This document shows, piece after piece, positions 1 through 64,000 of a DNA stretch of 64,000 nucleotides. The DNA is from Pseudomonadota bacterium (GTDB lineage Bacteria > Pseudomonadota > Gammaproteobacteria > Steroidobacterales > Steroidobacteraceae). The stretch is taken from positions 124,001-188,000 of the forward strand of contig JAFEDS010000025.1 in NCBI GenBank assembly GCA_018241505.1. The letters run 5' to 3'. The notes below the pieces were generated by a model that was given only the letters and a program-made list of their open reading frames with translations, made no database searches and had not been told where the DNA came from. The translations under genes and the position numbers were made by a program. Within the stretch, counting starts at the first letter, position 1. Each line of letters starts with the position of its first letter.

Positions 1-480
1 CCGGATTGGCCGGGCGCCGCCGCGCACTTTCTCAAACAGGAGCGCATGACCGCGGTAGCCACGCCCAGGCTGGCCGCGCGCTGCCCGACACCCGCGGCTG
101 TGTTGAAACTACCGCTCCTGCAAATCACCTCGCGGGCGTTTTCATGGCGTGAGTGGCTCGATGCCAACAACCTGGCGGGCGCGGCGTTCACTCCCAGCCT
201 CCAGGTGGAGACTTTCGCCATGGGCATTGAAGCAGTCATCGCGGGACTGTGTGTTGGAATCCTGCCGACGTTGTTTGTGGAGAATGAGCTCGCCGCCGGC
301 ACCCTGGTTGCGATCGGGCCGCCGGTGGAAAGCCGCTCCGCCTACTACTTCGTCTACCCGCAGCACAAGGAGGAATACTACCCCTTGCGCCGCTTCGCCG
401 ACTGGCTGGCCAGTGAGATCACGCCGCCCGGGGATATGCGGCGTAACGCTGCACCATCGTCTCCAGCGGCGCCGGCTTGA
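1..480 (+). CDS. LysR-type transcriptional regulator, C-terminal part (5' end outside window)
   Basis: The frame is open from the first base, so only the last 159 codons are visible and the N-terminal winged HTH lies outside the window. The visible part fits the effector-binding domain of LysR regulators of the GcvA/AmpR type: [16 protein letters not shown] near the start, a middle stretch [20 protein letters not shown], then [17 protein letters not shown], which is the usual 'goes-to-second-lobe' end of the domain. Its 3' end overlaps the aldolase gene on the other strand by 62 bases, tail to tail. The target genes cannot be told from this fragment. The family call is firm; the subfamily is a guess. 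Confidence 0.85.
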
Positions 481-1474
481 TTTTGCTCGCCTGCCCGGCC
501 GACCAGAAAGCAACAAAGCGGTCCTTGCAGATACCCCGCGCGGCCAGCGTCGCATCCTTGAACAACTTGCGAGGATCGAACTCGCCGCGGTCCTGCGCCA
601 ACAGACGGCGAATGGCCCCTGTCATGGCGATACGGATGTCAGTATCGATGTTGACTTTGCGCACACCGTTCCTGATGCCTTCCTGGATCTCTTCGACGGG
701 AACGCCGTAAGTCTCCTTCAGCTCACCGCCGTACTCGCGGATCGTTGCCAGCCACTCCTGCGGGACCGATGAAGACCCATGCATCACCAGGTGTGTGTTT
801 GGCACGGCCTGGTGGATTGCCTTGATACGATCGATTGCGAGCACTTCGCGGGTCGGCTTGCGCGAGAACTTGTAGGCTCCGTGCGAGGTGCCGATGGCGA
901 TCGCCAGCGCATCCACACCGGTCTTGTTGACGAAATCCACGCACTGCGCGGGATCGGTCAGCAACTGCTCGTGTGACAGTTTGCCCTCGGCGCCGGAACC
1001 ATCCTCCTCCCCGGCCATTCCCGACTCGAGAGAGCCCAGGCATCCCAGCTCGCCTTCCACCGACACCCCCACCGCGTGTGCGATTTCAACAACCTTCGCG
1101 GTGATGTCGACGTTGTATTCGTAGGTGGCGGGCGTCTTCATGTCCTCGCGCAAGGACCCGTCCATCATCACGCTGGTGAAACCGGAGCGGATGGAGGCCT
1201 GGCACACGGCAAGACTCGCGCCGTGGTCCTGGTGCAGGACTACCGGAATGTGCGGCCACGTTTCTACGGCCGCCTGGGTGATGTGGCGCAAAAATGCCTC
1301 GCCCGCGTATTTGCGGGCGCCCGCCGAAGCCTGCAGGATGACCGGGCTGTCGGTTTCGTCAGCCGCCTGCATGATGGCCTGCACCTGCTCCATGTTGTTT
1401 ATATTGAAGGCCGGCACACCGTAACGGTGCTCGGCGGCGTGATCGAGAAGCTGGCGCAAAGAGATCAGGGCCAT
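419..1474 (-). CDS. fba: Class II fructose-bisphosphate aldolase (CbbA/FbaA type)
   Basis: This 351-residue protein should catalyse the reversible aldol cleavage of fructose 1,6-bisphosphate to dihydroxyacetone phosphate and glyceraldehyde 3-phosphate in the cytoplasm. Zinc and substrate motifs of class II aldolases are visible: [51 protein letters not shown] and [10 protein letters not shown] chose the ATG that follows GGGGGA with a five-base spacer; ten extra upstream codons in frame have no such support. Length is typical of the CbbA branch. It lies 99 bases downstream of the halogenase-like gene on the same strand and could feed sugar carbon from the neighbouring locus into glycolysis, but no shared promoter is visible. 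Confidence 0.95.
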
Positions 1475-1573
1475 CGCACATCCCCCAGTTGCTGTGGGGG
1501 ACATCGTCGGGGCAGGACAACGCCAGCGTCCAGTTAGTTATTCTTTGCACAGCCATAACCCCGGGCTTATGGC

Positions 1574-3094
1574 TCAGATCTTCTGCAGCCCGTACTTCCT
1601 TATCCGACCCAACAGGTCGCGATTCGTGGGCAGGGTTGCGCGCAGGCTCTCGCCCTGGCGCGCGGCCTCCGCCATTTTCTCGCGGGCCCGGGTCCGATCC
1701 GCTTCATTCAACAACCACGGCGTCGGCTCCGGCTCGAACCCCATGCCATACAACACGTACTGAAAGCTGGCGGCGGAGAACACTTCCTCCCGCTGAGTGA
1801 AGTCTTCGTGCCAGGGTGAATGCTGGCGCCAACAATCCGCTAGGGCCGATCCTTGCCGGTTGTCGACCCAGAATGGCTCCGTCCGCCTGCTCAGGACATA
1901 GTGTAACTCGAGAAATTCAACGATGCGCCGCCAGCGGTGCTGAAACACCTCGTTGAAAGTCCGCGCGGCCTGCGGCAGGCCGCTACGAAATCCCGGCAGC
2001 AGCTCGGCAATGGATTTCGCCGACAGCTCGATCATGACAATCGCCGACGCTTCGAGCGGCTCCAGGAAGCCGGCCGACAGGCCCACGGCCACGCAGTTAC
2101 CGACCCAGAGCTCGCGCCGATAGCCCGAGTTGATGTTGATGGCGCGAAAAGCCGGCTCCGCCCCCAGGTACGAACGCAACTCCGCCGCCGCGCTCTCTTC
2201 GGTGGCGTACGCGCTCGAGTACACGTAGCCAACACCGCGGCGAGACGTGAGACCGATGTCCCATATCCAGCCGGCGGAGCGGGCGGTCGACACGGTGACA
2301 GAGCCGATCGGCGCGTCTTCTGCCGGGTAGGGCACCTGGACCGCCAGCGCCTTGTCAACGAACAGCGAGTCCTTGCAGGAAACGAACGGTACGCCCAGAT
2401 GCTTTCCGATCAACAGCGCGGCAAAACCACTACAGTCAATGAACAGGTCGCCTGCCAACGGCGTCCCTGACCTGGTGCGCAACTCGCTGATGCCGCCGGC
2501 GCCGTCCGCGACGACTTCCACGATCTCACCGAGGATGTGGGTGACATTCAGCTTGTCGATGCAGTGCTTCTGCAGGAACGGCACAAACTTGCCGGCATCG
2601 AGATGATAGGCATAGTTCGCAAGGCCCGCGAACTCAGGCGTGGTGATTTGCTTCGGTGCCAGGGAGTGATCGCACAAGCGAGTCTGGAAGCACAGGCTTT
2701 GCGCAAAGCGCGTATGGCGCGGGCCCTCCAGCCAATAGGGCGCGAGATTGCGCTCAATGTAGTCAACCGGAAGCGTGAACGGATGGTAGTAGGCATCCGC
2801 ACTGCTTCCGTCCACCCAACCAACAAATTTCGAGCCCTGTTTGAACGATGCGTCGCACTCGCGCAGGAAATCGGTTTCCGATACGCCGATCTGTTTCAAC
2901 GTGGAGCGGATCGTGGGCCACGTGCCTTCTCCCACTCCAATGGGCGGTTGGGTCCGCGACTCAATCAGGGTGACCGATACCCCAGCGGGCCCGCGCTGCG
3001 GAAAGCGCGCCGCCAGCACGCCGGCGGTGATCCAACCGGCGGTGCCGCCACCAACAACCACTATCCTGCGGATCGGCTCAGCGGGCGGCACCAC
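1574..3094 (-). CDS. Tryptophan-halogenase-like flavin-dependent protein
   Basis: This 506-residue flavoprotein belongs to the flavin-dependent tryptophan halogenase superfamily. The FAD-binding GGGTAGW is at residues 15-21 and a lysine equivalent to the catalytic halogenase lysine lies in SFKQGSKF (about residue 85). The diagnostic WxWxIP motif appears as WIWDIG at 276-281, with glycine in place of proline. It starts 17 bases inside the end of the SapC gene and is surely co-translated with it. In Caulobacter- and Xanthomonas-type bacteria such genes accompany SapC, cupin-like proteins and large TonB receptors in sugar-uptake loci rather than halometabolite clusters. The true substrate is unknown, so 'halogenase' should be read as a family name only. 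Confidence 0.9.
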   Translation of the reverse strand: MVPPAEPIRRIVVVGGGTAGWITAGVLAARFPQRGPAGVSVTLIESRTQPPIGVGEGTWPTIRSTLKQIGVSETDFLRECDASFKQGSKFVGWVDGSSADAYYHPFTLPVDYIERNLAPYWLEGPRHTRFAQSLCFQTRLCDHSLAPKQITTPEFAGLANYAYHLDAGKFVPFLQKHCIDKLNVTHILGEIVEVVADGAGGISELRTRSGTPLAGDLFIDCSGFAALLIGKHLGVPFVSCKDSLFVDKALAVQVPYPAEDAPIGSVTVSTARSAGWIWDIGLTSRRGVGYVYSSAYATEESAAAELRSYLGAEPAFRAININSGYRRELWVGNCVAVGLSAGFLEPLEASAIVMIELSAKSIAELLPGFRSGLPQAARTFNEVFQHRWRRIVEFLELHYVLSRRTEPFWVDNRQGSALADCWRQHSPWHEDFTQREEVFSAASFQYVLYGMGFEPEPTPWLLNEADRTRAREKMAEAARQGESLRATLPTNRDLLGRIRKYGLQKI

Positions 3095-3806
3095 TGATCA
3101 ACCGGTTCTTGCGGGCCACGAGTCCGGACACGTGCGACAGCGAGGCCATCTGGAAATACATCCATTCCAGGTATTTGCGGTCTCGCATCCCCATGAGCTG
3201 CGCGGCGGTCAGCTTGTCGAGGGCGGTCGTGGAGATCCAATACAGGCCCTGCAGCGTTTTCTCCGATCGATCCACAAACTCAATTTTGATCTGCACGACT
3301 TCGAGCAGATTGAGCTCGGCCAGCCGGGCGGTGAATGCATAGGCCTCTGTCGAGCCGCTCACCAGCGCCTGCACCATCGAGGCCCGTTCCTCGAGAAACT
3401 TCGTGGCCTTGCCGTCGTCCGAGAACAGCCGCTCGCCGCTGTCGGGCTGAATCTGCGCGCTGTCCAGGTCGATGGCCAGGTCGAGCGAGGGCGCGACTCC
3501 CGGCTCATCCGGCCGGCGCAGCAGCGAAAACGGATTGCGCAGAATCTGCAGCGGCACGTAGTCAACATCCCAGCGATCCTGGCTGAAGAACAGGTTTTCG
3601 TTCTGCTCAAAGCCCAGCAGCGCCACCGGCTCGAAGCGGCCGGACTCCTGGCTCTTGAGAAAGAAGATGGGATAGTGAGCGAGCAGCCGCGGAAATTCGC
3701 GGGGAATCACGCTCACGGCATTCACTTGCGCGCTCTCGCGCGTGGGCTGGGGGGACACCCGCAAATTCAGGTGGGCCTGGCTGTTGACTACGGTCAGATT
3801 GGTCAT
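3078..3806 (-). CDS. SapC family protein
   Basis: This 242-residue protein matches the SapC family named after a Campylobacter S-layer-associated gene; its biochemical role is not known. Family features seen are a start of the form VVNSQAHLNLRV, IPREFPRLLAHYPIFFLKS, a central FSQDRWDVDYVPLQILRNPF and a C-terminal MRDRKYLEWMYFQMASLSHV. No signal peptide or membrane segment is evident, so it is probably cytoplasmic. It is the first gene of a two-gene unit with the halogenase-like gene, which starts before SapC ends. It diverges from the cupin-like gene across only 42 bases. In related bacteria SapC, halogenase-like and cupin-like genes recur together next to TonB receptors. Confidence 0.88.
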   Translation of the reverse strand: MTNLTVVNSQAHLNLRVSPQPTRESAQVNAVSVIPREFPRLLAHYPIFFLKSQESGRFEPVALLGFEQNENLFFSQDRWDVDYVPLQILRNPFSLLRRPDEPGVAPSLDLAIDLDSAQIQPDSGERLFSDDGKATKFLEERASMVQALVSGSTEAYAFTARLAELNLLEVVQIKIEFVDRSEKTLQGLYWISTTALDKLTAAQLMGMRDRKYLEWMYFQMASLSHVSGLVARKNRLISGAAR

Positions 3807-3815
3807 GGTGCGCCC

Positions 3816-3821
3816 ATTATA
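3816..3821 (-). promoter_or_regulatory. Candidate -10 box for the SapC-halogenase unit
   Basis: On the minus strand a perfect TATAAT ends nine bases before the SapC ATG. No good -35 hexamer is seen 16-18 bases upstream. A start site at the usual distance would leave a leader of only zero to three bases, and no Shine-Dalgarno precedes the ATG, so the message may be leaderless. Confidence 0.45.
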
Positions 3822-3848
3822 ACGCCCGCCACGAGGTACACTACCTTC

Positions 3849-4871
3849 ATGGTTGCGCAGCTAAAGACGGCCGAAGAGTGGCGCGAAGTCGATCGCAAGC
3901 TGTTCGAGTCCACGATCCGCCCGCGCGGCCGCCCCGCGGTGCTGCGGGGACTCGTGCAGAGCTGGCCGGCAGCTCAGGCGGGGCGCAACTCACCCGCGGC
4001 ACTGATCGAGTACCTGCGAACCTTCTACGCCGGCCAGCCCGCACCGCTGTTTGAGGGGCCGCCGGAAATCCACGGCCGATTTTTCTATAACGCGACCCTG
4101 GACGGCTTCAATTTCGAGTCGCGGCGCGCGCCGCTCACCGAGCTGTTTGATCGGCTGCTGCGCGAATCGGCCAACGCGCACGCGCCGGCGCTGTACGCCG
4201 GCTCGGTGTCGCTGCCGATCTACTTTCCAGGCTTCGGGACTGCCAACCGCCTGCCTGGACTGATTGGCGTCGAGTCGGTGCTCGAGTCCATCTGGATCGG
4301 CAACCGTACCTGTATTGCGGCGCATTTCGACAATACCGAGAACATCGCCTGTGTCGTGGCCGGCACGCGCCGCTTCACCCTGTTCCCGCCCGATCAGATC
4401 GGCAACCTCTACGTCGGACCGCTCGATCTGACTCCCGCGGGCCAGCCTGTCAGTCTGGTAGACATTCGTAATCCCGACCTTGCGCAATTCCCACGGTTTG
4501 CTGCAGCACTCGAGGTCGCGGAAGTCGCGCAGCTCGGTCCCGGCGATGCGGTGTATGTTCCCGCCTTGTGGTGGCATCACGTCGAGGCCTTCGATGCGTT
4601 CAATGTGCTGGTCAATTACTGGTGGCGGGAAGCTCCGGAATTCTTCGACTCACCCTCCATGAGCCTGCTGCATTGCCTGCTGACCATCAAAAGCCTGCCG
4701 CCCGAGCAGCGCGCGCGCTGGAAAGCGGTGTTCGATTACCTGATTTTTCAGACCGACGCACCGGCGCTGGCACACCTGCCGCCGCAGGTCCGCGGCCTGT
4801 TCGGCGACTTGACGGAGCCCAAGGCGGAGCGCATCCGTGCGCTGTTGATCAAGAGCCTTGCCCGCCGCTAG
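3849..4871 (+). CDS. Cupin-like (JmjC-type, cupin_8) oxygenase
   Basis: The 340-residue product fits the cupin_8/JmjC-like Fe(II)- and 2-oxoglutarate-dependent oxygenase family. The iron ligands are visible as HFD in IAAHFDNTENIACVVAG and the distal histidine in WWHHVEAFDAFNVLVNYWW; RRFTLFPP between them is typical of the family. The start is the ATG after GAGG (11-base spacing); the frame stays open far upstream, but that part is antisense to SapC and the halogenase. The substrate is not known; hydroxylation of a protein side chain or small molecule is the family norm. It diverges from SapC and converges on the TonB receptor gene with a four-base overlap, placing it inside the sugar-uptake locus. 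Confidence 0.87.
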   Translation: MVAQLKTAEEWREVDRKLFESTIRPRGRPAVLRGLVQSWPAAQAGRNSPAALIEYLRTFYAGQPAPLFEGPPEIHGRFFYNATLDGFNFESRRAPLTELFDRLLRESANAHAPALYAGSVSLPIYFPGFGTANRLPGLIGVESVLESIWIGNRTCIAAHFDNTENIACVVAGTRRFTLFPPDQIGNLYVGPLDLTPAGQPVSLVDIRNPDLAQFPRFAAALEVAEVAQLGPGDAVYVPALWWHHVEAFDAFNVLVNYWWREAPEFFDSPSMSLLHCLLTIKSLPPEQRARWKAVFDYLIFQTDAPALAHLPPQVRGLFGDLTEPKAERIRALLIKSLARR

Positions 4872-7831
4872 AGCGCCATTCTGACACCCACCTGGTATCG
4901 GGCAAATCCTTCCGAAGCCGAGTAGAACTGCTCGCTGTAACGACCATACTGCAGCAGGTTGGCACCTGTCAGGTTGATGGCATCGAAGAACACCGACACG
5001 TGCCGGTTGATGTCGTAGCTCGCGCTCATGTCCAACTGGCCGTAGGCCTTTGTGTAGATGGGCTCGTTCGACTGGTCCGTCTGTGACAACGCCGACAGGA
5101 AGTCACTGCGATGACTCCAGGCCACGCGCGCCTGGAAGCCCCATTTCTCGAAGAATCCCACCACGTTGTAGGACTTGCTCAATCCCGGCAACGCGAATTG
5201 CGAGCCAATGACCAGCGGATTCCACTGCGCGCCACCCTGTGGCAGCGAGTAGTTCGCCTGAATGCCGAAGCCGGTGTCGCCGAACACATGCTGCACCGAG
5301 AACTCCCAGCCATGGATCTGGGTGCGGTTGGCGTTCGTGGGCTTGGTGATATCCCAGGTGACCAGCGGATCCCCGGGCTGGCCGGTGAAAGTCAACTGGC
5401 CCGGATTGTCCGCCAGCATCTGCGCAAAAATGGCCTGCGCACTGAGCGGTTGGCCCGCCGCGGTCAGCTCCTGTTGCGCCCTGGTTGCCAGCGCACCCAC
5501 ATTCGGATCGGTGATGCCAAACAGCGGACCCTGGGTCGTGGTCTGCGTCAGGAAGTTGGTCACCTGCTTGGTGAACCAGTTGACGGCCAGGTAGCTGTCG
5601 TGAGCGTAGTACCATTCGGCCGCAAGATCGAAGTTGTTCGACTCGTATGGCAACAATCCCGGGTTGCCCGCCGTGGCCGTCCGTGAACCGGGTTTCGGCG
5701 TGGAGGTCACCGACGTGGTGCCAATCATGGAGTTGAGATCCGAGCGCGCGATGGTCTTGCTGTAGGAAGCACGCAGCAACAGATCCGGGCGGACCTGCAG
5801 GCTCGTGTCGAGGCTCGGCAGGAACTCGCTATAGGCTGCATGCACGTCACTGTAGGTCGGGTTGTTCGCGTAGTTCGTAAAGAACTCGGTCGGATTCGCC
5901 CAGGTGATGGAGGTCGGCACTTTCTGCAGGCTCGCGGCGGTGACGTCGCTCTTCTCGTAACGCAGTCCGGCGAGAGCCCTGAAGCGCATGCCGTCGAAGT
6001 CGGTATCGAAGTCCATTTGCGCGAACGGCGCCGGCGTGACCTCGCGAATGTGATCGTCGTTGTTGGGAGTCTTGTTTTGCGCGAAGGTGTACGGTGGGAA
6101 GTTGCCGTCGGTTGGCAAACCGCCCGGCTGCGTCACCCGAATCGCATCCGCAAGACTGTAAGTGAAGAAATAGGGGACCGCGATGCCGCAACTGCCGCCC
6201 GAAATGCCCTTCAGGATCGTGCAACTCGAGACCTTGGTGAACACATTCGCAGGGAAGATCGCATTGTTGACGTACGCCGGGTTGTAGTAACCCCAGGCGA
6301 AGTTACCGCTGTTGAAGGCTTTGGCATCCGTGGTCATGCGCTTGACGTCGACGCCGACCTTGATGCTCTTCAGGCCACTGTCCGAGCTGTTCTTGAAAGT
6401 CACATCGAGACGGCCCTCATCGATCACGTTGCGGAACTGGTTGTTGTTCGCCTGGCCGAACAACGGTGTGATGGTGCTCGTGTCGAGGTTGTTCAGATTG
6501 TGCGGATCCTGGTACGTCCACGAGGTTGTCGGGATCGTGGTGTTGCCCAGATGGAAGAACTTGTTGAGGGCGATCCCCGGGTTCTGGCCGACGATGCCGA
6601 AATTGTTGTTGCCGAAAGCACCGCCGCCGGAATCCGCCGTCGAATGGTGCGCATCGAAGCCGACGGCGACATGGTCAGTGGGATTCCACTGCACATTGAA
6701 GCCGACGGAGCCGTTCTGGTTGATGAACTGGTCGGAGGCGGAAAAGTACGACAGGTCGCTGCCTGTATCCACGAGGTCGGTCACCGTGCCGTGCGAGTTG
6801 ATGGTGGCGCTCGTCGGGTTGGTGCCGTAGTCGAACCAGGCACCGAAGGTGTGCCGGTCGATGTTGTCGCGATAGAACGAATAGGTGTAGTCCGCTGTGG
6901 CGACCAGTGAATCGAATGGCTTGAACTGCAGGACCGCCTGGCCGTTGACGCGCGTACGGTCGTGATCGGCAACGCCCCACCCTTCATTGCGCGGCGCCCA
7001 GTTGTGTCCATCCGGGTTCGTATTGGAGCTCGTCACGCGCGGATCCCCTACCGCGAACTGGTCCTGCAGCCAACCGTCGATGTTGGCCAGCTCTTCACGG
7101 CTGTGGCGCTTCGAGTACGAGCCATTGACGAGCACACCGATGTGGTCGTCGAGGAAGGTATCGCTGAACAGGCCGGAGAACTCCGGCGTGTACTTGCTCT
7201 TGACCTGGGCCGAGGTGTCATCGTTGGCCTTGGCCGAAAAAGTGGCCTTCATGCCGTTGTAGTCAAACGGCCGGGCAGTCGAGATGTTGATGGTGGAACC
7301 AACGCCACCGCTGGCGATATCCGCGCGGCCCGTCTTGTAGACGGTGATGCCGGCAATGCCGTCGGCAGCCAGGTTCTCGAAATCGAAAGAACGGGTGGCG
7401 TTCTGGCCCGGCACGACGCTGGCGGGCATGGAGCGGCCGTTCAGGGTCACCATGTTGAACTCGGGACCGAAGCCGCGCACCGTGACACGCGAGCCTTCAT
7501 TGTTCATGCGGTCGATGGTGACGCCGGGAATGCGCTGCACGGCTTCCGCAAGGTTGGTGTCGGGAAACTTGCCGATGTCCTCGGAGGTGATGGCATCCAC
7601 CACACCGGCCGAATCGCGTTTGATTGTCTCGGAGGTAACCAGTGACTGACGCAGGCCGGTCACGACCACTTCTTCAACATTGTCAGTGGCGCCCGGGGCG
7701 GCGGCCGGTTCGGCCGCCAGCGCGGCGCCGGAGCAACACATCGCAACGGCCACCGCCAGCGGCTTCATCTGCAGCGGCGACAACGGCAACTGCGGCAGCC
7801 GTGACGCACGCGCACGCTTGGACTTCTTCAA
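4868..7831 (-). CDS. TonB-dependent receptor, Xanthomonas-Caulobacter type (TIGR01782-like)
   Basis: This roughly 987-residue outer-membrane receptor should import an oligosaccharide, energised by TonB. After an N-terminal signal region (MKPLAVAVAMCCSGAALA), it shows the TonB-box-like EEVVVTGLRQSL, the plug (ITSEDIGKFPDTNLAEAVQRIPGV, VTVRGFGPEFNMVTLNGRSMP) and a long beta-barrel ending in an aromatic-rich strand. I chose a TTG start because it follows AGGGGG at a good distance; the next in-frame ATG is 21 codons downstream at 7768. Upstream lies a LacI-type operator identical to the one before the divergent sugar porter, so both are probably controlled by the LacI regulator of this locus. A plant-derived beta-glucoside is the likely ligand, inferred from the GH1 enzyme. 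Confidence 0.93.
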   Translation of the reverse strand: MKKSKRARASRLPQLPLSPLQMKPLAVAVAMCCSGAALAAEPAAAPGATDNVEEVVVTGLRQSLVTSETIKRDSAGVVDAITSEDIGKFPDTNLAEAVQRIPGVTIDRMNNEGSRVTVRGFGPEFNMVTLNGRSMPASVVPGQNATRSFDFENLAADGIAGITVYKTGRADIASGGVGSTINISTARPFDYNGMKATFSAKANDDTSAQVKSKYTPEFSGLFSDTFLDDHIGVLVNGSYSKRHSREELANIDGWLQDQFAVGDPRVTSSNTNPDGHNWAPRNEGWGVADHDRTRVNGQAVLQFKPFDSLVATADYTYSFYRDNIDRHTFGAWFDYGTNPTSATINSHGTVTDLVDTGSDLSYFSASDQFINQNGSVGFNVQWNPTDHVAVGFDAHHSTADSGGGAFGNNNFGIVGQNPGIALNKFFHLGNTTIPTTSWTYQDPHNLNNLDTSTITPLFGQANNNQFRNVIDEGRLDVTFKNSSDSGLKSIKVGVDVKRMTTDAKAFNSGNFAWGYYNPAYVNNAIFPANVFTKVSSCTILKGISGGSCGIAVPYFFTYSLADAIRVTQPGGLPTDGNFPPYTFAQNKTPNNDDHIREVTPAPFAQMDFDTDFDGMRFRALAGLRYEKSDVTAASLQKVPTSITWANPTEFFTNYANNPTYSDVHAAYSEFLPSLDTSLQVRPDLLLRASYSKTIARSDLNSMIGTTSVTSTPKPGSRTATAGNPGLLPYESNNFDLAAEWYYAHDSYLAVNWFTKQVTNFLTQTTTQGPLFGITDPNVGALATRAQQELTAAGQPLSAQAIFAQMLADNPGQLTFTGQPGDPLVTWDITKPTNANRTQIHGWEFSVQHVFGDTGFGIQANYSLPQGGAQWNPLVIGSQFALPGLSKSYNVVGFFEKWGFQARVAWSHRSDFLSALSQTDQSNEPIYTKAYGQLDMSASYDINRHVSVFFDAINLTGANLLQYGRYSEQFYSASEGFARYQVGVRMAL

Positions 7832-7913
7832 GATAACCCCCTGTCTCGCACAGTAATTTCGCGAAACTCGTTGTTGTGCCGCGGCCGCGAGCCGCCTCTC
7901 TGCGAGCGGTTTC

Positions 7914-7927
7914 TGAAACCGGTTGCA
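7914..7927. promoter_or_regulatory. LacI-family operator, receptor side
   Basis: TGAAACCGGTTGCA is a near-perfect palindrome of the LacI/GalR type with the central CpG. It lies 83 bases upstream of the receptor start and recurs identically, with the same three flanking bases TTC, before the sugar porter. The regulator is most likely the LacI protein encoded two genes away. Confidence 0.8.
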
Positions 7928-8047
7928 GGACGAAATATGCAACCACCCGTTTCCAAATACAAGAGCCCCGGTGGCTGCCACAGCGCGATTTGCCCATTTC
8001 CCGGCAGCGCGCTCTTGACTTCAGGGGCCGCTCGCCAGAGCATGTTC

Positions 8048-8061
8048 TGAAACCGGTTGCA
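8048..8061. promoter_or_regulatory. LacI-family operator, porter side
   Basis: This is the second exact copy of TGAAACCGGTTGCA, 134 bases from the first and 56 bases upstream of the porter start. A TTGACT hexamer at 8015-8020 could be part of a plus-strand promoter overlapped by the operator, though no clear -10 is seen. The pair could allow looping across the divergent promoter region. Confidence 0.8.
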
Positions 8062-8116
8062 CCGAAGCGGGGCCCAGATCCCGCCGGCGCTGTTGCGACC
8101 GGTGCAAGGGGGCCAG

Positions 8117-9451
8117 ATGAGTCACTTTCTCGGCGACGTTGCGCAAAGCGAGCACGGTCCGCAGGCTGAAGAGCCGCCCCGGGCGGCTGCAGCATCGCTG
8201 TCAGGTGCGCGGCTGCTGGGTGTTGCCTGTACGGTGGCGCTGGGCGGCTTCCTGGTTGGATTCGATGCCACCGTCATATCCGGGGCCGTGCCCTTCATTC
8301 GCGATTATTTCCGTCTCGGCGGCGCTTCAGGTGGCTTGGAGCTGGGTTGGGCGGTCAGCAGCCTCGGTTGGGGCGCGATGGCCGGCAACCTCGCGGCCGG
8401 TTTTCTCAACGACCGCTTCGGGCGCCGCACCGTGTTGCTGCTGGCCGCCGCGCTGTTTCTGGCCTCGTCGCTGACCGCCGCGTTCGCCACCGGTTTCGCG
8501 GTGTTTGTTGCGGCGCGCATCTGTGGCGGGCTGGGGGTCGGCACCGCCATCCTGACAGCTCCCATGTATATCGCTGAAATCGCGCCCGCCCGCCTGCGCG
8601 GCCGGCTGGTCTCGCTCAATCAGTTGATGATTGTCATTGGCATCTCCGTATCCTTCTTCTCCAACTTCTTCCTGCTGTCGCTGGGTGATGCGAGCTGGCG
8701 ATGGATGCTCGGTGTTCAGGCCATACCGGCCACCCTCTTCCTTCTGCTTCTCACGCGGGTGCCCGAGAGCCCGCGCTGGCAGGTAGCCACGCGCGGTTTC
8801 AACTGGCGTGAGCTGTTGACCGCGCGGATGCGCTGGGTGCTGATGTTCGGCTTCGGGATAGCGTTCTTCCAGCAGGCGACCGGCATCAACGCCATCTTCT
8901 ACTATCTCCCCACGATCTTCGGGCAGGCCGGCGGCAGCCTGGCAACCGCTTTCGGACAATCCGTGTTTGTGGGCCTCGTCAACCTGGGATTCACTTTCGT
9001 CGCCATCTGGCTCGTGGATCGCCTCGGCCGCAAGCCGCTGCTGCTGCTGGGCCTGACCGGGATGAGCGTCGCGCTGCTGACCATCAGTTGGGCATTTCAC
9101 GCAGCGGCGGCTCCCATTGTGATCCTGATTGCCATCGCCACCTACGTGGCCGCGTTCGCAATCTCCCTGGGCCCGGTGATGTGGGTGATGCTGTCTGAGA
9201 TCTTTCCCGACGAGCAACGTGCCGCGGCGATTGGTGTAGTGGGATTCTGGAACTCTTTGGTGAGTGCCAGCATCACACTGCTGTTTCCCAAGGAGCTCTC
9301 GAGCTGGGGGCCCGACGGTACGTTTCTCGCGTATGGTCTGATTGCCGCGGTGGGATTGTTGTTTATTGCGGTGTTCGCCCCCGAGACGAAGGGCAGGACA
9401 TTGGAAGAACTGGCGCAACTCCTGGCGCCGGCCGTAGAGAGGACTCGATGA
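8117..9451 (+). CDS. Sugar porter, MFS family (XylE/GalP-like)
   Basis: This 444-residue inner-membrane protein should carry a monosaccharide or small glycoside into the cytoplasm with protons. It has the sugar-porter signatures NDRFGRR, PESPRW, FQQATGINAIFYY, VDRLGRKPLLLLG and PETKGRTLEEL across twelve predicted helices. The start ATG follows AAGGGGG. The stretch between PESPRW and FQQATGIN is only about 33 residues, against some 60 in XylE, so the cytoplasmic helical bundle is shortened. Its stop overlaps the LacI start as ATGA, and a LacI-type operator lies just upstream, so it belongs to the locus regulon together with LacI and the GH1 glucosidase. Confidence 0.93.
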   Translation: MSHFLGDVAQSEHGPQAEEPPRAAAASLSGARLLGVACTVALGGFLVGFDATVISGAVPFIRDYFRLGGASGGLELGWAVSSLGWGAMAGNLAAGFLNDRFGRRTVLLLAAALFLASSLTAAFATGFAVFVAARICGGLGVGTAILTAPMYIAEIAPARLRGRLVSLNQLMIVIGISVSFFSNFFLLSLGDASWRWMLGVQAIPATLFLLLLTRVPESPRWQVATRGFNWRELLTARMRWVLMFGFGIAFFQQATGINAIFYYLPTIFGQAGGSLATAFGQSVFVGLVNLGFTFVAIWLVDRLGRKPLLLLGLTGMSVALLTISWAFHAAAAPIVILIAIATYVAAFAISLGPVMWVMLSEIFPDEQRAAAIGVVGFWNSLVSASITLLFPKELSSWGPDGTFLAYGLIAAVGLLFIAVFAPETKGRTLEELAQLLAPAVERTR

Positions 9452-10503
9452 GTGTGAAATCCGGTTCGGTCCGTACGCGAGGCAAGAGCGGCCCGCCGCC
9501 CCGAAAATCCGTCACCCTGCGCATGGTTGCCCGTGAGGCAGGCGTCTCCGCCAGCACCGTCTCACGGATCATCAACGGTACGGTCAATGTGAGCGATGGT
9601 CTGAAGAATGCCGTCGATGCGGCCATCGCCAAATATGATTTCCGGCCGAACGCCGCCGCCCGCGGACTGGCCCTGGGAAAAACCCTGACTATCGGTGTGG
9701 TGGCGCAGGCCATCGACAGCCCCTTCTACGGTGAGGGACTGCGCGGCATCGAGGCCTGCCTGCGTCATCGCGGCTATGCCCCGCTGTTCATGAGCGGCAA
9801 TTGGGCCGATGAGGACGAAGACCGCTGCATGCGGGAATTCATCGGTCGTGGCGTCGACGGGATCATTGTGTTCGCAGGCCGCCTGGGCGATACCAAGTTG
9901 CGCAGCTACGCCAAGGAAGTACCTATTGTCGTGACGGGCCGCAAGCTGCGTGCGCAAGGGTTGTTCAGTCTGCAGATCGATGACCAGCACGGCGCCGCGC
10001 TCGCGGTACGCCACCTCGTGGAGTTGGGTCATCGCCGGATCGCATTCATTACCGGCTCCGACAATCATCCTGATGCGCTCGAACGCCTGGAAGGTTACAA
10101 GGCGGCCTTGCAGGAGGCCGGCATCGGCTTTGATCCGCGGCTGATTGCCACCGGCGACTGGCACGAGGATGGCGGCGTGCGTGCCACGCAGTTGCTGATT
10201 GAATCGGGCGTCAAATTTACCGCCATATTCTGTGTGAACGATCAGACTGCGTACGGCGCCTGCCTCGCCCTGTTCCGCAAGGGATTGTCGGTACCGCGCG
10301 ATGTATCCGTTGTCGGCTTCGACGACCTGCCGTCCTCGACGTACCGGCTGCCGCCTTTGACCAGTGTCAGACAGTCGATTGGCGAGCTCGGTGAGCAGTC
10401 GGCGCAGGCGATTCTGCAGCTCATTGCCGGGCAACGTCCCAAAATAACACCGCGACCCGTCGAGTTGGTGGTCCGCGAATCAACCTGTGCCGCCCAGGGC
10501 TGA
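9448..10503 (+). CDS. LacI-family transcriptional regulator
   Basis: This 351-residue repressor carries an N-terminal HTH (VTLRMVAREAGVSASTVSRI) with the hinge helix region FRPNAAARGLALGKT, followed by a periplasmic-binding-protein-like sensor domain (SPFYGEGLRGIEACL, VPIVVTGRKL, HRRIAFITGS, DVSVVGFDDLPSS, TSVRQSIGELGEQSA). The start overlaps the porter stop by four bases, and the glucosidase gene begins three bases after its own stop, so the three genes are one operon. The two identical palindromes between receptor and porter are the obvious targets, which would make it an autoregulated repressor released by a sugar. The ligand is inferred from the locus, not seen. Confidence 0.94.
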   Translation: MSVKSGSVRTRGKSGPPPRKSVTLRMVAREAGVSASTVSRIINGTVNVSDGLKNAVDAAIAKYDFRPNAAARGLALGKTLTIGVVAQAIDSPFYGEGLRGIEACLRHRGYAPLFMSGNWADEDEDRCMREFIGRGVDGIIVFAGRLGDTKLRSYAKEVPIVVTGRKLRAQGLFSLQIDDQHGAALAVRHLVELGHRRIAFITGSDNHPDALERLEGYKAALQEAGIGFDPRLIATGDWHEDGGVRATQLLIESGVKFTAIFCVNDQTAYGACLALFRKGLSVPRDVSVVGFDDLPSSTYRLPPLTSVRQSIGELGEQSAQAILQLIAGQRPKITPRPVELVVRESTCAAQG

Positions 10504-10506
10504 CGT

Positions 10507-11859
10507 ATGCACGAATCCGATTCCCTGCGAGCGCTTGGCGCGCGGTTTCCGCTGCAGTTCGCCTGGGGTGTGGCCAGCAGCGCGTTTCAGATTGAAGGCG
10601 CGGCCAGCGCCGACGGCAAGGGTCCCTCCATCTGGGATGAGTTTTGTCGCCGGCGCGGTGTCATTGCCGACGGCACGGATGGCACGATCGCCTGCGATCA
10701 CTACCATCGCCTCGAGTCGGACCTCGACCTGATTGCGGCGTTGGGCGTGCGCGCCTACCGCTTCTCCATCGCCTGGCCGCGGATTCAGCCCACGGGCTCC
10801 ACCGCAATCAATGCGGCCGGACTCGACTTCTACAACCGCCTGGTCGACGGACTGTTGCAACGGAACATTGAGCCTTATCTGACTCTGTATCACTGGGACC
10901 TGCCGGCGGCCCTCCAACACAACCACAACGGCTGGGCCGATCGGCACACTGCCTTCCGGTTCGCACAGTTCGCCGCCCTCATTGCCGAGCGCCTCGGTGA
11001 CCGGGTTCGCTCGTTTACCACCCACAACGAACCGTGGGTCACGGCGACCCTGGGGCACGAGCTGGGAATCTTTGCGCCGGGCTTGAAGGACCGTCGCATC
11101 GCGACCCAGGCATCGCATCACTGTTTGTTGAGTCACGGACTCGCGGCACAGGCAATCCGCAGTGCGCGGAGCAACGCGGATGTCGGGATTGTGTTGAATC
11201 TGTCGCCGGTTTACGCAGCGTCAGACTCCCCCGAGGATCATGTGCAAGCACGCCGCGACGATGGATTTCTGGTGCGCTGGTACATGGATGCGCTGCTGGA
11301 AGGGACTTACCCGGCGGATATCATTGAATTCCTCGGTGCGGACGCCCCCGTGATGGAGCCGGAGGATGCGCGGTTGATTGCGCAGCCTCTGGATTTTCTC
11401 GGTATCAATTACTACTACCCCATCACTGCTGTCGCCGGTGTTCCGTTCAACCCTACTCGCCGGGGTGTCCCCGTTACTGATATGGGTTGGGAAGTAGCCC
11501 CCGGCCGGTTGACAGACCTGTTGTTGCGTCTCGATCGGGACTACGATCTGCCGCCTTTGATGATTACCGAGAATGGCGCGGCTTTCCGCGACGCTGTCGT
11601 CGATGGCGGAGTGGAGGACGAAGACCGCCGCGCCTACATCGAGTCCCACGTCCGCGCAATTGCCACCGCCATCGAGGAAGGCGTTGATGTGCGCGGATAC
11701 TTTGTTTGGTCGCTGCTGGACAATTTCGAGTGGGCGTCGGGCTATTCCAAGCGGTTTGGAATCTACTACGTCGACTATGCGACGCAGGGACGGATTTTGA
11801 AGCGCAGCGGGGAGTGGTACCGGAAGTTCTTAGTTGCGAATGATTCTCATTACCGATAA
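10507..11859 (+). CDS. Beta-glucosidase, glycoside hydrolase family 1
   Basis: The 450-residue protein is a complete GH1 retaining enzyme that hydrolyses terminal beta-D-glucosides (or galactosides). The acid/base glutamate is in THNEPW (E175) and the nucleophile in MITENG (E355). Other family marks are FAWGVASSAFQIEGA, YRFSIAWPRIQPTG, LYHWDLPAALQ and the C-terminal GYFVWSLLDNFEWASGYSKRFG. There is no signal peptide, so it acts in the cytoplasm on a glycoside brought in by the neighbouring porter. It starts three bases after the LacI stop and is the last clear member of the sugar operon. Confidence 0.96.
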   Translation: MHESDSLRALGARFPLQFAWGVASSAFQIEGAASADGKGPSIWDEFCRRRGVIADGTDGTIACDHYHRLESDLDLIAALGVRAYRFSIAWPRIQPTGSTAINAAGLDFYNRLVDGLLQRNIEPYLTLYHWDLPAALQHNHNGWADRHTAFRFAQFAALIAERLGDRVRSFTTHNEPWVTATLGHELGIFAPGLKDRRIATQASHHCLLSHGLAAQAIRSARSNADVGIVLNLSPVYAASDSPEDHVQARRDDGFLVRWYMDALLEGTYPADIIEFLGADAPVMEPEDARLIAQPLDFLGINYYYPITAVAGVPFNPTRRGVPVTDMGWEVAPGRLTDLLLRLDRDYDLPPLMITENGAAFRDAVVDGGVEDEDRRAYIESHVRAIATAIEEGVDVRGYFVWSLLDNFEWASGYSKRFGIYYVDYATQGRILKRSGEWYRKFLVANDSHYR

Positions 11860-11898
11860 GCTACTCCGGCCTGAATGGAGGCTTTCGGAGATGAACCC

Positions 11899-12609
11899 GT
11901 GTCCCCTCTCGTCGATGAGTGGCTGCACACCGATCCGCGGCGCGTTCTGCCGGGGCTGAGCCTTCTCGCCCACGACGGCGACCCACAGGCGCAGCTTCTG
12001 CTCGGCCAACTTCTCATCAACGGTGTTGGCGCATCCTACAACCCGGATCGGGCACTGCACTGGTTCCAGGAAGCCGCGCGGGCGCGCCTGCCAATGGCCA
12101 TCAACATGGTTGGACGATGCCATGAATACGGCCTGGGGACGCCGATCAACTACGAGGAAGCGGCCAGGTGGTATCACCGGGCGGCCAGCTTCGATTGCGA
12201 TTGGGCCATCTATAACTACGCTCACCTGCTCGCCAGCGGACGTGGCGTGCCGAAGGACCGTGCCGCGGCGTTTGTATGGTTTCGGCTCGCAGCCTCGCGC
12301 GGCCATGCGCGAGCCATGCATTTTCTGGGTCAGTATTACGAGCATGGTTGGGAGACCCCGGTCGATCGAGGCGCCGCCTTCGCGTGGTACCGAAGCTCCG
12401 CCGAAGGTGGGGATTTCAGGGGCCAATGCAGCCACGCCTCCGTGCTTGCCGAAGAAGGCCGCGTAGTGGAAGCCGTTCATTGGCTGCGATTGGCCATGAA
12501 GTCTGCGACGCCCGAATATCTGCGACAATTGCGCCAGGTATTGGCTGAGTCGGCGCAGCCTGAGTTGCGGGAGCTGGCCAACGAAATTGGCGACGGGGAG
12601 GCCCGGTGA
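11899..12609 (+). CDS. Sel1-repeat (TPR-like) protein
   Basis: The protein consists of Sel1-like repeats, visible as GDPQAQLLLGQLLINGVGA, AINMVGRCHEYGLGTPIN, AIYNYAHLLASGRGVPKD, AMHFLGQYYEHGWETPVD, each followed by an AAxWYxxAA element. Such solenoids mediate protein-protein contacts; no catalytic residues are seen and no signal peptide is evident. I prefer the GTG start because GGAG sits eight bases upstream; an ATG eight codons earlier (11875) has no ribosome binding site. It begins 39 bases after the glucosidase and overlaps the following hydrolase start as GTGA, so it is coupled with the hydrolase. A specific function cannot be given. Confidence 0.85.
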   Translation: MSPLVDEWLHTDPRRVLPGLSLLAHDGDPQAQLLLGQLLINGVGASYNPDRALHWFQEAARARLPMAINMVGRCHEYGLGTPINYEEAARWYHRAASFDCDWAIYNYAHLLASGRGVPKDRAAAFVWFRLAASRGHARAMHFLGQYYEHGWETPVDRGAAFAWYRSSAEGGDFRGQCSHASVLAEEGRVVEAVHWLRLAMKSATPEYLRQLRQVLAESAQPELRELANEIGDGEAR

Positions 12610-13277
12610 GCAAGTCCCAAGCAGAAAAGCTGCGCGTCAGCGACACCATCGCTGTGTCGACTCTTTGGCAGGTTCCCCGCGGCGCTACGGCGTGTTACGT
12701 ATTGGCTCACGGAGCCGGCGCAGGCATGACACACCCGTTCATGGAATCCGTCGCCTCTGCGCTTGCCGCTCGAAACATCGCGACTCTCAGATTTCAGTTT
12801 CCCTACATGGAGCGTGGGTCAAAACGCCCCGACCCACCCAAGCTGTGCCACGCTACCGTTCGTGCCGCTGTGGCGCTTGCGCGCGAGCAAATCGGCCTTC
12901 CGCTCATCGCCGGCGGCCGCTCATTTGGTGGCCGCATGGCCTCCCAGGCGCAAGCCGCGGACCCCCTGCCCGGCGTCGTCGGCCTGGCATTCCTGGGATT
13001 CCCGCTCCATCCTCCGAAGGCGCCCGCCGACGAACGCGCCGAACACCTGCAGGACACGACGATCCCTTTGCTGTTTCTGCAAGGCACCCGCGACGAGCTT
13101 GCGGATCTAACCCTGGTGACTTCGCTGGCAAAACGGCTGGGCAAGCGGGCTACTCTCGAGCTCTTCGAGGACGCTGATCACTCTTTCCACGTGCGCGCGC
13201 GCAGCGGACGCACGGACGCCCAGGTGTTTGAGCAGATGATGAGCGACCTGGTCAACTGGATCGACAATATTTGCTGA
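12606..13277 (+). CDS. Alpha/beta hydrolase (dienelactone-hydrolase-like, KANL3/Tex30-type)
   Basis: This 223-residue cytoplasmic protein has a small alpha/beta hydrolase fold: the oxyanion region VLAHGAGAGMTHPFM, nucleophile elbow GGRSFGGRM, acid in FLQGTRDELAD and catalytic histidine in FEDADHSFH. It starts with GTG overlapping the Sel1 stop by four bases, so translation is probably coupled. The substrate is unknown; related proteins are annotated simply as alpha/beta hydrolases. A piece of a DUF2218 gene follows directly after the stop codon. Confidence 0.9.
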   Translation: MSKSQAEKLRVSDTIAVSTLWQVPRGATACYVLAHGAGAGMTHPFMESVASALAARNIATLRFQFPYMERGSKRPDPPKLCHATVRAAVALAREQIGLPLIAGGRSFGGRMASQAQAADPLPGVVGLAFLGFPLHPPKAPADERAEHLQDTTIPLLFLQGTRDELADLTLVTSLAKRLGKRATLELFEDADHSFHVRARSGRTDAQVFEQMMSDLVNWIDNIC

Positions 13278-13282
13278 GCCCG

Positions 13283-13396
13283 GACATTGCGACGCAGGAT
13301 GCGGCCACCCTCGAACGCCTGCAGGGCGTGCTCAACCGCCATCTGAAGCAGGTGGCACCGGATGAGAAGTTTGATGTGAGCTGGACTGTGTTGTAA
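13283..13396 (+). pseudogene. C-terminal remnant of a DUF2218 gene
   Basis: Directly after the hydrolase stop, one frame reads DAATLERLQGVLNRHLK and continues to SWTVL before TAA. This matches, from memory, the C-terminal third of DUF2218 proteins, which have an 'apDaatLerLqgvvadHL' helix and end in a short Trp-containing strand. No start codon or N-terminal half exists: the frame runs back into the hydrolase. It overlaps the 3' end of the hipB-like gene on the other strand. I read it as a leftover of a deletion or insertion at this site; without a search it remains a hypothesis. Confidence 0.5.
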
Positions 13397-13697
13397 CAAT
13401 CGGCGCACCGTCATAACTATCCGGCGGCGATACTACACCGACACGATAGCCGAAAGGCCGCAACAGCCTCTCGAGTGTCTCAACTGTAGGACTTCCCTTG
13501 CCCGCTTCGATGTCGGTCAACACACGGGGTGCCACGGCGCACATCCGGGCATATTCGATCTGCGATTTGCGCGCGATCAGTCGCATTGTACGCAGGAGGC
13601 TGGGGATGTCAGCCGCCTCACGGGGAACCTGAGTCGCGAGCTCTTTACGGAGCGACTCGACTTCCGCCCGCGACAGGTTGCGATGCACTCTTCGCAT
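13332..13697 (-). CDS. XRE-family regulator, HipB-like antitoxin
   Basis: The 121-residue protein has a Cro/C1-type HTH in its second half: LLRTMRLIARKSQIEYARMCAVAPRVLTDIEAGKGSPTVETLERLLRPFG (the helices span roughly residues 33-82). It should neutralise the HipA kinase encoded upstream and repress the operon. Order is reversed compared with classical hipBA: the toxin comes first and its stop overlaps this start as TGATG. The last 20 or so residues are Ser/His/Pro-rich and are read antisense to the DUF2218 remnant, so the natural C-terminus may have been lost or replaced. The likely operator is the palindrome before hipA. Confidence 0.85.
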   Translation of the reverse strand: MRRVHRNLSRAEVESLRKELATQVPREAADIPSLLRTMRLIARKSQIEYARMCAVAPRVLTDIEAGKGSPTVETLERLLRPFGYRVGVVSPPDSYDGAPIVTTQSSSHQTSHPVPPASDGG

Positions 13698-14986
13698 CAG
13701 TCCATCTCCTTCATCTCGCGCAGCTCGCGAGCCAGGCGCACGATCTCATCCTGTCTTTGTTGGATGATTCGAGGTGCCACACCGCATTCACGCATCACAG
13801 CCGGCAGGTTGGCGATCTGATCAGCAAAAGCCCGCATCCAATCAACCACTGCCGCCCACTTGCCGAAGGTCACCCCGGCTTCTTCGAAGTAGGTAGCAAC
13901 ATTCGCCATGATGTGAGCCCAGTCCCGCCGATCTGGTGCCTCACCATCCCAGCGAATGACCCGGACTATTGACCGCGCATCAAGAAAGGAGGGGCCGAAG
14001 TCGTAAAGCGGAGTCAATTGCAGGCTGCCATCGATATCCTTCAGAACGGCCATGTTGCGGCCATGATTGTCGCGATTGCCCAGCGCGATATTCAACAGGT
14101 CGCGCCGCAGGTATTCGCGCAGCTCCACTTCAAATTTGGTCGCACAACGCGCCAGTGCAATGAGGATATCGTGATGTCGCACGGCAGTCGTTGCCGAGTC
14201 GATCACGCCGGTAATCGAATAGAGGCTCTCGACCCCGAGACGGAGTTCCACACCGCGCACGAAGCGGCGGTCGAATCGTGGTATCAACAGAGCTCCATCG
14301 ACAACTTCGGGTAGCTGTTGCGTTACACGCAGGCCCACCTGCATGGCTACGCGCTGGTACCGGGCCTCATGCTCGAGGATTTCCCTGGCAAATTCTCCAG
14401 CCTCGGGCACGGGGAATTTCAACAGCATGTAGCGACGAACCGGAAAGTACAGCGCGCCGCTGTCCGGATGCCAGCGCCCCTTCTCGTCTTCGACCACCCA
14501 GAACTTTGGCGCCTCTCCCTGGGTGTCCGTCGCGCCGGCGACCGTGGCACCCAGCTCATGGGCGTGATCAACGAAGGCGTCGCCCCGGGCAGTCATTTCC
14601 TGCAGCTCAAAGCCAACGTGTTGGCGCTGCGGGCGCGACTCGTTTGGCCGTACGCGCAGATTGCCGACCGGGTTGATTGCCCCCAATCCCAGAAGCGCCC
14701 AATCAGTCATAGTGCCCGAGTTAGCCCGTTCAATGCGCTTGCGAGCAGCGCCCTGCGGAATCAAATCAATCAGGAAGGATGGCCAGTGCCGCAGATCGCG
14801 CGTACCCAAATCGACGGGCGCACGGACCGTGAGAGCCCTGTGGTCGGCGGCACCTAGATGCTCAACCGCGTAGTCCGCTTCGTATTGCAGACGTACCCGG
14901 CCCAGGCGCGATTGCTCCCTCCCATCCAGAAGATCGAGAGACGCGCAGGGGTGCCACCGGCCTTCCAGGTGAATGTCGAAATCCAT
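13697..14986 (-). CDS. HipA-like serine/threonine kinase toxin
   Basis: This 429-residue protein is a HipA-family kinase, whose characterised members phosphorylate glutamyl-tRNA synthetase or related targets and induce dormancy. Conserved parts seen are the nucleotide-binding loop region GATDTQGEAPKFWVV, MLLKFPVPEAGEFAREILEHEARY, LIPRFDRRF, the catalytic loop GNRDNHGRNM and the metal-binding LTPLYDFGPS. These suggest an active kinase. It is the first gene of a toxin-first pair with the XRE antitoxin. No Shine-Dalgarno precedes the ATG; instead an 11-base-arm palindrome ends five bases before it. That suggests a leaderless or strongly autorepressed transcript. Its target in this organism is unknown. 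Confidence 0.88.
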   Translation of the reverse strand: MDFDIHLEGRWHPCASLDLLDGREQSRLGRVRLQYEADYAVEHLGAADHRALTVRAPVDLGTRDLRHWPSFLIDLIPQGAARKRIERANSGTMTDWALLGLGAINPVGNLRVRPNESRPQRQHVGFELQEMTARGDAFVDHAHELGATVAGATDTQGEAPKFWVVEDEKGRWHPDSGALYFPVRRYMLLKFPVPEAGEFAREILEHEARYQRVAMQVGLRVTQQLPEVVDGALLIPRFDRRFVRGVELRLGVESLYSITGVIDSATTAVRHHDILIALARCATKFEVELREYLRRDLLNIALGNRDNHGRNMAVLKDIDGSLQLTPLYDFGPSFLDARSIVRVIRWDGEAPDRRDWAHIMANVATYFEEAGVTFGKWAAVVDWMRAFADQIANLPAVMRECGVAPRIIQQRQDEIVRLARELREMKEMD

Positions 14987-14991
14987 AATTC

Positions 14992-15034
14992 GCGTAATAA
15001 TAGCATATTATTACGCTACCGGGCATTTATTACG
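14992..15034. promoter_or_regulatory. Palindromic operator/promoter of the hipA-hipB pair
   Basis: GCGTAATAATA and TATTATTACGC form a perfect inverted repeat with 11-base arms around GCA (14992-15016). A further half site, TTATTACG, lies at 15027-15034 in the same orientation as the right arm. The repeats contain -10-like TAATAT/TATTAT sequences on the minus strand and end five bases from the hipA ATG. The likely binder is the XRE antitoxin, which would block the promoter directly. Confidence 0.65.
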
Positions 15035-15089
15035 TGTTTTTCCGCTAATTAGATCACGATACCACTTTTACGGTAGATCGTCCGCGCGG

Positions 15090-16289
15090 TTAGCGGGGCG
15101 TCGCCAGCCACTGCTCCGCCAGCCGCACCCACATCGAGGCGCCCAGCGGTATGAGCTGATCGTTGAAGTCGTAGCTCGGGTTGTGGAGCATGCACGGCCC
15201 ACCGCCATGTCCGCCGTCACGATGCGCGCCGTCGCCGTTGCCGATGACGAAATAACAACCCGGCTTCTCCAGCAGATAGAACGCGAAGTCCTCGGCGCCC
15301 ATGGTCGGCTCGAACACCTTCACATTCTGCTCGCCAACCAACTGACTCAACACGCCGCGGACAAACTGTGCCTCCGCCGCGTGATTGACGGTCGGCGGGT
15401 AGTTGCGCCGGAATGAAAAATCGCAGCTAGCGTCGAACGCCGAGCAGATGGCGTGCGCCACATCACACATGCGCCGCTCAACCATGTCCAGCACATCGAG
15501 CGTAAAGGTCCGTACCGTACCCTGCAGCTCACAGGACTCGGGAATGACATTCAGGGCTTCGCCGGCATGCAACTTCGTCACGGAAATCACGGCCGCATCA
15601 ATCGGCCGCTTGTTGCGAGTGATGATGGTCTGGAAGGCCTGCACGATCTGACAGGCAATGGGCACAGGATCGATCCCGTTGTGAGGCATCGCGGCGTGCG
15701 CGCCTTTGCCCCGGATGGTGAGCTTGAATTCGTTGCTGGAGGCAAAGGCGGGCCCCGCATTGACAGCGAACTGGCCGGCCTCGAGACCGGGCCAGTTGTG
15801 CATGCCGAACACCGCTTCCATGGGAAACTGGTCGAACAACCCGTCTCTGATCATCTCGCGTGCGCCCCCGCCCCCTTCTTCAGCCGGCTGGAATATCAGG
15901 TACACGGTGCCGTCGAAATTCCGATGGGTGGCCAGGTACTGTGCCGCGGACAACAACATCGTCGTATGTCCGTCGTGCCCACAGGCATGCATCTTTCCTT
16001 TGACGACACTTGCGTGGCCGAACGTGTTGAACTCGGTGACCGGCAGCCCGTCCATGTCCGCGCGCAAACCCACAGCCCGATTGCTCGATCCGGCGCGGAT
16101 GATTCCCACGACACCCGTCTTACCCAGGCCCCGGTGAATGGGAATCCCCCACTCGCTGAGCATCCGGGCGACCAGCTCGGAAGTGCGTTGTTCTTCATAG
16201 CAAAGCTCTGGATGGGCGTGGATATCCCGCCGCACGGCGGTGAACGCATCGGCTTGCGCGACAATAGGCTCGAGCAGGGTCGTGGGCAT
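15090..16289 (-). CDS. M20-family amidohydrolase (hippurate hydrolase/IAA-amino-acid hydrolase type)
   Basis: This 399-residue enzyme should hydrolyse an N-acyl amino acid or similar amide with two bound metal ions. M20D motifs are visible: RRDIHAHPELCYEE, GLRADMDGLPV, KMHACGHDGHTTMLL, FQPAEEGGGGA, GKGAHAAMPHNGIDP and MGAEDFAFYLLE. The chosen ATG follows GGAG with a five-base spacer; 19 further in-frame codons upstream lack support. No signal peptide is seen, so it is cytoplasmic. It diverges from the gamma-carbonic-anhydrase gene across 57 bases. The exact acyl or amino-acid group cannot be predicted. Confidence 0.93.
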   Translation of the reverse strand: MPTTLLEPIVAQADAFTAVRRDIHAHPELCYEEQRTSELVARMLSEWGIPIHRGLGKTGVVGIIRAGSSNRAVGLRADMDGLPVTEFNTFGHASVVKGKMHACGHDGHTTMLLSAAQYLATHRNFDGTVYLIFQPAEEGGGGAREMIRDGLFDQFPMEAVFGMHNWPGLEAGQFAVNAGPAFASSNEFKLTIRGKGAHAAMPHNGIDPVPIACQIVQAFQTIITRNKRPIDAAVISVTKLHAGEALNVIPESCELQGTVRTFTLDVLDMVERRMCDVAHAICSAFDASCDFSFRRNYPPTVNHAAEAQFVRGVLSQLVGEQNVKVFEPTMGAEDFAFYLLEKPGCYFVIGNGDGAHRDGGHGGGPCMLHNPSYDFNDQLIPLGASMWVRLAEQWLATPR

Positions 16290-16346
16290 GGGGTCTCCGG
16301 AACGGGGCGTGGCCTGTATGATGACCCCATCCGCCTGGAGAGTCAC

Positions 16347-16892
16347 ATGATCTATACCTTAGGAGACCGAAAACTGGAAACCGTGGGAGAGGACTATTAT
16401 GTCGCCCCGAGTGCCCAGCTCATCGGCTCCGTCATCCTGGGGCGTGGCGCGACCGTGTGGTTCAACTGCGTGCTGCGCGCGGACTCGGACCGGATCATTG
16501 TCGGCGACGGAACCAACATCCAGGACGGAACCATCATCCATGTCGATCCGGGCAGCCCGACGCACCTCGGGAACAATGTCACCATCGGCCACGGCGCACT
16601 CGTGCATTCCTGCTTCATTGACGACGGCAGCCTGATCGCAAATCGTGCCACCGTTCTGGATCGTGCCCGCATCGGTCGCAACTGCCTGATTGCCGCGGGT
16701 GCGCTCATTCCGCCCGACAAAGAGATTCCGGACGGCTCAGTGGTGATGGGCGCGCCGGGGAAGATTGTGCGGCAGGTGACGGATCGCGATCTGGCGATGA
16801 TGCGACATGCCTGCGAGCACTACATTGAGCGGGGCAAGGAGTATCGGCAGTTGCTGAAGCTGCAGACCGATACTATTTCCGGAACGCGCTGA
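16347..16892 (+). CDS. Gamma-carbonic-anhydrase-like protein (YrdA/PaaY type)
   Basis: This 181-residue protein is a left-handed beta-helix of hexapeptide repeats (VILGRGATVWFNCVLRAD, IIVGDGTNIQDGTIIHVD, VTIGHGALVHSC, ARIGRNCLIAAGALI, DGSVVMGAPGKIVRQ). The metal-ligand histidines of gamma-carbonic anhydrases are present in IIHVD and IGHGALVH. Family members are trimeric and either hydrate CO2, act as thioesterases (PaaY) or have no known activity. GGAG six bases upstream fixes the start; a longer open frame upstream is antisense to the amidohydrolase. Its 3' end overlaps the SGNH hydrolase gene by 20 bases, tail to tail. Confidence 0.92.
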   Translation: MIYTLGDRKLETVGEDYYVAPSAQLIGSVILGRGATVWFNCVLRADSDRIIVGDGTNIQDGTIIHVDPGSPTHLGNNVTIGHGALVHSCFIDDGSLIANRATVLDRARIGRNCLIAAGALIPPDKEIPDGSVVMGAPGKIVRQVTDRDLAMMRHACEHYIERGKEYRQLLKLQTDTISGTR

Positions 16893-18096
16893 GCGGTATC
16901 GCGTCCGCCATTGCGCGGTAGCCTGCCGCTGACGGGTGCAGGTGATCACCGCTGTCATAGCGAGCCAACCTGCGGTCCGGATGGGCCGGATCCGCGATCG
17001 TCGCGTCGAAGTCGACAAACGCATCGAAGTGCCCCGCTCCGCGAATCCAGGCGTTCACCCGCGTCCGGTCGGATTCGTTGGCGGCGTCCGGGTGATAGAA
17101 CCGCGAACCGCCAAACGGGGTGATCGTAGCGCCGATCGTTTCGATGCCGTGTGCGTGGGCTCGCAGGATGATCTGCTGGTAAGCAACAACTAACGAATGT
17201 ACCAACTGCGCGTGTTGCGCCTCGGTGGCGCTTTGTGTGCGTGTCAGGTTGCCAATGTCGTTGATGCCCTCCAGCACAATCACATAACGCACACCGGTTT
17301 GCGACACGACATCCCGGTCGAGACGCGCCAGCGCGTTGGGGCCCGTTCCATCGACCAGCAGTCGATTTCCGCCGATCCCTTCATTCAATACACCCAGCAG
17401 GGGTGTTACGCGAAGTGCGAGCAGATCGGGCCAACGATCGTTGCCATTGGTCGTGGCTCCGTGGCCATCCGTTATTGAATCGCCCAGGGTCACGATCGCT
17501 GCGGCAGCGGCGCCGGCACTCACATCGACTCCAGACAGGAAATACCAGTGGTCGATTGATCGCGCCGTGGCGGGCATTTCAGCGGCTGAGGGGCTCATCC
17601 CGGTAGCGAAATAGGAAGTGGCTCGGGAACCCGGATGGCCCGTCTGACTCTCGGGCGACGCCTCCAATTGCATCGTCACCGAGAGGTCCGACAGGGGCGC
17701 GGCCTCGTAGTTGATGGCATCCGATGTGTATTCCGCGCCGGCCGGAATGAATACCTCGGCCCGGTGGTCGAACGTCACTGCAACATCCGAGGCAGGATCG
17801 ATTCGGCTCGCGGATGGTGACGGCGCATGGGCCACATGAAGCGCGATGAGATGCAGCGCAGTCGTGCCGAAGGCGTTGGAAATACGCACCCGGATCAGGG
17901 GACCACCCGCAGACAGGTGAACAATTTGCCTCAGAGTTCCGCCACGCAACAGCTCACCCGGCGCGGCCGCATCCGGTTCGATGAGCATCTGCGATGAGGC
18001 CCACGAACCCACCCATCGCTCGCGAGCAAGCGGCGCCGCCGCTGACGCGGCGGTGGACAGAGCAATCAACAGCAAACCGCAGCAGAGGGCCTTCAT
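16873..18096 (-). CDS. Secreted SGNH/GDSL hydrolase
   Basis: This 407-residue protein starts with a signal peptide (MKALCCGLLLIALSTAASA) and should act in the periplasm or outside. After an N-terminal beta domain (WVGSWASSQM, LRQIVHLSAGGPLIRVRISNAFG) comes the SGNH core: block I VTLGDSITDGHG, block II glycine in NEGIGGNRLL, block III asparagine in LEGINDIG and block V SGDHLHPSAAGY with the catalytic Asp and His. It is an esterase or acetylesterase of unknown substrate. The nearby hydroxycinnamate genes make a plant cell-wall ester thinkable, but nothing in the protein proves it. It diverges from the IclR gene across 46 bases. Confidence 0.88.
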   Translation of the reverse strand: MKALCCGLLLIALSTAASAAAPLARERWVGSWASSQMLIEPDAAAPGELLRGGTLRQIVHLSAGGPLIRVRISNAFGTTALHLIALHVAHAPSPSASRIDPASDVAVTFDHRAEVFIPAGAEYTSDAINYEAAPLSDLSVTMQLEASPESQTGHPGSRATSYFATGMSPSAAEMPATARSIDHWYFLSGVDVSAGAAAAAIVTLGDSITDGHGATTNGNDRWPDLLALRVTPLLGVLNEGIGGNRLLVDGTGPNALARLDRDVVSQTGVRYVIVLEGINDIGNLTRTQSATEAQHAQLVHSLVVAYQQIILRAHAHGIETIGATITPFGGSRFYHPDAANESDRTRVNAWIRGAGHFDAFVDFDATIADPAHPDRRLARYDSGDHLHPSAAGYRAMADAIPLSAFRK

Positions 18097-18142
18097 GGTG
18101 CCGTAAGCTTGCGCTTTTCGCGTACCGAAATACAATTCGCTA

Positions 18143-18952
18143 ATGCCCAAAGAACACACCGGCACCCGGCGCCGGGAAGCCATGGGGGGACTGGCCAAGG
18201 GCCTGGCCGTGATCCGCACCTTCAAGCGCGATCACGCCTCGCTCAGTCTGAGCGAGATTGCGCGCAGTGCCGGAATGCCCGCGGCGACCGCGCGGCGCTG
18301 CCTGTTGACTCTCGAAGAGCTGGGCTACGTGACCCGCTCCGGCCGCGACTTCGTATTGCGTCCCAAGGTGTTGGAGCTGGGAGCGGCGTATCTCGACTCC
18401 ATGGACATTGAGCATCTGACCAAGACTCATCTCGAGGAACTGGCGCGCAATACCACCGATTCGGCCGCACTGTGCGTGTTGGATGGAACTGAAATCGTAT
18501 ATGTCGCCCGCACCTCGGTCCGAACGCTGCTGCGTCTCGAGGCACATGTGGGAAGCCGCTTTCCGGCGCATGCAACCTCCATGGGCCGGGTCCTGCTGGC
18601 CGGCCTGACACCCGAGCGCCTGGAGTTGTTTTTCCAGACCGCGAAACTCGAGCCCCTCACCGACCAGACCGTCACGAATCCGGCCAGGTTGCGCCAGCTC
18701 ATTGAGGAATGTCGCAAGAGCGGCTACTCGGCCGTCGAGGACGAGTTGGCGTACGGCGTGGTTGCCCTGGCTGTGCCGGTGTTCGATCAGCGCGGCCGGG
18801 TGGTGGCGGCACTCAACAGCTCCAGTCATTCCAAGAAGATATCCAAGGCCCGGCTGGTGCGGGAACGGCTCGCCATGCTGCAACAGTCGAGCGAGCAGAT
18901 CTCCGCCGACCTGCGCGGCCTGCCTGGACTATCGCTCAGCGCGACCGTCTGA
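18143..18952 (+). CDS. IclR-family transcriptional regulator (PcaR/PobR-like)
   Basis: This 269-residue regulator has an N-terminal winged HTH (GLAKGLAVIRTFKRDHASLSLSEIARSAGMPAATARR spans it, followed by LEELGYV) and the C-terminal IclR effector domain (HLEELARNTTDSAALCVLDG, AHATSMGRVLLAGL, EDELAYGVVALAVPVFD, AALNSSSHS). The closest family pattern I recognise is the PcaR/PobR/CatR branch that controls protocatechuate and related aromatic pathways, which would fit the hydroxycinnamate genes next door. It diverges from the SGNH hydrolase and converges on the hydratase-lyase gene. The effector cannot be read from sequence. Confidence 0.9.
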   Translation: MPKEHTGTRRREAMGGLAKGLAVIRTFKRDHASLSLSEIARSAGMPAATARRCLLTLEELGYVTRSGRDFVLRPKVLELGAAYLDSMDIEHLTKTHLEELARNTTDSAALCVLDGTEIVYVARTSVRTLLRLEAHVGSRFPAHATSMGRVLLAGLTPERLELFFQTAKLEPLTDQTVTNPARLRQLIEECRKSGYSAVEDELAYGVVALAVPVFDQRGRVVAALNSSSHSKKISKARLVRERLAMLQQSSEQISADLRGLPGLSLSATV

Positions 18953-19010
18953 CACCCTCATCGGTAGCAATACAGTCTCACGCGCTCGATCTGGAATTCG
19001 AAGCACGCGC

Positions 19011-19847
19011 CTACTCTTGCTTCGAACGATCGTAGGCCCCGAGCCCGGGCTTGTAGCTCTTCTCATCAATGAACTGCCGGATGCCTTCCTGGCGGCCCTC
19101 GGCGTCGTAGAAATTCGCAGCCTCCTGCGCGCGGATCAGGTAGTCCTCGGCATTGTCGTAGGTCATTTCACCGACGCGGCGAATCGCGTCCTTGGCGGCT
19201 TTGATGGCCACGGGATTTTTCTGCAGTAACGCCCGGGCAACGGCCGTGACCCGTTCCTGCAACTGCGCGGCCGGCACCGCTTCGTTCACCAGACCCCATT
19301 CCGCGGCCGTTCGGCCGTCGATGTTTTCGCCCATCAGCGTGTGATACATCGCCCTGCGAAACGACAACAACTCACGTGCCACCTTCGCGGCGCCCCCGCC
19401 GGGGAGAATGCCCCAGTTGATTTCCGACAAGCCGAATTGAGCCTCGAGCGCACAGAAGGCCAGGTCGCAGCCGAACAGCGGGCCATAGCCGCCACCAAAA
19501 CACCAGCCGTTCACCATGGCAATGGTCGGCTTCTGAAACCAACGCAACCGCCGCCACCACGTGTAGGCTTCGCGCTGTGCCTGGCGGGTGCCCGCCAGTC
19601 CTTCTGCTTCGGAGTCACGAAAGTATTCTTTCAGATCCATGCCCGCCGACCAGGCGGTGCCCGCGCCCGTCAGCACCAGAACGCCGACATCGGGGCGGAA
19701 CTCGAGCTCGTCCAGAACCCGCAGCATCTGCCGATTGAGCCGGGGACTCATGCAATTGCGCTTTTCCGGCCGGTTGAACCGCACCCAGGCGATCTGATCG
19801 GTCACCTCAAACGCCACCGTTTCGGATTCGGCCTGGTTGGTTGTCAT
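19011..19847 (-). CDS. p-Hydroxycinnamoyl-CoA hydratase/lyase (feruloyl-CoA hydratase-lyase)
   Basis: This 278-residue crotonase-fold enzyme should convert feruloyl- or p-coumaroyl-CoA to vanillin or 4-hydroxybenzaldehyde plus acetyl-CoA. It carries the signature features of that enzyme rather than general enoyl-CoA hydratases: FNRPEKRNCMSPRLNR, GAGTAWSAGMDLKEYFR, MVNGWCFGGGYGPL, and FGLSEINWGILPGG with the catalytic glutamate (E142) and neighbouring tryptophan (W145), and the C-terminal EGIRQFIDEKSYKPGL. The ATG follows GGAG; a GTG one codon earlier is less likely. It diverges from the MarR-ligase operon across 80 bases containing a palindromic operator, so the three genes form one hydroxycinnamate unit. 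Confidence 0.92.
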   Translation of the reverse strand: MTTNQAESETVAFEVTDQIAWVRFNRPEKRNCMSPRLNRQMLRVLDELEFRPDVGVLVLTGAGTAWSAGMDLKEYFRDSEAEGLAGTRQAQREAYTWWRRLRWFQKPTIAMVNGWCFGGGYGPLFGCDLAFCALEAQFGLSEINWGILPGGGAAKVARELLSFRRAMYHTLMGENIDGRTAAEWGLVNEAVPAAQLQERVTAVARALLQKNPVAIKAAKDAIRRVGEMTYDNAEDYLIRAQEAANFYDAEGRQEGIRQFIDEKSYKPGLGAYDRSKQE

Positions 19848-19880
19848 CACAGCTCCTGAGATTGAAGTGCGGCTTAGATT

Positions 19881-19895
19881 GCTATACGATATAGC
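19881..19895. promoter_or_regulatory. Candidate MarR operator between hydratase-lyase and MarR-ligase genes
   Basis: GCTATA-CGA-TATAGC is a perfect inverted repeat with six-base arms, centred in the 80-base divergent spacer. Size and AT-rich arms fit operators of MarR regulators such as those controlling hydroxycinnamate genes. The likely ligand that releases it is the hydroxycinnamoyl-CoA thioester, by analogy with CouR and FerC/FerR. Confidence 0.6.
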
Positions 19896-19927
19896 TATTC
19901 GCCGATACAGCGCAAGTGAGATTGTGA

Positions 19928-20353
19928 GTGTTGCCAGTCGACCCCCTCAGAGACCTGCCCGGCTATGCCTTGCGGCGCGCATCCTCTGCCGCGATGCAGA
20001 AGCTCTCGCGCGAGCTCGTGCCCCTGGATCTGCGCCCATCCGAAGCCAGCGTGCTGCTGGTGATTGACGCCAATGCCAACATCACGCAAAGCGAGATCGG
20101 CCGGATGTTGGAAATCGCCGGTGCCAACATGGCGCCGCTCATCGGCCGCCTGGAAAAACGCGAGTTGGTGGAGCGTCAGCCCGTCGACGGCCGGTCGCAA
20201 GGCCTGGTACTCACTGCCGCGGGACGCGCCCTGTGCGCACGGGCCAGGAAGGTGATGACCAGCCACGAAGAGAACCTGATGGCCCGGATCCCCGCCAACC
20301 AGCGCGCGGCTTTTGTGGCCGCTTTGCAGTCGCTGTGGGATTCCGATCAATAG
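19928..20353 (+). CDS. MarR-family regulator of the hydroxycinnamate genes
   Basis: This 141-residue protein has a MarR winged HTH: LRPSEASVLLVIDANANITQSEIGRMLEIAGANMAPLIGRLEKRELVERQPVDGRSQGLVLTAAG covers helix, recognition helix and wing (about residues 36-100). It starts with GTG. The ligase gene begins five bases after its stop, so they are one operon. Position between hydratase-lyase and ligase matches known FerR/CouR/HcaR-type repressors that sense the CoA thioester. Function is inferred from neighbours. Confidence 0.9.
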   Translation: MLPVDPLRDLPGYALRRASSAAMQKLSRELVPLDLRPSEASVLLVIDANANITQSEIGRMLEIAGANMAPLIGRLEKRELVERQPVDGRSQGLVLTAAGRALCARARKVMTSHEENLMARIPANQRAAFVAALQSLWDSDQ

Positions 20354-20358
20354 AGGCA

Positions 20359-21966
20359 ATGATTCCCTCCACTCACCTGGATTTCGTGGCGCACTTCGCG
20401 CGCACGACGCCGGATGCGCTTGCCGTGGTCGATCTCGGCCAGGCACGGCAATTCACCTATTGTCAGCTCGATGAGCACATCGAACGCGCCCGCGTCGTGC
20501 TGGCGGATGTGATCGGAGAGCCGGTCGGGCAGCGTGTGCTGGTCGTTGCGCGCAATCGCGCCGAAATGTTGATACTGCACTTCGCGTGCATTCGCTGCGG
20601 CGCCATCTTTGTGCCGGTGAATTGGCGGCTCGCCGCCGCGGAAGTCGCGACGATTGTCGCGGACTGCCGCCCTGCGCTCATTGTTGTTGAGCCTGAGTTC
20701 GCTGAGGTGGTCGGCTATGGCTGCCCTCGCATCGCGCTCGATGGAAGCGCAGCCGGTCTTGAAGCGCTGATGCTAGCCGCGGGCACCGACGGAGCGCCTG
20801 CGCCCGACACCGCCCAAGCGCTCCCGGCTGACTCCGCGCGGCCCGCGAGCGCGGCGCCGGCGGCACGCGCCACTCCCCGTCGCCTTGCAGCCCGCCACGT
20901 ACCGACCCCTAACACTCCTATCACCCTGCTCTACAGCTCCGGCACCACCGGCAAACCAAAAGGCGTGATCATCACGCTGCTCAACGCTTTCGCCAGCTCA
21001 CTCAACCTTGCGTTGGATATGCGGTGCAATTCGGACAGCGTGTTCCTCTGTGATATGCCGCTGTTCCACACGGCTGGCCTGTTCGCCGCGGCCCGCACAC
21101 CGTTGTCGGTGGGTGGCACCGTGTTGCTCAGTCAGAAGTTCGATGCTCCGTTGACCTATGCGCGGCTGAGTGACGAACAACTCGGCGTCACCCACTATTT
21201 CTGTGTCACACAGATGGCCATGATGATGCGCCAGTTGCCGGAATTCGAAGGACGCCGCCTGGCGCGGCTGACGGCTCTCATCACCGGCGGTGCTCCCAAT
21301 CCGGAAGCTCACATCCGGCGCTGGTTGGACGACGGCGTGCCCATGATCAACGCCTGGGGAATGAGCGAGATCGGCTCCGGCACGGCACAACCGCTTCGGC
21401 GTCCGCAGCGCCTGCTGGCCAACCCCAGCGCCATCGGCGTACCCCATATGACACTCGACATGAAGTTGGTCACTGCGGATGGCCAGGAAGCCCCGAGCGG
21501 CGTGCCGGGCGAAATCTGGGTTCGGGGCTGGAGTGTGACACCCGGCTATTGGGAGCGGCCAGACCTGAATGCACAGGCTTTTGTGGATGGCTGGTTCCGG
21601 ACCGGCGACATAGGCATACGGGACGACTGCGGCGCCTACAGGCTGGTCGATCGCATCAAGGATATGTACATCTCGGGCGGAGAAAACGTCTATCCCGCGG
21701 AGATCGAGGCCGTGATTGTTGAGCTGGCGGGTGTCAGTGATGTTGCGGTCTTCGGAGTTCCGCATGAGACCTGGGGAGAGACCGGAGCCGCATTGGTAGT
21801 GACGCAGCCCGGCTCGCAGCTCGATACAACCCTGATCGAAGCCCATTGCAAAGCCCGGCTCGCGCGCTTCAAGGTGCCGCGTTTTATAGCGATTGTCGCG
21901 AGCCTGCCCCGAACCGCCTCAGGGAAGATACAGAAGCACTTGTTGCGAGCCGCTCACCGCCCGTGA
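20359..21966 (+). CDS. Acyl-CoA synthetase, probably feruloyl/p-coumaroyl-CoA synthetase
   Basis: This 535-residue ANL enzyme should activate a hydroxycinnamic acid with ATP and CoA for the divergent hydratase-lyase. Core motifs are present: LLYSSGTTGKPKGV (A3), INAWGMSEIGSGTAQP (A5), WFRTGDIG (A7), LVDRIKDMYISGGENVYPAEIE (A8) and PRTASGKIQKH with the catalytic lysine (A10). An Ala/Pro-rich stretch of about 40 residues (138-180, including RPASAAPAARATPRR) is inserted before the P-loop and is not typical of the family. The start ATG lies five bases after the MarR stop. The substrate is inferred from context. Its 3' end overlaps the PEBP gene by 13 bases, tail to tail. Confidence 0.88.
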   Translation: MIPSTHLDFVAHFARTTPDALAVVDLGQARQFTYCQLDEHIERARVVLADVIGEPVGQRVLVVARNRAEMLILHFACIRCGAIFVPVNWRLAAAEVATIVADCRPALIVVEPEFAEVVGYGCPRIALDGSAAGLEALMLAAGTDGAPAPDTAQALPADSARPASAAPAARATPRRLAARHVPTPNTPITLLYSSGTTGKPKGVIITLLNAFASSLNLALDMRCNSDSVFLCDMPLFHTAGLFAAARTPLSVGGTVLLSQKFDAPLTYARLSDEQLGVTHYFCVTQMAMMMRQLPEFEGRRLARLTALITGGAPNPEAHIRRWLDDGVPMINAWGMSEIGSGTAQPLRRPQRLLANPSAIGVPHMTLDMKLVTADGQEAPSGVPGEIWVRGWSVTPGYWERPDLNAQAFVDGWFRTGDIGIRDDCGAYRLVDRIKDMYISGGENVYPAEIEAVIVELAGVSDVAVFGVPHETWGETGAALVVTQPGSQLDTTLIEAHCKARLARFKVPRFIAIVASLPRTASGKIQKHLLRAAHRP

Positions 21967-22523
21967 TGAATGACGAGGGTGGCCTTCCCCAACAGGTGCT
22001 CCTGAACTGAATACACAACCATTGCGCCACTGGGATCCGGTGGGACCGGCAGTGCAGGCACTTTGAGGGCATAAATCGTAAATACGTAGCGATGTGGCTT
22101 GTCGCCCTTGGCCGGACAGGGACCGTGATAGGCGTCGGTACCGAGATCGGTGCGGCCTTGATGAGCGGCAGCCGGCAGGGCCTTGCTGTTGAGAACGCCC
22201 GCTCCGGCTGACAACTCACTTACATTGGCCGGCAAGTCGTAAACGACCCAATGCCACCAGCCGGATGGTGTGTTGTGTTCGTCCATGTCAAACAGCGTGA
22301 CCACGAAACTCCGGGTCCCCTTGGGAGCGCCGCTCCAGCGCAAGGGGGGCGATTCGTTGCCGCCGCTGCAGCCGAAATCGTTGAGAATGTATTTGTCCGG
22401 AAACTGGGTGGCGCCCAGTGCAGGATCGGCACTCTGCAGCACAAATTGCGGCTCCGCCGCGGCCGCGAGCGAAGCTGCGAGCGAAGCCGCGAGCAGCGAT
22501 GTCATGAAAAGGGGCTTCAACAC
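21954..22523 (-). CDS. Secreted YbhB/YbcL-type PEBP (Raf-kinase-inhibitor-like) protein
   Basis: This 189-residue protein has a signal peptide (MLKPLFMTSLLAASLAASLA) and a phosphatidylethanolamine-binding-protein fold: DFGCSGGNESPPLRWSG, FDMDEHNTPSGWWHWVVYDL, YHGPCPAKGDKPHRYVFTIYAL. I chose the GTG after GAGGAG at six bases; an ATG six codons later would shorten the signal peptide. It starts ten bases after the dehydrogenase stop, so it is the third gene of the receptor-dehydrogenase operon. Family members bind small anionic ligands, but the role in Gram-negative periplasm is not settled. This pairing with PQQ dehydrogenases recurs in proteobacteria. Confidence 0.88.
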   Translation of the reverse strand: MLKPLFMTSLLAASLAASLAAAAEPQFVLQSADPALGATQFPDKYILNDFGCSGGNESPPLRWSGAPKGTRSFVVTLFDMDEHNTPSGWWHWVVYDLPANVSELSAGAGVLNSKALPAAAHQGRTDLGTDAYHGPCPAKGDKPHRYVFTIYALKVPALPVPPDPSGAMVVYSVQEHLLGKATLVIHHGR

Positions 22524-22533
22524 AAACTTCTCC

Positions 22534-24699
22534 TCAGTGCGGCTGCTGCTGGTATGCGCTCCAGGCCTGGTCCACGAGATACGAATGGATCGCCTCGGCA
22601 TCCGCCTGTGAGAGCACATCATCCCATCGCCCCATTCCCTTGGCACGATACGCACCGCGGAGGACGATTTCGTAGAACAACTGGTGAGTCGGCGCGGACA
22701 ACCGCCGCAGATCCGGCAGAAGGCCAACACCGAAAACGTGGCAACGGGCGCAGAACCGATTATACAACACCTCACCGGCCGCAACCGTGGTGGCCGAGCC
22801 CTCCCGCGGCGGTGGCTGTGGGAACGGCTCTTCCTTGCGCAGTGCCGGTTTGGGCACTTCGGCCCCACCCAGCTTGAATGCAACAATCCGCCCGGCGTTC
22901 CCACGGGTTCGGGCTGCGCTATCGGCAGGAAACGGCAAGAACAGTGTGCCACCGCCATAGCCGGCCATGACAGCGACATACTGTTCGCCGCCGACGCTAT
23001 ACGTCATGGGAGCCGCCATCATGGACGTTCCCACATCGATACTTTGCAACAACTTGCCGGTATCCGCGGCATATACATTCAACTTACCGGCGGAGTCACC
23101 GCGAATTACCAGGTTTCCAGCAGTCGAGAGAACACCGCCATCCCACAGGCTGCCCGGCTGCTCCCAGGCCACACGGCCCGTCAGAGGATCAACAGCACGC
23201 AACACACCACGGGATTGCAGCGGATGCGCAACCCCTTTGCTCATCTCGCTCATAGGCGGCAGCGGCCCGAACATCCCGGCGAGCCCCTGTGGATCGTAGT
23301 CCTCCGGCATGACACCCACGAGATTGAAATTGCCTTCAATCGAGCCGGCACGCCGCCCTTCGGTGTTGATATACACCATGGCGGCATCAATCACCGGGAT
23401 ATAGAGCAGCCCTGTCGAGCTGCTGTACGACATCGGCTGCCAGCTATGAGCACCCGTCATGGCGGGAAATATCAGCTTCGGGCGCTTCGTGTAGTCAGCG
23501 AAGGGGTTGCGGATCGGCCGTCCGGTCTTGGGATCGAGTCCCTTGGTCCAATTGACGAACGCAAATGGCTTCGCCGACACCAGCTCACCGCTCGCGCGGT
23601 CCAACACATACACGTAGCCATCTTTGGCGGCCTGGAGCAACACAGGACGCGCCCGGCCATCGATTTCCAGGGAGGTGAGCACCGTCTTCTGAGTTGCGTC
23701 GTAGTCCCAACCGTCACCCGGTACTTCCTGGAAATACCAGGCCAACTCACCGGACTGCGCATGTACCGCCAGGAGCGACACCGCGTACAGCTCATCGCCA
23801 CCGGGCGCGTCTTTTCCGATTGCGTAAGGCGAAGGATTCGCCGTACCGAAGTAGATCAGCTTCAGCTCGGGATCATAGGACAGGCCATCCCACACCGACG
23901 CACCGCCGCCGATGGACCAGTCGTAGTGCTGGTCCCACGTGCCGAGAGCCTTGTTGAGATGCGGTTGATCCTGCGGTCCCTTGGCTGGATCACTGGGCAC
24001 CGTGAAGAAGCGCCATCGGAACTGGCCGGTCTGCAGATCGAACGCTGAAATGTAACCGCGGGCCCCTTTGAAGTCCGCGCCGCCGTTACCGACGATGATT
24101 TCGTCCCCGGCAATCAAGGGTGCGCCGGAGGCGAAGTAGTGAAAGTCGTTCGGGCTCCGTCCCGTGAGTGTGTCTGACTTCCAGATGAGATGGCCGGTGG
24201 CGGCATCCAATGCATGCAGATAGCCGTCGAGCGATACTACAAACACCCGCCCCTGCCAGACCGCAACTCCGCGGTTGACTACATCGCAGCAGGCATGGCG
24301 GCCCCACTGGGCATCCATCTCCGGAACATACGTCCACAGCGGCCGCCCTGTGGCCGCATCCAGCGCATACACGCGGCCCCAGTTGCCAGAGGTGTACATC
24401 GTGCCATCAACAACAATCGGCGTAGCTTCCAGGCCGCGATTGGTGTTCAGCGCGTAATCCCACGCAAAGCCCAGCTTTTGAGCATTACCGGAGTTGATTT
24501 GGGTCAGGTTGGAAAAGTAGGCGCCGGAGCCGTCACCGCCCGCGGTAAACCACTCACCCGGTTGAGCGGCGGCGTGGGCCAAACGGTTGGCGTCGATGGC
24601 ACCGAAGTGTTGGGCCGGTGCCGGCGGGGACTGCGTCGCGGTTGGCTTACAAGCGGCGCCCAACCCAACCACTACTACGAGCAGGAGGTAACGGATCAC
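22534..24699 (-). CDS. PQQ-dependent quinohemoprotein alcohol dehydrogenase (lipoprotein)
   Basis: This 721-residue enzyme is a type II quinohemoprotein alcohol dehydrogenase: an eight-bladed PQQ propeller followed by a cytochrome c domain. A lipobox (GLGAAC, Cys17) suggests membrane anchoring in the periplasm. The vicinal disulfide pair is at C137-C138 (HACCDVV), the catalytic Asp in WDYD (D332), and the haem motif CARCH at 650-654. The Asp two residues after the catalytic one (D334) matches the extra ligand of lanthanide-dependent enzymes such as XoxF and PedH, where calcium enzymes have a non-acidic residue. The ATG overlaps the receptor stop as ATGA, so uptake and oxidation are coupled. 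The substrate may be an aromatic alcohol, by context only. Confidence 0.93.
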   Translation of the reverse strand: MIRYLLLVVVVGLGAACKPTATQSPPAPAQHFGAIDANRLAHAAAQPGEWFTAGGDGSGAYFSNLTQINSGNAQKLGFAWDYALNTNRGLEATPIVVDGTMYTSGNWGRVYALDAATGRPLWTYVPEMDAQWGRHACCDVVNRGVAVWQGRVFVVSLDGYLHALDAATGHLIWKSDTLTGRSPNDFHYFASGAPLIAGDEIIVGNGGADFKGARGYISAFDLQTGQFRWRFFTVPSDPAKGPQDQPHLNKALGTWDQHYDWSIGGGASVWDGLSYDPELKLIYFGTANPSPYAIGKDAPGGDELYAVSLLAVHAQSGELAWYFQEVPGDGWDYDATQKTVLTSLEIDGRARPVLLQAAKDGYVYVLDRASGELVSAKPFAFVNWTKGLDPKTGRPIRNPFADYTKRPKLIFPAMTGAHSWQPMSYSSSTGLLYIPVIDAAMVYINTEGRRAGSIEGNFNLVGVMPEDYDPQGLAGMFGPLPPMSEMSKGVAHPLQSRGVLRAVDPLTGRVAWEQPGSLWDGGVLSTAGNLVIRGDSAGKLNVYAADTGKLLQSIDVGTSMMAAPMTYSVGGEQYVAVMAGYGGGTLFLPFPADSAARTRGNAGRIVAFKLGGAEVPKPALRKEEPFPQPPPREGSATTVAAGEVLYNRFCARCHVFGVGLLPDLRRLSAPTHQLFYEIVLRGAYRAKGMGRWDDVLSQADAEAIHSYLVDQAWSAYQQQPH

Positions 24700-26948
24700 T
24701 GGAACGTCGACCGGAACTCGATGCCAATGGTCAGCGGCTGATTGGTGACAATCCGGGGCCGCCCCGGCAATTCCACTGCAATCGAGCGGTTGTCCGCCAG
24801 GTTGGCATGCTCATTGGTCAGATTCTTGCCCACGAGCGCCACTTCGTTCCGCCCGAACGTCAACGCGCAGCGCGCATCCACAATCGAGTACGGCGAGCGG
24901 GTTCGCGGATTGAACGGATCGTTGTTGGCGCTCTTGCTCTCACCCACATACGAATACGTCAGGTTGTTCACCAGGCTGAAGGTCGAAGTCAGGGGAATCG
25001 TGTACGTCGCCGACGTGTTGGCGGTCCAATCCGGCACCTGGTACACCCGGTCTCCCGGCTGCAATGGCGACTCAGCGCCGCCCGCCCCTGCCTTGGTAAT
25101 CACCGCGTGTTGATAGCCGAGTCCGGCGGAAACATCGAGCCCGTGCAACGGCCGCGCATGAACCTCGAGCTCCGTACCCTCGCTCTTCGCCGCACCGGCG
25201 TTGGTGCGGAACTGGAAGCCGCAACCCAGCAGAATCTGCTGCTGAATATCCTTCCAGTCGATATAGAACACATCGGCATTCACTGTGAGCCGGTTGTCCA
25301 GCCACGCCGTCTTGGTGCCGAGCTCGTAGTTCCACAGGCTGTCGGACTGGTACTTGTGGGTTTGCGCAGTGGTCAAGCCCAACGCCGCCAACTGTGCCGG
25401 ACAGCCAAGCGCTTCCGCCGCGGGAACCGTGGGGACGAGGCCGCCGGGCCGGAAGCCCTTCGCCGCCGTCGCGTAAACCATTGCGTCCTGAGTGAGTTGA
25501 TAGTCGGCCTGGAACTTGGGGTTGACACCCACTTCCGTCTGTGTGGTGGGGGTGTCGAACACCGCGACACCGACGGCAGCACCCTGCTCGGTGCCGCTGG
25601 CTGTGGACTCGATCTCATACCAGCGCGCGCCGCCGGTCAGCTTGAGCTGTTTTGTCACGTTGTAGGACAGCTCGCCGAACACCGCCGGCTCGCGGATGGT
25701 GCTGGGGTAGTTCTGGTAGAAGAACAGGTCCCCCGGATAACCTGACAGGTTGGTCAGCCCGGGAACGATGGTCTGTGGGTAGTACCCGGGAGTCGACTGC
25801 CCGTTGGTTTGCGAGAAGTAGGCACCCAATACAAACTGCAGCGGGCCGCTCAACTGCGAAGCAAAGCGGACTTCCTGCACGAAGCGGTGCAGCGGCTTGA
25901 TTTCAGTGATCTGCGAAAATACGGGCGGCAGGCCGGCCGGATCATAGAAGAACAGGGAGACCACATCCGACTCGTCCTCCCGCTCGACAACCAGGCGGTC
26001 GAAGTAGGATGTGGAGGATACGAGCTCGCCCCACGGCAGGCTGTAATGAATGCCGAGTGAATACAGCGTCCAACGGTCACTGCCGCCTTCGGGGTCGTTG
26101 AACGTTCGAGTCTGCACGAAGTTTGTGGGATGCAGGTTGTCCGGCGTGGCGTCCGCGAACGGAAAGCCGTTGTAGGCGGTTTCCTGGTGAAGAATGCGCG
26201 GTGTGATCGTCAACGAGTCGCCGATCTTCCACAACAGGGATGCGGAGCCGCCCTGCACCACCGAGCGCCCCACGTCCCTCACGGTTGCGAGCCCGCCGGT
26301 GTTGTCCGGGAACTTCCGCTCGAAAAAGCCGGCTTCACGGTCGAAGAAGCCCACCACCCGCAACGCCATCGTGTCGTGGATCAACGGCAGATTCACGACG
26401 CCGTCGGCGACATAGTTCGGTGCGCTGGTGTGGTCGGTCTTGGATAGGCCGCCATGCACGGTGGCGGAGAAGTTGTTGGTGTCCGGCTGGTTGGTCAGCA
26501 AGCGAACCGTGCCGCCCATTGAACGCGCGCCGTACAGAGTGCCCTGCGGCCCGCGCAGGACTTCAATATGGTTGATGTCGACGATACGGGGATCGAGCGA
26601 GTCCGGCAGCGGCGTCTCATCGAGATAGAACCCGGTGGTGTTGTCACCGCTGACGCCGCGAATGGAGATGGTGCGGGAATTGGCCGCCCCGTCACCGGAG
26701 GCGCCGAAGCCGAGATTCGGGACGGAGGTGGCGTAGTCCATGAAGTTCTCTACGGCCCGGTCCTGAAGCTCCTGCGTGCCAAAGGTGGTGATGGACAAGG
26801 GCACCGTCTGAAGGCTTTCCGCCCTCTTTTGCGCCGTCACAACGATCTCGGCAAGCTGATCGCCGTCGCCGGGTACCTCGGCAAACACAGCCGGCAACCA
26901 AGCGATCAACGGTACCGCCACGAGCCAGCGGCCGATGCTCTTATTCAT
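24696..26948 (-). CDS. TonB-dependent receptor (dehydrogenase operon)
   Basis: This 750-residue outer-membrane receptor has a signal peptide (MNKSIGRWLVAVPLIAWLPAVFA), the TonB-box-like LAEIVVTAQKRAESLQTVP, the plug (TISIRGVSGDNTTGFYLDETPL, IEVLRGPQGTLYGARSMGGTVR) and a beta-barrel ending in LTIGIEFRSTFQ. It is the first gene of an operon with the PQQ dehydrogenase and the PEBP. It resembles the large family of sphingomonad/xanthomonad receptors for small organic compounds rather than siderophores. A substrate of the dehydrogenase is the likely cargo. It diverges from the AraC regulator. Confidence 0.93.
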   Translation of the reverse strand: MNKSIGRWLVAVPLIAWLPAVFAEVPGDGDQLAEIVVTAQKRAESLQTVPLSITTFGTQELQDRAVENFMDYATSVPNLGFGASGDGAANSRTISIRGVSGDNTTGFYLDETPLPDSLDPRIVDINHIEVLRGPQGTLYGARSMGGTVRLLTNQPDTNNFSATVHGGLSKTDHTSAPNYVADGVVNLPLIHDTMALRVVGFFDREAGFFERKFPDNTGGLATVRDVGRSVVQGGSASLLWKIGDSLTITPRILHQETAYNGFPFADATPDNLHPTNFVQTRTFNDPEGGSDRWTLYSLGIHYSLPWGELVSSTSYFDRLVVEREDESDVVSLFFYDPAGLPPVFSQITEIKPLHRFVQEVRFASQLSGPLQFVLGAYFSQTNGQSTPGYYPQTIVPGLTNLSGYPGDLFFYQNYPSTIREPAVFGELSYNVTKQLKLTGGARWYEIESTASGTEQGAAVGVAVFDTPTTQTEVGVNPKFQADYQLTQDAMVYATAAKGFRPGGLVPTVPAAEALGCPAQLAALGLTTAQTHKYQSDSLWNYELGTKTAWLDNRLTVNADVFYIDWKDIQQQILLGCGFQFRTNAGAAKSEGTELEVHARPLHGLDVSAGLGYQHAVITKAGAGGAESPLQPGDRVYQVPDWTANTSATYTIPLTSTFSLVNNLTYSYVGESKSANNDPFNPRTRSPYSIVDARCALTFGRNEVALVGKNLTNEHANLADNRSIAVELPGRPRIVTNQPLTIGIEFRSTFQ

Positions 26949-27119
26949 CTGTACGTCCCGTAGGTCGGCGTATGGTCGCCGTTGAGAATTAAGGTAGCCG
27001 GTGATACAACCGGGCTGTTATCCCGATTGCGCAAATATGTGCGTGCTGCGCCGCAAGCGGCCGCAGCGGCTGGCGTTTTTATGCAACAACCCGGTGCCAT
27101 CATTCAAAGTGAGCCCTCG

Positions 27120-28067
27120 ATGAGTCTGCACCCCTGGATCTCCGGGGGACAGTTCACCGACGTCGACGCGCAGGCGGCGCACCTGCACGGTTACGACCAG
27201 CAATACCAGCAGCTCAGTGAAGGCCCGTTTGAAGGCCGCTACCGTTCATTTAACTTTGAGGGCGATCTGGGCATTCATCTCGAGGTCGCGAACCGCGCCC
27301 TCGCCCAGGCCGCCTCGACACCGTCGGGGCGGCTGTCCGTGTGCATGCTGACCGCCGCCTCGGAGGCCTGCACACTGAATGCCGGACATTTCGGCCTGAG
27401 CCAGATCGCACTGTGTCCGGAAGGCCTGGTACTCGAAGGCAAGACCTCCGAAGGTGTCAGCCTTTGTTGTATGGATGTGTCGGCGGAGCTGTTGCCGGCG
27501 CAGGGGCGGGGGTTGAAAGGAGTACGGGTCCTGGAGGATCCGATGCGGTCGAATCAGTTGCGCGATCTGGTGCGCTCGGGCCTGAGCAGCCTGACTTCGC
27601 TGGAGGCGATCGGCCACTACCCGGCCGCCGTGAAGGAATTCAAATCGGCCCTCGGCGACCTGTTGTGGCAGATCGGGATTCAACCCACGCAAAAGGCGGT
27701 CAACCGCGCCAACGGCCACACCAGCGACCGGACCATGCGCATTTTCCGCCGCGCCCGCGATTACATCCACGACGGTCTCGCCGACGGCATCTCCATCGTC
27801 GCACTGTGCGAAGCCATCGGTGTGAGCCGCCGCGCCCTGGAGTTGGTTTTCCGCTCCGCCCTCGGCACCGGACCGGGGCATTACGTGCGCACCCTGCAAC
27901 TCAACGAAGTGCGCCGCGACCTGTTATCCAATCCGGACAGCGATGAGTCCATTGGCGCCATCGCAGCCCGGCACGGCATCTGGCATTGGAGCCGCTTCTC
28001 ACGCGACTACAAGTTGATGTTCGGCGAGCTGCCCTCGCACACTCGCCAGCGTATTGTTGGCTGCTGA
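27120..28067 (+). CDS. AraC-family regulator (EutR-like)
   Basis: This roughly 315-residue protein ends in two AraC-type HTH motifs: GISIVALCEAIGVSRRALELVFRSALG and SIGAIAARHGIWHWSRFSRDYKLMFGELPS. The N-terminal part (FTDVDAQAAHLHGYDQQYQQLSEGPFEGR) is the sensor region seen in EutR-like regulators. I chose the ATG that begins MSLHPWISGG; in-frame ATGs 13 and 46 codons earlier have no ribosome binding site. It is divergent from the receptor-dehydrogenase operon and is its probable activator. A weak inverted repeat, CCGGT-N6-ACCGG at 26998-27013, lies in the spacer. The effector is unknown. Confidence 0.87.
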   Translation: MSLHPWISGGQFTDVDAQAAHLHGYDQQYQQLSEGPFEGRYRSFNFEGDLGIHLEVANRALAQAASTPSGRLSVCMLTAASEACTLNAGHFGLSQIALCPEGLVLEGKTSEGVSLCCMDVSAELLPAQGRGLKGVRVLEDPMRSNQLRDLVRSGLSSLTSLEAIGHYPAAVKEFKSALGDLLWQIGIQPTQKAVNRANGHTSDRTMRIFRRARDYIHDGLADGISIVALCEAIGVSRRALELVFRSALGTGPGHYVRTLQLNEVRRDLLSNPDSDESIGAIAARHGIWHWSRFSRDYKLMFGELPSHTRQRIVGC

Positions 28068-28107
28068 CACAGAGAACCCGGGCTCCGCGCGGCCAGTGCC
28101 GCGCCAA

Positions 28108-29880
28108 TCAATTGGCGGCTACCATCGACCCCTTGTGCTTCTGCTCCTTGATCCAGGCGTTCGTGCGCGAATCCAACAGATCCAATGGCAGCACGCCGCC
28201 ATTCAACATCTCGTCATGGAACGCCTTGATGTCGAACTTGGCCCCCAACTCCTTGTTGGCGCGGTCGCGTAACTCACGGATCTCGAGCTGTCCGAGCTTG
28301 TAAGCCAGGGCCTGCGCGGGCCAGGCGATGTAGCGATCGGTTTCCGCCTGGATGGTGGGCTCATCCACGGCGTCCGCCTTGCGGAAGAAATCGATGACCT
28401 GATCGCGCGTCCAGCCTTTCGCGTGAATGCCCGTGTCCACAACCAAGCGCACGGCGCGGAACAACTCACTGGACAGACGGCCGTAATCGCTGACCGGGTC
28501 CTGGTAGAAACCCACTTCCTTGCCCAGTTGTTCCGAGTACAACGCCCAGCCTTCAATGTAACCCGAGTTACCGCCGTGCTTACGGAACTTCGGCAGGTTA
28601 GTCAGTTTCTGTGCCACTGACAGTTGCATGTGATGCCCTGGAACACCTTCGTGATACGCAGTCGCCTCATCGTCAACGAGCGAGCGGTGCTCGGCATTGG
28701 CGACGGCGACGACCACACGCCCCGGCCGTTTGCCATCCGGTGTGCCGGTCTGATAGTGAGTGGCATTCCCCGGCTCGAAATCCGGCATGGGCTCAACAGT
28801 TACCGGGGATCCGGGAATGAAGCCGAACAGGTTCGGAAGCTTCGGCTCCATTTGCGCAATGTACTTGCGAAAGTCGCCGACAATCACCTCCGCCGAGGCC
28901 GGACGATACTGCGGGTTGTTTTTGATGGCGGCGCGAAAGGCTTCGAGGTCCGCAAAGCCGGCCTTATGGGCGATCGCCAACATCTCGGCCTGGATACGCT
29001 CTATCTCGTGCAGACCGATCTGGTGAATCTCCTCCGGTGTGAGCTTGCTGAGCGTCGTGCGGCTGCGAATGTTGTTCAGGTAGCGCTTCTCGCCCCCGGG
29101 AAGTGAAGTCACCGAGAGCGTCGTCCGGCCGAACGGCGCGTACTGCTCCGCCACGAAGGCGGCGAATGACAGATACGACGGCAACACTTCATTGACCACC
29201 GTCTCCGAAATCACCCGGGTGAGCCGCTGCCGCTCTTCCGCGGAGATGCCGGCCGGATACTTCCTCGTCGGCAACAGAAACGGATCGGCCGCAATCACGC
29301 CCATGCACTGCGCAGGCACCTTCTCCAACAGGAAGCGCACGGGCATGAGCCCGTCGCCCTTACCTGCCCTTAACACTTCTTCAGTTTGCGAAAACACCCG
29401 CGGAATCTGGTGAAGGCGCGCGATGTAATCCTCGTACTGTTTCAACGTATCGAACGGGACTGCCAGAGGCAGGTCGGCCAGGTGCGTATGCGGCCCGCTC
29501 ATCTGATTCACGGGCATTTCATATTCCTTGAAGTCGTAGTCCGCGATGCGCTGCTCCAGCAGCCGCTGCATCACCTTGTGCGACAGGACGTCCTGCTCGC
29601 CGAATCCCGAAGTTGAGATGGCTTTCAGGCGCTGCAGAAACGCCTCGTCGCGGTCGTGCTGCGCGTTGGTGGCCGACAAGGACACATCGTTCAACTGGTC
29701 GTTGTAGCGATAGTCGCCGTAGGCGGTGGCCGTTTCCGGATGCGCCTCGAGGTCCGACTCGTACTGCTCGTCAAATAACGCGTTCTGCGCGGCCAGACGG
29801 TCCGCCAGCGAATTCGCGGCCAGGGCGCCGCTGCAAAGCGACCAGGCCAAAAGTCCCATCAGTATGTGTTGGTTTCGCAT
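28108..29880 (-). CDS. DUF885 family secreted metallopeptidase-like protein
   Basis: This 590-residue protein begins with a signal peptide (MRNQHILMGLLAWSLCSGALA) and belongs to DUF885. The likely zinc site is the gluzincin-like AYHEGVPGHHMQ, followed by YIEGWALYSEQLG, both highly conserved in the family. It is probably a periplasmic peptidase. It begins four bases after the proline-iminopeptidase-like gene ends, so the two are co-transcribed and may together degrade peptides. The specificity is not known. Confidence 0.88.
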   Translation of the reverse strand: MRNQHILMGLLAWSLCSGALAANSLADRLAAQNALFDEQYESDLEAHPETATAYGDYRYNDQLNDVSLSATNAQHDRDEAFLQRLKAISTSGFGEQDVLSHKVMQRLLEQRIADYDFKEYEMPVNQMSGPHTHLADLPLAVPFDTLKQYEDYIARLHQIPRVFSQTEEVLRAGKGDGLMPVRFLLEKVPAQCMGVIAADPFLLPTRKYPAGISAEERQRLTRVISETVVNEVLPSYLSFAAFVAEQYAPFGRTTLSVTSLPGGEKRYLNNIRSRTTLSKLTPEEIHQIGLHEIERIQAEMLAIAHKAGFADLEAFRAAIKNNPQYRPASAEVIVGDFRKYIAQMEPKLPNLFGFIPGSPVTVEPMPDFEPGNATHYQTGTPDGKRPGRVVVAVANAEHRSLVDDEATAYHEGVPGHHMQLSVAQKLTNLPKFRKHGGNSGYIEGWALYSEQLGKEVGFYQDPVSDYGRLSSELFRAVRLVVDTGIHAKGWTRDQVIDFFRKADAVDEPTIQAETDRYIAWPAQALAYKLGQLEIRELRDRANKELGAKFDIKAFHDEMLNGGVLPLDLLDSRTNAWIKEQKHKGSMVAAN

Positions 29881-29884
29881 GTGC

Positions 29885-30850
29885 CTACTTCAGAAATTGT
29901 TCAACGGCTGCCTGGAATGATACGCGCTGGTCCACGAACGTCATGTGCCCGCTGTGCGGCAGGATGGTCAGCTTCGAGCCCGCGATCCTCGCGTGCATGT
30001 CCTGAGACAGGCTCGGATCGCATTCATCGTGCTCGCCCACCAGCAGCAAGGTCGGTACTTTGATGGATGACAGGCGGTCCGCGTACTCCACCGATTTCAG
30101 GTTGCCGTCAATTATGAACTCTCCGTGCGAACCCCACATCTCGCGGTAGACATCCCAGTCAGTGCCACTTTGCAGCGGATCATAAGCAGGGTCAGGTTTG
30201 TTGACATAAATATAGGGGAAATAACCTTCACCCCAAGCCGCGGTCATATAGTCGGCGCTGTAGCGATGCCGCTCAAAGGGCTTGCCCTTGCCATACAGGC
30301 CCGCCGCTTCCAACTTCTCGAGCCGCGCGCGCAACTCCGCCGGCATGTTCGCTTTCATTTTGCGAAACACCGCGTTCATGGCGCTCGTCGAATGAAACGT
30401 GCTGGCGAGAATCAGGTGCGTGAGGTGTTGCTGGTATTTCAACGCATAGGCCTGGGCCAGCACACCGCCAAACGAATGACCGAGCAGATCGATGTTACCG
30501 AGCTGCAGCGCCTGGCGCACCGACTCGACATCTTCGACCATTGCTTCCACCGTGTAGTGGGAGGAATCCTCCAGCTTCTCGGACCGGCCCGAGCCGCGCT
30601 CGTCAATGAAAACCACTTTGTGGTGACGCGCCAGGGGCAGCAGGTAGGGCAGGAAATAATCATGGGATGCGCCGGGGCCACCGTGCAGCAGCACGAGCGG
30701 CGGACCGCTGCCCAGGGTCTTGGTGTAAATCAGCACGCCGTTGGCATCGACGAACTGTTCCTGGACGGGATACACGCTCGGTGCGGCGCCCCCGCTGGAT
30801 GACACCAGGCCTGCGCAAAGAGCGAACACAACACTGAGCACGAATCGCAT
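29885..30850 (-). CDS. Secreted proline-iminopeptidase-like alpha/beta hydrolase (S33)
   Basis: This 321-residue protein has a signal peptide (MRFVLSVVFALCAGLVSSSGG) and an S33 alpha/beta hydrolase fold. Seen are the oxyanion motif VLLHGGPGASHDYF, FIDERGSGRSEK, nucleophile elbow LLGHSFGGVLAQAYA, acid in VGEHDECDP and histidine in LPHSGHMTF. Family members remove N-terminal proline or act on similar small amides; export to the periplasm fits the exported DUF885 partner encoded four bases downstream. Confidence 0.88.
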   Translation of the reverse strand: MRFVLSVVFALCAGLVSSSGGAAPSVYPVQEQFVDANGVLIYTKTLGSGPPLVLLHGGPGASHDYFLPYLLPLARHHKVVFIDERGSGRSEKLEDSSHYTVEAMVEDVESVRQALQLGNIDLLGHSFGGVLAQAYALKYQQHLTHLILASTFHSTSAMNAVFRKMKANMPAELRARLEKLEAAGLYGKGKPFERHRYSADYMTAAWGEGYFPYIYVNKPDPAYDPLQSGTDWDVYREMWGSHGEFIIDGNLKSVEYADRLSSIKVPTLLLVGEHDECDPSLSQDMHARIAGSKLTILPHSGHMTFVDQRVSFQAAVEQFLK

Positions 30851-30984
30851 CGATCACCCCTCCCTAGTTGTGGAAATTTCAGTCCATCATAGCCGGCAAC
30901 GACGGCTCCGGGCCCCTACTGGGCCAACGAGAATAGGGCTGAGTGGACCTAAACCCGCTCCCGGCAGGGAACTAAGGTGACACT

Positions 30985-31491
30985 ATGAACACGACCCCCT
31001 CGATCCCCGCGTCAGTGACCGGTCACCCGCTCACCGGCCTCGGCCTGGTGCTCGCCGGCGGCCTGCTAGGCGGCGCCGGCGATCTTGCCTTTGCCTTCCT
31101 GTATTACGCCCCCGCGGGCGCGACTCCGATCCGCATCCTGCAAGGCATTGCCAGTGGCGTACTGGGCCAAGGGTCGTTCCAGATGGGTCTGGAAAGTGCG
31201 GCCCTTGGCGCTTTTTTCCACTTCTTTATCAGCGTGTGCGCAGCCTTCGTGTTCTTCCTGGTCAGCACGAAGTTTTCCTTCCTCACCCGCCGCTGGCTCA
31301 TATCCGCCCTGATCTTCGGGGTGCTGATGTTCCTCGCCATGCGGCTGGTGGTGGTGCCGTTGTCGGCCGTGAAAGCCGGTCACATGAAAATCAGCAGCAT
31401 CATTGGCGAGCTGTGCTCGCACATGATCCTGTTCGCAATCCCGATCGCCTACGCGGCCTCTCGCGCCGCCGCCCGACGCCGGGCGAACTGA
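30985..31491 (+). CDS. Four-helix inner-membrane protein, unknown function
   Basis: I do not recognise a characterised family. The 168-residue protein shows four hydrophobic segments: GLVLAGGLLGGAGDLAFAFL, ALGAFFHFFISVCAAFVFFL, LISALIFGVLMFLAMRLVVV and ELCSHMILFAIPIAYAASRA, ending in a basic tail. It is flanked by the divergent peptidase operon and by the DUF1016 gene 62 bases downstream, with no sign of functional linkage. Coding character is good and the length fits small conserved membrane proteins of proteobacteria. Confidence 0.75.
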   Translation: MNTTPSIPASVTGHPLTGLGLVLAGGLLGGAGDLAFAFLYYAPAGATPIRILQGIASGVLGQGSFQMGLESAALGAFFHFFISVCAAFVFFLVSTKFSFLTRRWLISALIFGVLMFLAMRLVVVPLSAVKAGHMKISSIIGELCSHMILFAIPIAYAASRAAARRRAN

Positions 31492-31553
31492 CTCGGGCAT
31501 ACCTTCGACTACAGTCGGTTGAGCCGTCCTGGGTTGACCGCGCACAGTTGTGC

Positions 31554-32642
31554 ATGAACGGCCGACCTTCTGAAAGCTCGCTGATTGCAGGGGCAGCCGA
31601 TGCGCTTCTTGGGCGAATCGTCTCTATATTGGAAAGCGCGCGCGGACAAGTTGTACGGGCCGTCAACCAGGCCATGGTCTCGGCCTACTGGTATATTGGC
31701 CGGGAAATCGTCGAAGCGCTTCAGAGCGGCAACGAGCGGGCGCCCTACGGCAAAGCACTGATCCAATGCCTCGCCGAGCAATTGACCGGGCGATACGGCA
31801 AAGGCTTCTCCGCGACCAATCTCGGCTATTTTCGGCAGTTCTATTTGGCCTATCGGGATCGAATTCCCCACCCACTGGGTGGGGAATTACCGGCGGCCTT
31901 CCATCCGGACCTACCGTGGTCACACTACCGCGCGTTGATCCGGGTAAATGACCCCGACGCGCGCCGCTTCTACGAGATCGAAGCCGTTCGGGCAAATTGG
32001 TCACGACGCGACCTCGAGCGGCAGATCAGCAGCCTCCACTACCAGCGACTACTGGCGAGCTTCGATAGACCCAGCACAATGCATTTCAGCCATCAAGCTC
32101 CACAGACGCCCCGGCCAGTCGACGTGCTCAGGGATCCTTACGTGCTCGAATTTCTAGATCTGCCCTGCACACCGCAGCTTCATGAAAGCGAGCTCGAAGA
32201 CGCCATCATCTCCCGGCTCCAGTCCTTTTTGTTGGAATTGGGACGCGGTTTTGCGTTCGTGGCTCGTCAACAACGCTTGCGTTTTGCTGACAAGGACTTC
32301 TACATCGACCTCGTCTTCTATAACTACCAGCTCAAGTGCATTGTGCTGGTGGATCTGAAAATTGGCGAGCTTACTCACCAGGACATTGGCCAAATGGATG
32401 GATATGTTCGGATGTATGAGGACAGACACCGCCGGGAAGGAGACAATCCGACGATCGGACTGATCCTGTGCTCCGAGAAGAATGCAGCGATAGCCCGTTA
32501 TTCGGTCTTGCACGAGAGCCAGCAACTGTTCGCCTCGCGCTACCGATTCACGCTGCCGAGCGAAGAAGACTTAAGCGCGGAGTTGATCCGCGAGCGGGCG
32601 CTCATTGAAGACCGGATCGACAGTCCTCGAACTCTGGTCTGA
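31554..32642 (+). CDS. DUF1016 (YhcG/PDDEXK) nuclease family protein
   Basis: This 362-residue protein has an N-terminal DUF1016 helical part (VNQAMVSAYWYIGREIVEALQ, KGFSATNLGYFRQFYLAY, LPWSHYRALIRV, WSRRDLERQISSLHYQRLL) and a C-terminal PD-(D/E)xK-like nuclease core (FYIDLVFYNYQLKCIVLVDLK, DIGQMDGYVRMYE, PTIGLILCSEKNAAIARYS). Relatives occur alone or near restriction and phage genes; their role is unresolved. No restriction or recombination gene lies nearby. The ATG has no clear ribosome binding site, and the frame is open upstream, so the start is uncertain. Confidence 0.85.
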   Translation: MNGRPSESSLIAGAADALLGRIVSILESARGQVVRAVNQAMVSAYWYIGREIVEALQSGNERAPYGKALIQCLAEQLTGRYGKGFSATNLGYFRQFYLAYRDRIPHPLGGELPAAFHPDLPWSHYRALIRVNDPDARRFYEIEAVRANWSRRDLERQISSLHYQRLLASFDRPSTMHFSHQAPQTPRPVDVLRDPYVLEFLDLPCTPQLHESELEDAIISRLQSFLLELGRGFAFVARQQRLRFADKDFYIDLVFYNYQLKCIVLVDLKIGELTHQDIGQMDGYVRMYEDRHRREGDNPTIGLILCSEKNAAIARYSVLHESQQLFASRYRFTLPSEEDLSAELIRERALIEDRIDSPRTLV

Positions 32643-32685
32643 AATTTCCCCGTTAGCCTGAGCGCAGCAGCCGCGAGCCTCTAGA

Positions 32686-33768
32686 ATGGCTCGCATGACA
32701 ACGTTCTGGTCCAAGCTGATTCCCGTCCTGGGGGTACTCGTACTGGCGGCCGCAATGGTGCTGCCCATGAATGCCCTCGTGGCCTCGATATGTTTGCTCA
32801 CTCTCACAGGCGCGGTGGTCAGTGCCGTGCACAACGCCGAGGTAGTCGCGCATAGAGTGGGAGAGCCGTTCGGTACCCTGGTACTCGCCGTTGCGGTCAC
32901 GATCATCGAAGTCGCCCTGATCGTCTCTATCATGCTGTCAGGCGACGCGGCGGAAACAGCCGTCGTCCCGCGGGACACGGTGTTCGCGGCCATCATGATC
33001 ATCTGCAACGGCCTGATCGGCCTGTGCCTGCTGATTGGTGGCATCCGCTATCGGGAGCAATCTTTCAACGCCGGCGGTGCCAACGTGGCCCTGGCAACAC
33101 TCATCGCTCTCACGACCCTGTCACTGGTCCTGCCCGCTTTCACCACCACCTCCGCCGGTCCGACCTACTCCACCTCGCAGTTGTCGTTCGCGGCCATCGC
33201 CTCACTGGTGCTCTGGGGCACGTTTGTTTTTGTCCAGACCATTCGCCACCGCGATTATTTTCTGCCGGTGTCTGACCGTGACAACGAAAACATCCATGCC
33301 ACGCCGCCCACGAACCGCGACGCGTGGGTGAGCTTCGGCTTTCTCAATCTCGGGCTCGTGGTGGTGGTAGGGCTGGCGAAGATGCTCTCGCCGAGCATTG
33401 AAGCCGCGGTGGTGGCCGTTGGCGCACCGCAAGCCACCATCGGCGTGCTCATTGCGGTGTTGGTTCTGTTGCCCGAGACCACGGCGGCCATCCGCGCCGC
33501 CAGGGCCAACCGCCTGCAGACCAGTCTCAACCTGGCACTGGGCTCGGCGCTGGCCAGCATCGGCTTGACGATTCCAGCGGTTGCCCTGACCTCCCTGTTG
33601 CTCGGAACGCCGCTGCAACTCGGCCTGCAGGCTAAAGACCTGGTACTTTTGACTCTGACGTTCCTGGTGACGTCGATTACGCTGGTCACCGGCCGAACTT
33701 CGGTGATGCAAGGCGCGATTCACGTTGTTATCTTCGCCGCATTCCTGTTTCTGACGCTGATTCCGTGA
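32686..33768 (+). CDS. ChaA/CAX-type calcium (sodium)/proton antiporter
   Basis: This 360-residue inner-membrane protein has about eleven hydrophobic segments and the two alpha-repeat motifs of the CaCA superfamily: GEPFGTLVLAVAVTIIEVAL in the N-terminal half and LLPETTAAIRAARANRLQTS plus LALGSALASIGLTIPAVAL in the second. The wording matches ChaA proteins, which export Ca2+ or Na+ in exchange for protons under salt or alkaline stress. The ATG at 32695 is an equally possible start. The stop codon lies in an 18-base perfect palindrome. Confidence 0.9.
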   Translation: MARMTTFWSKLIPVLGVLVLAAAMVLPMNALVASICLLTLTGAVVSAVHNAEVVAHRVGEPFGTLVLAVAVTIIEVALIVSIMLSGDAAETAVVPRDTVFAAIMIICNGLIGLCLLIGGIRYREQSFNAGGANVALATLIALTTLSLVLPAFTTTSAGPTYSTSQLSFAAIASLVLWGTFVFVQTIRHRDYFLPVSDRDNENIHATPPTNRDAWVSFGFLNLGLVVVVGLAKMLSPSIEAAVVAVGAPQATIGVLIAVLVLLPETTAAIRAARANRLQTSLNLALGSALASIGLTIPAVALTSLLLGTPLQLGLQAKDLVLLTLTFLVTSITLVTGRTSVMQGAIHVVIFAAFLFLTLIP

Positions 33769-33780
33769 GGGCCCTCACGG
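33763..33780. repeat. 18-base perfect palindrome at the antiporter stop codon
   Basis: CCGTGAGGGCCCTCACGG is a perfect palindrome that includes the antiporter TGA. It has no loop and no T-run, so it is not a standard terminator. It may be a protein-binding site for the downstream gene or chance; nothing here decides. Confidence 0.5.
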
Positions 33781-33812
33781 GGCACTATCCTTGAACGCCT
33801 TACGATCACGCA

Positions 33813-34631
33813 ATGCCGGACGCGTTCAGCCTCAACTACATCGGCCCGATGTCGGACCGCCCGCGGTACTACGCGGACGACGGTTCTCGCGACGTCCTGA
33901 CTTTAGACCCGCGCACCGTCGAAGTTGAGAACGCCCGGTTGCGGGCGCAGCCACATTCCCTGGACCGGGAAGGTTTCACCCTGGTCGCGCACCAAAGCGC
34001 GGTCGCCGACTTCCGCGACCCGCAGGCGCTGGCCACTGTCTACCGGTTGGAAATGCAGCAATTACTGCTCGGATTGACCGGCGCGGACGAAGTTGTCTTC
34101 AGCGCCCTGCCCGTGTGCCGCTCCACGCGGGGCGCGCGCCTGACGGTCGCGAAACAATTCTACAACTCGCGCCCGGGTGAGTTCGTCCATATCGACATCA
34201 GCGCCGCAACCGCCGTTTCCCTGGCCAAACGCTGCGAGCCCAAACATCGTAACGAGCGCGTACGACGCTTCGCTCATTACAACATGTGGCGTGCATTCTC
34301 ACCGCCCCCACAGGATGTTCCGCTCGCAGTTTGCGACTCGCGCAGTGTGTCACCGGCGGACCTGGTCGAAGCCGATGCAGTGATGGACATCCCCGGAAAG
34401 CGGGAATTCTCCTATGTGGGCCTGGTCATCCGTTACAACCCGCGGCACCGCTGGTCCTGGTTCGCGCGGATGAACCGCGACGAGTTGCTCATTTTCAAGG
34501 CCCACGACTCGGACAGCAGTCAGCCGAATCAGGTACCCCACACGGCTTTCCAGGACCCAACCTGCCCGCCAGGTCACGTAGCCCGGGCGAGCATTGAGAT
34601 GCGCGCAATCGCTTACTGGTACGAGCGCTAG
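33813..34631 (+). CDS. CmcJ/NvfI-family protein (2-oxoglutarate-oxygenase-like)
   Basis: This 272-residue protein matches the CmcJ/NvfI family named after the cephamycin 7-alpha-methoxylation partner CmcJ and the fungal oxygenase NvfI. Family marks are PGEFVHIDIS (a potential HxD iron motif), RRFAHYNMWRAFSPPPQDVPLAVCDSRSV (in pieces), YVGLVIRYNPRHRWSWFARM, ELLIFKAHDSD and ARASIEMRAIAYWY. Members hydroxylate or rearrange secondary metabolites; many bacterial ones are uncharacterised. It converges on the GGDEF gene of the borosin-like operon with a four-base overlap, so it is a neighbour but not part of that transcript. Confidence 0.85.
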   Translation: MPDAFSLNYIGPMSDRPRYYADDGSRDVLTLDPRTVEVENARLRAQPHSLDREGFTLVAHQSAVADFRDPQALATVYRLEMQQLLLGLTGADEVVFSALPVCRSTRGARLTVAKQFYNSRPGEFVHIDISAATAVSLAKRCEPKHRNERVRRFAHYNMWRAFSPPPQDVPLAVCDSRSVSPADLVEADAVMDIPGKREFSYVGLVIRYNPRHRWSWFARMNRDELLIFKAHDSDSSQPNQVPHTAFQDPTCPPGHVARASIEMRAIAYWYER

Positions 34632-36463
34632 CCCGCTTTGGATCGCGGCGGCGGCATTTCCGGCGTCGGTTGCTCGACGAGCTCCGCCACTGCCGTCTCA
34701 TCGAGAACGATGCCCGAATCGTAGATGACCACCCGGTTGCGCCCGGTGCGCTTGGCCTGGTAGAGGGCCGCATCCGCATGCGCGAGGAGCTGCCGCAGCT
34801 CGCTGCCCGATGCAGCCGTCGAGGCCAGACCGAAACTGGCGGAGACCGGCGACTCGGTACCCCCCGAGCTGGCCACAATCTGCGCAATCGCCCGCCGCAA
34901 CTGCTCGGCACGAGCGCTCGCCTCGGCCAGGCCGCAGCCGGGCATGAGAATGCTGAATTCCTCGCCGCCAAAGCGCCCGAACAGATCCTCCGCGCCCAGG
35001 AGCTGGCGGCACATCGCCACCGTCTGCTGCAACACGTAGTCGCCCATCGCGTGCCCGTGCCGGTCATTGACGGACTTGAAATGATCCAGGTCGAACAGAA
35101 CGATGCACAGCTCCTGCCGGGTGCGGCGGCCGTGTTCGAGCGCGCTTTCGGCACCGCCAATGAAATGCGGCCGGTTGCTGATGCCCGTCAGGCCGTCGAG
35201 CCGTGCCACGCTCATGAAATGCAACTGCGAGCGCTTGACCCGGTAAGCCCACAGTCCGATGAATACGAGAATGGTGAGCAGCAGCGCAATATACAGGCGG
35301 CTGTTCTCCACCGCCTTGGCGGCCAGCTCCTTCTGAAGCTGCAATACCTGCTTCTGCTCATTCAGGGCGGCGAGCTGCAACTTGTCGGCGATGTTCTCAT
35401 GAACCACCTTTTCGTACGCAAGCTGCCGGGCACTCACCTCATCCAGGCTGCCCTTGTCCGCCGCAGTGAATTGCTCATGAAAAGCCAGCGCCAGCCTGAA
35501 GTCACCCTGTTTTTTTGCCAGCTCGTACAGAACGCCGAGCGCCCGGGCCATGGTGGCTGGATAGTGCCCCTGTCCGCTGTGCGTCACTGAGTCCGAGGCG
35601 AACTTTTCCGCCAGGACGGCCAAACCCTTGCGGCGATAGGCATCGGCCAGCAGCGCATCGAACTCCGCCAGCATCCGCGGATATTGCGACCGGACCACTT
35701 CATCGTAGTGATCCTTCAACAGGGTGATGGCCTCGTCGAGCTTGTTCTGGCTGATGTACAGGCGCGCCACGTGCATGTTGATATCGTTGGCGTACAGAAG
35801 GTCGCCCTTCTCCACGCAGGCAGCCGTGATCGCGCGGACGTCCGCATCGACACTCTGTTGCCGGGCGCTCTCAAAAAGCGCCGCGACCTTCTGCTGGCCG
35901 CCGCGGCACGTGCCCCGGCCGGCATAGTTCTCATCCATCAACATCTGGGCGTAGCGCAGGCTCAGATCGGTCTGCCCCACGGCCCGGTAAAGCTGGGAAG
36001 CATTCAACAGCGCCTGCTCACGGGCGCCTTTGTCGGCCACGCGCGGCAGGAGCTGGACCAGCCGGTCCAGTTCCAGGTACGCCTCGTCATAGTTCCGGGT
36101 GAGCTCCTCCTGGTTCATCAGGGTGGAGCGCGCGCGGAACTGCAGCGTAACGTCGTGGGCCTGCAGAATGAGCCGCTTCAACATCCCGGTCGCGGTCTCG
36201 TTGTCGCCATTGATGACCGCGTTCCATGCGGTCAGGTAGCTCAAGTACTCCCGCTGAGCCACCGACAGTTGCGCCGCACGGGCGTTGAGGGAATTGAGGA
36301 TTCCCACGAATTCCGGGTGATGGGTGCTCTTGATGCTGTCGGCCCGCTGCAACAGCCGCAGCGCATCCTCGGGCGCGGCTCCATTGGCCGCGCCGGCAAC
36401 CAACAGCAGCGCCGCTGCCGCCGGTAACCAGCGCCGAAGACGACTATTCGTCGTCTTCTTCAT
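34628..36463 (-). CDS. TPR-containing membrane diguanylate cyclase (GGDEF)
   Basis: The product (about 611 residues) has a signal segment (RRWLPAAAALLLVAGAANG), a long periplasmic helical TPR-like region, a transmembrane helix (LYIALLLTILVFIGLWAYRV) and a GGDEF domain with DGLTGISNRPHF, FDLDHFKSVNDRHGHAMGDYVL and the active-site FGRFGGEEFSI. The inhibitory RxxD I-site is missing (GAED instead). It should make c-di-GMP in response to a periplasmic signal. I chose the second of two adjacent ATGs because GAGG lies three bases before it; both lie inside the acidic tail of the upstream gene, so translation is coupled to the putative borosin precursor. Confidence 0.9.
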   Translation of the reverse strand: MKKTTNSRLRRWLPAAAALLLVAGAANGAAPEDALRLLQRADSIKSTHHPEFVGILNSLNARAAQLSVAQREYLSYLTAWNAVINGDNETATGMLKRLILQAHDVTLQFRARSTLMNQEELTRNYDEAYLELDRLVQLLPRVADKGAREQALLNASQLYRAVGQTDLSLRYAQMLMDENYAGRGTCRGGQQKVAALFESARQQSVDADVRAITAACVEKGDLLYANDINMHVARLYISQNKLDEAITLLKDHYDEVVRSQYPRMLAEFDALLADAYRRKGLAVLAEKFASDSVTHSGQGHYPATMARALGVLYELAKKQGDFRLALAFHEQFTAADKGSLDEVSARQLAYEKVVHENIADKLQLAALNEQKQVLQLQKELAAKAVENSRLYIALLLTILVFIGLWAYRVKRSQLHFMSVARLDGLTGISNRPHFIGGAESALEHGRRTRQELCIVLFDLDHFKSVNDRHGHAMGDYVLQQTVAMCRQLLGAEDLFGRFGGEEFSILMPGCGLAEASARAEQLRRAIAQIVASSGGTESPVSASFGLASTAASGSELRQLLAHADAALYQAKRTGRNRVVIYDSGIVLDETAVAELVEQPTPEMPPPRSKAG

Positions 36464-36725
36464 CATCCTCGGACTCTTCCTCGTCCTCATGCTCGTCGTC
36501 CTCCCGCTCTTCCTCTTCTTCCTCGGGATGATTGACCAGGCAGCAGATGTTGTGAGTGGCGCCGACCAGGGACTCGAGAAGGCCCGCATCCGGTGCGAGC
36601 ACGGCTGCCCGCACCTCCGGCTCGAATCCGGCCTGGATCAGCGCCGCCTCCCGTGTCTCATCCGAGGCATGGCGCCACCGCGCATCGCCACCCCATTGCT
36701 CGATCACATCAATTACGTTTGGCAT
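36444..36725 (-). CDS. Small leader-like protein with acidic tail; candidate split borosin precursor
   Basis: The 93-residue product divides into three parts. Residues 1-57 form a helical region (VIDVIEQWGGDARWRHAS, REAALIQAGFEPEVRAAVLA, LLESLVGAT) resembling the borosin-binding domain of SonA-type precursors. Residues 59-66 read NICCLVNH, a short hydrophobic segment in the position where SonA is N-methylated. Residues 68-93 are a tail with 23 acidic residues out of 26. AGGA nine bases upstream supports the ATG. The gene overlaps the GNAT stop by 17 bases and the GGDEF start by 20. It lies two genes downstream of a methyltransferase with the OphMA catalytic set. Methylation itself is inference. 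Confidence 0.8.
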   Translation of the reverse strand: MPNVIDVIEQWGGDARWRHASDETREAALIQAGFEPEVRAAVLAPDAGLLESLVGATHNICCLVNHPEEEEEEREDDEHEDEEESEDDEEDDE

Positions 36726-37263
36726 CGATTGCGTTCCTGTTTAATCCGCTGACTGAACGATCCGCCGGCCACGAGTGGCGCCGGGCTGACCAGGTTAACT
36801 TACCGGATTCACCGTCCGTGTTGTGTGACAAACCGAGGCGCACCGGCACGCGCCGCGCCTCCATGTTGTCAGGCGCATGTTGAATCCAAACCTCGTCAAC
36901 TTCAAATGTCGCGAACGCAAAATCGACCAACCCCCGCAGCCCTTCGCTACCGAACCCCCGGCCACGGGCTTCCGACCGGAGCATCATGCCCGCTTCCACG
37001 CGCCGGCGTCGCGTATCGAAGTCTTGAAAAGCGCCAATTCCGATGGATTGGCGGGTGGCCTTTTCAACGATAACCAGCAGGACCCGCTCGACGGGGCGGC
37101 GCCCCAGCGAGGCCAGGACCTGGCGGAAGCGGCGCTGCGCCCGTTCCCGCGACAATGGCGGCCCCACGAACCGCATCGTCCCAGGGTCGCCATACAAATC
37201 GCAATAGAGGGCCGCGTCGGCCTCTTCCGCCCCCCGCATGCTGAGCCGCTCGGTTTCGAGCAC
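36709..37263 (-). CDS. GNAT-family N-acetyltransferase (RimJ-like)
   Basis: This 184-residue protein fits the RimJ/RimL-type GNAT fold: LETERLSMRGAEEADAALY at the start, GDPGTMRFVGPPLSRERA, IGAFQDFDTRRRRVEAGMML, the acetyl-CoA loop SEARGRGFGSEGLRGLVDFA and the PDNMEARRVPVRLGL element. It starts with GTG three bases after the methyltransferase stop, and its end overlaps the next gene. Acetylation of a peptide amino terminus is the family's common activity, so it could act on the putative precursor product, but it could equally be unrelated. The last 30 residues are longer and more basic than usual. Confidence 0.88.
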   Translation of the reverse strand: MLETERLSMRGAEEADAALYCDLYGDPGTMRFVGPPLSRERAQRRFRQVLASLGRRPVERVLLVIVEKATRQSIGIGAFQDFDTRRRRVEAGMMLRSEARGRGFGSEGLRGLVDFAFATFEVDEVWIQHAPDNMEARRVPVRLGLSHNTDGESGKLTWSARRHSWPADRSVSGLNRNAIDAKRN

Positions 37264-37266
37264 GGC

Positions 37267-38061
37267 TCAGGCGATCTGACGTATGTCGAGGGCCGCCAGG
37301 CTGTCCCGCACAGTTGGATCGGCCTGCAGGCTCGACGCCGGCGGAATGACAAGGGTTACATGCGTATCGACACTCGCAGCCGGAAGGTCGCGCAACCGCA
37401 GCCGCTCGACCCGGGGGTGATGCATCGGCAGTGTAACCGCCTTATACAGTATGACTTGGTGATCCAGGTCGTAGTCGCGTGCCAACACGTCCACCAGCAC
37501 CTGCCGGTAGGCGGGGCCGGTTGAGAAGCGCGCCAGGGACTGATCGCCGGCAACACCGATCTGCCACAGCACCAGATAAGCGGAAGTATCGATTCGACGC
37601 CGATACAGCATGTACTGGCTGGCCTCATAGTGCTGACAGCCAAACTTGCCGGGGTCGATACCCAGGTCGGCGTAGAGGCAATCTTCAGCGGAAACACCGG
37701 GCTCCATGTGCGCGGTATAGCCCTCGCGACGTGCGATCTCGATTGCCTTGTGGGTCGGCAGGGCAAACACGCCGGGGTGCCCGTAGAAAGCACCGCAAAC
37801 CCGCTTGCCCGCCCGCACCTCATTCAGCATGGCCTCCACCATCTGCCGATAGGTCTCGCTGCGCGGCTTGCCTTCGCGATAGAAGCTTTGGAGGCTGCGG
37901 ACGTCGGGGTGCATTTTCGCCAACCAGAGCTCAATGACGCCGTCCGACGTGCCAGTAAATACAACATCGGCGTTGCTGATGTAGCTGCGCGCCAGGGGTG
38001 TGATGTGGGAACCGAGCGTCATACCGATTCCCACACAGACCAGACTTCCTGAACCACCCAT
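37267..38061 (-). CDS. SAM-dependent peptide-backbone N-methyltransferase, OphMA/SonM (borosin) type
   Basis: This 264-residue protein has the tetrapyrrole-methylase fold: VCVGIGMTLGSHITPLARS, ADVVFTGTSDGVIELWL, GKRVCGAFYGHPGVFALP, EPGVSAEDCLYADLGIDPG. The catalytic set of the borosin enzyme OphMA (Tyr66, Arg72, Tyr76, Tyr98) appears with identical spacing as Y61, R67, Y71 and Y93, which separates it from uroporphyrinogen-type methylases. It lacks a fused substrate, as in split systems such as SonM. I chose the ATG after GGGGGTGG, 25 bases downstream of the TonB-like stop; an open frame continues 46 codons upstream without support. A small leader-like gene lies two genes on. The predicted reaction is iterative methylation of peptide amide nitrogens. 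Confidence 0.9.
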   Translation of the reverse strand: MGGSGSLVCVGIGMTLGSHITPLARSYISNADVVFTGTSDGVIELWLAKMHPDVRSLQSFYREGKPRSETYRQMVEAMLNEVRAGKRVCGAFYGHPGVFALPTHKAIEIARREGYTAHMEPGVSAEDCLYADLGIDPGKFGCQHYEASQYMLYRRRIDTSAYLVLWQIGVAGDQSLARFSTGPAYRQVLVDVLARDYDLDHQVILYKAVTLPMHHPRVERLRLRDLPAASVDTHVTLVIPPASSLQADPTVRDSLAALDIRQIA

Positions 38062-38086
38062 GCGGGCCACCCCCGTGGCAGCGACG

Positions 38087-38974
38087 TCAGTTGCGAATGC
38101 TGAACGTAACCAGGAAAGGATAGCAGGAGCTGACCGCTCGGCCATCTTCGAGCGTGGCCCGATAGTGGCCGGAACCTGCTTTCGCGAGGCGCAATGCACC
38201 CTGATCCAATCCCGCGCTGCCCGACGTTTTCGCGAGAGTCGGCTCCGCAGTCAGCCGGCCCTTTTCATCCGTGCAGACAGTGACCGCCGCGGTGCCCTGT
38301 GTGCCGGTCCGGATCTCGTGAGGAGGATAGTAATCATCGGTGTTGGGAAAACCCTTGCCGGGTCCTCCCTGCACCCGCTTGACCGGAGGCGGCTGCGTCA
38401 CCGGGGTGGTTGGCACGTCGGGCGGTCCTTTCACATCCGGAATCACGAACGTCGTTGCAACGTTCTCGAAATCGATCGGGAAGTCCGGCGTGGGGATCGA
38501 AACCTTGTGCATATGTTCCAGATCCGTTGGCGGTGGCAGCGGCGGCGGGCGATCGACCACTCTGCGCTCGTCCTTGATCACGACCGGCGCCGGGTCGATC
38601 ATCACCACGACTTTTTGCACCAGGCCCGTGGCGAAGGCCCACACAATCAGGCCGTGCAGGCCGGTGATGCCGAGTACGGCCACCGTCCGCCCCGACACAA
38701 ACGAAAGGTCTACCCCCGCGTGCTGCGAGCTCGTCGCGACGGCGCCGCTGCCGGCGGTCGCGGCGGCCACTTTCGGCTCGAGGTACTCGTGAGCGATGAC
38801 ATGGGTCGCCCAGACACACCCGACGCCAAAACGCAGGCGCGCCAGTTGACTTTGGCGCTCGGCGAAATCAGCCAGCCATTCCTCCTCCAACCGTTCGGCG
38901 AGCGACTCAGGCGCCCGGCGTGCGGCATGTTGGACCAGGGAGCGAGCAATTCCATTCACGAGATTGTTTTTCAT
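38087..38974 (-). CDS. TonB C-terminal domain protein with N-terminal prefix helices
   Basis: This 295-residue protein starts with a helical segment (RRAPESLAERLEEEWLADFA) like the prefix domains encoded next to PadR genes, followed by a transmembrane helix (VAVLGITGLHGLIVWAFATG), a proline-rich stretch (VVDRPPPLPPPTDLEH, PVTQPPPVKRV) and a TonB-type C-terminal domain (EIRTGTQGTAAVTVCTDEKG and SCYPFLVTFSIRN). It could transfer energy to an outer-membrane receptor or sense the envelope. Its ATG overlaps the PadR stop as ATGA. It is the second gene of the run leading to the methyltransferase. Confidence 0.85.
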   Translation of the reverse strand: MKNNLVNGIARSLVQHAARRAPESLAERLEEEWLADFAERQSQLARLRFGVGCVWATHVIAHEYLEPKVAAATAGSGAVATSSQHAGVDLSFVSGRTVAVLGITGLHGLIVWAFATGLVQKVVVMIDPAPVVIKDERRVVDRPPPLPPPTDLEHMHKVSIPTPDFPIDFENVATTFVIPDVKGPPDVPTTPVTQPPPVKRVQGGPGKGFPNTDDYYPPHEIRTGTQGTAAVTVCTDEKGRLTAEPTLAKTSGSAGLDQGALRLAKAGSGHYRATLEDGRAVSSCYPFLVTFSIRN

Positions 38975-39279
38975 GTCGTCAGGACCCCTCGGCCGAAGCT
39001 TGCGAAGACCTCACTTGCCCGTGCAAGACCACTCGGTGTCAGCCGATAGAGCCGCCGCCGCGGGCGTCCGACGCTCGCGGGATCAACGGCCTCCCACCGG
39101 CTCACAAACCAACCAGCAGATTCCAGTCGCAGGAGAATGGGATACAAGGTGCCCGAGGCGAGTCCGCTCCGCTTCTGCACATCCGAACCCGACATCTCGT
39201 CGGAGGGGCTCTCCAGGAAGGCTTCCAGCGTACGGAGGGTCTGGAGGGACATCCGTACATTACGTTCTTGCTTACCCAT
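38971..39279 (-). CDS. PadR-family transcriptional regulator
   Basis: This roughly 102-residue regulator shows the PadR winged HTH: MSLQTLRTLEAFLESP, SGSDVQKRSGLASGTLYPILLRLESAGWF and the wing GRPRRRLYRLTPSG. The start may be the ATG used here or an ATG nine codons later (39252); neither has a strong ribosome binding site. It is the first gene of a six-gene minus-strand run (PadR, TonB-like, methyltransferase, GNAT, small acidic protein, GGDEF), each overlapping or spaced by under 30 bases. It probably represses this operon. Confidence 0.88.
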   Translation of the reverse strand: MGKQERNVRMSLQTLRTLEAFLESPSDEMSGSDVQKRSGLASGTLYPILLRLESAGWFVSRWEAVDPASVGRPRRRLYRLTPSGLARASEVFASFGRGVLTT

Positions 39280-39342
39280 GGTTGTAACTCTACATAGGGT
39301 GCGCGACGGATGCAAGCCGACCGTTGTGCTTGCTGCCGCAAG

Positions 39343-39361
39343 TACTTTACACTGCAAAGTA
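39343..39361. promoter_or_regulatory. Inverted repeat in the PadR-PAP2 divergent spacer
   Basis: TACTTT-N7-AAAGTA is a perfect six-base-arm inverted repeat, three bases before the PAP2 ATG and 64 bases from the PadR start. It is a possible PadR operator serving both directions. Evidence is position and symmetry only. Confidence 0.4.
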
Positions 39362-39364
39362 TTG

Positions 39365-40162
39365 ATGTTGCGAAGTCATGAGGGTCCGCTCCTGTTTCAC
39401 CGTAGCCGTGTCCTGTTCTTGCTGCTCGCCGCCCCTCTCACCTGCCAAGCACAGTCCTCTTTGCCGGCCGAACTCTGGACCGACACCAAGTTGTACTTCA
39501 CGTCCCCGCTGCGCTGGGACACGCAGGACTGGCTGTTCTTCGGCGGCGCCGCCGCTGCCATAGCCGCGGCTCACCAGTACGATGGCAACGTCCGGCGCCA
39601 TTTCGCGGGTCCTGCCCCCGTGCTCGACGGGAAGGACACTCACTCGACGCGAGACGCGCTTCCCGCGGCCGCGGTGTTGTTTGGCACCTGGGCATTCGCC
39701 GGGCTCACTGACGACTACCAGGGCCGCCGTGAAACCTTTGCCATGGTGGAGGCAGCGCTGTTCAGCACCGTGACAGCGGAAGGTATGAAGTACGCAGCCG
39801 GGCGCGCCCGCCCGAATGAAACCAACCGCGTCGACGATTGGCGGTCGGGTGGAGGTTCCTTCCCGTCGTTGCACGCCACCGCGGCATTCGCCATCGGAAC
39901 CGTGTTGGCCGAATCGGGCAACGATGACTACAGATGGTTCAGGCGCGCTCTCGGCTATGGGATCGCGGGAGCGACCGCCTATATTCGCGTAAAGGACAAT
40001 GTCCATTGGATGTCCGACGCTGTCGCCGGGGCGGCCTTGGGTGCCGCCAGCGCTAGGTTTGCCATGCACCGGCGCGACGCTCGCGCGCAGCCGCTCGATG
40101 TGGCAGTGGGACCGGCCCAGGGTGGCGGGTTCTCAGTGAGCTTGAACTACACTTTCAAATGA
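39365..40162 (+). CDS. PAP2-superfamily phosphatase (membrane/periplasmic)
   Basis: This 265-residue protein has the three PAP2 motifs: KYAAGRARPN, PSLHATAAFA and YIRVKDNVHWMSD, with the catalytic histidines in the second and third. A hydrophobic N-terminal segment (VLFLLLAAPLTCQAQ) looks like a signal peptide. Family members dephosphorylate lipid phosphates such as phosphatidate or undecaprenyl diphosphate. The start is uncertain because the frame stays open upstream and the chosen ATG has no Shine-Dalgarno. Two hairpins separate its end from the convergent peptidase gene. Confidence 0.87.
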   Translation: MLRSHEGPLLFHRSRVLFLLLAAPLTCQAQSSLPAELWTDTKLYFTSPLRWDTQDWLFFGGAAAAIAAAHQYDGNVRRHFAGPAPVLDGKDTHSTRDALPAAAVLFGTWAFAGLTDDYQGRRETFAMVEAALFSTVTAEGMKYAAGRARPNETNRVDDWRSGGGSFPSLHATAAFAIGTVLAESGNDDYRWFRRALGYGIAGATAYIRVKDNVHWMSDAVAGAALGAASARFAMHRRDARAQPLDVAVGPAQGGGFSVSLNYTFK

Positions 40163-40210
40163 GGCGCCGGCCCGGTCCCGCCGGCGCCTGGAAACTGCGG
40201 TAACCCGCAG
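40162..40210. terminator. Two hairpins between convergent PAP2 and M28 genes
   Basis: AGGCGCCGG and CCGGCGCCT form a nine-base GC stem around a ten-base loop (40162-40189), followed by CTGCGG-TAAC-CCGCAG (40195-40210). There is no T-run on either strand, so these are not canonical intrinsic terminators, but their place exactly between two gene ends supports a bidirectional stop function. Confidence 0.5.
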
Positions 40211-40215
40211 GGCCT

Positions 40216-41817
40216 TCAGGGCAAGGGTTGCGCCGCGAACTTCGCGAAGAAGCTGCTCTTCTTCCACTGCGGTACCGCCGGCTCGTCCGCCACCTTCAAC
40301 GCCAACTGATAAACCAGCTTCGTGTAGGCCTCGGCGGCGGCAATATCGACGGGCTGTTCGAGATCGTCGGCCTGGCCGTGGTAGCGCTCGGAAAACCACT
40401 GCTTGTAGGTCGCTTCCTCGGTTGTATTCGCCTTCGGCGTCATCTGCAACATGATGGCCGGCGTGCCCTTGCGCACAAAGTTGTACTGGTCGGATCGCAC
40501 AAACACCAGGTGATCGGGTTGCGGATCGGGCACGAGCCGCACACCGGCCTGCGCTGCAACGGAACGGGCCACATCGCCCAACGAGCTCTCGTCCGCACCG
40601 AAGCCAACCACATCACGCAGCGGGTACAGCGGCAGAAACATATCCGAGTTGATATCGGCAATCAGATGCCCCGCGTGGCTGCTCGGATGCGCCGCGAAAT
40701 AACGTGACCCCAGCAAGCCTTTCTCCTCCGCGCAGACGGCGAGGAACACAACGGACCGGCGGGGCTTCGCCTTCGATGTGTGGAACATGCGCGCGGTCTC
40801 GAGAAGCGTTGCAATCCCTGAGGCATCATCCATGGCGCCGTGGAAAATCCCATTGCCGTGATCCGGCTTGCCGGTACCGAGGTGATCCAGGTGAGCCGAC
40901 AACACGACCGCTTCGGCTGCCAGCGTCGGATCGCTACCCGGCAACTCGCCAACAACATTGACGGATGTCAACGGTGTAACAACTGCCTCGACGTGCGCAT
41001 CGATCTGCGGAACCAGCTTCAGATGCGGCAATGGCTGGTGCGCATCGGCCAGCGCCACAATATCCGCGAAGCTCTTCCCCGAGCCGGCGAACAGGACCTG
41101 CGCCTTGCTCTCATCAAAGCTCGCGCCAAACATGAGCCCCTGGTAGCGCCGCAGGTTCTTCTCAGCCAGGACCATTCCCGGCTGTGTACCGGCCGCTTTC
41201 TGGCGCGCCCAGGGAACCTCGCGGTTCTTCGGCGAGGCCACCTGAATGACGCCCACGGCTCCAGATTTCTCCAGGTAGTGCGGCAGAACTTCAGCCACCG
41301 CATGCGCCCGATGCGCACCCGCAATCGAGTCGGGCCCGCCAACCAGAAACACAACAACGGCGCCACGAACATCCAAGCCCGCGAAATCGTCGTAGCCTTC
41401 TTCGGGCAGATGAATTCCATAGCCCGCAAACACCAGGGGCGCCGCCGTCGTTTTACGCTGCTGAATACCGGGGGACAGCACGAGATCATCACTCACATCG
41501 ACCGGCGCCGCCTGGGCCGATTTCAACATCACGCGCGAAGCGGCCGTTTGAATGGTCTGCACTTCAAACTCGACATTCTGGAAATAGCCTGCGGTGCCGG
41601 CAGGCTTCAGGCCCTCGCGCTCGAAGACGCCGGCGACATAGTCCGCGGCCTTGCGGTACCCCGGACTGCCGGTCAGTCGTCCCTGGAAGTCATCGGAGGC
41701 CAGTGTTTTGATGTGGCCCCACCAGGGACTATTGTCCTTGCCCGGCGCCGCGGAACGCGCAGCGATGCACACGAACGCCGACACCAGAAATGTCAATACA
41801 GTGAACCGTGATCTCAT
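40216..41817 (-). CDS. Secreted M28-family metallopeptidase
   Basis: This 533-residue protein has a signal peptide (MRSRFTVLTFLVSAFVCIAARS) and a PA-domain-containing M28 aminopeptidase architecture. Zinc ligands and catalytic residues fit LSAHLDHLG, GAMDDASGIA, AVCAEEKGLLGS, IADINSDMF and SERYHGQADD. It should remove amino-terminal residues from peptides in the periplasm or outside. The ATG after GAGGG is well supported; 11 further in-frame codons upstream are not. Confidence 0.93.
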   Translation of the reverse strand: MRSRFTVLTFLVSAFVCIAARSAAPGKDNSPWWGHIKTLASDDFQGRLTGSPGYRKAADYVAGVFEREGLKPAGTAGYFQNVEFEVQTIQTAASRVMLKSAQAAPVDVSDDLVLSPGIQQRKTTAAPLVFAGYGIHLPEEGYDDFAGLDVRGAVVVFLVGGPDSIAGAHRAHAVAEVLPHYLEKSGAVGVIQVASPKNREVPWARQKAAGTQPGMVLAEKNLRRYQGLMFGASFDESKAQVLFAGSGKSFADIVALADAHQPLPHLKLVPQIDAHVEAVVTPLTSVNVVGELPGSDPTLAAEAVVLSAHLDHLGTGKPDHGNGIFHGAMDDASGIATLLETARMFHTSKAKPRRSVVFLAVCAEEKGLLGSRYFAAHPSSHAGHLIADINSDMFLPLYPLRDVVGFGADESSLGDVARSVAAQAGVRLVPDPQPDHLVFVRSDQYNFVRKGTPAIMLQMTPKANTTEEATYKQWFSERYHGQADDLEQPVDIAAAEAYTKLVYQLALKVADEPAVPQWKKSSFFAKFAAQPLP

Positions 41818-41913
41818 GGGTCCCTCTTCCTTGTTATACGGCGGATGCAATCAGTGTAGCCTGTTCGCGCGGAAACGCTCGGGCTAATATCCACCGATGC
41901 CCGCCTTCAGTCC

Positions 41914-43518
41914 GTGTCGCCCGTGAGCTCCGTCAGCCGCTTCGAGCTGGTGCTCGTGTTGTTGAGCGCGGTCATCGGCTTGGAGCTGATTGCACGGCGG
42001 CTGCGCATGCCACCGGCCGCAGCGTTCATTCTTGGGGGCATTGCGCTCGCGCTCATTCCCGCAACTCCCGAGATCGAGCTGGATCCCGACCTCGTTCTGG
42101 TGCTGTTCCTGCCACCACTGCTGCTGTCGGGAGCGTATTTCACGGTGTGGCGCGACTTTCGTGCCAACCTGCGCGTGATCCTGCAACTTGCGATTGGCGC
42201 AGTCGTGTTCACCACGGCCGCGGTTGGCGTTGTCGTGCATTGGATGGTGCCCGGCCTGCCGTGGGCTGCGTGCTTTGCGCTAGGCGCCATCGTTTCACCG
42301 CCGGATGCCGTCGCCGCGAAGGCGGTTCTGCAGCGGATCGCGCTGCCTCCGAGGGTCACTGTGCTGCTTGAAGGCGAAAGCCTGGTCAACGACGCCACGG
42401 GCCTGGTTCTCTACCGCTTTGCCGTAGCGGCCGCGCTGACAGGCACATTCAGCGCCAGCAACGCGGTCATCACATTCGGCGTGCTGGCCATTGGCGGCGT
42501 GGCCGTCGGCATGGCGTTCGGCTGGCTCGTGACCGGTTGGTTGATCCGGATGCGCGATCCGACCCTGACCGTCATTGCCAGCTTTCTGACTGCCTGGATT
42601 TCCTACATTGCCGGCGAACACCTGCACGTGTCGGGGGTGCTGTGCACGGTCACATGCGGGCTGGTCATGGGATGGAAACAACATACGGTCCTGTCGGCCG
42701 CAACCCGGACTCAGGCCGGCGCTGTCTGGCAGGTTGTCAGCTTCATTCTGGAGTCGCTGATTTTCGTGTTGATCGGGCTTTCCCTGCGCGGCGTGCTGGC
42801 TCGCCTGGGCGGGAACCTGCACGCCCTGGACAGTCTCGCACCGGCGGCGCTCGCGACCATTGCAACCGTGATCCTGGCGCGTTTCATCTGGATCGTTCCC
42901 TCGACCTATCTGCCGCGCGCCCTCATTCCGGCGCTGCGGCGTATCGATCCCTACCCGCCTTTTGCGATTCCCGTTGTGATGAGTTGGGCGGGCATGCGCG
43001 GCGTAGTCAGCCTGGCCGCGGCCCTGGCGCTACCCCAGGGTTTTGCCGGCCGTGATTTCATTCTCGCCACCACGTTTGCCGTCATTCTCGTCACTGTGTT
43101 GGTGCAAGGCTCCACACTGGGTCCGTTGATTCGCTGGCTGCGACCCGCGGGCTTCACCATACTGCGCGGCGACCTGTTGCATGAAGATGAGGCGCGCGCC
43201 CGGGTGGCGGCAGCGCAGCTCGCCGAAGTCGAAAAGCACTCGCTCCAGGCGGACCACACACACAAACATCCGCGCCTGGTGGAGCAATACTCCTACCGCG
43301 CCAGGGCAAGCGCCCGCTTCAGTGAATCGAAGGGCTCTCTGATCCAACACAAGCGCGAGCATTTCCACGTGGTGTTGGCGGCGATCACCGCCGGGCGCGC
43401 GGAGATCCTGCGACTACACGCCTCCGGCTCGATTCATGACACGGTGTTGCATGCGCTGGAGCACGACCTCGACCTGGAGGAAATGACCGCGCGCCGCTAC
43501 CTGGGTGAAGCGGGCTGA
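41914..43518 (+). CDS. Na+/H+ antiporter (NhaP/CPA1 family)
   Basis: This 534-residue protein has about twelve membrane segments and CPA1 motifs: FLPPLLLSGAYFTVW, ALGAIVSPPDAVAAKAVLQ, LLEGESLVNDATGLVLYRFA with the ion-binding ND pair, and SWAGMRGVVSLAAALALP. The cytoplasmic C-terminal tail of about 100 residues is helical and charged. It should exchange Na+ for H+ in pH and salt homeostasis. It starts with GTG, with another GTG three codons later, so the exact start is uncertain. Confidence 0.92.
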   Translation: MSPVSSVSRFELVLVLLSAVIGLELIARRLRMPPAAAFILGGIALALIPATPEIELDPDLVLVLFLPPLLLSGAYFTVWRDFRANLRVILQLAIGAVVFTTAAVGVVVHWMVPGLPWAACFALGAIVSPPDAVAAKAVLQRIALPPRVTVLLEGESLVNDATGLVLYRFAVAAALTGTFSASNAVITFGVLAIGGVAVGMAFGWLVTGWLIRMRDPTLTVIASFLTAWISYIAGEHLHVSGVLCTVTCGLVMGWKQHTVLSAATRTQAGAVWQVVSFILESLIFVLIGLSLRGVLARLGGNLHALDSLAPAALATIATVILARFIWIVPSTYLPRALIPALRRIDPYPPFAIPVVMSWAGMRGVVSLAAALALPQGFAGRDFILATTFAVILVTVLVQGSTLGPLIRWLRPAGFTILRGDLLHEDEARARVAAAQLAEVEKHSLQADHTHKHPRLVEQYSYRARASARFSESKGSLIQHKREHFHVVLAAITAGRAEILRLHASGSIHDTVLHALEHDLDLEEMTARRYLGEAG

Positions 43519-43612
43519 CGTTGGCCGCAGCGCCAGGCGCAACCGCGACACTGGGCCCCGACCGCGGCGCCGAGCGCACCGCGGCGTCAGGCCCCACCGC
43601 AGCGCCGCTCGC

Positions 43613-43628
43613 GATCGCGTACGCGATC
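43613..43628. repeat. 16-base perfect palindrome between convergent genes
   Basis: GATCGCGTACGCGATC is a perfect palindrome seven bases beyond the end of the VOC gene, in a 116-base spacer between convergent genes. It has no loop or T-run. The rest of the spacer is GC-rich with repeated GCCGCAGCGCC-like words. Role unknown. Confidence 0.4.
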
Positions 43629-43634
43629 CGCGCT

Positions 43635-44396
43635 CTAATGCTTCGGCGCCACCAACGCGAAATACGCTCCCTGCGGATCTCTGCATTGAATGATGTACAT
43701 CGGTCCCGGCACCTCCTGCGGGCCATACACCACTTTGCCGCCTGCAGACGTTACGCGCTCGGCGGCGGCGTCAATGGCGGGTACATTGAAGTAAAAGCCC
43801 CAAAACGGGCACGGAATCGACGGCGGCCGGGCCATCATGCCCCCCACCGGCTCCGCGCCAGTTGCGAATAGCTGGTAGGTGCCGGTAGCCGACCCCATGT
43901 CGAACGCTTCGCCCTTCGTCCAGCCAAACATCCGCTGGTAGAAGTCGAATGCTGATTGCCATTCGCCGGCATACAACTCACGCCAACCAACCGTTCCGGT
44001 CGTCCCATTGGGCAGCGGAGGCGGTGCATCCTTGGTCAAGCCCTTGGCAAGCATGAATCCGGCACCCTGAGAATCAGAGACCACCGCGAACCGGATGACT
44101 CCGGCAACGGTAATGGGCCCCTTGTGCAGTTTCCCGCCCTCGCGCTCGAGCTTCTCTACGGCGGCGTCCACGTCGTCGACGGCGATGTAGCCCATCCACA
44201 CCGGCGGCACTCCTTGTGCCTCCTTAGGGATCGGCATCAATCCGGCCACACCCTGACCATTTACAGTAAAGAGACTGTATTCCTTGCCGTCCGCATCGGC
44301 TTTCTGGACACCCCACCCGACCACCTCGCCATAGAATCTAGCCGCCGCCTGGGTATCCGTTGTCATGACGTCGTACCAGAAGAATTGCCCGTGCAT
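43635..44396 (-). CDS. Two-domain VOC (glyoxalase/bleomycin-resistance-like) protein
   Basis: This 253-residue protein is a tandem of two vicinal-oxygen-chelate modules: the first begins FFWYDVMTTDTQAAARFYGEVVGW and ends near DSQGAGFMLAKG, the second runs from WRELYAGEWQSAFDFYQRMFGW to DPQGAYFALVAPKH. Such proteins use a metal centre in isomerases, dioxygenases or resistance proteins, and many are uncharacterised. No operon partner is seen; the nearest genes are convergent (antiporter) and 124 bases upstream (transporter), a gap where I see no gene. Confidence 0.9.
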   Translation of the reverse strand: MHGQFFWYDVMTTDTQAAARFYGEVVGWGVQKADADGKEYSLFTVNGQGVAGLMPIPKEAQGVPPVWMGYIAVDDVDAAVEKLEREGGKLHKGPITVAGVIRFAVVSDSQGAGFMLAKGLTKDAPPPLPNGTTGTVGWRELYAGEWQSAFDFYQRMFGWTKGEAFDMGSATGTYQLFATGAEPVGGMMARPPSIPCPFWGFYFNVPAIDAAAERVTSAGGKVVYGPQEVPGPMYIIQCRDPQGAYFALVAPKH

Positions 44397-44520
44397 CGCT
44401 ACTTACTCCGGTGAGGTGGACGGGATGAGCCCCGTGTCCACCCAAGGACGCACGAGCAGAGTCGGAATCGACAGGTCCGCAAATAGATTTTGCGAAGTAG
44501 CACTGGAGCGCAACTGTAGC

Positions 44521-45825
44521 TCAGGCCGGGCCCCGGTTCGGATCCGGGGGCGTGGTGGACCAAGCGGGTTTGGCGGAAGTGGCCCTGACCTTCACGGGCG
44601 CGGTCTCGGGCAACTGGAAGAGCGCAATCAGTCCGATGATCACCCCACAAAACATGTACCACGCGGGCGCGAGAGGATTGCCGGTGGCGCGGATCAGCCA
44701 CGCGACCGTGAACTGCGCGGAGCCGCCGAACACCGAAATGGCCAGCGCGTAAATCAACGCCAGCCCACCGGAACGCACTCGTTGCGGCAGCGACTCGGTG
44801 ATGGCCACAATCACCGTAGCCGACGACAGTGTCGAAATCGATGCCAGCAGCCCACAGGCGCTGTACAGGGCCGCTCCGGTGCGCAGTTGATCCAACATCC
44901 AGAAAGTGGGAAAGACCGCGACCGCCAGAAACATCCAGGGAATGATCATGATCGGCTTGCGGCCGAACCGGTCGGATAACCAGCCACCGAGGGAATCACA
45001 AAACACGCCGCTGAGACCGATCACGGCGGTCGCCCCGAAGGCAATCTTCGCGGGCATCCCCAACGTCACACTGGCATACGTCGTCATGTATTGAAGCAGG
45101 TAGTTGGTGGTTGTGGCCGTACTGAGCAGAACCAGGCCCAACACCACGATCCGCGCATAGCCGTGCGGCGGGGGTCCGTCCATTTCAGGCACGGACGGCT
45201 TCAAGGTCTCTTCCATCCGGCGCCGCATGAAAAATCCGAAAGGAACGATCGAGGCCCCCAGAAGCAGAGCGACTCGCCAGCCCCAGGCGTCCAGGGCAGC
45301 CGTGTCCAGGACGCTGGCCAGTCCAACACCGACCAGGCCGGCCACGAACACTGCAAAATCGGCGCTCGTGGCCTGTAACGAAACATACAGACCTCGCCGC
45401 AGCGGCGGCGCCACCTCCATCAGGAACGCCGTGCTCGGACCCACTTCGCCGCCGAGGGCAAATCCCTGTACCAATCGCAGGACAATCGCGAGCAGGGGCG
45501 CATAGATGCCAATGGAGGCGTATGGCGGAATGAGCGGCAGCCCGATGACCCCAACGCCGATCAAAAAGAAGGACAGCAGCATGGCCGGTTTACGTCCGAG
45601 CCGATCGCCGAGCCGTCCAATCACCAGGGCTCCCAACGGCCGCGACAGAAATCCAACCCCAAACGTCGCCAGGGAGGCCAACAGGCTGGTCCCCGGCGTG
45701 TTCGACGGAAAGAACGCCCGCCCTATCTGGGATGCAAAAAACGCATAGGTGACAAAATCGTAATATTCCAGCCCGTTGCCAACGATGACGGCCAACACCT
45801 GCTTGAAGGGCGGGTGTTGCCGCAT
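44521..45825 (-). CDS. MFS transporter of the MHS (metabolite:H+ symporter) family
   Basis: This 434-residue protein has twelve predicted helices and MHS-family marks: VIVGNGLEYYDFVTYAFFASQIGRAFFP at the N-terminus, RPLGALVIGRLGDRLGRKPAML, LVQGFALGGEVGPSTAFLMEVAP, GWLSDRFGRKPIMI and ITESLPQRVRSGGLALIYALA. These carriers import organic acids or osmolytes with protons. Its ATG begins immediately after the receptor stop codon with no gap, so outer- and inner-membrane uptake of one compound are translated together. The cargo is unknown. Confidence 0.92.
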   Translation of the reverse strand: MRQHPPFKQVLAVIVGNGLEYYDFVTYAFFASQIGRAFFPSNTPGTSLLASLATFGVGFLSRPLGALVIGRLGDRLGRKPAMLLSFFLIGVGVIGLPLIPPYASIGIYAPLLAIVLRLVQGFALGGEVGPSTAFLMEVAPPLRRGLYVSLQATSADFAVFVAGLVGVGLASVLDTAALDAWGWRVALLLGASIVPFGFFMRRRMEETLKPSVPEMDGPPPHGYARIVVLGLVLLSTATTTNYLLQYMTTYASVTLGMPAKIAFGATAVIGLSGVFCDSLGGWLSDRFGRKPIMIIPWMFLAVAVFPTFWMLDQLRTGAALYSACGLLASISTLSSATVIVAITESLPQRVRSGGLALIYALAISVFGGSAQFTVAWLIRATGNPLAPAWYMFCGVIIGLIALFQLPETAPVKVRATSAKPAWSTTPPDPNRGPA

Positions 45826-48252
45826 TCAGAACTTCACGTGGCCGTATAGCCCGAATGTTCGCGGCTGGTTGGTGATGTAACCCACGCGAGCACTGCGGCC
45901 GCGCTCATAGTCGAGTGCCAGCCGGGCCGTCTCGTCCCAGAGATTGTTGCAATAGAAAGCAGCCTCCCAACGGGTGGTCCGGATGCCGAAGCGCACATTG
46001 CCGAGCGAGTAGCCGGGCAACTCGGCATTGAAATTGATCTGGCTGGTCGTCAAGGGGCCGCCGTAGGGAATCAATCGGGCCGCATTGGGCGAAGGACCGC
46101 CAATGGACCCGAAGCCGTCTTCTTCATTTTCGAACTGCGAGAACGAGGAACCGATGTATTGAATAGTAGCCATGGCGAAGAAATCCCGCTCGGAATTCAT
46201 CGGCACGGTATAACCGAGACTGCCGACTGCCTGGAATTCGGGTGCGGTGGGCAGGCGGTTACCGGCTGCGAGACCGCCCACGACCACCTGTGTGCCGTCC
46301 GGGAGAGTGGACACCACCGACGATTTTAACTTGGCATTCACGTACGTAGCCGAAACGCCGAAATCCCAGTTGGAAGTCGGCCGGGCGAACAGCTCCGCCT
46401 CGATACCCTCGCTGCGCGCTTTGGGAACATTGAAGACGATTCGGGACGAGCAGGTTCCGGCTGTCGTCGTCGCCTGCAGGTCCTTGATGTCGTCGTAGAA
46501 CGCCGCGACATTGAATGTCACGCGTTGGTCCAGGAAGCGCATTTTCGCCCCGACCTCGTAGTTCCAGTTGTGCTCGTCCTTCCAGTTCTTCTGGTTGCCG
46601 AAGACTGCAATATCCTGGGCCGAACACAGTGGGATGTTGATCGGATCGTTGATACCGCCCAGGCGAAATCCACGAGCCGCCTGGACGTTGAATTGCATAT
46701 CCTCATCGACCTTGTAGCTCACGATGGCGCGCGGCGAGATGCCGTTCGATGACGTGTCTCCCGGTATGCCGCCCGGAGGCGTCGGGCTGGCAAACACACC
46801 ACCGAAATTCAGCACGCGCTCTTCGGAGAACTTGTAGTACCGCAGGCCTCCGGTCACCGACACGCTTTCGGTCGCCTTGTAAGTCGCTTCGCCGAACGCC
46901 GCGTACTGCTTCAACCTGTAGGTCAGGTCCGAATAAAACGGCGTGTTGGGCGGGGCATTGTTGGCGGCACTGTCGGTGCCGATCAACGTCTGCGTGAGCG
47001 CGTCATATCCCGGTGTCGGCAGGTCCTGACCATACCGGCGATTGACGTGTTGAAAGAAGCCGCCGACCAGCCAGATGAGGGGACTGTCGCCCGCCGATGC
47101 GAGCCGCAGCTCCTGGCTGAGCACGTTCAGATGGGTCCGATCAAAGAGCGGCGAGCTGATTCGTACCTGGTCCCCATCGCCGCCCAGATCGTACGTGACG
47201 CTGCCGGTGAGTTGCGTCGCATCGCGCAGAACCTGCACCCTGCGATGGGTGTAGGAGGTAATCGACGTGGCGGTTACGGGGCCGAAGCTGTAGTCGACCT
47301 TCAGATCGGTCAGCGTGAAGTCATCGTGGATGCCTTCCTGCTGCTGGGTGAACTGCTCGCGATCGCCGATGGTGATCGGAGGTTGTGTGGTGGTGTAGGG
47401 ATTCGCCAGGATGTTATAGAGATCGACTCGCGGATAGCCGTCCGTCACCAGGCTCTGGAACACCAGGCGGGGTGTAATTGACAGCCCCTCGACGGGTTGA
47501 AACAGCACCGCAATGCGGCCGCCGCTCCGGTCGCCATCATTGACATCCTTTCTGATGCTGCCACCCGGTTGGATTGCATCAATGAATCCGGGCAGGTGAT
47601 GGTAGTAACCCACCAGGCGTGCCGCCGCTACCTCACCCATCGGCAGATTGACTGCGGCTCTGACGGAGCCTCCCTCATCGCCATGCTGGACGTCTTCGAA
47701 GGACGCATCCGCGGCACCTTCGAATTGTCCGAGGCGCGGTTGACGCGTGATGTAGCGAACCGTGCCGGCCTCGGAGCCCGCACCAAACAGCGTGCCCTGT
47801 GGGCCGCGCAGGACCTCGAACCTGTCGAGATCAAACAATTCGAGGTCGGGAGTGAACAAGGCCACCGAAATCGGCGACTCGTCCAGGTAAACACCGACCT
47901 GCTCCTTGACTCCCGGTTGATCGCGAATGACCTGGCCCGCGCTGATGCCGCGGATGGCCATCTGACTTTGCCCGGGACCTAAGTCGGCAATGGTGAGGCC
48001 GGCAATATTGCGGGCGAGATCCACCACGTTGCCGGAGCCGGAATTGCGGATTTGTTCCTCGGATGAGGAGGCCACCGAGAAGGGAACATCCTGCAGGTTG
48101 GCCACGCGCTTTTGTGCCGTGACCAGGACCTCTTCCAGGGTATCGCCGTTCTGTTGCCCGAAACTAACAGAGCTGACGGTCAGTGTGGCGGCCGTGAGCG
48201 CAACCGCGGCAAAGTGCGGCCGGCGGCCTGTGGGGAACTCCTTCGCATCCAT
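45826..48252 (-). CDS. TonB-dependent receptor (MHS transporter operon)
   Basis: This 808-residue outer-membrane receptor has a signal region (FAAVALTAATLTVSSVSFGQ), TonB-box-like TLEEVLVTAQKRVANLQDVP, plug (GVYLDESPISVALFTPDLELFDLDRFEVLRGPQGTLFGAGSEAGTVRYITRQP in pieces) and a barrel ending in TFGLYGHVKF. The ATG chosen follows a GGGG-AGGG-rich stretch; the frame stays open 77 codons upstream without support. Its stop abuts the MHS transporter start, so the pair is an operon. A GntR-type palindrome lies 174 bases upstream of the start. The ligand is unknown; a small organic acid would fit the partner. Confidence 0.93.
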   Translation of the reverse strand: MDAKEFPTGRRPHFAAVALTAATLTVSSVSFGQQNGDTLEEVLVTAQKRVANLQDVPFSVASSSEEQIRNSGSGNVVDLARNIAGLTIADLGPGQSQMAIRGISAGQVIRDQPGVKEQVGVYLDESPISVALFTPDLELFDLDRFEVLRGPQGTLFGAGSEAGTVRYITRQPRLGQFEGAADASFEDVQHGDEGGSVRAAVNLPMGEVAAARLVGYYHHLPGFIDAIQPGGSIRKDVNDGDRSGGRIAVLFQPVEGLSITPRLVFQSLVTDGYPRVDLYNILANPYTTTQPPITIGDREQFTQQQEGIHDDFTLTDLKVDYSFGPVTATSITSYTHRRVQVLRDATQLTGSVTYDLGGDGDQVRISSPLFDRTHLNVLSQELRLASAGDSPLIWLVGGFFQHVNRRYGQDLPTPGYDALTQTLIGTDSAANNAPPNTPFYSDLTYRLKQYAAFGEATYKATESVSVTGGLRYYKFSEERVLNFGGVFASPTPPGGIPGDTSSNGISPRAIVSYKVDEDMQFNVQAARGFRLGGINDPINIPLCSAQDIAVFGNQKNWKDEHNWNYEVGAKMRFLDQRVTFNVAAFYDDIKDLQATTTAGTCSSRIVFNVPKARSEGIEAELFARPTSNWDFGVSATYVNAKLKSSVVSTLPDGTQVVVGGLAAGNRLPTAPEFQAVGSLGYTVPMNSERDFFAMATIQYIGSSFSQFENEEDGFGSIGGPSPNAARLIPYGGPLTTSQINFNAELPGYSLGNVRFGIRTTRWEAAFYCNNLWDETARLALDYERGRSARVGYITNQPRTFGLYGHVKF

Positions 48253-48425
48253 AGCCCTACCCCTGCTGCAGCGCGTCAGCGCCGCGTCGTTGTTGTTAGG
48301 ATTCAGGAAGCACGGGCGTTTCGCCCGTTCCACGCACCGAGAGCTTGCCGCCGCCAACTGGCGGAAGTCAATACGCGACGTTAGGCACCCGCTGAACGTC
48401 GCGCGCGCAAAGATCCAACACTGAC

Positions 48426-48437
48426 ATCGTATACGAT
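48426..48437. promoter_or_regulatory. GntR-type palindrome upstream of the receptor-MHS operon
   Basis: ATCGTATACGAT is a perfect 12-base palindrome with the GTATAC core common to operators of FCD-type GntR regulators. It lies in the 244-base spacer between the receptor and the acyltransferase gene, where I see no gene. No GntR gene is in the window, so the regulator would be encoded elsewhere. Confidence 0.45.
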
Positions 48438-48496
48438 CGAACCGGGCCATTGCGGCCGGCAGGAGCGCCGCCGTGTTGCGCATTTCCCACGGGATT

Positions 48497-49624
48497 TCAA
48501 AAATGCGCGGCCACGGCCACCCTGCCCCGGTTTTTGCGCAGCCAGCGGTTCATGGGCTCCGAATACGAGCGCGCGACGGCTTCACCGAGCAGCGCGGCCC
48601 CGAGAATCGTCGCTATGAACAACAGCGCCACTGGAGTTTTGAACAGTCGAAACGAGGCAAACACGACAAACATATGCGTCAGGTAGATCTCATAGCTGCG
48701 TTGTCCGAGCCCGGTCAAGGGCAGCAGGACACGCGGCGCCGCCCACTGACTCTGGGCCGAGGCGGTGATGACCAGGCACGTTCCAATCGCGACCACGGTC
48801 ATGTCCAGACCGCTCGATCCGAGCCCCCACGCCTCGGCGAGATTCGAGAAGCCCAGGCTGAACGTCAACAGCGCCGCACCGGCCAATCCCAGCCATCTCA
48901 CAACCGGCCGCGACAAGGTGCGACCCGATAATCCGAGCGCAGTGAGACAACCGAAGGCAATCGCATCCATGCCACCCAGGTAGGAATACTCGTGCCACAC
49001 TTCATTTCCCTGCGAAAAGACTGTACGCGCGATGGGACCCAACACAATGAGGACACACAACAGGACGATGAGCCCCTTGCCGCGCAACCAGCGGGTGAGC
49101 GGGAAGAACAGATAAAACATCTCTTCCACCGAAAGCGACCAGAGGATGTCCCAGTTCCCCGGCAGGTAGCCGCGCGTGGCTTCGAGCCAGTTGACATGCA
49201 GTGTCAACGCAGCAAACAGCGCCCGAGCCAGCCCGCCGGCGGCGTCCGGGACCACGAAATCCTTCAAACCGACCGCGTGCAGCACACTCAACACCAGCAG
49301 CAGGACAATCATCAGGGGGGCAATTCGCGCAAAGCGCAGCCAGTAGAACGCGGGGGGCTCGAGACGTGACAGTGAGCCCCAACGCCGCAGCGAGGTGGAG
49401 GTAATGAGAAAACCCGAGACCGCGAAGAAAATCTGCACTCCCATCTGGCCGCTCCAGAACACAGTGGCGACGAGTTGGTCCGGTAACCCCGCGGTGTACG
49501 GGATCTTCGCCAGGAACAGGCGCATGTTCACGTGATTGAGCAGCACCGTCAGGATCGCAAGACCCCGCAGCAGATCGACCCCGTCGAGACGCGGACCCGT
49601 TGGGCGGCCGGCGCTGGCGCTCAA
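48497..49624 (-). CDS. Acyltransferase-3 family membrane protein
   Basis: This 375-residue inner-membrane protein has the acyltransferase-3 pattern: RLDGVDLLRGLAILTVLLNHV with the catalytic-site histidine, QIFFAVSGFLITS, WLRFARIAPLMIVLLL, LWSLSVEEMFYLFFPL and SYEIYLTHMFVVF. Family members O-acylate cell-surface polysaccharides or lipids. It starts with TTG overlapping the OsmC stop by four bases; this rare start is supported only by coupling. The acceptor is unknown. Confidence 0.88.
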   Translation of the reverse strand: MSASAGRPTGPRLDGVDLLRGLAILTVLLNHVNMRLFLAKIPYTAGLPDQLVATVFWSGQMGVQIFFAVSGFLITSTSLRRWGSLSRLEPPAFYWLRFARIAPLMIVLLLVLSVLHAVGLKDFVVPDAAGGLARALFAALTLHVNWLEATRGYLPGNWDILWSLSVEEMFYLFFPLTRWLRGKGLIVLLCVLIVLGPIARTVFSQGNEVWHEYSYLGGMDAIAFGCLTALGLSGRTLSRPVVRWLGLAGAALLTFSLGFSNLAEAWGLGSSGLDMTVVAIGTCLVITASAQSQWAAPRVLLPLTGLGQRSYEIYLTHMFVVFASFRLFKTPVALLFIATILGAALLGEAVARSYSEPMNRWLRKNRGRVAVAAHF

Positions 49625-50115
49625 CTTCCCGTCGTACCGTCAGCGGCGTCGAACTTCACAACCACTTCAGTCTTGACTGAGTTGGCAATGAAGCATTGCT
49701 CGTGCGACTCATGGTGGAGATGTTCTTCATCGGCGCGCGTCGGCCGCTTCTCGCCGCTGTAGACGATCTTGGGATTGAGGGTGACCTGGCTCACCCACGG
49801 CACCTTTCGCTCGTTCTTGGTGATGACGCCCACGGCTTCATCGTCGTAACTGTCAACCTGGAATCCTTTGCGGCCGGCCAGATATAGAAAGGTCAACATG
49901 TGGCAGCTCGACAAAGACGCCACGAAGGCCTCTTCCGGGTCCACATTCGCAGGATTTGAATACGGCACCGGCACAACCGAGGGTGACGGTGAAGCGGGCA
50001 CGACCGCGCCCCCATCGAAGGTCCACGTGTGCTCGCGGGAGTACTTACCTTTGAGGAATTCGTCGCTGGTGCGCTTCCAGCGGATGGTCGCTATGTGGTT
50101 GGACACGAGTGTCAT
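49621..50115 (-). CDS. OsmC/Ohr-family peroxiredoxin-like protein
   Basis: This 164-residue cytoplasmic protein belongs to the OsmC family of thiol peroxidases that reduce organic hydroperoxides. The two redox cysteines appear in ASLSSCHMLTFLYLA and HEQCFIANSVKTEVVV, with DPEEAFVASL before the first. I chose the ATG starting MTLVSNHIATIRW; an extra 11 codons upstream lack support. Its promoter must overlap that of the divergent aroG leader, which starts 21 bases away. The acyltransferase follows with a four-base overlap. Confidence 0.9.
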   Translation of the reverse strand: MTLVSNHIATIRWKRTSDEFLKGKYSREHTWTFDGGAVVPASPSPSVVPVPYSNPANVDPEEAFVASLSSCHMLTFLYLAGRKGFQVDSYDDEAVGVITKNERKVPWVSQVTLNPKIVYSGEKRPTRADEEHLHHESHEQCFIANSVKTEVVVKFDAADGTTGS

Positions 50116-50135
50116 CCATGTGCTAATAGTACGGC

Positions 50136-50219
50136 ATGGTATTTTCAACCAGCAGCTACCGATTTGCCTACTATTTTAGGACCCCTGCACAGGGCGGTAG
50201 ACGGGCTGCGCATCACTGA
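50136..50219 (+). CDS. aroG leader peptide (Phe/Tyr attenuation peptide)
   Basis: This 27-codon frame precedes a strong intrinsic terminator and the DAHP synthase gene. Six of its first 14 residues are aromatic: F3, Y8, F10, Y12, Y13 and F14, reading RFAYYFRTP in the core. That is the classic design of an attenuation leader, where ribosome stalling at scarce charged tRNA-Phe or tRNA-Tyr lets RNA polymerase through. A TGCTAATAG resembling an extended -10 ends only six bases before its ATG, so the message may be leaderless. The stop codon lies 26 bases before the terminator stem. Confidence 0.8.
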   Translation: MVFSTSSYRFAYYFRTPAQGGRRAAHH

Positions 50220-50254
50220 AATTCACACACAGTGCACGAACCCCCAAAACCGCC
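50193..50254 (+). promoter_or_regulatory. Predicted antiterminator pairing of the aroG attenuator
   Basis: GGCGGT at 50193-50198 can pair with ACCGCC at 50249-50254, which is the left arm of the terminator stem, so the two structures exclude each other. When the ribosome runs on, CCCT-GCAC-AGGG (50183-50194) can fold and mask the GGCGGT copy. Stalling at the aromatic codons would leave it free. Read by eye, without energy calculation. Confidence 0.5.
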
Positions 50255-50274
50255 GGCAACGGCGGTTTTTTTTT
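50246..50274 (+). terminator. Intrinsic terminator (attenuator) before aroG
   Basis: CCGCCG-GCAA-CGGCGG, extended by AAAA/TTTT pairs, is followed by nine consecutive T. It ends 35 bases before the aroG ATG and lies after a Phe/Tyr-rich leader frame, so it is an attenuator rather than an end-of-gene terminator. Confidence 0.92.
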
Positions 50275-50309
50275 GCCCCTTGCCGGCTGAAGCCACCCGG
50301 AACGAGAAC

Positions 50310-51377
50310 ATGGTGAAAATTCAAACCGACGACCTGCGCATCCGCGAGATCCGCGAGCTCACTACGCCCGAGGATCTCATGCACGAGCACGCGCATACGA
50401 GTGACAGCAGCGAGACAGTGACGCAATCGCGCAAACGGCTGCACGGGATTCTCCACGGCCACGACGATCGGCTGGCGGTGGTCATCGGGCCCTGCTCCAT
50501 CCACGATGTAGACTCGGCGATGGAGTATGCGCGCCGGCTGGTGCGGCAGCGCGAGCGCCTGAGCGACACCTTGGAAATTGTCATGCGTGTGTATTTTGAG
50601 AAGCCACGCACCACGGTCGGATGGAAGGGACTCATCAACGACCCTGACCTCGATGGCAGCTTCAACATCAACCGGGGCCTGCAGGTGGCCCGCCGGCTGC
50701 TGCTCGATGTCAACCAACTGGGACTGCCGGCGGGTTGTGAATTCCTCGACATGATCACGCCGCAGTACATTGCCGATGTAGTCGCCTGGGGCGCCATCGG
50801 CGCGCGTACCACCGAGAGCCAGGTGCATCGCGAATTGACCTCCGGCCTGTCATGTCCCGTCGGTTTCAAAAATGGAACCGACGGCAATGTAAAGATCGCC
50901 GTCGATGCCGTGCAAGCGGCTTCACATCCGCACCATTTCCTGGCAGTCACCAAACAGGGGCGCTCTGCCATCGCCACTACCACCGGCAACGGCGACTGTC
51001 ACGTCATCCTGCGTGGCGGCCGCGCGCCCAACTATGACGCCGCCAGCATCGATGCGAGCTGGAAAGTGATGTCAGGAGCCGGTGTCTCGACCTGCATCAT
51101 GATTGATGCGAGCCATGGCAACAGCAGCAAACGGCCGGAAAACCAGCCTCTGGTCATTGAGTCCATAGCCCGGCAGCTCGAGTCCGGAGATCGGCGCATC
51201 GGCGGTGTCATGTTGGAAAGCCACCTGGTGGCGGGACGCCAGGACTTGATCCCGGGCAAGCCGTTGGTATATGGACAGAGCATCACCGATGGATGTATCG
51301 ACTGGGCTACGTCGGTCACGCTGCTGGAACGCCTGGCCACGGCCGTTGAGAGTCGGCGGCGCGCGAGCCGTCAGTGA
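50310..51377 (+). CDS. aroG: 3-Deoxy-7-phosphoheptulonate (DAHP) synthase, class I (AroF/G/H type)
   Basis: This 355-residue enzyme condenses phosphoenolpyruvate and erythrose 4-phosphate, the first step of the shikimate pathway. Class I motifs are clear: VVIGPCSIHDVDSAMEYARRL, RVYFEKPRTTVGWKGLINDP, GCEFLDMITPQYIADVVAWGAIGARTTESQ (in pieces), PVGFKNGTDGN, RGGRAPNY and MIDASHGNS with a metal-binding histidine. Expression is probably set by the upstream Phe/Tyr attenuator. I assign the family gene name; whether the isoenzyme is feedback-inhibited by Phe, Tyr or Trp cannot be read here. The downstream membrane protein overlaps its stop as GTGA. Confidence 0.95.
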   Translation: MVKIQTDDLRIREIRELTTPEDLMHEHAHTSDSSETVTQSRKRLHGILHGHDDRLAVVIGPCSIHDVDSAMEYARRLVRQRERLSDTLEIVMRVYFEKPRTTVGWKGLINDPDLDGSFNINRGLQVARRLLLDVNQLGLPAGCEFLDMITPQYIADVVAWGAIGARTTESQVHRELTSGLSCPVGFKNGTDGNVKIAVDAVQAASHPHHFLAVTKQGRSAIATTTGNGDCHVILRGGRAPNYDAASIDASWKVMSGAGVSTCIMIDASHGNSSKRPENQPLVIESIARQLESGDRRIGGVMLESHLVAGRQDLIPGKPLVYGQSITDGCIDWATSVTLLERLATAVESRRRASRQ

Positions 51378-51793
51378 TACCGGCGCCAGCGGCCACTCGC
51401 AGCGGTTTGGCAACAGCCGGCTGGGTGTTGTTCGCGATGTCCTGGATCACACCGAGCAGCGACGGCCGCCAGATTGGCGCCGTCGCGTTTGTCGAATCGC
51501 CCCGATTCGCCTGGAACCTGCTAACCACCGGCAACATCGCGCTCGGGCTGTGCGTGTTGGCCGGTTGGCTGGCCAACTTCTCGATTGTGCCGCGCCTGCC
51601 GCCCTGGGCCAGGGTGCTCGCGTGCCTGGCACCCTGGCTGGCATTCACGGTCGTACTGCTGCAGTTGCCAGTACGACCCTCGTTACCCGGGCGCGCTGCC
51701 TTCTTCCTCTATTTCTACCCTTGGGCCGCCGGCATCGCTCTGATTCATGCAGCCCACTGGCGCAAGGCGGCGGCTACAGGTGCTCGTCAATGA
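51374..51793 (+). CDS. Small four-helix membrane protein, unknown function
   Basis: The family is not recognised. The 139-residue product has hydrophobic segments around ATAGWVLFAMSW, NIALGLCVLAGWLANFSIV, VLACLAPWLAFTVVLLQL and AAFFLYFYPWAAGIALIHAA. It starts with GTG overlapping the aroG stop by four bases, so it is probably translated with aroG, and its end overlaps the thioredoxin gene by 20 bases, tail to tail. No link to aromatic biosynthesis is visible beyond position. Confidence 0.7.
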   Translation: MIPAPAATRSGLATAGWVLFAMSWITPSSDGRQIGAVAFVESPRFAWNLLTTGNIALGLCVLAGWLANFSIVPRLPPWARVLACLAPWLAFTVVLLQLPVRPSLPGRAAFFLYFYPWAAGIALIHAAHWRKAAATGARQ

Positions 51794-52091
51794 AGGCCGA
51801 AAGCTGCGCCTTGCTCAGCGCCCCGACCCGTGTGGCCACCGGCTGACCGTTCTTGAACAGCATCAGGGTCGGGATGCCGCGGACGTGATACTGGCTCGGC
51901 GTCTTCGTGTTCTCATCCACATCCAGCTTCGCGACGTTCAGGCGACCCGCGTAACCGGCAGCCGACTCCTCGAGCATGGGGGCAATCATCTTGCAGGGAC
52001 CACACCACTGCGCCCAGTAATCGACGAGCACCGGCACGGACGAACCCAAAACCTCCTTCTCGAAGGTCGCATCAGTGACTTGGGTAACCAT
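51774..52091 (-). CDS. trxA: Thioredoxin
   Basis: This 105-residue cytoplasmic redox protein is a complete thioredoxin with the active site WAQWCGPCKMIAP, the core VAKLDVDENTKTPSQYHV, the cis-proline loop RGIPTLMLFKNG and the C-terminal LSKAQLSAFIDEHL. It reduces disulfides in ribonucleotide reductase, peroxiredoxins and other proteins. It diverges from a LysR gene across 101 AT-rich bases holding nested inverted repeats. The gene name is used as a family label; it is not possible to tell if this is the main thioredoxin. Confidence 0.96.
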   Translation of the reverse strand: MVTQVTDATFEKEVLGSSVPVLVDYWAQWCGPCKMIAPMLEESAAGYAGRLNVAKLDVDENTKTPSQYHVRGIPTLMLFKNGQPVATRVGALSKAQLSAFIDEHL

Positions 52092-52124
52092 GAAAATCCT
52101 CAGCTAGTGAAAGGATCGACAGCT

Positions 52125-52189
52125 TATTGTTCATTATTTATGGAATAAATAGGCTAGCATGAAATAACTATTCATATCTATGAACAATA
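52125..52189. promoter_or_regulatory. Nested inverted repeats between trxA and LysR
   Basis: TATTGTTCAT (52125-52134) and ATGAACAATA (52180-52189) are perfect complements 45 bases apart, and just inside the left arm lies TATTTAT-GGA-ATAAATA (52135-52151), a perfect seven-base-arm palindrome. The right outer arm ends three bases before the LysR ATG. The region is much more AT-rich than its surroundings. It is the likely regulatory site for LysR autocontrol, perhaps also for trxA. Confidence 0.6.
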
Positions 52190-52192
52190 GCC

Positions 52193-53128
52193 ATGGACAA
52201 GCTGCAAGCCATGCAGGTCTTTGTGCGTGTCGTCGAGACGGGAGGGGTCACGCGAGCCGCGGACAGCCTGGGCGTACCGAAAGCTACTGCGACGACCCTG
52301 ATCCAGCGGCTGGAAGCGGCACTTGGCGTGCGTCTCCTGAATCGGACCACCCGGCGTGTCAGCGTAACGACGGACGGTGCCGCCTATTACGACCGGTGCG
52401 TCGCCATCCTCGCCCTGGTCCGCGATACGGAGGAATCGCTCGGGAAACAACATGCAAATCCCCGGGGGCGTCTGCGCGTCGACGTGCCAACACTCATGGC
52501 GCGATCGGTGTTTGTACCCGCCCTGCCCAAGTTTTTCGATCGCTATCCGGACATCGAGCTGGCGCTCGCGAGTAGCGAACGACGCGCCGATCTGATCGAG
52601 GAAGGCGTCGACTGCGCGGTGTGGAGCGGCGAGATCGAGGAGTCCAACTACGTGGCGCGGCGCGTAGGGTTTCTATATTTTGCAACCTGTGCCGCACCCA
52701 GCTATCTCGCCCGCTACGGCCGGCCGCAGCATCCCAACGACCTGGCGAGTCATCGTTGTATCAACCACTTCTCGCCGCGCACGGGCAGAGTGGCTGACTG
52801 GGTGTTTTCCAAGGGAGGTGTGCGCGTGCAAACCTCGCTGCAGGGGTTTGTTGCGCTGGAAGACGAGAATAGTTATGTCGCCGCCGCGGAAGCCGGCCTG
52901 GGTATCGCCCAGATTCCCGCGTTTGTTCTCAAGGAATCCATGGAACGCGGCGCGCTCGACCTGGTGTTGGGTGACTGGTTTCCCGAGCCCTCCCCTTTGT
53001 ACGTCGTATACCCCCGACACCGCCACCTGTCAGGCCGCATCCGGGTATTCGTCGACTGGGTAGCGGAACTGCTCGGGGATCACGATGGCATCCAGCTTCG
53101 CTCCACCTTGGGCCGGAAAACGGGCTAA
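52193..53128 (+). CDS. LysR-type transcriptional regulator
   Basis: This 311-residue regulator has the N-terminal HTH (MQVFVRVVETGGVTRAADSL, VPKATATTLIQRLEAALGV, RLLNRTTRRVSVT) and a full effector domain (GRLRVDVPTLMARSVFVPALPKFFDRYPDIEL in pieces, GVDCAVWSGEIEESNYVARR, AAEAGLGIAQIPAFV). It resembles the AaeR/CrgA-type subgroup that often regulates a divergent gene, which here would be thioredoxin. Its end overlaps the DUF488 gene by four bases, tail to tail. The effector and regulon are unknown. Confidence 0.94.
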   Translation: MDKLQAMQVFVRVVETGGVTRAADSLGVPKATATTLIQRLEAALGVRLLNRTTRRVSVTTDGAAYYDRCVAILALVRDTEESLGKQHANPRGRLRVDVPTLMARSVFVPALPKFFDRYPDIELALASSERRADLIEEGVDCAVWSGEIEESNYVARRVGFLYFATCAAPSYLARYGRPQHPNDLASHRCINHFSPRTGRVADWVFSKGGVRVQTSLQGFVALEDENSYVAAAEAGLGIAQIPAFVLKESMERGALDLVLGDWFPEPSPLYVVYPRHRHLSGRIRVFVDWVAELLGDHDGIQLRSTLGRKTG

Positions 53129-53475
53129 GGCGATCCCTTTTGCAACACCGAACGCAACACCACGGCGTGATTCACCTCGGGATCGTGCGCCGCGTAAAGC
53201 AGGGTGACACGGTGTTTCCGACCCAACTGGCGCAGCTTCGGCAGCGCCGGGTTGTTGCGCAACTCGGCCCGGTACTTGCGCTTGAACTCGGTGAACCGTT
53301 CGGGATCGTGGCCGAACCAACGGCGTAAAGGCACGCTCGGGGCCACATCCTTCAACCACTCGTCCAGGGCGGCATCGGTCTTTTTCAAACCTCGCGGCCA
53401 GAGTCGATCCACGAGAACTCGCCGACCGTCGCTGGCGCTCGGAGCCTCGTACACCCGTTTGACACGAAATGTCAT
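53125..53475 (-). CDS. DUF488 family protein
   Basis: This 116-residue protein matches DUF488: VKRVYEAPSASDGRRVLVDRLWPRGL, LKDVAPSVPLRRWFGHDPER, FKRKYRAELRNNP and VTLLYAAHDPEVNHAVVLR. No biochemical role is established. Its ATG overlaps the AlkB stop as ATGA, so the two are co-translated. A frame extension of 30 codons upstream lies inside alkB and is not used. Confidence 0.9.
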   Translation of the reverse strand: MTFRVKRVYEAPSASDGRRVLVDRLWPRGLKKTDAALDEWLKDVAPSVPLRRWFGHDPERFTEFKRKYRAELRNNPALPKLRQLGRKHRVTLLYAAHDPEVNHAVVLRSVLQKGSP

Positions 53476-54053
53476 GACAGTGCCTTGCGAAAGGTGAGGT
53501 TGATCCGCTGGCGCCCCAACACGGGATGCTCGCCCTCTTTCAAAGGCCGCACACCGTGATACCACAGGCGTGACTCACCGCCCCACACTACGACATCACC
53601 ATGCGCCAGCGGAACCGGACGAGTCCGGTCTTCGCGGCGCGCGCCACCAAACACGAATACGGCCGGCAGGCCCAGAGATACTGATACGACCGGAGCATCC
53701 CGGTCGCGTTCATCCTTGTCCTGATGCAGCGAAAGACGTGCACCGGGCTCGTAACGGTTGATCAGACAGGCATCGGGCCGGAAGTCGGCGAAGCCGCCCT
53801 GGGCCGCCGCTCGCGCCGCAAGCTGCGACAACACCGCGGGCATGGCCGGCCACCGCGTCCCGGTTGTCGGATCGCAGGCGTCGTAGCGATATCCGGTGCG
53901 ATCCGTCACCCATCCTGTCGAGCCACAGTTGGTCATGGCCACCGACATGCGGAACCCACCCGGCGTGGTCATGTGCCTGAAAGGCGCCTCCCGCACGAGC
54001 TGGGCAATTGTGTCCACCAGCTTTGGCGCATCGGCCAGCGCGAACCCTCGCAA
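53472..54053 (-). CDS. alkB: AlkB-type Fe(II)/2-oxoglutarate DNA-repair dioxygenase; start codon unresolved
   Basis: The product removes methyl groups from 1-methyladenine and 3-methylcytosine in DNA by oxidation. Iron and cosubstrate ligands are visible in NRYEPGARLSLHQDKDE (HxD), SRLWYHGVRPL (distal His) and QRINLTFR (Arg). The only canonical start in frame is a TTG at 54053, but homologous sequence seems to continue 22 codons upstream (LLDLFERELPRDEPLGPG) to about 54119, where no ATG, GTG or TTG exists before an in-frame TAA. A CTG start or reinitiation from the overlapping DUF3617 gene is possible. It is followed by DUF488 with an ATGA overlap. Confidence 0.88.
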   Translation of the reverse strand: MRGFALADAPKLVDTIAQLVREAPFRHMTTPGGFRMSVAMTNCGSTGWVTDRTGYRYDACDPTTGTRWPAMPAVLSQLAARAAAQGGFADFRPDACLINRYEPGARLSLHQDKDERDRDAPVVSVSLGLPAVFVFGGARREDRTRPVPLAHGDVVVWGGESRLWYHGVRPLKEGEHPVLGRQRINLTFRKALS

Positions 54054-54099
54054 CAGCGTCGCGCCGGGCCCGAGCGGCTCATCCCGCGGCAGCTCGCGC

Positions 54100-54504
54100 T
54101 CAAACAGATCCAGCAGGACACTCTCCCAATGACACCGCCGTTACGCGTTGATAGAAAGTCATGTTCTTACCGCCCAACTTGATGTTGAGCGTACCCGTAA
54201 TCCGCTTCGCTTCCATGTGCCACACCGCCTGGCCCGTTGTTCCATGGCCCCCTGCGCAAACGAGGGTATATGAAACGATGTCTGCCTGCCGCAGTTCGTC
54301 CTGCAAGCGGCAGCCCTGCAACGCCGGGTAGTTCAGGACGGGAAACGCAGTAGTCAGTGACTGATGCGTCAGGCACACCTTCTCCCGAGTGGTCGTGTAG
54401 CGGAGGTTTTCCTCGAGGTGGGGCATGCCCGTCTCGGTGGTGACCTCGTACAAGTGGGCGGGCATGTCTGTCGACATGAGGGCGGCGGCAATGATCAAGA
54501 GCAC
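54100..54504 (-). CDS. DUF3617-type secreted protein
   Basis: This 134-residue protein starts with a short signal peptide (MLLIIAAALMSTDMPA) and fits DUF3617: LYEVTTETGMPHLEENLRY, EKVCLTHQSL, LQGCRLQDELRQAD, YTLVCAGGHGTTGQAVWHM and NMTFYQRVTAVSLGECP. Paired cysteines suggest disulfides in the periplasm. The GTG start follows GGGGAG. The 3' end overlaps the probable upstream codons of alkB. The role is unknown. Confidence 0.8.
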   Translation of the reverse strand: MLLIIAAALMSTDMPAHLYEVTTETGMPHLEENLRYTTTREKVCLTHQSLTTAFPVLNYPALQGCRLQDELRQADIVSYTLVCAGGHGTTGQAVWHMEAKRITGTLNIKLGGKNMTFYQRVTAVSLGECPAGSV

Positions 54505-54614
54505 AGTCGGATCTCCCCGTGTGAGGCCCGAAAGATAGGTCCATGCAGGCAGCGCCACCACCCGATTCTTGCGGCCGCGAAAGTCCCACCCGCGGGGGCT
54601 GTTATGATGGCCTG

Positions 54615-55760
54615 ATGCCATCACGACTGAATCGTTCAACTGGCGCGGCACTTGGCGCGCTGCTCGTACTCACCGGCTGCGGCCACAAGCAGGAAGCACC
54701 CCCTGCCCCGCCACCCCCGCTGGTGAAGGTCGTCACGCTGCAAAACCAGCCGGTCAGCCTGACCACGGAGCTGCCGGGACGCACCGTTGCATACCGGGTC
54801 GCCGAGATCCGGCCGCAGGTCAGCGGCGTCATTCAGAAGCGGATGTTCATCGAAGGCAGTGACGTCAAGGCCGGCGAGCAGCTCTACCAGATCGATCCGG
54901 CTCCGTACCAGGCAGCTTACGAGAGCGCGGCGGCCGCAGCCGCCTCTTCGAAGTCACAGGCCGAGCGCTTCAAGCCCCTGGCGGAAGTAAACGCAGTCAG
55001 TAAACAGGACTATGACAATGCCGTCGCCCTGGCAGCCCAGAACAAGGCGGCGGCGGATACGGCGCGCATCAACCTGGTCTATACAAGATTGTTGTCGCCG
55101 ATTTCCGGCCGTATCGGGCGTTCATCCGTCACCGAAGGAGCGCTGGTGACGGCGAACCAGACGACCGCGCTTGCTACGGTGCAACAGCTCGATCCGATTT
55201 ATGTCGACGTCACTCAGCCGAGCGCCGTCCTGCTGCGGCTCAAGCGTGAGCTCGCTGCGGGCCAGCTCGTCGCTGCGAGCAGTACCGAGGCGGAGGTGCA
55301 ACTCACCTTGGAGGATGGCAGCAGCTACGGACCTCGCGGCAAGCTTCAATTCACCGAGGTCTCGGTCGATGAGACCACCGGCTCCGTCACCCTGCGGGCC
55401 TTGTTTCCCAACCCGGACAAGTTGCTGCTGCCCGGCATGTTCGTGCACGAGAAGCTCGAGGAAGGCCGGCGCAATGACGCCCTGCTCGTGCCGCAACTGG
55501 CCATTGCCCACAATCAGAAAGGTGAGCCCACGGCATTGGTGGTCGGTCCGGACAACCAGGTCGAGTTGCGCACCCTGGCGACCGAACGCGCCATTGGCGA
55601 CAAGTGGCTGGTTACAGCGGGCCTGAAGGCGGGTGAACGGGTCATTGTGGAAGGCGTGCAGTACGCAAAACCGGGCTCCAGCGTGAAACCCGAGGAAATC
55701 CCGGGCGATGCCCAACCGCCACCCGGGCCTCAAAACGCGGCACCCGGGGCCGGTTCGTAG
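54615..55760 (+). CDS. RND efflux membrane-fusion lipoprotein (AcrA/MexA-like)
   Basis: This 381-residue periplasmic adaptor has a lipobox ([10 protein letters not shown]), the lipoyl half motifs ([40 protein letters not shown]), the alpha-hairpin ([20 protein letters not shown]) and the beta-barrel/MP domains ([29 protein letters not shown]). It bridges the inner-membrane pump and the outer-membrane channel encoded downstream. The RND gene follows after ten bases. Substrates are probably drugs or other hydrophobic compounds, judged by the family only. No local regulator gene is adjacent. Confidence 0.94.
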
Positions 55761-55770
55761 GCGCAGCAGC

Positions 55771-58700
55771 GTGGTCAACTTCTTCATTGACAGGCCGATA
55801 TTCGCCTGGGTGATTGCAATCGTGATCATGCTGGCGGGCGCCCTCGCGCTGCTCAGGCTGCCCATTGCGCAGTATCCCAGCATCGCTCCACCGGCCATTT
55901 CGATCTCGGTGAACTATCCGGGTGCCTCGGCGGAAACGGTACAGAACACCGTCACCCAGGTCATTGAGCAACAGATGAGCGGCCTCGATCACCTGTTGTA
56001 TTTCTCCTCCGAGAGTGACAAGGACGGCTCGATGACCATCACCCTGTTCTTCGAGCAGGGTACCAACCCGGACGTCGCGCAGGTGCAGGTCCAGAACAAA
56101 CTGCAGCTCGCCGTGCCCTTGTTGCCGACCGAGGTGCAGCTACAGGGGCTGCGCGTGGCGAAGGCCACCCGGAATTTTCTGGTCGTGGTGGGATTCGTGT
56201 CCACCGACGGCAGCATGGCCCCCGCTGACATCGGCGACTACATTGCCTCGCATGTCCAGGATCCGATCAGCCGCACGCGCGGTGTCGGCGACTACCTGAT
56301 TTTTGGCGCCCAGTACGCCATGCGCATCTGGCTGGATCCGGCGAAGCTCAATAACTTCAACCTCACGGCCGACGAGGTCACCGCGGCCCTGCAGGCCCAG
56401 AACGTACAGGTGGCCTCCGGCGAAATCGGCGGATTGCCGGCGGTCAAGGGCCAGCGCCTGAATGCCACCATCATCGGCCCGCAACGCCTGCAGAACGCCG
56501 AACAGTTCAAACGCATCCTGCTCAAGGTCAACACCAATGGCTCGCAGGTCCTGTTGCGCGATGTTGCGCGCGTGGAGCTGGGCGGCGAGACCTATGCGGT
56601 CAACACCAGTTACAACGGCAAGCCGGCCGCGGGCCTCGCGGTCAAGCTCGCGCCGGGTGCCAACGCACTGGACACGGCCAAAGCGGTCGACGAGACCATC
56701 AATACTCTGAAGCCGTTTTTTCCGCCCGGACTCCAGGCGGTCCGGCCTTACGACACAACGCCCTTTGTGCGGATCTCCATTGAGGAGGTGGTGAAGACGC
56801 TGTTCGAGGCGATTGTGCTCGTATTCCTGGTGATGTACCTGTTCCTGCAGAATTTCCGCGCCACATTGATTCCCACGATCGCAGTACCGGTCGTGCTGCT
56901 CGGTACCTTCGGAATTCTCGCGGTCGCGGGCTTTTCCATCAATACACTCACCATGTTCGGCATGGTGTTGGCCATCGGCCTGCTGGTCGATGACGCGATT
57001 GTGGTGGTTGAAAATGTCGAGCGCGTCATGGAAGAGGACAAATTGTCCCCACACGACGCCGCCCGCAAGTCGATGCAGCAGATCACCGGCGCGTTGGTCG
57101 GTATCGCGCTGGTGCTGTCCGCGGTGTTTCTGCCAATGGCGTTCTTCAGCGGCTCCACCGGCGTGATCTATCGGCAGTTCTCCATCACGATCGTATCGGC
57201 GATGACCTTGTCAGTGTTGGTGGCATTGATACTCACACCGGCGTTGTGCGCCACCCTGCTGAAGCCGCCCGAGTCGGGCGGGGGCCGGCATCACGGCGGG
57301 TTCTTCGCGTGGTTCAATCGGAACTTCAACCGCGCCAATCACCAATATGCCAACGCCGTCGAGCACATGGCGAGGAAAACCGGCCGCTGGCTGATAGCCT
57401 ATGTGTTGATTGTCGCGCTGATGGGCGTGCTGTTCCTGCGGATTCCAAAGTCGTTCCTGCCCGACGAGGACCAGGGAGTGTTGTTTGCGCAGGTCACAAC
57501 ACCGCCGGGCACGCCGGTCGAGGTCACGGAGCAGGTGTTGAGCCAGGTGCGCAACCACTTCCTGACCCAGGAAGCGAGCGCGGTACGGTCCGTGTTCACC
57601 ATCAGCGGATTCAGCTTCGGCGGGCGCGGCCAGGGGTCCGGCATGGCGTTCGTCAACCTCAAGGGTTGGGGCAAGGAGCGCGGCAAAGGCGACTACACCG
57701 TGCAGTCGATTGCGGCACGCGCCAACAAATTCTTCTCGACCATCCGCGGCGCGCAGGTGGCCGCGTTCGCGCCGCCTGCCGTCTCCGAGCTCGGCAATGC
57801 CACAGGCTTCGACTTCGAGCTGATTGATCGCGCCAGTGTCGGCCACGCAACGCTCATGCAGGCCCGGGGCCAGCTCATGCAACTGGCCTCGAAGGATCCC
57901 AACATCGGCATGATCCGGCCCAATGGCCTGGACGATGAAGCCCAGTACCAGTTGGACATCGACTGGGAGAAGGCCAGTGCGCTGGGCATTTCCATTGCCT
58001 CCATCAGCAACACGCTGGCGGCCGGCTGGGGCTCCACCTACGTCAACCAGTTCATTGACCGCGGCCGCGTGAAGAAAGTCTTCATGCAGGGCGAGGCCAG
58101 CGCGCGCATGCTGCCCCAGGACCTGGACAAGTGGTATGTCCGCAATGCCACCGGCCAGATGATCCCCTTCTCCGCTTTCTCCACCGGCCACTGGGCGTAC
58201 GGCTCACCGAAGTTGGAGCGCTACAACGGCAGCCCGTCACTGGAGTTCCTCGGCACGCCGGCCCCGGGCAAGAGCAGCGGCGATGCGCTCAAAGCCATGG
58301 AAGCGCTCGTCGCCAAGCTGCCGAAGGGCATCGGCTACGACTGGACCGGCCTGTCCTACGAAGAGCGCAAGGCCGGCTCGCAGGCACCTGCGTTGTATGC
58401 AATCTCCATCACCATCGTATTCCTGTGCCTGGCAGCGCTGTATGAGAGTTGGTCGATCCCGGTGGCCGTGTTGCTGGTCGTGCCGCTGGGAATCATCGGC
58501 ACGGTGATGGCGACTTTATTTCGCGGTTTGAGCAACGATGTGTTCTTCCAGGTCGGCCTGCTGACAACGGTGGGCCTGGCATCCAAGAACGCCATCCTGA
58601 TCGTCGAATTCGCCAAGGAAAATCGCGACAGCGGCATGAAGCTGGTTGAATCCGCGGTGGCCGCGGCCAGACAGCGTTTGCGGCCCATTCTCATGACCTC

Positions 58701-58917
58701 GCTCGCCTTCATGTTGGGCGTGATGCCATTGGCGATTGCCACGGGCGCGGGCGCCGGCGGGCGCACCGCCATCGGTACCGGCGTGATCGGCGGCATGCTG
58801 ACCGCGACCATCCTGGCAATCTTCCTGGTGCCGGTCTTCTTTGTGACGGTACTGGCGCTGTTCAAATCGCCGGCGGCTCACAGGCAATCGACGCCGGCAC
58901 AAGGGTTGCCGCCATGA
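55771..58917 (+). CDS. RND efflux pump, hydrophobe/amphiphile family (AcrB/MexB-like)
   Basis: This 1048-residue inner-membrane pump has the full HAE-1 layout: [20 protein letters not shown] at the start, [20 protein letters not shown], the proton-relay Asp pair in [56 protein letters not shown] and [14 protein letters not shown]. The GTG start gives the family length; a longer frame begins inside the adaptor gene. It should export amphiphilic compounds using the proton gradient. Its stop overlaps the start of the outer-membrane factor as ATGA. Confidence 0.96.
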
Positions 58918-60377
58918 GCTGTATTCGCGCCGGCAGCGCAATCATCGCCGCGGTGTTACTGACATCGTGCACGCTCGAACCGCACTATGAGCGGCCCAAG
59001 GCGCCGGTTGCAAAGACCTGGAGCGACGCTGCGCAGTCGTCCGGTAACTCGACAACCGCCGTGAACGTGGGCTGGCGGCAGTTCTTTCCCGACCAGAACA
59101 TGCAGCGGCTGATAGAAATCGCGCTGGCCAACAACCGCGACCTGCGCATTGCCGCACTCAATGTCCAGGCCACCCAGGCGCAGTATCGGATCCAACGCTC
59201 CGACCTGTTTCCGACGGTTAACGCCATCGCCCTGGAGCAACTGCAGAAATACCCCTCCGGTGTGTCAGCCTCATCCGGCGGCACTTCGGGCACGGGCAAT
59301 GTTGGCACAGGCAGCAGTAGCAGCGGCCAGACCATCCGCTTCTATGAGGCCGGGGTGGGATTCACCGCCTACGAGATCGATCTGTTCGGCAGGATCCGCA
59401 GCCTGAATCACGAGGCGTTTGAAAAGTACCTGAGCTCCGAGGAGACACGCCGCAGCACGCAGCTCAGTCTCATAGCGCAGGTGGTGAGCGCCTACCTGAC
59501 CGTACTGGCCGACGAGACGATTCTAAAGGTCACCCGCGAGACCCTTCAGAGTCAGATGGAATCCTACAACCTGACCAAGCGCAGCCTCGATGCCGGCACG
59601 ACCACCGCCCTGGCATTCAGACAGGCGGCGACCACGGTCGATACCGCCAAGGCAAATCTCGCTCAATACACTCGCCAGGCCGCTCAGGATCGCAACGCAC
59701 TCGGTCTTCTGATCGGCGCTCCTGTGCCGGATGACATCTCGTTCACAGTCGAGCTGGGAGCGGTGAACCTGTCAGCCGATCTTCCCCCGGGCGTGCCGTC
59801 GGAAGTACTCACCAACCGACCCGACGTGCTGGCGGCGGAGCACGCACTGATCGCGGCCAATGCCGATATCGGTGCCGCGCGAGCGGCCTTCTTCCCCAGC
59901 ATCAGCCTCACGGGCCAGTTCGGCAGCGCGAGCACCCAACTTTCCGGGCTGTTCAAGGCGGGCTCCATTGCCTGGAGCTTCACGCCGCAGATCAGCGTGC
60001 CGATTTTCACCGGCGGGCGCAACAAGGCGAGCCTGGATCTGAGCAGGATCGAGAAAGATATCAACATCGCCCAGTATGAAAAAACCTTGCAGACGGCGTT
60101 CCGCGAAGTCGACGACGCGCTGTCGGCCCGGCGGACGTTGGATGAGCAATTGACAGCGCAGCGCGCCCTTCTCGATGACACTTCCCAGTCCTATCAATTG
60201 GCGAACCTGCGCTTCAAGAATGGAGTGGACAGCTTCCTGCCGGTGTTGGATGCTCAGCGGGCGCTGTATTCTGCGCAACAGAGTGTCATCGGCCTGGAGC
60301 TGATCCGGCTCCAGAATATGGCAACACTCTATAAGGCGTTGGGGGGCGGATTGCGGGAAGCGTCTACCCGTCCCTGA
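58914..60377 (+). CDS. Outer-membrane efflux lipoprotein (OprM/NodT family)
   Basis: This 487-residue protein is a TolC-like outer-membrane channel with a lipobox ([12 protein letters not shown]). Family marks are [94 protein letters not shown] (in pieces) and the second-repeat [21 protein letters not shown]. It completes the tripartite pump with the two preceding genes, with which it overlaps by four bases. A Gly/Ser-rich loop (about residues 120-142) is longer than usual. Confidence 0.95.
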
Positions 60378-60414
60378 CACTCACACGGCCGATTGCAGGC
60401 TGTAGGAGGTGGTT

Positions 60415-61647
60415 GTGGTCAGTGGATTGCGCATCCTGGCTGCGGTGCTGCAGATATTTGCCACAGTGGCGGTCCTGCAGGTACTGCCACCGTTGGCCGC
60501 CGGCGTTTATTTCAAAGGGTTCGTCATCGCTTATGGCCTCGCAGCACTGTTGCGCGGCAAATATGACCTGTTTGTAGCGCAGCACTTCGTCGGTCCGCAC
60601 GACCCGGCGCGCGCGACCCGTGACCTCGTGCGCGGATTGGGAATCCGGATCCTGATTCGCAGTACCATCGCCTGTGCAATCCTGTTGGTGGTGACGACGG
60701 ACCTGGATGTGATGGACGTCTACCTGCACCCCTATTTGCAGACGTACCTGCCATTTGTGCTGGCCGTCCCGTTCGCCACGCTTGCGCTGTACCTCGCGAA
60801 TGTCCTGCGGGCGATGAACCGTACGCTGAGCAGTACCCTCGTGGCGACTTACAGTATCAACATCATGATCCTGCTCGTGGCCGCCTATGCCGACGGCTCT
60901 GTCGACAGCCTGTTGCAGTGGCTGTCTTGGGCATTCTTCGCGGGCACGGTGCTCGCAGCCGGCGTGGGTGTGTTGATCACTCGCCAGGTATTTCCTCCCG
61001 AACCGAAGCTTGCGCCGGTCCTGTGGCCCGAGGTCTACGCTGCATCCGCCCGCAACGGGCTCACTGGGATTGCCCTAGCGTGTCTGCAATGGGGCCCCCT
61101 GTGCCTGCTGGCATTGATGGGCGGCGAAATCCAGATCGCACACTATGCCGTCGTCACCCGGACAGCGAATGTCGTCGACTTCCTGCTTCCCGCCGCCATC
61201 CTGGTCCCGCAGAGCATGTTGCTGCATTCGAGGCTTGCGGGCGTGATGCACTCCGAGCACGGCAAGCTCCTGGTGGACCTGGCTGTTTCGCTGACAACCA
61301 CCACCCTGTGTGTGGCCGCCATCGCCATCGCAACCCCGTGGATTGTCGACCTGTATGGCAGCCCCTACACCGGCTTGACCGAGTTGTTTGTGTTGCTGTT
61401 CGCCACGCAGTGGCTGAACGGGGTCGGGCGTCCGGCCATCCGCCATCTCGCGGCCCGCTGGCACTTCCCCTTGATCCGGCGAATTCTGTTCATCAGCATG
61501 ACAGTGGCCATCGCGGCCAGCTTCGTTGCCATACCCACCTATGGAGCCCAGGGCGCCGCCATCAGCGTGTGTCTGGGTGCGCTGCTCATGAACGGCCAGG
61601 CGGTGCAGGCCGCCTTTGCCGGCTGCCGCGCTACCGCCCGGTCCTGA
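60415..61647 (+). CDS. Wzx/MATE-like polytopic membrane protein
   Basis: This 410-residue protein has about twelve hydrophobic segments and resembles polysaccharide-flippase-type proteins of the MOP superfamily (GLRILAAVLQIFATVAVLQVL, VTRTANVVDFLLPAAILVPQ, LYGSPYTGLTELFVLLFATQWLNGVGRPAIRHLA in pieces, PTYGAQGAAISVCLGALLMN). It starts with GTG after a perfect AGGAGG at five bases. It stands 37 bases after the efflux operon and no glycan genes are nearby, so a specific lipid-linked cargo cannot be named. Its end overlaps the PotD-like gene by 17 bases, tail to tail. Confidence 0.82.
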   Translation: MVSGLRILAAVLQIFATVAVLQVLPPLAAGVYFKGFVIAYGLAALLRGKYDLFVAQHFVGPHDPARATRDLVRGLGIRILIRSTIACAILLVVTTDLDVMDVYLHPYLQTYLPFVLAVPFATLALYLANVLRAMNRTLSSTLVATYSINIMILLVAAYADGSVDSLLQWLSWAFFAGTVLAAGVGVLITRQVFPPEPKLAPVLWPEVYAASARNGLTGIALACLQWGPLCLLALMGGEIQIAHYAVVTRTANVVDFLLPAAILVPQSMLLHSRLAGVMHSEHGKLLVDLAVSLTTTTLCVAAIAIATPWIVDLYGSPYTGLTELFVLLFATQWLNGVGRPAIRHLAARWHFPLIRRILFISMTVAIAASFVAIPTYGAQGAAISVCLGALLMNGQAVQAAFAGCRATARS

Positions 61648-62710
61648 AGCGGGTCCACATCCGGGTGCGCAAGCGCACATAAGCCTCGCTTTTCGCGCGT
61701 TCCGGAATCAGCTCGCCGGCCGGCAGAATGTTGGCATTCCGCAGCGGCGGCAGCAGGGCTGCCTGGGACTGTTGATTGCCATTGGGGAAGTGGATGGCGT
61801 TACTGTTTTCCGCCGCTATGGCCGGATCCAACAGAAAATTGATGAAGGCATGGGCGTTGTTGGGATGTGGCGCATCGGTTGGAATGGCCATCACGTCGAA
61901 CCACATGACAGCGCCCTCACGGGGAATGCTGTAGCGAAGGGTCCTGCCGGTGCCTGCGATGCTGACGCGCTCCTGTGCCTGCATGGCATCGCCGTTACTG
62001 GCGATGATGACGCACAGCTCCCCGGTGGCCAGATCCTCCACGAGCGAGCCGCTGCTGACTTTCCGGATATAGGGCCGGACTGCCATTAGGGCCTTGGCCG
62101 CGCGCTCGAGCTCGTCGACAGCCTCGCTGTTCGGCGGCTCGCCGAGCCACGCAAGCACACTCGGCACGATGATATTCGGTGCCTCGTACAGCCCGATGCC
62201 ACAATCCGCCAAAGCGGCCGCGACCCGCGGATCAAACAACAGGGACCAGCTATCGACCGGCGCCTGCGGCAACCGGGCACGGACTTTAGCCTCATCGTAG
62301 GCGATTCCAGTGATTCCCCACGTGTAGTCGACCGCGTGGGCATTGTCCGGGTCGTGGGCGGCGAGCCGGCGCATGATCGCCGGATCCAGGTTCTTCAGAT
62401 TCGGCAGCCCGGCCCGGTCGAGACGCCGGAATACGCCCGCCGCCGTCATGCTCTCCAGGTACGCGCCGGACGGAAACACCACATCATAGCCTGAACGGCC
62501 CGCCAGCATCCTCGCTTCCAACGTGTTGTTCGAATCGAAGGTGTTGTAGCGCACCTGAATGCCGGAGCGGGCGGTAAACTCGCGCAGCACTTCGGGTTTG
62601 ACGTAGTCGTACCAGTTGTAGATGTTGACAACCGGCGGCTCCTGGTGCGCTGTTGGCGTGCAGGCAGTCAGGCCCAGGCAAAGAATTGTCGTGTATATGG
62701 ATCGTCGCAT
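61631..62710 (-). CDS. Polyamine-binding lipoprotein (PotD/PotF-like), orphan
   Basis: This 359-residue protein has a lipobox (TTILCLGLTACTPT) and the spermidine/putrescine-binding fold: VVNIYNWYDYVKPEVLREFTARSGIQV (in pieces), SGYDVVFPSGAYLESM, YTWGITGIAYDEAKV, IIASNGDAMQAQER, REGAVMWFDVMAIPTDAPHPNNAHAFINFLLDP (in pieces). It should bind a polyamine or related cation in the periplasm. No ATP-binding or permease genes lie next to it, so it either serves a transporter encoded elsewhere or acts as a sensor. It diverges from the CcdC-like gene across 42 bases. Confidence 0.9.
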   Translation of the reverse strand: MRRSIYTTILCLGLTACTPTAHQEPPVVNIYNWYDYVKPEVLREFTARSGIQVRYNTFDSNNTLEARMLAGRSGYDVVFPSGAYLESMTAAGVFRRLDRAGLPNLKNLDPAIMRRLAAHDPDNAHAVDYTWGITGIAYDEAKVRARLPQAPVDSWSLLFDPRVAAALADCGIGLYEAPNIIVPSVLAWLGEPPNSEAVDELERAAKALMAVRPYIRKVSSGSLVEDLATGELCVIIASNGDAMQAQERVSIAGTGRTLRYSIPREGAVMWFDVMAIPTDAPHPNNAHAFINFLLDPAIAAENSNAIHFPNGNQQSQAALLPPLRNANILPAGELIPERAKSEAYVRLRTRMWTRFRTGR

Positions 62711-62752
62711 CGGCGGCCACTATACTCGACTGCCTGTCAATGGATTGAGCCG

Positions 62753-63277
62753 ATGCCACCCGACCATCCGCACCCTTCGCTCCTGGTTTCGATCCTGGTC
62801 GGTGCTCTCATCATCTGGCGCTTCTACTCGCGCATCCGCCGGATGGTCGTGCGTCAGAAGCTTTCGCCGGTGCGACCGTGGATCACCGCCTGCGTGCTGC
62901 CGCTTCTGCTCATTGTGTTTGCGACGGTTTCCATGCGGCACACGCTCGACCTCGCGGCCCTGTTTGGCGGTGCGGCCTTGGGTGCCGGCCTGGGCGTCTA
63001 CGGGTTGCGGCTCACAAAGTTTGAGACCACGCCGGAAGGGATGTACTACACACCCAGCGCCCACCTCGGGATCGCCTTGTCAGCCGTGCTGATTGCACGC
63101 GTGGCCTATCGGTTTTGGCAGATGTCCGCGACGCCGCCCGAGGGCATGCCACCGCCCGGCGTAGGCCCGGGGAGTCCGGGCTCTCCCCTGACACTTCTGA
63201 TCTTCGGCACATTAGCCGGCTATTACGTTACGTACGCCATCGGCCTCATCCGTTGGGCCCGCGCCCGCGGCGACTGA
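62753..63277 (+). CDS. CcdC/DUF1453-like membrane protein
   Basis: This 174-residue protein has four hydrophobic segments (SLLVSILVGALIIWRFY, ITACVLPLLLIVFATV, AALFGGAALGAGLGVYGL, LTLLIFGTLAGYYVTYAIGL) with RRMVVRQKLSPVRPW after the first and RLTKFETTPEGMYYTPS in the middle, which I recognise as a CcdC/DUF1453-type pattern. The function in proteobacteria is not known. The frame is open upstream but that part is antisense to the PotD-like gene. Confidence 0.8.
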   Translation: MPPDHPHPSLLVSILVGALIIWRFYSRIRRMVVRQKLSPVRPWITACVLPLLLIVFATVSMRHTLDLAALFGGAALGAGLGVYGLRLTKFETTPEGMYYTPSAHLGIALSAVLIARVAYRFWQMSATPPEGMPPPGVGPGSPGSPLTLLIFGTLAGYYVTYAIGLIRWARARGD

Positions 63278-63428
63278 CGCATTCTGTCGCATCAACACTT
63301 GGTGCAGCGCGAGTCCCCGCTTTTGCTGCCTTGCGGCAAGTAGCGATTCACAGTTTTAACATTGCCGCACGTCGGCTGGGTGGTCGACCACGCTTCGCCA
63401 CTATGCGGTCATGTGAAGATGAGCGCGT

Positions 63429-64000
63429 ATGACGGCAGTGAGCACTCAACAACCGGCAGCCAGTGTCCCAGGCAATCTCGCGGCCTTTGCGTGGCCGCTC
63501 ATGCTCACCATGACCCTGATGCTGCTGCTGGGCATGGCGAGCATCGCCACGCTTTCGTCATTGCGAGCCTACGTCAATGGCGAAGGCCGATGGTCCAAAG
63601 CCGAGAGCCAGGCCATCGCGGACCTGCGCCGTTATACGGTCAGCGGCGACGAAGACGACTACAAGAAATTCCGCAACCAACTCTCCGTGCCGCTCGGTGA
63701 CCGCGCGGCACGGCTGGAACTGCAGAGCGCGACTCCCGATCCGGAAATCGCGCGACTGGGATTTCTTGCCGGCCGCAACGATCCGGCCGACATTCCGGGC
63801 ATGATCCGGCTGTTCCGGCTGTTCAGTGCCAGCTCGATCATGGCACCGTCCATTCGCGCCTGGACCAACGGCGATGCGCTGATCATGCAGCTCAGCGATA
63901 TCGGCAAACGCATTCACGACGAGATCGTGACCGGACATGCGGACGCCGCGTACATCGACTCTTTGATCGGGGCCGCGGAGCGCGTGCACTCTCGCATGGG
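63429..64000 (+). CDS. Membrane sensor protein, N-terminal part (3' end outside window)
   Basis: The frame opens at an ATG and runs without a stop to the last base (190 codons plus two bases), so the gene is cut by the window edge. The start is followed by a cytoplasmic stretch, a transmembrane helix (FAWPLMLTMTLMLLLGMASI) and a helical extracytoplasmic sensor (LRAYVNGEGRWSKAESQAI, LRRYTVSGDEDDYKKFRNQL, VPLGDRAARLELQS, RLGFLAGRNDPADIPGMIRL, AWTNGDALIMQLSDIGKRIH). This sensor type precedes histidine-kinase or GGDEF/EAL output domains in related bacteria; which one follows here is not visible. The 151 bases before it contain no gene that I can see. Confidence 0.85.
   Translation, partial: MTAVSTQQPAASVPGNLAAFAWPLMLTMTLMLLLGMASIATLSSLRAYVNGEGRWSKAESQAIADLRRYTVSGDEDDYKKFRNQLSVPLGDRAARLELQSATPDPEIARLGFLAGRNDPADIPGMIRLFRLFSASSIMAPSIRAWTNGDALIMQLSDIGKRIHDEIVTGHADAAYIDSLIGAAERVHSRM

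Follow-up and report, generated by a model that had tools for sequence, protein, structure and literature searches.

The four-gene operon in the analysed window (the whole stretch of 64,000 nucleotides) belongs to a known kind of system, the type IV (split) borosins. Its four genes encode a methyltransferase (M), a GNAT acetyltransferase, a precursor (A) and a sensor protein with a GGDEF domain (Table 1). M and A are very likely a split-borosin enzyme and its substrate and, judged from the sequences, the product of the operon is probably a backbone-methylated peptide or protein. The GNAT and GGDEF genes, which were given no role or were not reached in the first-pass annotation, look like parts of the system.

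Table 1. Features of the predicted borosin operon, in positions of the window.
Feature	Position	Strand	Basis
M, predicted SonM-type split-borosin alpha-N-methyltransferase	37267..38061	-	264 aa; Y61, R67, Y71, Y93
GNAT, Acetyltransf_3 acetyltransferase	36709..37263	-	184 aa, GTG start; Pfam PF13302 E 1.3e-25
A, predicted SonA-family precursor	36444..36725	-	93 aa; family alignment and profile search
A residues 1-53, predicted borosin-binding domain (leader)	36567..36725	-	profile aligned to SonA
A residues 59-67 (NICCLVNHP), predicted core	36525..36551	-	hydrophobic 5-mer ICCLV
A residues 68-93, acidic C-terminal tail (putative follower)	36447..36524	-	D/E content
Partner, TPR-type sensor with GGDEF domain	34628..36466	-	612 aa; Pfam GGDEF E 5.6e-38
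GGDEF domain of partner	34733-35203	-	residues 422-578, GGEEF intact

When M was compared with the PDB by phmmer, SonM was matched at E 1.6e-76 and the OphMA-type enzymes at E 1e-46 to 1e-51. In its own genome M is the sole match at E ≤ 1. The four residues highlighted in the first-pass annotation, Y61, R67, Y71 and Y93, are indeed present at these positions and align in the phmmer alignment with Y58, R67, Y71 and position 93 of SonM, of which Y58, R67 and Y71 are named active-site residues (PMC8429565). M therefore contains the Tyr/Arg/Tyr set of SonM. By the phmmer matches, the OphMA/SonM-type alpha-N-methyltransferase of a type IV split borosin is found in the operon. In an alignment of 34 M sequences, one of them the query, the four residues are conserved in 32, 33, 32 and 33 sequences, respectively, and the loop of SonM that is wrapped by the SonA leader is discernible as well (L211 in 26/34, P212 in 27/34). 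The earlier description of an enzyme lacking a fused substrate tail also holds, as M has no fused core and the core is encoded separately. The homologues of M at two loci, L018 and L040, have lost active-site Tyr residues, and A and the GGDEF gene are also missing there in the DNA compared, which for L018 covers 2.4 kb downstream.

The 93-residue protein with the segment NICCLV had been proposed to be a SonA-type precursor. The open reading frame was recovered with this segment at residues 59-64, and the assignment is supported by a profile search and by the presence of an A-like gene in the vicinity of M at 27 of the 32 loci compared (partly judged by eye). As a single sequence, A gave only chance or acidic-tail matches in Pfam, NCBIfam and the PDB; the link to SonA was found by the family profile only (alignment A1, 18 sequences). 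In the PDB the seven top hits of this profile have E values of 2.2e-4 to 8.8e-4 and are all named as chains of SonA, with alignments shown for two of them, and profile positions 1-61 align with residues 1-61 of SonA, whose borosin-binding domain comprises residues 1-53 (PMC8429565). A separate precursor with a borosin-binding domain is thus present by sequence profile. Our best guess for the methylation sites in A is Cys62 and Val64, since the register can be carried through L083 in alignment A3 to L63/I65 of SonA (PMC8429565). The position given by a hydrophobic-segment script is partly set by its search range, which in full-length A lay beyond residue 52 and in short A beyond residue 24. Residues 65-93 of A consist to 79% of D/E. 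Charged tails recur in the relatives, mostly acidic and in L037 and L039 lysine-rich; the RVARAG-like ending found in many relatives is absent from A of the window.

The overlapping run of genes described before was confirmed in part: GNAT shares 17 nt with A, but is separated from M by 3 nt. With a start at 36466, the GGDEF gene would share 23 nt with A. The GNAT protein, which we take to be RimJ/RimL-like, has relatives at 18/32 compared loci and in only 3/16 M loci of the phylum sample; by eye, no association of its presence with the CC motif was seen. At two loci (L037 and L039) GNAT and M are fused in frame, a naturally occurring union of methyltransferase and acetyltransferase that is suggestive of a second modification. 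The gene set survives rearrangement, as L013 has the order A, GGDEF, GNAT, M. Two upstream genes were dropped as parts of the system after a tblastn comparison with the 44 other locus stretches: the PadR-like gene (38971-39357) had one match, L076, and the TonB_C gene (38087-38974) had no counterpart.

The GGDEF partner carries the GG[D/E]EF motif of diguanylate cyclases, and its sensor region extends over about residues 30-395. TPR matches were obtained for its relatives and, via the family profile, in the PDB, while the copy of the window gave none at 0.01. Its signal peptide and membrane helix were judged by eye. The GGDEF protein of L041 has a 7TMR-DISM sensor instead of TPR. In the genome of the window a second sensor-GGDEF gene adjoins a short A-like gene, A2, without M. 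In A2 most of the leader is gone, but a hydrophobic segment and an acidic tail are kept, so it may represent an additional substrate or a relic.

The locus counts were taken from tblastn tables, because crude gene calling was misled by antisense ORFs and hid the TonB_C gene of the window. The 32 loci include near relatives; L025 (the same locus as L020) and shorter stretches of loci covered at greater length were left out, as were L027-L032 except four at greater length (L041, L045-L047), and L048, which has no M, lies outside the count. A GGDEF gene is present at 25 of the 27 loci with an A-like gene, in comparison to 0/5 without A. In one of the two exceptions, L014, the contig ends inside a GGDEF relative, and the other, L044, has a TPR histidine kinase; the remaining loci of the seven without a GGDEF match are L018, L040, L045, L046 and L047.

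In the searches of the genome samples, which have genomes in common, only the best few candidates of each genome were scored, 5-6 of them in the case of the sensor and 17 in that of A. Within the order sample M (at least 72% identity), A and the sensor are each found in an identical set of 6/296 genomes and are adjacent, a co-occurrence inflated by shared descent as these genomes represent two genera from a single family. The class sample yielded the sensor in 2/369 genomes, both with M at 68% identity or more. This sensor had no match in three further M-bearing genomes of that sample (G024, G580 and G640; 43-46% identity); near M there is, however, another GGDEF gene in G580 and a TPR histidine kinase in G640. 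In the phylum sample a GGDEF match flanks 13/16 M loci and a TPR-type histidine kinase is found at two more. For comparison, the 52 matches in the 7.88 Mb genome of the window correspond to about 0.07 per 11 kb there. With a loose pattern and visual inspection, A-like ORFs were seen at 12 of these 16 loci, and none was recognised in this way in L080, L084, L087 and L088.

Like SonM/SonA of Shewanella oneidensis (PMC8429565), the operon encodes a separate methyltransferase together with a leader-plus-core precursor, with identical active-site residues and the core directly after a leader of about 53 residues. In difference to SonM/SonA, the core of A is CCLV and is followed by a long charged tail, and a GNAT gene separates M from A. 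An uncultured-Shewanella locus (L015) carries a GGDEF gene after A, so the GGDEF part may be common to the Shewanella system. The fungal borosins OphMA and dbOphMA share the homologous methyltransferase domain, but their core is fused to the enzyme. The partner resembles other membrane sensor diguanylate cyclases in its GGDEF domain, whereas in the two samples searched its sensor region turned up exclusively in genomes with a close M.

From this we infer the following course of methylation, acetylation and signalling. The N-terminal helical leader of A would dock on M, and the backbone amides of the hydrophobic segment (CCLV) just after it would be methylated with the Tyr/Arg/Tyr set known from SonM, the charged tail being the putative follower. 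GNAT may acetylate the substrate or product of M, perhaps at a processed N-terminus. The dedicated input of the sensor-GGDEF protein would be either the methylated product or the precursor in its methylated form, and cyclic di-GMP would be adjusted in this way; we hold this signalling step at slightly less than even chances. The proposal does not account for how the putative periplasmic sensor would meet the product, as by eye neither a protease or exporter gene near the operon nor a signal peptide on A was noticed.

It is extremely improbable that M belongs to the ordinary tetrapyrrole methylases of the cobalamin/sirohaem type and that A is unrelated. Pfam does assign M to TP_methylase; this name covers the whole fold. 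The best cobalamin enzyme in the PDB search, precorrin-2 C20-methyltransferase, reached E 3e-4 against the far stronger match to SonM, curated cobalamin equivalog models stayed far under their cut-offs (18.3 of 246.35 and 18.1 of 391 bits), and the A family matches SonA. This function was therefore ruled out, and the comparison proposed in the first-pass annotation places M with SonM/OphMA and not with the cobalamin/sirohaem methylases.

Two other readings leave the borosin assignment of M and A in place. The GGDEF gene could be merely a frequent neighbour and the peptide could act elsewhere, e.g. in protease inhibition, metal handling or antagonism; protease inhibition is reportedly discussed in an ACS Chem Biol paper of 2024 on the function of borosins. 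A functional link is not established by adjacency and co-occurrence, and that no export or processing gene was noticed nearby fits this reading, which we nevertheless regard as rather unlikely: in the order and class samples the sensor region of the window was seen only alongside a close M, and a GGDEF gene or TPR-type histidine kinase stands at 15/16 M loci of the phylum sample, far above the density in the genome of the window. Alternatively, A itself could be a protein partner of the sensor-GGDEF receptor that is tuned by methylation, and a small peptide natural product would never be released. The pairing of A2 with a sensor-GGDEF gene lacking M, the long charged tails and the absence of a noticed protease gene agree with this, whereas the membership of A in the SonA family and the location of its gene near M speak against it, and A2 may be a second substrate or relic; we consider this reading, too, rather unlikely.

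For the family, we tentatively propose, at a little under even odds, that SonM-type bacterial borosins serve membrane receptors as dedicated ligands or partners, most of these receptors being TPR sensors with a GGDEF or histidine-kinase output, so that a ribosomal N-methylated peptide signal would act on cyclic di-GMP, with acetylation added in some branches. A link between borosins and GGDEF proteins may already be in print. The sensor gene that travels with the operon suggests that borosin products may signal to a bacterial second messenger, and the receptor-like gene accompanying the precursor offers a direct, testable proposal for borosin function.

The search of the methyltransferase M against all PDB chains (phmmer) returned SonM as the top match (E 1.6e-76, query residues 5-249) and OphMA-type enzymes next (E 1e-46 to 1e-51), whereas the closest cobalamin enzyme reached only E 3e-4. 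NCBIfam cobalamin models scored M far under their cut-offs. The first-pass annotation, which had proposed M as an OphMA-type backbone N-methyltransferase, is thus supported, and the residues it had named are at the claimed positions: Y61, R67, Y71 and Y93 are conserved in 32, 33, 32 and 33 of 34 aligned sequences, respectively. In the window's genome one match to M was found at E ≤ 1. According to the main text of PMC8429565, the leader of the precursor SonA wraps round SonM loop 208-216. This loop is recognisable in the M alignment, where 26 of the 34 rows have L211 and 27 have P212. It is altered in the loci L018, L040 and L045-L047, all of which are devoid of the precursor A, and also in L014 and in one of the M copies at L016, both with A.

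As a single query A gave no useful match. A family of 18 members (the window and 17 from related loci) can be aligned across leader and core, and the seven best PDB matches of its profile were chains named SonA in the SonM structures (E 2.2e-4 to 8.8e-4); the matches ranked below these, at E 0.03 and weaker, were due to acidic tails. When Shewanella-type members were added the value became E 1.9e-15, a figure helped by those members. By a script restricted to positions past residue 52, the hydrophobic pentamer begins at residue 56-60 in the close full-leader members, except at L013. Cys62 and Val64 of A map to positions 63 and 65 when the alignment register is taken through locus L083, and these are the positions described as methylated in SonA in the main text of PMC8429565; if the single-residue gap of the alignment is ignored, the predicted sites would be Leu63 and Asn65. 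Behind the core, the window's A and most of its relatives have an acidic tail; the tail is close to neutral in the second A of L021 and rich in lysine in L037 and L039, and the Shewanella-type members (L015, L044, L043, L041) have 0-10 residues past the hydrophobic segment. Taken together, M and A are very probably a split-borosin enzyme and its substrate.

Both genes belong to a minus-strand run of a PadR-like gene, a TonB_C gene, M, GNAT, A and the sensor-GGDEF gene. Among 44 other locus stretches the PadR-like gene has one match and TonB_C no counterpart.

Features of the probable split-borosin locus and of the second sensor-GGDEF gene
Feature	Position	Strand	Remark
M	37267-38061	-	
GNAT	36709-37263	-	
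A	36444-36725	-	
Sensor-GGDEF gene	34628-36466	-	
PadR-like regulator and TonB_C protein	window 38087-39357	same strand as M	immediately upstream of M
Second sensor-GGDEF gene	L048:3893-6062 (G000:C42)		short A-like acidic gene precedes

GNAT is an Acetyltransf_3 protein with matches at 18 of the 32 compared loci, and at only 3 of 16 loci in the phylum sample. At L037 and L039 one uninterrupted frame, of 455 and 452 codons respectively, spans both M and GNAT; this is the strongest evidence for a role of GNAT in the pathway.

The co-occurrence of these genes was followed in three samples, which overlap in genomes, the window's own among them. In the order sample, scored by the best candidates per genome only, M was found in 13 of 296 genomes at E 1e-25 or better, in six of them with at least 72% identity; the sensor (1e-20) and the A profile (1e-3) were each found in six. 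The close M, sensor and A occur in the identical six genomes at adjacent positions, and the remaining seven M-bearing genomes (M 40-43%) have neither sensor nor A. The plain hypergeometric value of 1e-12 is inflated by relatedness, as the six genomes represent two genera. The class sample contains M in 5 of 369 genomes at 1e-60 and the sensor in two, in each of which M has at least 68% identity.

In the phylum sample 16 M matches were obtained in 14 of 364 genomes at 1e-40. Flanks were covered for all 16 (about 5 kb or more per side, apart from L081, where the contig offers 1.9 kb on the upstream side of M), and 13 contain GGDEF. Eleven of these 13 match a sensor query, L082 and L085 being the exceptions, and at L080 the sensor-GGDEF gene lies on the opposite strand. 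L044 and L087 carry a histidine kinase near M, with TPR by Pfam (L044) or by similarity to L044 (L087); the flanks of L088 hold neither GGDEF nor histidine kinase. In the window's genome (7.88 Mb) the GGDEF protein has 52 matches, or about 0.07 expected per 11 kb in this genome only, and even if a density of 0.2 is assumed, 13 of 16 has a binomial value of 2.5e-7.

Pfam finds the GGDEF domain in the partner. The window's sensor copy gave no TPR match at 0.01; in its relatives such matches range from weak to clear, and the sensor-family profile, searched against the PDB, hits TPR proteins at about 1e-6. All 26 ORFs passing the motif script have an intact GGEEF or GGDEF, and GGEEF is visible in the translations of L006 and L043, two loci overlooked by the script's pattern. 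Among the 32 loci, 27 bear an A-like gene (judged partly by eye), accompanied at 25 of them by a GGDEF match. The two exceptions are L014, where the contig ends inside a relative of the sensor-GGDEF gene, and L044 with its TPR hybrid histidine kinase. At the loci without A (L018, L040, L045-L047) a GGDEF match was found in none of five. The GGDEF protein of L041 has 7TMR-DISM as sensor in place of TPR. TPR-type hybrid histidine kinases adjoin the borosin methyltransferases of L043, L044 and L087, alongside the GGDEF protein or replacing it.

The only other match covering the sensor in the window's genome is G000:C42 (50% identity over residues 10-588), and there is no M near this pair. Its A-like gene has 94 codons and starts with MSNVIDLLQRLG; the product has a short hydrophobic stretch as well as an acidic tail, but the leader is nearly absent. 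It may encode a second substrate served in trans or be a relic, or the pair may be a sign that the A-like protein itself is the receptor's partner. Short A leaders also occur beside M, e.g., at L017 and L081.

Some M homologues diverge further. Departures at Y61, R67 or Y71 are confined to the rows L018 and L040, which have lost Tyr residues of the active site together with the loop motif for docking of A and are perhaps borosin enzymes no longer; neither A nor a GGDEF gene is present in the flanks examined (for L018, a contig with 0.9 kb upstream and 2.4 kb downstream). L016 and L017 each have two M genes, separated by 1 to 2.4 kb. The homologues of L045, L046 and L047, three of five same-genus genomes carrying such distant M, are 301-303 aa long and have no SonA-like A and no GGDEF match. 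About 100-130 bp past M they have a frame of 48 aa (in L047 this length is counted from an inner ATG). It ends in ISITIVL or VVIVLVL and is a candidate precursor that lacks a binding domain.

The word search of the PMC8429565 main text found no mention of GGDEF, diguanylate or acetyltransferase. In PMC11395268 'GGDEF' is glossed in the Figure 1 legend as one of the domains of the borosin architectures drawn, the available text not giving the type; some GGDEF-borosin link is therefore already in print. The full-text search found this paper alone for borosin with GGDEF and none for borosin with diguanylate cyclase, c-di-GMP or tetratricopeptide; borosin and N-acetyltransferase co-occur in the indexed text of a review. 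The novelty of the borosin-receptor link is thus not established. By inspection, no processing or export gene was noticed in the operon, and these two steps are the missing link of the proposed mechanism. A receptor role of the sensor-GGDEF protein is possible, though we hold it only tentatively. The window operon is a sound new variant of the type IV split borosins, and its surprise lies in the receptor-like partner, not in the enzyme pair.
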